Below, in pieces: positions 1 to 11,322 of a DNA stretch of 11,322 bases. This DNA is from an uncultured Bacillus sp. (GTDB lineage Bacteria; Bacillota; Bacilli; Bacillales; DSM-1321). The notes under the pieces are model-generated. The model was given only the letters and a program-made list of their open reading frames with translations, did not search any database and was not told the DNA's origin. Made by a program: the position numbers and the translations under genes. Positions within the stretch are counted from its first letter, which is position 1. Every line of letters starts with the position of its first letter. The DNA lies in assembly GCA_934215995.1 (NCBI GenBank), contig CAKQBC010000048.1, positions 1 through 11,322 of the forward strand, read 5' to 3'.

Positions 1-2665
1 CTATCAGCTTGACTGTTTCTTCTTTTTCGTCCGCCTTCCTCTTGGCAGCTTCCTCAAGCTGCTGTTCGCCGCTGTCATTCGTTTCCATATCGGTGAACAG
101 GAGCGCAATATCTTCATTCGCTTCCGATTTCCGCTCTTCCCACGCCTTCAGGTCCCGTTTTGTCCGGTCGTATTTCTCTTGGATGTTTTGAAGTTTTGCC
201 TTCTCGGAGGCATACTTGACTTTCCATTCATTCAATTCTTTTGAAATCGTCTCTTTATTTGACTGCTGCAGCGTTTTTTCGTTTGATAACTGGTCGATTT
301 TTTCCTTGCGGGCGGTAAGCTGCTGCTGGCATTCCTCCAAGTAGGAAGCGAGCTCTTCGATCCTTTTTTGCTTTTGCTCCAATTCCTCAGCCAAACCTGA
401 CTTTTCCATATCATACAGGGCAAGCCTGTCATTCATATTGCGTTCCTCGATTTCGATTTCACGCAGCTCGCTTTTTACTGTTTGTTCTTTCAGGCGCAAA
501 TCTTCCTGGGCTGCACGTGCAGATTCCTGCTCTGCAGTCATTATTGCAATTTCGGCTTTAATATCCTTAACTTCGCGCTCCAGGCTTGCCGTCTTTTCTT
601 CCATCACAGGCAATTTGGATACAAGGTCGTCCAGTTCGGTCTTTCTTGAAAGCAAGGAATAATTCTTCCCTTTTGTCGCTCCCCCGGTCATGCTTCCGCC
701 AGGATTGACGACATCCCCTTCAAGAGTGACGAAGCGGTAGCGGTACCCCATATTCCTAGCCAGTTCGTTGGCGCCCTTCAAGTCATTTGTAATGATGACA
801 GTCCCAAGCAGGTTTGATGCAATCGATGCGTATTTTTGGTCATAGGCGATCAATTCCGATGCTACCCCGATAAACGATGGGTGATTAGAAACCGAGGCAA
901 TCTGCGCAGAAGGAATTGTCCTTTCCTTAATGACAGACAGCGGCAGAAAGGTTGCCCTGCCGAACGAATTCAGCTTCAGGAACTGAATGGCCTTCCTCGC
1001 GTGCTCTTCTTCCCTGACAACGATATGCTGCGCAGCAGCCCCCAGCGCTGTTTCAATCGCTGTATTGTATTCTTTCGGAACAGAGATGAGTTCTGCGACA
1101 GCACCTTCTATGCCATTCAGGTCCTTGGATTTAAGAACCTCCTTTACGCCTTGGAAGAAGCCGGCATATTCATCTTCCATCCCTTGAAGAATATCGATTC
1201 TCGACTTGCACTGCTGGACAAACTGATACGCTTTATACAGTTTCGACTCTTTTTGGTCGTATTCCGCCTGAAGCTTATCGAGCTTCGCTTTCCGCTCTAG
1301 AAAACCGGCAGCCGCTGAATCAATTTTATTTTTTGCTTCTTCGAGCCGTGCAGACAATTCTTCGCGCTTCCCGTGGATTTCGGACCGTTTTGACAGGAAG
1401 CTCTCATTATCCTGGTCGAGCCTCGCGCTTCTGTGCCTGATTTGCTCCAGCTGCTGGATCAGCATCCTGTTTTCATTATTAGCGGCAGCCTGTTCATTCA
1501 GCATTTCGATATAGTCGCTTTTCAGCGTTTCGATTTCTTCTTCGATTCCTTCAGAGCATGCGGCGAGAAGCGTTTCATTTTCAGAAAGCTTCTCTTTTAT
1601 CTCGGAAACGGCAGTTAAAGCCAACTGGAGGTTTTTCTCCAATTCCTGCTCTTCTTTAGCCAGTTCGTCGATATGTTTTTGTGCTTCTGTAATCGTATGC
1701 TGCAATTGCTGTTTGCTTAGCGAAGCATTCTTCTTTCTTTCGAGAAGGACGTTTTTGCGGCCTTCCAATTTTTCAAGCTCCTCCGTTGTCGTCAACAATA
1801 CATCCTGGAGGTCGCTTACAGATTCATCAAGTGCAGTAGATTCATCGCGCATTTTGGCGATTTCCGCTTCTTTCACCTGCAAGCCGGAAGCAATCTTCTC
1901 TTCGGCCTGCTTATGCTCTGCATGGAGCCTTGAAAGCTCTTGCCAATTTTCATGCAGGCTTTCTATTTCATGGACAGTCAGGGCCACTTCATATTCTTGC
2001 AGCTCTTCCTTTTTCTCCAGATAATCTTTTGCGATCGATGCCTGGATTTTAAGCGGTTCTACCTGGCCTTCCAGTTCATACAGGATGTCCTGTACACGGT
2101 TCAGGTTTTCCTGGGTTTCTGTCAATTTTTGAGACGCTTTCCTTTTGCGGGTCTTATACTTCAGCACCCCTGCTGCCTCTTCGAAGATGATCCTTCTTTC
2201 TTCCGCCTTGCTGCTCAGGATTTCCTCGACTTTCCCCTGGCTGATGATGGAGAAAGCTTCCCGCCCGAGGCCTGAATCCATGAACAGGTCCACTATGTCT
2301 TTCAGGCGGCATGCCTGCTTATTGATAAAAAACTCACTTTCACCGGAACGGAACACCCTTCTGGTGATGCTTACTTCATGATAATCAATCGGCAAAAAGC
2401 CGTCATCATTATCCAAAGTGAGGATGACCTCAGCAAAGTTTAGGGATTTCCTTGAATCACTTCCGGCAAAGATGATATCTTCCATCTTTCCTCCGCGGAG
2501 CGACCTGGCAGATTGTTCCCCGAGCACCCAGCGAATGGCATCGGTGATGTTGCTTTTGCCGCTGCCGTTCGGGCCGACCACTGCTGTGACCCCTTTCACA
2601 AAATCCATTGATATTCTTTCAGCAAACGATTTAAATCCTATTATATCTAAACGTTTGAGGAACAT
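1..2665 (-). CDS. smc: SMC chromosome condensation/segregation ATPase, N-terminal 888 codons (3' end outside window)
   Basis: SMC is the long coiled-coil ATPase that, with ScpA and ScpB, organises and segregates the chromosome on the nucleoid. The frame is open from an ATG at 2665 to base 2 without a stop, giving 888 residues; B. subtilis SMC is about 1186, so roughly 300 residues, including the C-terminal ABC half with its signature and Walker B motifs, lie outside. Visible parts are: the N-terminal ATPase half with Walker A GPNGSGKS at residues 31-38, the conserved Arg57 in SARSLRGG, and the Q-loop around Gln143; a first coiled coil at about 170-500, rich in Glu, Lys, Gln and Leu; a hinge domain at about 505-665 ending in the glycine motif GGSMTGG near Met659; and a returning coiled coil from about 675 to the window edge. 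The start is supported by a strong Shine-Dalgarno sequence AAAGGAGG (2673-2680). It follows rnc by 25 bases, so the two are probably co-transcribed. No odd residues were seen. Confidence 0.97.
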   Translation of the reverse strand, partial: MFLKRLDIIGFKSFAERISMDFVKGVTAVVGPNGSGKSNITDAIRWVLGEQSARSLRGGKMEDIIFAGSDSRKSLNFAEVILTLDNDDGFLPIDYHEVSITRRVFRSGESEFFINKQACRLKDIVDLFMDSGLGREAFSIISQGKVEEILSSKAEERRIIFEEAAGVLKYKTRKRKASQKLTETQENLNRVQDILYELEGQVEPLKIQASIAKDYLEKKEELQEYEVALTVHEIESLHENWQELSRLHAEHKQAEEKIASGLQVKEAEIAKMRDESTALDESVSDLQDVLLTTTEELEKLEGRKNVLLERKKNASLSKQQLQHTITEAQKHIDELAKEEQELEKNLQLALTAVSEIKEKLSENETLLAACSEGIEEEIETLKSDYIEMLNEQAAANNENRMLIQQLEQIRHRSARLDQDNESFLSKRSEIHGKREELSARLEEAKNKIDSAAAGFLERKAKLDKLQAEYDQKESKLYKAYQFVQQCKSRIDILQGMEDEYAGFFQGVKEVLKSKDLNGIEGAVAELISVPKEYNTAIETALGAAAQHIVVREEEHARKAIQFLKLNSFGRATFLPLSVIKERTIPSAQIASVSNHPSFIGVASELIAYDQKYASIASNLLGTVIITNDLKGANELARNMGYRYRFVTLEGDVVNPGGSMTGGATKGKNYSLLSRKTELDDLVSKLPVMEEKTASLEREVKDIKAEIAIMTAEQESARAAQEDLRLKEQTVKSELREIEIEERNMNDRLALYDMEKSGLAEELEQKQKRIEELASYLEECQQQLTARKEKIDQLSNEKTLQQSNKETISKELNEWKVKYASEKAKLQNIQEKYDRTKRDLKAWEERKSEANEDIALLFTDMETNDSGEQQLEEAAKRKADEKEETVKLI

Positions 2666-2690
2666 GTGATTTCCTCCTTTTATGTGTGCT

Positions 2691-3428
2691 TTAATTCTTT
2701 TTCGATGATTTTAAATGCCCTAGCGCCTGCTGTGCCGCATGCTGTTCCGCTTCTTTCTTAGACCGGCCGACACCGGTGCCCATGATTTCGCCATTTAAAG
2801 AAACATGGGAAACAAACTCTTTGTTATGAGCTGGCCCCTTTTCGAGATGTATCTTATATTCCAGTACGCCTGCCGCATCTCTTTGCACTAATTCCTGCAG
2901 CTGGCTCTTGTAATCCATCACATGAGAAAAAGCACCTTCATCAATTTTAGGGAATACAGTTTTTCGCAAAAATTCATAAACAGTCTCCAAGCCCTGGTCC
3001 AGATAAAGGGCGCCGATAAATGCCTCGAAGACATCCGCCAAAAGGGCAGGACGCTCCCTTCCACCTGTCTGCTCCTCCCCTTTTCCGAGAAGAACCAGCT
3101 CACCGAAGGACATTGCATTGGCAAAAGTGACAAGAGAAGGTTCGCACACAATGGCCGCGCGAAGTTTCGTCAACTCACCCTCACTCATCATCGGAAACTT
3201 TTTGTACAGATATTGCGAAACTGTCAGCTCCAAAACCGCGTCCCCTAAAAACTCAAGCCTTTCATTATCTTCATACGGCTTGCGACGATGCTCATTCACA
3301 TAAGATGAATGGGTGAAAGCCTGCTTCAGTATTCTTTCATTTAAAAAATGGATTCCGATATTATCTTGAAAATCCTGAAATTTCGTATTCATATTAGGAG
3401 ATCTCTTTTCTTTACTGTTCTTCCGCAT
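2691..3428 (-). CDS. rnc: Ribonuclease III
   Basis: RNase III is a cytoplasmic, Mg-dependent endonuclease that cuts double-stranded RNA, including rRNA precursors, structured mRNAs and sense-antisense duplexes. The protein has 245 residues, close to the 249 of B. subtilis. The N-terminal catalytic domain (about 16-160) carries the signature [11 protein letters not shown] at 56-66. The expected metal-binding acidic residues are all present: Glu56, Glu59, Asp63, Asp132 and Glu135. A double-stranded-RNA-binding domain follows at about 170-240, with the closing motif [12 protein letters not shown]. The ATG at 3428 is preceded by CGGAGG with 5-base spacing, which decides the start over the internal Met13. 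The gene is separated from acpP by 261 bases that include a terminator-like hairpin, so it probably begins its own unit with smc. I could not find a convincing promoter in the AT-rich leader. Confidence 0.97.
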
Positions 3429-3600
3429 AATATCCTCCGAACTAATATAGCTTGCAATTCATACTGATCAATTTTCGTCCCTAATCACTATTGAACAATA
3501 TTTAGTATATAAAAACTTCGCCAAAAAAGAAAATAGTATTTGCCGTTCCGCCTATCCCCTGCAAAGGTGCCCGAACATGACGGATCCCGATACAAGAAAA
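3429..3600 (-). other. AT-rich leader upstream of rnc, no convincing promoter
   Basis: This stretch between the acpP terminator and the rnc start contains no gene. The half nearest rnc is clearly more AT-rich than the flanking coding DNA, as expected for a promoter region. On the minus strand there is a TATACT (3504-3509) that matches a -10 box at five of six positions, but the sequence 17 bases upstream, TTTCTT, is a poor -35. A TATATT at 3444-3449 with TTGATC 16 bases upstream looks better on paper, but would start transcription inside the ribosome-binding site. A short perfect inverted repeat, TATTG-AA-CAATA, lies at 3489-3500. A promoter is inferred from the upstream terminator and base composition, not clearly seen. 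Confidence 0.3.
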
Positions 3601-3668
3601 AGCCAACCCTTATGGAAAGAGATGAAGCGCCAGGCACTGCAATCTCTTTCACACCCCAAGGGTCGGCT
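3594..3668 (-). terminator. Long hairpin with U-tract after acpP (intrinsic terminator, possible RNase III substrate)
   Basis: On the minus strand an 11-bp outer stem (AGCCGACCCTT at 3668-3658 with AAGGGTTGGCT at 3611-3601, one G-U pair) encloses a perfect 9-bp stem (GAAAGAGAT at 3650-3642 with ATCTCTTTC at 3623-3615). Inside that is a 5-bp tip (AGTGC with GCGCT, one G-U pair, loop 3631-3633). The outer stem runs directly into TTTTTCTT. Both non-Watson-Crick pairs are G-U in minus-strand RNA but A-C in plus-strand RNA, so the fold suits the minus-strand transcript. It lies 21 bases past the acpP stop and most simply ends the fapR-acpP operon. The nearly 70-base stem is much longer than a usual terminator. 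Confidence 0.75.
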
Positions 3669-3689
3669 TCTATATGCTTTTCAATTCCA

Positions 3690-3923
3690 TTACATATTGC
3701 TTTCTATGTAATTAACGGCGTCTCCTACCGTTGAGATTTTTTCTGCATCTTCGTCAGAGATCTCCATGCCGAACTCATCTTCAAGTTCCATGACAAGTTC
3801 AACAACATCAAGGGAATCAGCCCCTAGATCATCTTTAAAAGAAGCTTCAGGCTTAACTTCGGATTCCTCAACCTCAAGACGGTCAACGACGATTTTTGTG
3901 ATGCGCTCTAAAACATCTGCCAC
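3690..3923 (-). CDS. acpP: Acyl carrier protein
   Basis: ACP is the small acidic four-helix protein that carries growing fatty-acyl chains on a 4'-phosphopantetheine arm between FabD, FabG and the other synthesis enzymes; the chains later reach PlsX. With the GTG start at 3923 the product is 77 residues, the same as B. subtilis ACP. The attachment site is the serine of [15 protein letters not shown] (Ser37 counting the initiator Met, Ser36 if it is removed). Helix II, with its acidic recognition face, is intact. The frame extends upstream to a GTG at 3932, but that codon lies inside the Shine-Dalgarno sequence GGGAGGTGAT and cannot be the real start. The conserved N-terminus ADVLERITK also fits 3923. 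The gene is last in the fapR operon, set off from fabG by 215 bases and followed by a terminator, an arrangement that allows separate, higher expression. Confidence 0.98.
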
Positions 3924-3930
3924 CAAAATC

Positions 3931-3940
3931 ACCTCCCTTC
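3931..3940 (-). promoter_or_regulatory. Near-perfect Shine-Dalgarno site of acpP
   Basis: The minus strand reads GAAGGGAGGTGAT just before acpP, an almost full-length complement to the 3' end of 16S rRNA. This is the strongest ribosome-binding site in the window and suits a very abundant protein. It fixes the start at the GTG at 3923 and rules out the in-frame GTG at 3932, which forms part of this site. Confidence 0.85.
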
Positions 3941-3945
3941 AAGTC

Positions 3946-3974
3946 ATTATATTGCATTTCCAAGCGATAATAAA
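3946..3974 (-). promoter_or_regulatory. Possible acpP promoter (perfect -10, weak -35)
   Basis: A perfect sigma-A -10 hexamer TATAAT lies at 3951-3946 on the minus strand, in an AT-rich patch directly upstream of acpP. The sequence 17 bases further upstream is TTTATT (3974-3969), which matches the -35 consensus at only three positions. Transcription would start near 3939, giving a leader of about 16 bases that begins at the ribosome-binding site; that is short and counts against it. An extra promoter here would explain how ACP is made in excess over the enzymes encoded upstream. I regard it as plausible but unproven. Confidence 0.35.
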
Positions 3975-4034
3975 TACGTTTTCTTAAAATTACGATACAA
4001 GCATCCGTATATGGATTCGGCACTTAAAGCTTTT

Positions 4035-4137
4035 GCGTACGGAGGAAGGGCGATATCCCTTATTATTCTTCATAAAAAGCATTCTAGCCGTTATGGCTTT
4101 ATGTTTTGACAAAGGGGATGCCAGATTCTCCGTCCGC
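4035..4137 (-). other. Structured intercistronic region between fabG and acpP
   Basis: Immediately after the fabG stop the minus strand has GCGGACGGAG (4137-4128), complementary at nine of ten positions to CTCCGTACGC (4044-4035). The 83 bases between them contain two small hairpins: AGCC/GGCT around a 5-base loop (4098-4086) and AAGGG/CCCTT around a 6-base loop (4061-4046). Together they could form a three-way RNA structure. No U-tract follows, so it does not look like a terminator. It may act as a 3' stabiliser or processing site that separates acpP mRNA from the upstream genes. The remaining part of the 215-base gap, 3924-4034, is AT-rich and holds the acpP promoter candidate and ribosome-binding site. 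I see no small gene here. Confidence 0.35.
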
Positions 4138-4138
4138 T

Positions 4139-4882
4139 TTACATCGCCATTCCGCCATCAACCGATAAGGTTTGCCCCGTCATATAGGAGCTGTCATCCG
4201 AAGCAAGGAAAGCCGCCACTTTCGCGATGTCCTCCGGATTCCCCAATCTTCCCAGCGGAATTTGGCTAAGCTGCTGATTCCGTACGTCCTCCGGAAGCTG
4301 GTCTGTCATATCCGTAGAAATGAAGCCCGGGGCGACAGCGTTGACGGTTATTCCCCTGGATGCGAGCTCCTTTGCCGCCGTTTTTGTAAAGCCGATTACG
4401 CCCGCTTTTGCGGCAACATAGTTAGCCTGTCCGGGGTTTCCGGTAATGCCGACAACACTCGCAACATTGATGATGCGCCCTTTCCTTTGTTTCATCATCG
4501 GCCTTGTAACGGCCTTCGTGCAAAGGAAAACGCCCTTCAGGTTTGTGTTGATGACCTGGTCCCACTCATCTTCCTTCATGCGCATCAGCAGATTGTCTTT
4601 TGTTATGCCTGCATTATTGACCAGAATATCTACCTTGCCGAATTCATCGATTGTCCTTTTAAGCATGGCAGCCACTGAGTCACTGTCTGAGACATCGCAT
4701 TGGACGGCAAACGCCCTGCTCCCCGACGACAAAATCTCTTCAACGACCGATTTCGCTTTTTCTTCATTTCCAGAATAATTGACGACGACATCTGCGCCCT
4801 GATTTGCCAGTTCCAAAGCGATTGCCCGCCCGATTCCGCGCGAAGCACCTGTCACAATAGCAATCTGCCCCTTCAGTTTCAC
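4139..4882 (-). CDS. fabG: 3-oxoacyl-[acyl-carrier-protein] reductase
   Basis: FabG reduces 3-oxoacyl-ACP to 3-hydroxyacyl-ACP with NADPH, the first reduction of each cytoplasmic fatty-acid elongation cycle. The 247-residue protein is a classical short-chain dehydrogenase, one residue longer than B. subtilis FabG. The Rossmann cofactor loop TGASRGIG is at 11-18, NNAG at 89-92 and Asn114 in the NTNLKGVF segment. The catalytic Ser142, Tyr155 and Lys159 (YVAAK) are all present. The C-terminal [13 protein letters not shown] is typical of FabG. Translation starts at a GTG whose last two bases are part of the fabD TGA stop (a GTGA overlap at 4882-4879), so the two are probably translationally coupled. 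A GGGGGA ribosome-binding sequence lies about 7 bases upstream. It belongs to the fapR operon. Confidence 0.97.
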
Positions 4883-5826
4883 AATAATTCCCCCTTCAAT
4901 TCCCTTACTGCAGCTTCGATTTCTTCTTCATTTGAAACAGATAATACCCTGACATCCCGGCTGATTTTCTTCATTAGGCCCGCCAGTACTTTTCCCGGCC
5001 CTATTTCGATGAATGTGTCTGCCCCGAGCCCGATCAATGTTTCAATGCACTGCTGCCAAAGGACTGGGGAATATAGCTGTTCAATCAATTTTTCCTGAAG
5101 CAAGGCTGCCTCCGTTACAGGCTCTGCACTGACATTCGATATAACAGGAATTCTGGCATCTTTCCACTCATAACGTGAAAAGGCAGCTTTCAGCTCCCCG
5201 GAGGCCGGCTCCATTAAAATTGAATGGAATGGACCGCTCACATCGAGAGGCAGCACCCTTTTGGCCCCGATTGACTTGCCTGCTTCCGCTATTCCCTTAA
5301 CGCCTTCCGCTGTTCCGGATATAACAATTTGCCCCGGACAATTGATGTTTGCAAGCTGGACAGGCATGCCCTGTCCGGAAACCGTCCGGCAGAGTATTTC
5401 AAGCGCTTCCCGGTCTGCGCCCAACACAGCCGCCATTGTCCCTTTCCCTGCAGGCACTGCCTTCTCCATCAGTTCTCCCCTTTTCCGGACGATGGCAACA
5501 GCGTCTTCAAAGGAAAGGACGCCAGAAGCTACAAGCGCACTGTACTCGCCGAGGCTATGGCCGGCCACATAATCCGCTTTTATTCCGTGCCCTTCGACCC
5601 GGGACAGCAGGGCCGTACTGACTGTCAGGAGAGCCGGCTGGGCATTGTACGTTTTCGTCAGCTCTTCCTTCGGCCCTTCGAATATCAATCGGCTAAGATC
5701 GGTGTTCAACACTCTGTCCGCCGCTTCAAAATAAGCGACTGCCTCCGGGTATTGCCTGCTTAGCCCTAGTCCCATCCCCACTGACTGCGAGCCTTGCCCC
5801 GGAAAAATAAAAGCGGTTTTTGACAT
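4879..5826 (-). CDS. fabD: Malonyl-CoA:acyl-carrier-protein transacylase
   Basis: FabD moves the malonyl group from malonyl-CoA to ACP, supplying the two-carbon donor for chain elongation. It acts in the cytoplasm, and its ACP partner is encoded two genes downstream. The 315-residue protein has the expected alpha/beta-hydrolase-like core with an inserted ferredoxin-like subdomain. The oxyanion-hole motif FPGQGSQ is at 8-14, the nucleophile Ser91 sits in GHSLGE (89-94), Arg116 is placed to bind the malonyl carboxylate, the catalytic His201 is in PFHS, and the motif IGPGKVL lies near the C-terminus. The ATG at 5826 has a strong ribosome-binding site GGGGAGG with 7-base spacing. Only two bases separate it from the plsX stop, and its own stop overlaps the fabG start by 4 bases. 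Confidence 0.98.
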
Positions 5827-5828
5827 GT

Positions 5829-6845
5829 TTATTCCTCCCCTTTGTCTTCTCTCCCTTTTTCAGCGTTCATATATGCCTGTATTGTCGGCGCCACTTCGTG
5901 CTCCACCATGATTTTGGCCTGGCGCACTGCATTGAACAAGGCATTTGCATTTGATGAGCCATGCGCTTTAATGACCGGAGCCTTCAAGCCGAACAATCCG
6001 GCGCCCCCGTATTCCGAGTAGTCCATTTTATCTTTGATCACTTTCAGCTGCGGTTTCAGGACAGCAGCCGCCAGTTTGCTTTTCAGGTCAGCCATCATTG
6101 CACCTTTGATCATTTTGAACATGGAAAGGGCTGTTCCTTCAACTGTCTTAAGGACCATATTGCCCGTAAATCCATCCGTGACAATGACATCCGCGACATT
6201 ATCCATAAGATCGCGGCTTTCGACGTTCCCGACAAAATGAATCGGTGCATCTTTGAGCAATTCATATGCGGCTTTAGTCAAGTCGGTGCCTTTTTTCTCT
6301 TCCGTACCGATATTCAGCAATCCAACCCGGGGCTTCTTGATCCCACGTACCTTTTCAGCATAGACAGAGCCCATGACAGCAAATTGCAGAAGATGCTCCG
6401 GCCTCGCTTCAGCATTCGCCCCTACATCAAGCAGGACAAACCCTTGTCCGTCCAATGTCGGCAGTGTCGGCGCCAATGCAGGCCTCTCTACCCCTTTGAT
6501 TCTCCCTACCACAAATAATCCGGCTGCCATCAGGGCGCCTGTATTTCCTGCCGAAATGCAGGCATCCGCATTGCCGTCCGCCACCTGCTGGGCAGCCAAG
6601 ACCATGGATGCCTGCTTTTTGCGTCTGACAGCCCGCACTGGTTCGTCTGTCGGAAGTATGACATCTTCCGTATGTATAATGGCAATATGGCTATGCCCTT
6701 CTGCAGGCAAATGTTTCTTGATTTCTGTTTCGTTCCCGACAAGTACGATCTCCAGATCCGGGAATTCCCTGACGGCTTTAACCGCACCTTCCACTATTTC
6801 CTTTGGAGCGTTGTCGCCGCCCATGGCATCAATTGCGATTCTCAT
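5829..6845 (-). CDS. plsX: Phosphate acyltransferase PlsX (acyl-ACP to acyl-phosphate)
   Basis: PlsX converts acyl-ACP and phosphate into acyl-phosphate, the donor that PlsY uses to make lysophosphatidic acid. It is a soluble enzyme that works at the membrane surface and links fatty-acid to phospholipid synthesis. From the ATG at 6845 the product is 338 residues (333 in B. subtilis) and begins with the family's conserved [15 protein letters not shown]. Other conserved blocks include [46 protein letters not shown] and [19 protein letters not shown]. The frame continues upstream to 6923, but those residues lie within fapR and do not resemble PlsX. An ATG at 6857 is a weaker alternative, with AAGG only one base before it. 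The chosen start has AAGGA about 11 bases upstream and overlaps the end of fapR by 17 bases, which suggests coupling. The C-terminal tail is Lys/Glu-rich. Confidence 0.96.
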
Positions 6846-7428
6846 TGTAGTCTTCATCCTTTTTCTCTGTATTCGATCTGTACATTTCAAAATGGCCCTT
6901 GAACACCAGGTCCTTCTGCACATAGCTGCATACTTCGACAGACGACCTGTTCGCAGGTGTATTCTCTTTATCTACCTTCGCTTTGGCGATCACTCTCTCC
7001 CCGGCTTTGACAGGGCGGGTGAACACGATATTCGCTTTAGCGGTGAGTGTGAATTCTTCATTCATGACCGCTACCGCAAGCGAGTTGGCCTGTGCAAACA
7101 GGTGGTGCCCTCGTGCGATCCCATTGCGGGTAAAAACATGTTCTTCTTTGACATCAAATATGGATATCGCGCTTTCATCAAGCTGTATATCTATTATATC
7201 GCCGATAACTTCTTCAATAGGCAATGCCCTGATTTCTTCACTATAATTATTTTCTGCCACATGCTTAATCCTCTCGCGCAATTCAGGAATCGATAATTCC
7301 ATGCGATCGAGGCGAATAGTCTGGACACTTACCTGGAACTTGTCAGCAAGCTCTTCATCTGTGACGAACGGGTTTGATTTTATTGTTTCTGTCAGCACTT
7401 GCTGGCGCATTTTTTTAGTAAGTTTCAT
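6829..7428 (-). CDS. fapR: Malonyl-CoA-responsive lipid synthesis repressor FapR
   Basis: FapR represses fatty-acid and phospholipid genes in Bacillus relatives. Malonyl-CoA binds it and releases it from DNA, so synthesis follows precursor supply. The 199-residue protein has an N-terminal DeoR-like helix-turn-helix (about 8-45, [20 protein letters not shown]), a linker helix ([14 protein letters not shown]) and a C-terminal hot-dog domain. The effector-site motif [17 protein letters not shown] is at 105-121 with Arg106, Gly107 and Asn115 in the same positions as in B. subtilis. It is about 11 residues longer than the B. subtilis protein, with an acidic and Asn-rich tail encoded partly within the plsX overlap. 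The ATG at 7428 is the first possible in-frame start, because a TGA lies just upstream. Its ribosome-binding sequence is an unusual TGGTGA six bases away, with GGAG further upstream. It should repress its own operon through the operator at 7448-7464. Confidence 0.97.
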
Positions 7429-7447
7429 GCTGGTTCACCACTCCACA

Positions 7448-7464
7448 TTATGACTAGGTACTAA
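7448..7464 (-). promoter_or_regulatory. FapR operator
   Basis: The minus strand reads TTAGTACCTAGTCATAA, a 17-base imperfect inverted repeat. The left half TTAGTAC matches the FapR box as I know it from Bacillus and Staphylococcus; the right half GTCATAA matches it at five of seven positions once reversed. The box spans about -2 to +14 relative to the start expected from the promoter just upstream, so bound FapR would block transcription of its own operon. The assignment rests on the motif and on its position directly before fapR. Confidence 0.85.
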
Positions 7465-7468
7465 TAGT

Positions 7469-7497
7469 AGTATATAGATAATAAAAAAAGATTGCAA
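7469..7497 (-). promoter_or_regulatory. Sigma-A promoter of the fapR-plsX-fabD-fabG(-acpP) operon
   Basis: On the minus strand a -35 box TTGCAA (7497-7492, four of six consensus positions) and a -10 box TATACT (7474-7469, five of six) are exactly 17 bases apart. The start would fall near 7462, about 34 bases before the fapR ATG and inside the FapR operator. The -35 box also forms part of the 3' arm of the recG terminator, and the spacer is that terminator's T-tract. Confidence 0.8.
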
Positions 7498-7522
7498 GAT
7501 TATATACTATCCTGCAATCCTT
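7483..7522 (-). terminator. Intrinsic terminator after recG
   Basis: Starting 16 bases after the recG stop, the minus strand can form an 11-bp stem, GATTGCAGGAT (7519-7509) with ATCTTGCAATC (7500-7490), around an 8-base loop (7508-7501). It is followed at once by seven Ts (7489-7483). The one wobble pair is G-U in this orientation and would be A-C on the other strand. Three further pairs with the T-tract could extend the stem. It ends the sdaAB-sdaAA-recG transcript and insulates the fapR operon. Confidence 0.85.
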
Positions 7523-7537
7523 AAAGCATTCTGTCCA

Positions 7538-9583
7538 TCAATCCAATTTATCCTGCCGAAGCCCTTCAATCGACTGAAGATAATCCCGTAAATACTTGTA
7601 TTCATCTTTTTCCCAAAAGACCGAAGAGTTGATGAGCGAAGCAGCATCATCCCTGGCAACTTCAAGCATCCTGTAATCATGGACCAGGTCCGCGACTTTG
7701 AATTCCGGCAGCCCGCTCTGTTTCTTGCCGAAGAAGTCGCCTGGCCCCCTCATTTCGAGATCCTTCTCGGATAGGACAAAACCATCGTATGTTTCAGTCA
7801 TAATACGCATCCGCTCTTTGCCGTTCTCCGATTTGGCATCGCTGACAAGGATGCAATAGGATTGATCGCTCCCCCTGCCTACACGCCCCCTTAATTGATG
7901 GAGCTGGGACAATCCGAAACGGTCCGCATCATAAATCAGCATGAAAGTGGCATTCGGGACGTTCACGCCAACTTCAACGACGGTCGTTGAAACAAGGACC
8001 TGCATATCATTCTGGCTGAAGTTTTGCATGACTTCATCTTTTTCTGACGGATGTAGCTTTCCATGCATGAGGCCGACATTATATTTCGGCGCAAAATAGT
8101 GGACTAGCATACTATGGATTTCCAAAGCATTCTGGAGATCCAGCTTTTCCGACTCTTCTATCAAGGGACATATGACATATGCCTGCCTGCCCTTGGCCAG
8201 TTCTTTTTCCATAAAACCAAGAACCCTGTCCATCATGTCATGTTTCGCCCAATAGGTTTCCACCCTTTTACGGCCGGCCGGCATTTCATCGATGATGCTC
8301 ACATCCATTTCGCCGAAGACGGTTATAGCCAATGTTCTCGGGATAGGTGTCGCTGTCATGAACAGGACATCGGGATTATCCCCTTTTTCCCGGAGAATCC
8401 GCCTTTGTTCAACACCGAATCTGTGCTGTTCATCCGTGATGACGAGGCCAAGGTCCCTGAAATGGACTTCATCCCCAATCAGGGCATGGGTTCCGATCAG
8501 TATATCAATTTTCCCTTCTTGCAACGATGCCAGCAGTTCCTTCCGCTTCTTCCCTTTCACAGAGCTTGTGAACAATGCGGATGTAACCCCGGTGCCCTGC
8601 AATAACTCCTGAATGGATTTGGCATGCTGTTCGGCAAGTATTTCAGTAGGCACCATCAGCGCCCCCTGGCGGCCTGCCGTCACGCATCCCAATAATGCGA
8701 TGGACGCGACCACAGTTGTACCTGAGCCCACATCCCCCTGCAGCAGGCGGTTCATTCGGTGAGGCGACTCCATATCCGATAGAATCTCTTCAACAACACG
8801 TTCCTGTGCGGACGTCAGCGGAAACGGCAAGGTCGATATGTACCGGGCAATTTCGCCGCGGTCGAGCACCAGGCTGCTGCCTTGGGAGGCTTCACGCTGA
8901 AGCTTCCTCAGAGCCTGCATTTTCAGCTGGAATAAAAGCAACTCCTCATACGCTAGCCTTCTCCTCGCCTGCTTAAGGTCTTCAGCGCCTTCGGGGAAGT
9001 GAATGGCCTTAAGGGCATCCATCTTCCCGAGAAGCCTATATTTATGCCGTATTTGCTCAGGCAAATTTTCCGGCACCAGAGGGGCATATTTAGAAAATGC
9101 CTGGCTGATGAATTTACGGATTGTTTTTACTGTCATGCTTCCCTTAACGGAATAGACAGGTTCAAAGCTTTGCTGCTTCATATTCGTGCCAATCTGGAAA
9201 TCAGTCGCCGTTATCGTCTGCCGGTTCCGGTCCCATTTCCCGGTGATTGTCACTGTCTGCTGAAGTTCGAATTTGCTCTTCAGGTACGGCTGGTTAAAAA
9301 ATACGACTGTAACCAAATACCGGCCGACAAGCAATTTGTACGTCAGCCGGTTTTTCTTCCTCCCGAAGTACATGACGGTCGGCACGCTGTGAATCACGCC
9401 TTCAACCGTCACCCTCTCTTCATGTGCAGTTTCCTCCAGGTCTTTCAGCCGGTAGTCATCATATCTGAAAGGATACCATTCAAGAAGGTCGCCTACTGTG
9501 AATATTCCCATTGCAGCAAATGTCTCTTCTGTTTCCTTCCCTACCCCTTTAAGGGCTGATACCGACTCCTGCAATGTATTCAT
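7538..9583 (-). CDS. recG: ATP-dependent DNA helicase RecG, with Walker A lysine replaced by threonine
   Basis: RecG remodels stalled replication forks and branched DNA by translocating on duplex DNA. The 681-residue length is normal (682 in B. subtilis). The N-terminal wedge/OB-fold domain covers about 1-230. Helicase domain 1 follows, with motif II DEQH at 384-387 and motif III TATP at 410-413. Helicase domain 2 has STTVVEVGVNVPNAT (532-546) and motif VI QLRGRVGRG (563-571). The C-terminal segment contains the RecG hallmark DLEMRGPGDFFGKKQSG. The striking oddity is Walker A, GDVGSGTT at 283-290: the invariant lysine is Thr289, coded ACA (8719-8717), one base from the lysine codon AAA. ATP hydrolysis would be expected to fail if this is real; sequencing error is an alternative. 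The ATG start overlaps the sdaAA stop (ATGA, 9583-9580), with only a weak ribosome-binding site, so it is probably coupled to sdaAA translation. A terminator follows. Confidence 0.96.
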   Translation of the reverse strand: MNTLQESVSALKGVGKETEETFAAMGIFTVGDLLEWYPFRYDDYRLKDLEETAHEERVTVEGVIHSVPTVMYFGRKKNRLTYKLLVGRYLVTVVFFNQPYLKSKFELQQTVTITGKWDRNRQTITATDFQIGTNMKQQSFEPVYSVKGSMTVKTIRKFISQAFSKYAPLVPENLPEQIRHKYRLLGKMDALKAIHFPEGAEDLKQARRRLAYEELLLFQLKMQALRKLQREASQGSSLVLDRGEIARYISTLPFPLTSAQERVVEEILSDMESPHRMNRLLQGDVGSGTTVVASIALLGCVTAGRQGALMVPTEILAEQHAKSIQELLQGTGVTSALFTSSVKGKKRKELLASLQEGKIDILIGTHALIGDEVHFRDLGLVITDEQHRFGVEQRRILREKGDNPDVLFMTATPIPRTLAITVFGEMDVSIIDEMPAGRKRVETYWAKHDMMDRVLGFMEKELAKGRQAYVICPLIEESEKLDLQNALEIHSMLVHYFAPKYNVGLMHGKLHPSEKDEVMQNFSQNDMQVLVSTTVVEVGVNVPNATFMLIYDADRFGLSQLHQLRGRVGRGSDQSYCILVSDAKSENGKERMRIMTETYDGFVLSEKDLEMRGPGDFFGKKQSGLPEFKVADLVHDYRMLEVARDDAASLINSSVFWEKDEYKYLRDYLQSIEGLRQDKLD

Positions 9584-10467
9584 TGCTTCTTATCCAGCGA
9601 CACCCCAAAGATTTTAGCTTCTAGCTCGCGTCCTGTCGGGGTTGCCGCCAGTCCTCCCTGCGCTGTTTCACGAAGGGCAACAGGCATAGTCTGACCTATT
9701 CTGTACATTGCATCAATGACTTCATCACAAGGAATGCGGCTTACGATCCCCGCAAGCGCCATGTCCGCAGCTACCACCGCATTGGATGCCCCCATTGCAT
9801 TCCTTTTCACGCAAGGCACTTCCACAAGCCCGGCAACCGGATCGCATACTAGTCCAAGCATGTTCTTCAGTGTGATCGCCATAGCCTCTGCGCATTGAGA
9901 CGGTGTTCCTCCCGCCATCTCGACAATCGCAGCAGCAGCCATGCCGGAAGCCGATCCGACTTCCGCCTGACATCCGCCGGCAGCCCCGGAAATGGACGCA
10001 TTATTTGCGACAACAAAGCCAAATGCACCCGATGTGAACAGAAAACGGACCATCTCTTCACGTGTCGGGTTAAGCTTGTTCTTCAAAGCAAATAATGTAC
10101 CCGGAACTACACCAGCCGAACCGGCTGTCGGTGTCGCGCAAATCGTTCCCATTGCGGCATTCACTTCATTCGTGGCAACAGCCTTGCTGACCGCATCCAA
10201 TAATATGTCCCCTGCAAGGCTTTTGCCGGAAGCAATATAGTTCTGCAGCAGGACAGCATCTCCACCAGTCAAGCCCGAATGGGACTTAACCCCTGCCAAT
10301 CCGCGTTCGATGGCCTTTTCCATAACGTCAAGATTCTTTTCCATTTGTGAAAAGACCTCTTCATAGGTCCGGCCTGTATATTCCATTTCTTGTTCAATCA
10401 TTATATCGGAAATTTTTTTATTTTGGCTTTCGGCCAATTCCACTAGTTCTGCAACATTCCTAAACAA
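9580..10467 (-). CDS. sdaAA: L-serine dehydratase, iron-sulfur-dependent, alpha subunit
   Basis: With SdaAB, this subunit deaminates L-serine to pyruvate and ammonia in the cytoplasm, using an oxygen-sensitive [4Fe-4S] cluster rather than pyridoxal phosphate. The 295-residue protein matches the B. subtilis subunit (300) along almost its whole length, including VATNEVNAAMGTICATPTAG at 97-116. The likely cluster cysteines are Cys166 (GGCQAEVGSASG), Cys208 (LVCDPVAG) and Cys219 (PCVKRN). The start is a TTG at 10467, supported by AAGGAGG eight bases upstream and by the conserved beginning MFRNV. The next gene, recG, overlaps the stop by 4 bases. Upstream, 104 bases separate it from sdaAB and contain three hairpins, one of which covers the ribosome-binding site and start codon, so translation may be controlled. 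Confidence 0.96.
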   Translation of the reverse strand: MFRNVAELVELAESQNKKISDIMIEQEMEYTGRTYEEVFSQMEKNLDVMEKAIERGLAGVKSHSGLTGGDAVLLQNYIASGKSLAGDILLDAVSKAVATNEVNAAMGTICATPTAGSAGVVPGTLFALKNKLNPTREEMVRFLFTSGAFGFVVANNASISGAAGGCQAEVGSASGMAAAAIVEMAGGTPSQCAEAMAITLKNMLGLVCDPVAGLVEVPCVKRNAMGASNAVVAADMALAGIVSRIPCDEVIDAMYRIGQTMPVALRETAQGGLAATPTGRELEAKIFGVSLDKKQ

Positions 10468-10542
10468 AAAGGCACCCTCCTTTTTTCGTGACAGCCTTTA
10501 TCAGGCTCTCCTGGGCTCACTTGCCTTGCGGCCGGCAAGCCC
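10466..10542 (-). promoter_or_regulatory. Hairpin-rich leader between sdaAB and sdaAA, one hairpin masking the sdaAA ribosome-binding site
   Basis: Three consecutive hairpins are visible on the minus strand. The first pairs GGG-CTTGCC (10542-10534) with GGCAAG-bulge-CCC (10525-10513), giving nine pairs with a 4-base bulge and an 8-base loop. The second is AGCCT/AGGCT around a 5-base loop (10507-10493). The third pairs AAAAAGG (10485-10479) with CCTTTTT (10472-10466) around AGGGTG, and so contains the Shine-Dalgarno sequence and the first two bases of the TTG start. None has a T-tract typical of a strong terminator. The folding was judged by eye, and any regulatory role is inference. Confidence 0.4.
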
Positions 10543-10571
10543 CGCTAATAAAATGTCTGATTGAAGTTACT

Positions 10572-11234
10572 TTAATCGACTATTTTCGTAACAGCAATCA
10601 TGTTGGGCAGACCGGAGATTTCATCAAGGATCTTGTCATCGATGTTCTGGTCGACCTCTATCGTCATCAAAGCCTTTTTCCCGACTTCTTTACGCGATAC
10701 TTCCATATGCCCGATATTGATTTCGTACTTCGCAAGGACATTAGAGACACTTGCGATCGCGCCAAAACGGTCATTGTGCTCGACCAGGATGGCCGGATGG
10801 TGGCCCGACAAGCGGAGAACAAACCCATTCAGTTCGATGATCTCAATTTTGCCCCCGCCGATCGATATGCCGACAAGCTCCAATTCGCCATCCTTGTCTC
10901 CCATTCGGATTTTGACCGTATTCGGATGGTCCGTTATTGCTTCCTCTTCAAAGAAATTAATTTTCATTCCTTCCTTTTCGGCGAGCTTTACGGATTCTAT
11001 AATGCGCTCATCGAACGTATCAAAATCAAGGATGCCTCCTACAATCGCCACATCGGTCCCGTGGCCTTTATACGTTTTTGCGAAGGATCCGAAAAAATAA
11101 ATATCCGCCCACTCAGGCTGCCTTCTGAATAAGCTTCTTGCCACTTTGCCGATTCTAGCGGCACCTGCTGTATGCGAGCTGGATGGCCCGATCATGATCG
11201 GCCCGATTATATCGAATACACTTTTATATTTCAT
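10572..11234 (-). CDS. sdaAB: L-serine dehydratase, iron-sulfur-dependent, beta subunit
   Basis: This is the partner of SdaAA in the two-subunit iron-sulfur serine dehydratase. The 220-residue length equals that of the B. subtilis protein. The N-terminal domain begins with the family motif IGPSSSHTAGAARIG (15-29) and contains the segment FFGSFAKTYKGHGTD (47-61). A C-terminal ACT domain occupies about 148-220, beginning AILVEHNDRFGAIASVSNVL; ACT domains commonly bind amino acids, so serine or another effector could be sensed here. The ATG at 11234 has a ribosome-binding site GAGGAG with 5-6-base spacing. It is the first gene of the serine dehydratase-recG unit within the window; what lies upstream is not seen. 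Confidence 0.96.
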   Translation of the reverse strand: MKYKSVFDIIGPIMIGPSSSHTAGAARIGKVARSLFRRQPEWADIYFFGSFAKTYKGHGTDVAIVGGILDFDTFDERIIESVKLAEKEGMKINFFEEEAITDHPNTVKIRMGDKDGELELVGISIGGGKIEIIELNGFVLRLSGHHPAILVEHNDRFGAIASVSNVLAKYEINIGHMEVSRKEVGKKALMTIEVDQNIDDKILDEISGLPNMIAVTKIVD

Positions 11235-11322
11235 AGGTTCTCCTCAATTATTCGAGATAGTATGGTAAATGAATTGATTATAGGGCTTATATCCCTGTTC
11301 ATTATATTATAAAATCTGGCAT
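11235..11322 (-). promoter_or_regulatory. AT-rich region upstream of sdaAB, possible promoter
   Basis: The 88 bases before sdaAB contain no gene start. On the minus strand there are three TATAAT sequences (11311-11306, 11306-11301 and 11282-11277), each a perfect -10 hexamer. The nearest one has no acceptable -35 box 16-18 bases upstream. For the two overlapping distant ones the -35 would lie outside the window, so they cannot be judged. A weak 4-bp stem (AGGG/CCCT) lies at 11282-11296. The sequence is compatible with a promoter, but I cannot confirm it. Confidence 0.3.

What the first reader, a model, noticed from the sequence alone, without database searches (positions are those of the whole stretch)
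8702..8740. RecG Walker A lysine replaced by threonine (GDVGSGTT)
Seen: residues 283-290 read G-D-V-G-S-G-T-T, where RecG proteins have G-D-V-G-S-G-K-T. The codon is ACA at 8719-8717; a single base change at 8718 would restore AAA. The reading frame, protein length and the other helicase motifs (DEQH, TATP, QLRGRVGRG) are intact. Known: the Walker A lysine contacts the ATP phosphates in this helicase superfamily, and replacing it abolishes ATP hydrolysis in E. coli RecG, as I recall it. Inference: this strain may carry a catalytically dead RecG that could still bind forks, or there may be a recent point mutation, a lab-selected allele or a sequencing error. The lack of other decay argues for a recent event or a base-call error over long-standing loss.
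Basis: partly seen in the sequence, partly recalled or inferred. Interest (0 to 1): 0.7.

Follow-up and report, generated by a model that had tools for sequence, protein, structure and literature searches.

The report
RecG helicase missing its ATP lysine
An otherwise ordinary DNA-repair motor gene (recG) from a Bacillus-like bacterium carries one base change that swaps the lysine that normally grips ATP for threonine, which should switch the motor off; a 99%-identical relative keeps the lysine, so this is either a recent broken allele or a one-base reading error, not a new kind of protein.

Summary
Window 7538-9583 (minus) encodes a full-length RecG (681 aa). Residue 289, the Walker A lysine of RecG, is threonine (codon ACA at 8719-8717). 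It aligns with the lysine I count as residue 302 of a 693-residue solved RecG; E. coli K302A lacks ATPase and unwinding activity (PMC2764109, passages).

The change is isolated. Of 217 RecG proteins read, 216 have Lys and the window alone has Thr. The nearest (P0002, 99% identical) has Lys289. Of 204 positions at least 99% conserved in 209 relatives, the window departs at exactly one, K289T. The Thr pattern occurs in 0 of 397 genomes of the order, the Lys pattern in 394 of 397. RecG is no more divergent from its near twin than its neighbour FabD is.

Best reading: one recent A-to-C transversion giving a probably ATPase-dead recG allele. The database lists this exact protein on 3 contigs, which favours a real allele, but their independence is unknown. 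A consensus error remains a serious rival: A/C and G/T swaps are common Illumina errors (PMC3334598, passages). I found no evidence for a fixed lineage trait or new function. Low interest.

The parts
7538..9583 (-). recG, ATP-dependent DNA helicase/translocase, 681 aa, intact frame
   Evidence: ORF; NCBIfam NF008165 970.8 bits, cut-off 711; PDB 1gm5 and 9wm0 RecG best matches
8702..8740 (-). Walker A (motif I) segment QGDVGSGTTVVAS; relatives read QGDVGSGKT (214 of 217) or QGDVGAGKT (2 of 217)
8717..8719 (-). codon 289, ACA (Thr) where 20 family loci have AAA (19) or AAG (1) (Lys)
6829..7428 (-). fapR-like gene directly downstream of recG (context; name recalled, assigned from sequence and gene order)
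   Evidence: ORF; relatives found in 20 of 20 loci
9580..10467 (-). sdaAA-like L-serine dehydratase alpha gene, overlapping the recG start by 4 bases (context; name recalled)
   Evidence: ORF; relatives in 18 of 20 loci

Best explanation
The gene is the ordinary chromosomal recG of a Bacillaceae-like bacterium, in its usual neighbourhood. One recent A-to-C transversion (coding strand) replaced the Walker A lysine by threonine. The lysine normally holds the ATP phosphates; without it the protein should still fold and bind branched DNA but not hydrolyse ATP or move forks, so the allele is most likely loss-of-function in a non-essential repair gene, segregating in a natural population. Shown: the substitution, its isolation among the relatives examined, the intact remainder of the gene, Lys in the nearest relative. 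Inferred: that the base is real, that the protein is ATPase-dead, that it is expressed and binds DNA.
For: Lys in 216 of 217 RecG proteins read, the window being the exception. P0002 differs at 7 of 681 residues and has Lys289; the other six differences fall at variable positions. Departure at 1 of 204 positions conserved at 99% or more; for FabD, 0 of 111. Thr pattern in 0 of 397 genomes of the order and 0 of 348 of the phylum (the two sets share at least five genomes); Lys pattern in 394 of 397 in the order. Of the 3 without it, one reads GDVGAGKT, one has a broken recG that still reads GDVGSGKT, and one has no match at E 1e-40 but a 38% identical one, probably Mfd. E. coli K302A lacks ATPase and unwinding and did not shorten the division delay of irradiated recG cells (PMC2764109, passages). 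BLM K695T is helicase-dead (passages). The exact protein is listed on 3 contigs.
Against: No reads were available, and it is not known whether the 3 contigs come from independent libraries. The change belongs to a substitution class often miscalled on Illumina instruments (A/C and G/T), and it goes from A/T to G/C, as did 118 of 136 error-prone positions in one study (PMC3334598, passages). I saw no other sign of relaxed selection in recG. I found no activity data for a Lys-to-Thr RecG.
Confidence: 0.57

Rival explanations
1. The threonine is a base-call or consensus error at one position; the organism's RecG is normal.
For: A near twin has Lys; the gene is otherwise fully conserved at its 204 most conserved positions. 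A/C and G/T swaps were the most frequent HiSeq substitutions in one evaluation (29.2% and 26.8%), and at 118 of 136 error-prone positions the change was from A or T to G or C, as here (PMC3334598, passages). The first stage picks out oddities, which enriches for errors (inference).
Against: The exact protein is listed on 3 contigs. The preceding base is A (minus strand) or T (plus strand), whereas the same paper finds errors preceded more often by G or C, and by G at 102 of those 118 positions. None of the ten ORFs is interrupted within the window and FabD has no departure at 111 conserved positions, so the contig is not generally error-ridden. The platform is unknown.
Confidence: 0.35
2. The protein is a maintained fork-binding pseudo-helicase, or Thr289 RecG still works, so the change is neutral or adaptive.
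For: The rest of the protein, including the other helicase motifs and the wedge domain, is conserved. A helicase-dead BLM (K695T) still raised promoter activity about as well as wild type in one assay, so a dead motor can keep other roles (PMC13358038, passages).
Against: No relative examined carries it: nearest relative Lys, 0 of 397 and 0 of 348 genomes with the Thr pattern. No change at any of the other 203 conserved positions that might compensate. K302A RecG and K695T BLM have no helicase activity.
Confidence: 0.08

Closest known systems
RecG, ATP-dependent DNA helicase/translocase (NCBIfam NF008165, TIGR00643; PDB 1gm5, 9wm0)
   Same: Full length, above the curated cut-off, same domains and motifs, same gene neighbourhood as relatives
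   Different: Walker A lysine replaced by threonine
E. coli RecG K302A (laboratory mutant)
   Same: Same motif lysine lost; the aligned position of chain 9wm0 is 302 by my count in the alignment (that this chain is E. coli-type is inferred from length and numbering)
   Different: Engineered alanine rather than threonine; reported to lack ATPase and unwinding (PMC2764109, passages), whereas this one is unmeasured
Human BLM K695T (laboratory mutant of another superfamily 2 helicase)
   Same: Lys-to-Thr; that K695 is the Walker A lysine of BLM is recalled
   Different: RecQ family, not RecG; described as helicase-dead (PMC4253442 and PMC13358038, passages)

Membership tests
RecG orthologue | Scores above the curated RecG model cut-off over the full length | tested here: met
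   NF008165 970.8 bits against 711, residues 2-672
RecG orthologue | Wedge domain plus two helicase domains and C-terminal region | tested here: met
   Precomputed Pfam PF17191, PF00270, PF00271, PF19833; accession meanings recalled
RecG orthologue | Conserved gene neighbourhood | tested here: met
   Relatives of each of the ten window genes found in the stretch of up to 17 kb around recG in 20 of 20 family loci (eight genes) or 18 of 20 (sdaAA, sdaAB)
Active ATP-dependent RecG helicase | Walker A lysine (GDVGSGKT) | tested here: not met
   Thr289; Lys in all 209 relatives aligned
Active ATP-dependent RecG helicase | Other positions conserved at 99% or more | tested here: met
   203 of 204 kept
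Active ATP-dependent RecG helicase | ATP hydrolysis and fork remodelling | not testable with these tools
   Needs purified protein
Lineage-fixed pseudo-helicase | Thr shared by related strains or species | tested here: not met
   P0002 (99%) Lys; Thr pattern 0 of 397 and 0 of 348 genomes. The window's own protein is listed on 3 contigs whose origin is unknown

The most novel reading that the evidence does not exclude
A natural population maintains an ATPase-dead RecG that binds stalled forks without remodelling them, a separation-of-function allele acting as a dominant fork cap.
Probability: 0.04. Interest if true: 0.6.

Novelty: new variant of a known kind. Interest (0 to 1): 0.2.

Why it matters
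If real, it is a natural counterpart of the engineered E. coli K302A allele and a snapshot of repair-gene loss at its first step, a single catalytic residue, before any other decay. If an error, it is a reminder that single-residue 'dead enzyme' calls from short contigs need read support. Either way it does not change what is known about RecG.

Tried and rejected
Lineage-fixed Thr: not supported by the nearest relative or the pattern counts. General decay or low assembly quality: not supported, no ORF is interrupted within the window and FabD departs at 0 of 111 positions conserved at 99% or more among 119 relatives. With only 20 more distant relatives, the ten genes show 53 departures at 1,801 invariant positions, 49 of them with a BLOSUM62 score of 0 or more; the four negative ones are smc W388M, fapR G171Q, recG K289T and recG G673E. 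G673E is not among the differences from P0002 and is not at a 99% position with 209 relatives. Faster evolution of RecG: not seen, 7 of 681 residues differ from P0002, and 5 of 315 FabD residues from P0218, whose contig also has 9,033 bases and is probably the same one.

Limits. The two RecG protein searches listed only the best 120 each: one search scored the 8,000 candidates sharing most words; (residues 272-312) had 3,846 candidates, 3,207 with E up to 0.001. A Thr RecG further down either list would not have been seen. The DNA patterns require Q-G-D-V-G, a codon of the form [AT][CG]N, and G before the tested codon, so divergent motifs are missed; the phylum run had no Lys control. In one search six of the 217 proteins (600 aa or less) were dropped. 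A second RecG copy in the same organism could not be sought, as no whole genome is held. The DNA of the P0002 contig was not obtained, so no dN/dS. The genome-contig scan gave 4 loci, only L001 (Bacillus testis, 73%) a near relative.

Literature. Searches for RecG Walker A variants listed no paper whose title or opening abstract reports a natural one; this covers only the open library and I read listings. PMC4224334 (passages) reports neutralisation of ruvA, not recG, in Wolbachia. PMC4027168 (passages) was looked at for null phenotypes.

Full report
Observation. Reading the minus strand of the window shows QGDVGSGTTVVAS at 8740-8702, with codon ACA for residue 289 at 8719-8717. The ORF 9583-7538 encodes 681 residues with no interruption. 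It is a RecG orthologue by NCBIfam (970.8 bits, cut-off 711), and the solved RecG structures 1gm5 and 9wm0 are its best matches. In the alignment, Thr289 lies opposite a lysine that I count as residue 302 of the 693-residue chain 9wm0, the number used for the E. coli lysine; that this chain is E. coli-type RecG is inferred from its length and numbering.

How unusual. A search of about 5.8 billion proteins gave the window's own protein, P0001, listed on 3 contigs, and P0002, 99% identical, from source 'ena' and without a name. P0002 has Lys289. Across the 217 proteins listed have Lys and only the window has Thr; both lists are the best 120 of longer ones. Aligning the 209 relatives longer than 600 residues gives 204 positions conserved at 99% or more; the window departs at one, K289T. 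The other six differences from P0002 (positions 3, 245, 358, 456, 498, 502) are at variable positions. In 397 genomes of the order of Bacillus testis, the Thr version of the DNA motif occurs in 0 and the Lys version in 394. Of the other three, one reads GDVGAGKT, one has a frame-broken recG that still reads GDVGSGKT, and one has no match at E 1e-40 other than a 38% identical one in a 1,190-residue frame, probably Mfd. In 348 genomes of the phylum, at least five of them also in the order set, the motif with Thr followed by Thr or Ser occurs in 0 (no Lys control was run there).

Surroundings. The window carries, on the minus strand, smc (cut by the contig end), rnc, acpP, fabG, fabD, plsX, fapR, recG, sdaAA and sdaAB; gene names other than RecG are recalled from sequence and order. 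Relatives of each were found in the stretch of up to 17 kb around recG in 20 of 20 family loci, or 18 of 20 for sdaAA and sdaAB. FabD, used as a control with 119 relatives, departs at 0 of 111 positions conserved at 99% or more, and differs from its near twin P0218 at 5 of 315 residues, as against 7 of 681 for RecG. So recG is not visibly evolving faster than its neighbour and the contig is not full of errors. With only 20 relatives, 53 departures at 1,801 invariant positions appear over the ten genes, four with a negative BLOSUM62 score, K289T among them. The nearest named species are Bacillus massiliigorillae (RecG 77%) and Bacillus testis (73%), so this is probably an undescribed relative.

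Mechanism. The Walker A lysine contacts the nucleotide phosphates (established knowledge). E. coli RecG K302A lacks ATPase and DNA unwinding, and its expression does not shorten the post-UV division delay that wild-type RecG shortens (PMC2764109, passages). The same Lys-to-Thr change is described as helicase-dead in human BLM (PMC4253442 and PMC13358038, passages); in the second paper the dead protein still raised promoter activity nearly as well as wild type, a reminder that a dead motor can keep other roles. A Thr289 RecG is therefore most likely unable to hydrolyse ATP. E. coli recG null strains live but are sensitive to mitomycin C (PMC4027168, passages), so a loss-of-function allele could exist in a natural population.

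Real or error. For real: the identical protein is listed on 3 contigs. I read the contig count as belonging to the exact sequence, because P0218 stands for 5 member sequences but 1 contig; this is an inference, and the three may share one library. For error: the substitution is A to C on the coding strand (T to G on the plus strand). A/C and G/T exchanges made up 29.2% and 26.8% of HiSeq substitutions in one study, and 118 of 136 error-prone positions changed from A or T to G or C (PMC3334598, passages). The same study found errors more often preceded by G or C (by G at 102 of the 118); here the preceding base is A or T depending on strand. The platform is not known. I lean to a real, recent allele at 0.57, with error at 0.35; these are judgements, not computed.

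Verdict. An ordinary RecG with one probably inactivating substitution. Interest is low unless reads and biochemistry show a maintained dead allele.

Noticed in passing
G075, G010, G015: Three genomes in the relatives' sets have recG split over frames, with stop codons in or between the pieces (G075 reads GDVGSGKT shortly after a stop): pseudogenes or error-prone assemblies.
   Followed up: partly
G243: A 2.8 Mb genome of the order has no match to RecG at E 1e-40 other than a 38% identical one that looks like Mfd; RecG may be missing.
   Followed up: partly
window 5829-6923 (-): The mechanical plsX ORF overlaps the end of fapR by 95 bases; the real start is probably the internal Met before RIAIDAMGG.
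   Followed up: no
window 9580-9583 and 4879-4882: Four-base overlaps between sdaAA and recG and between fabD and fabG suggest translational coupling.
   Followed up: no
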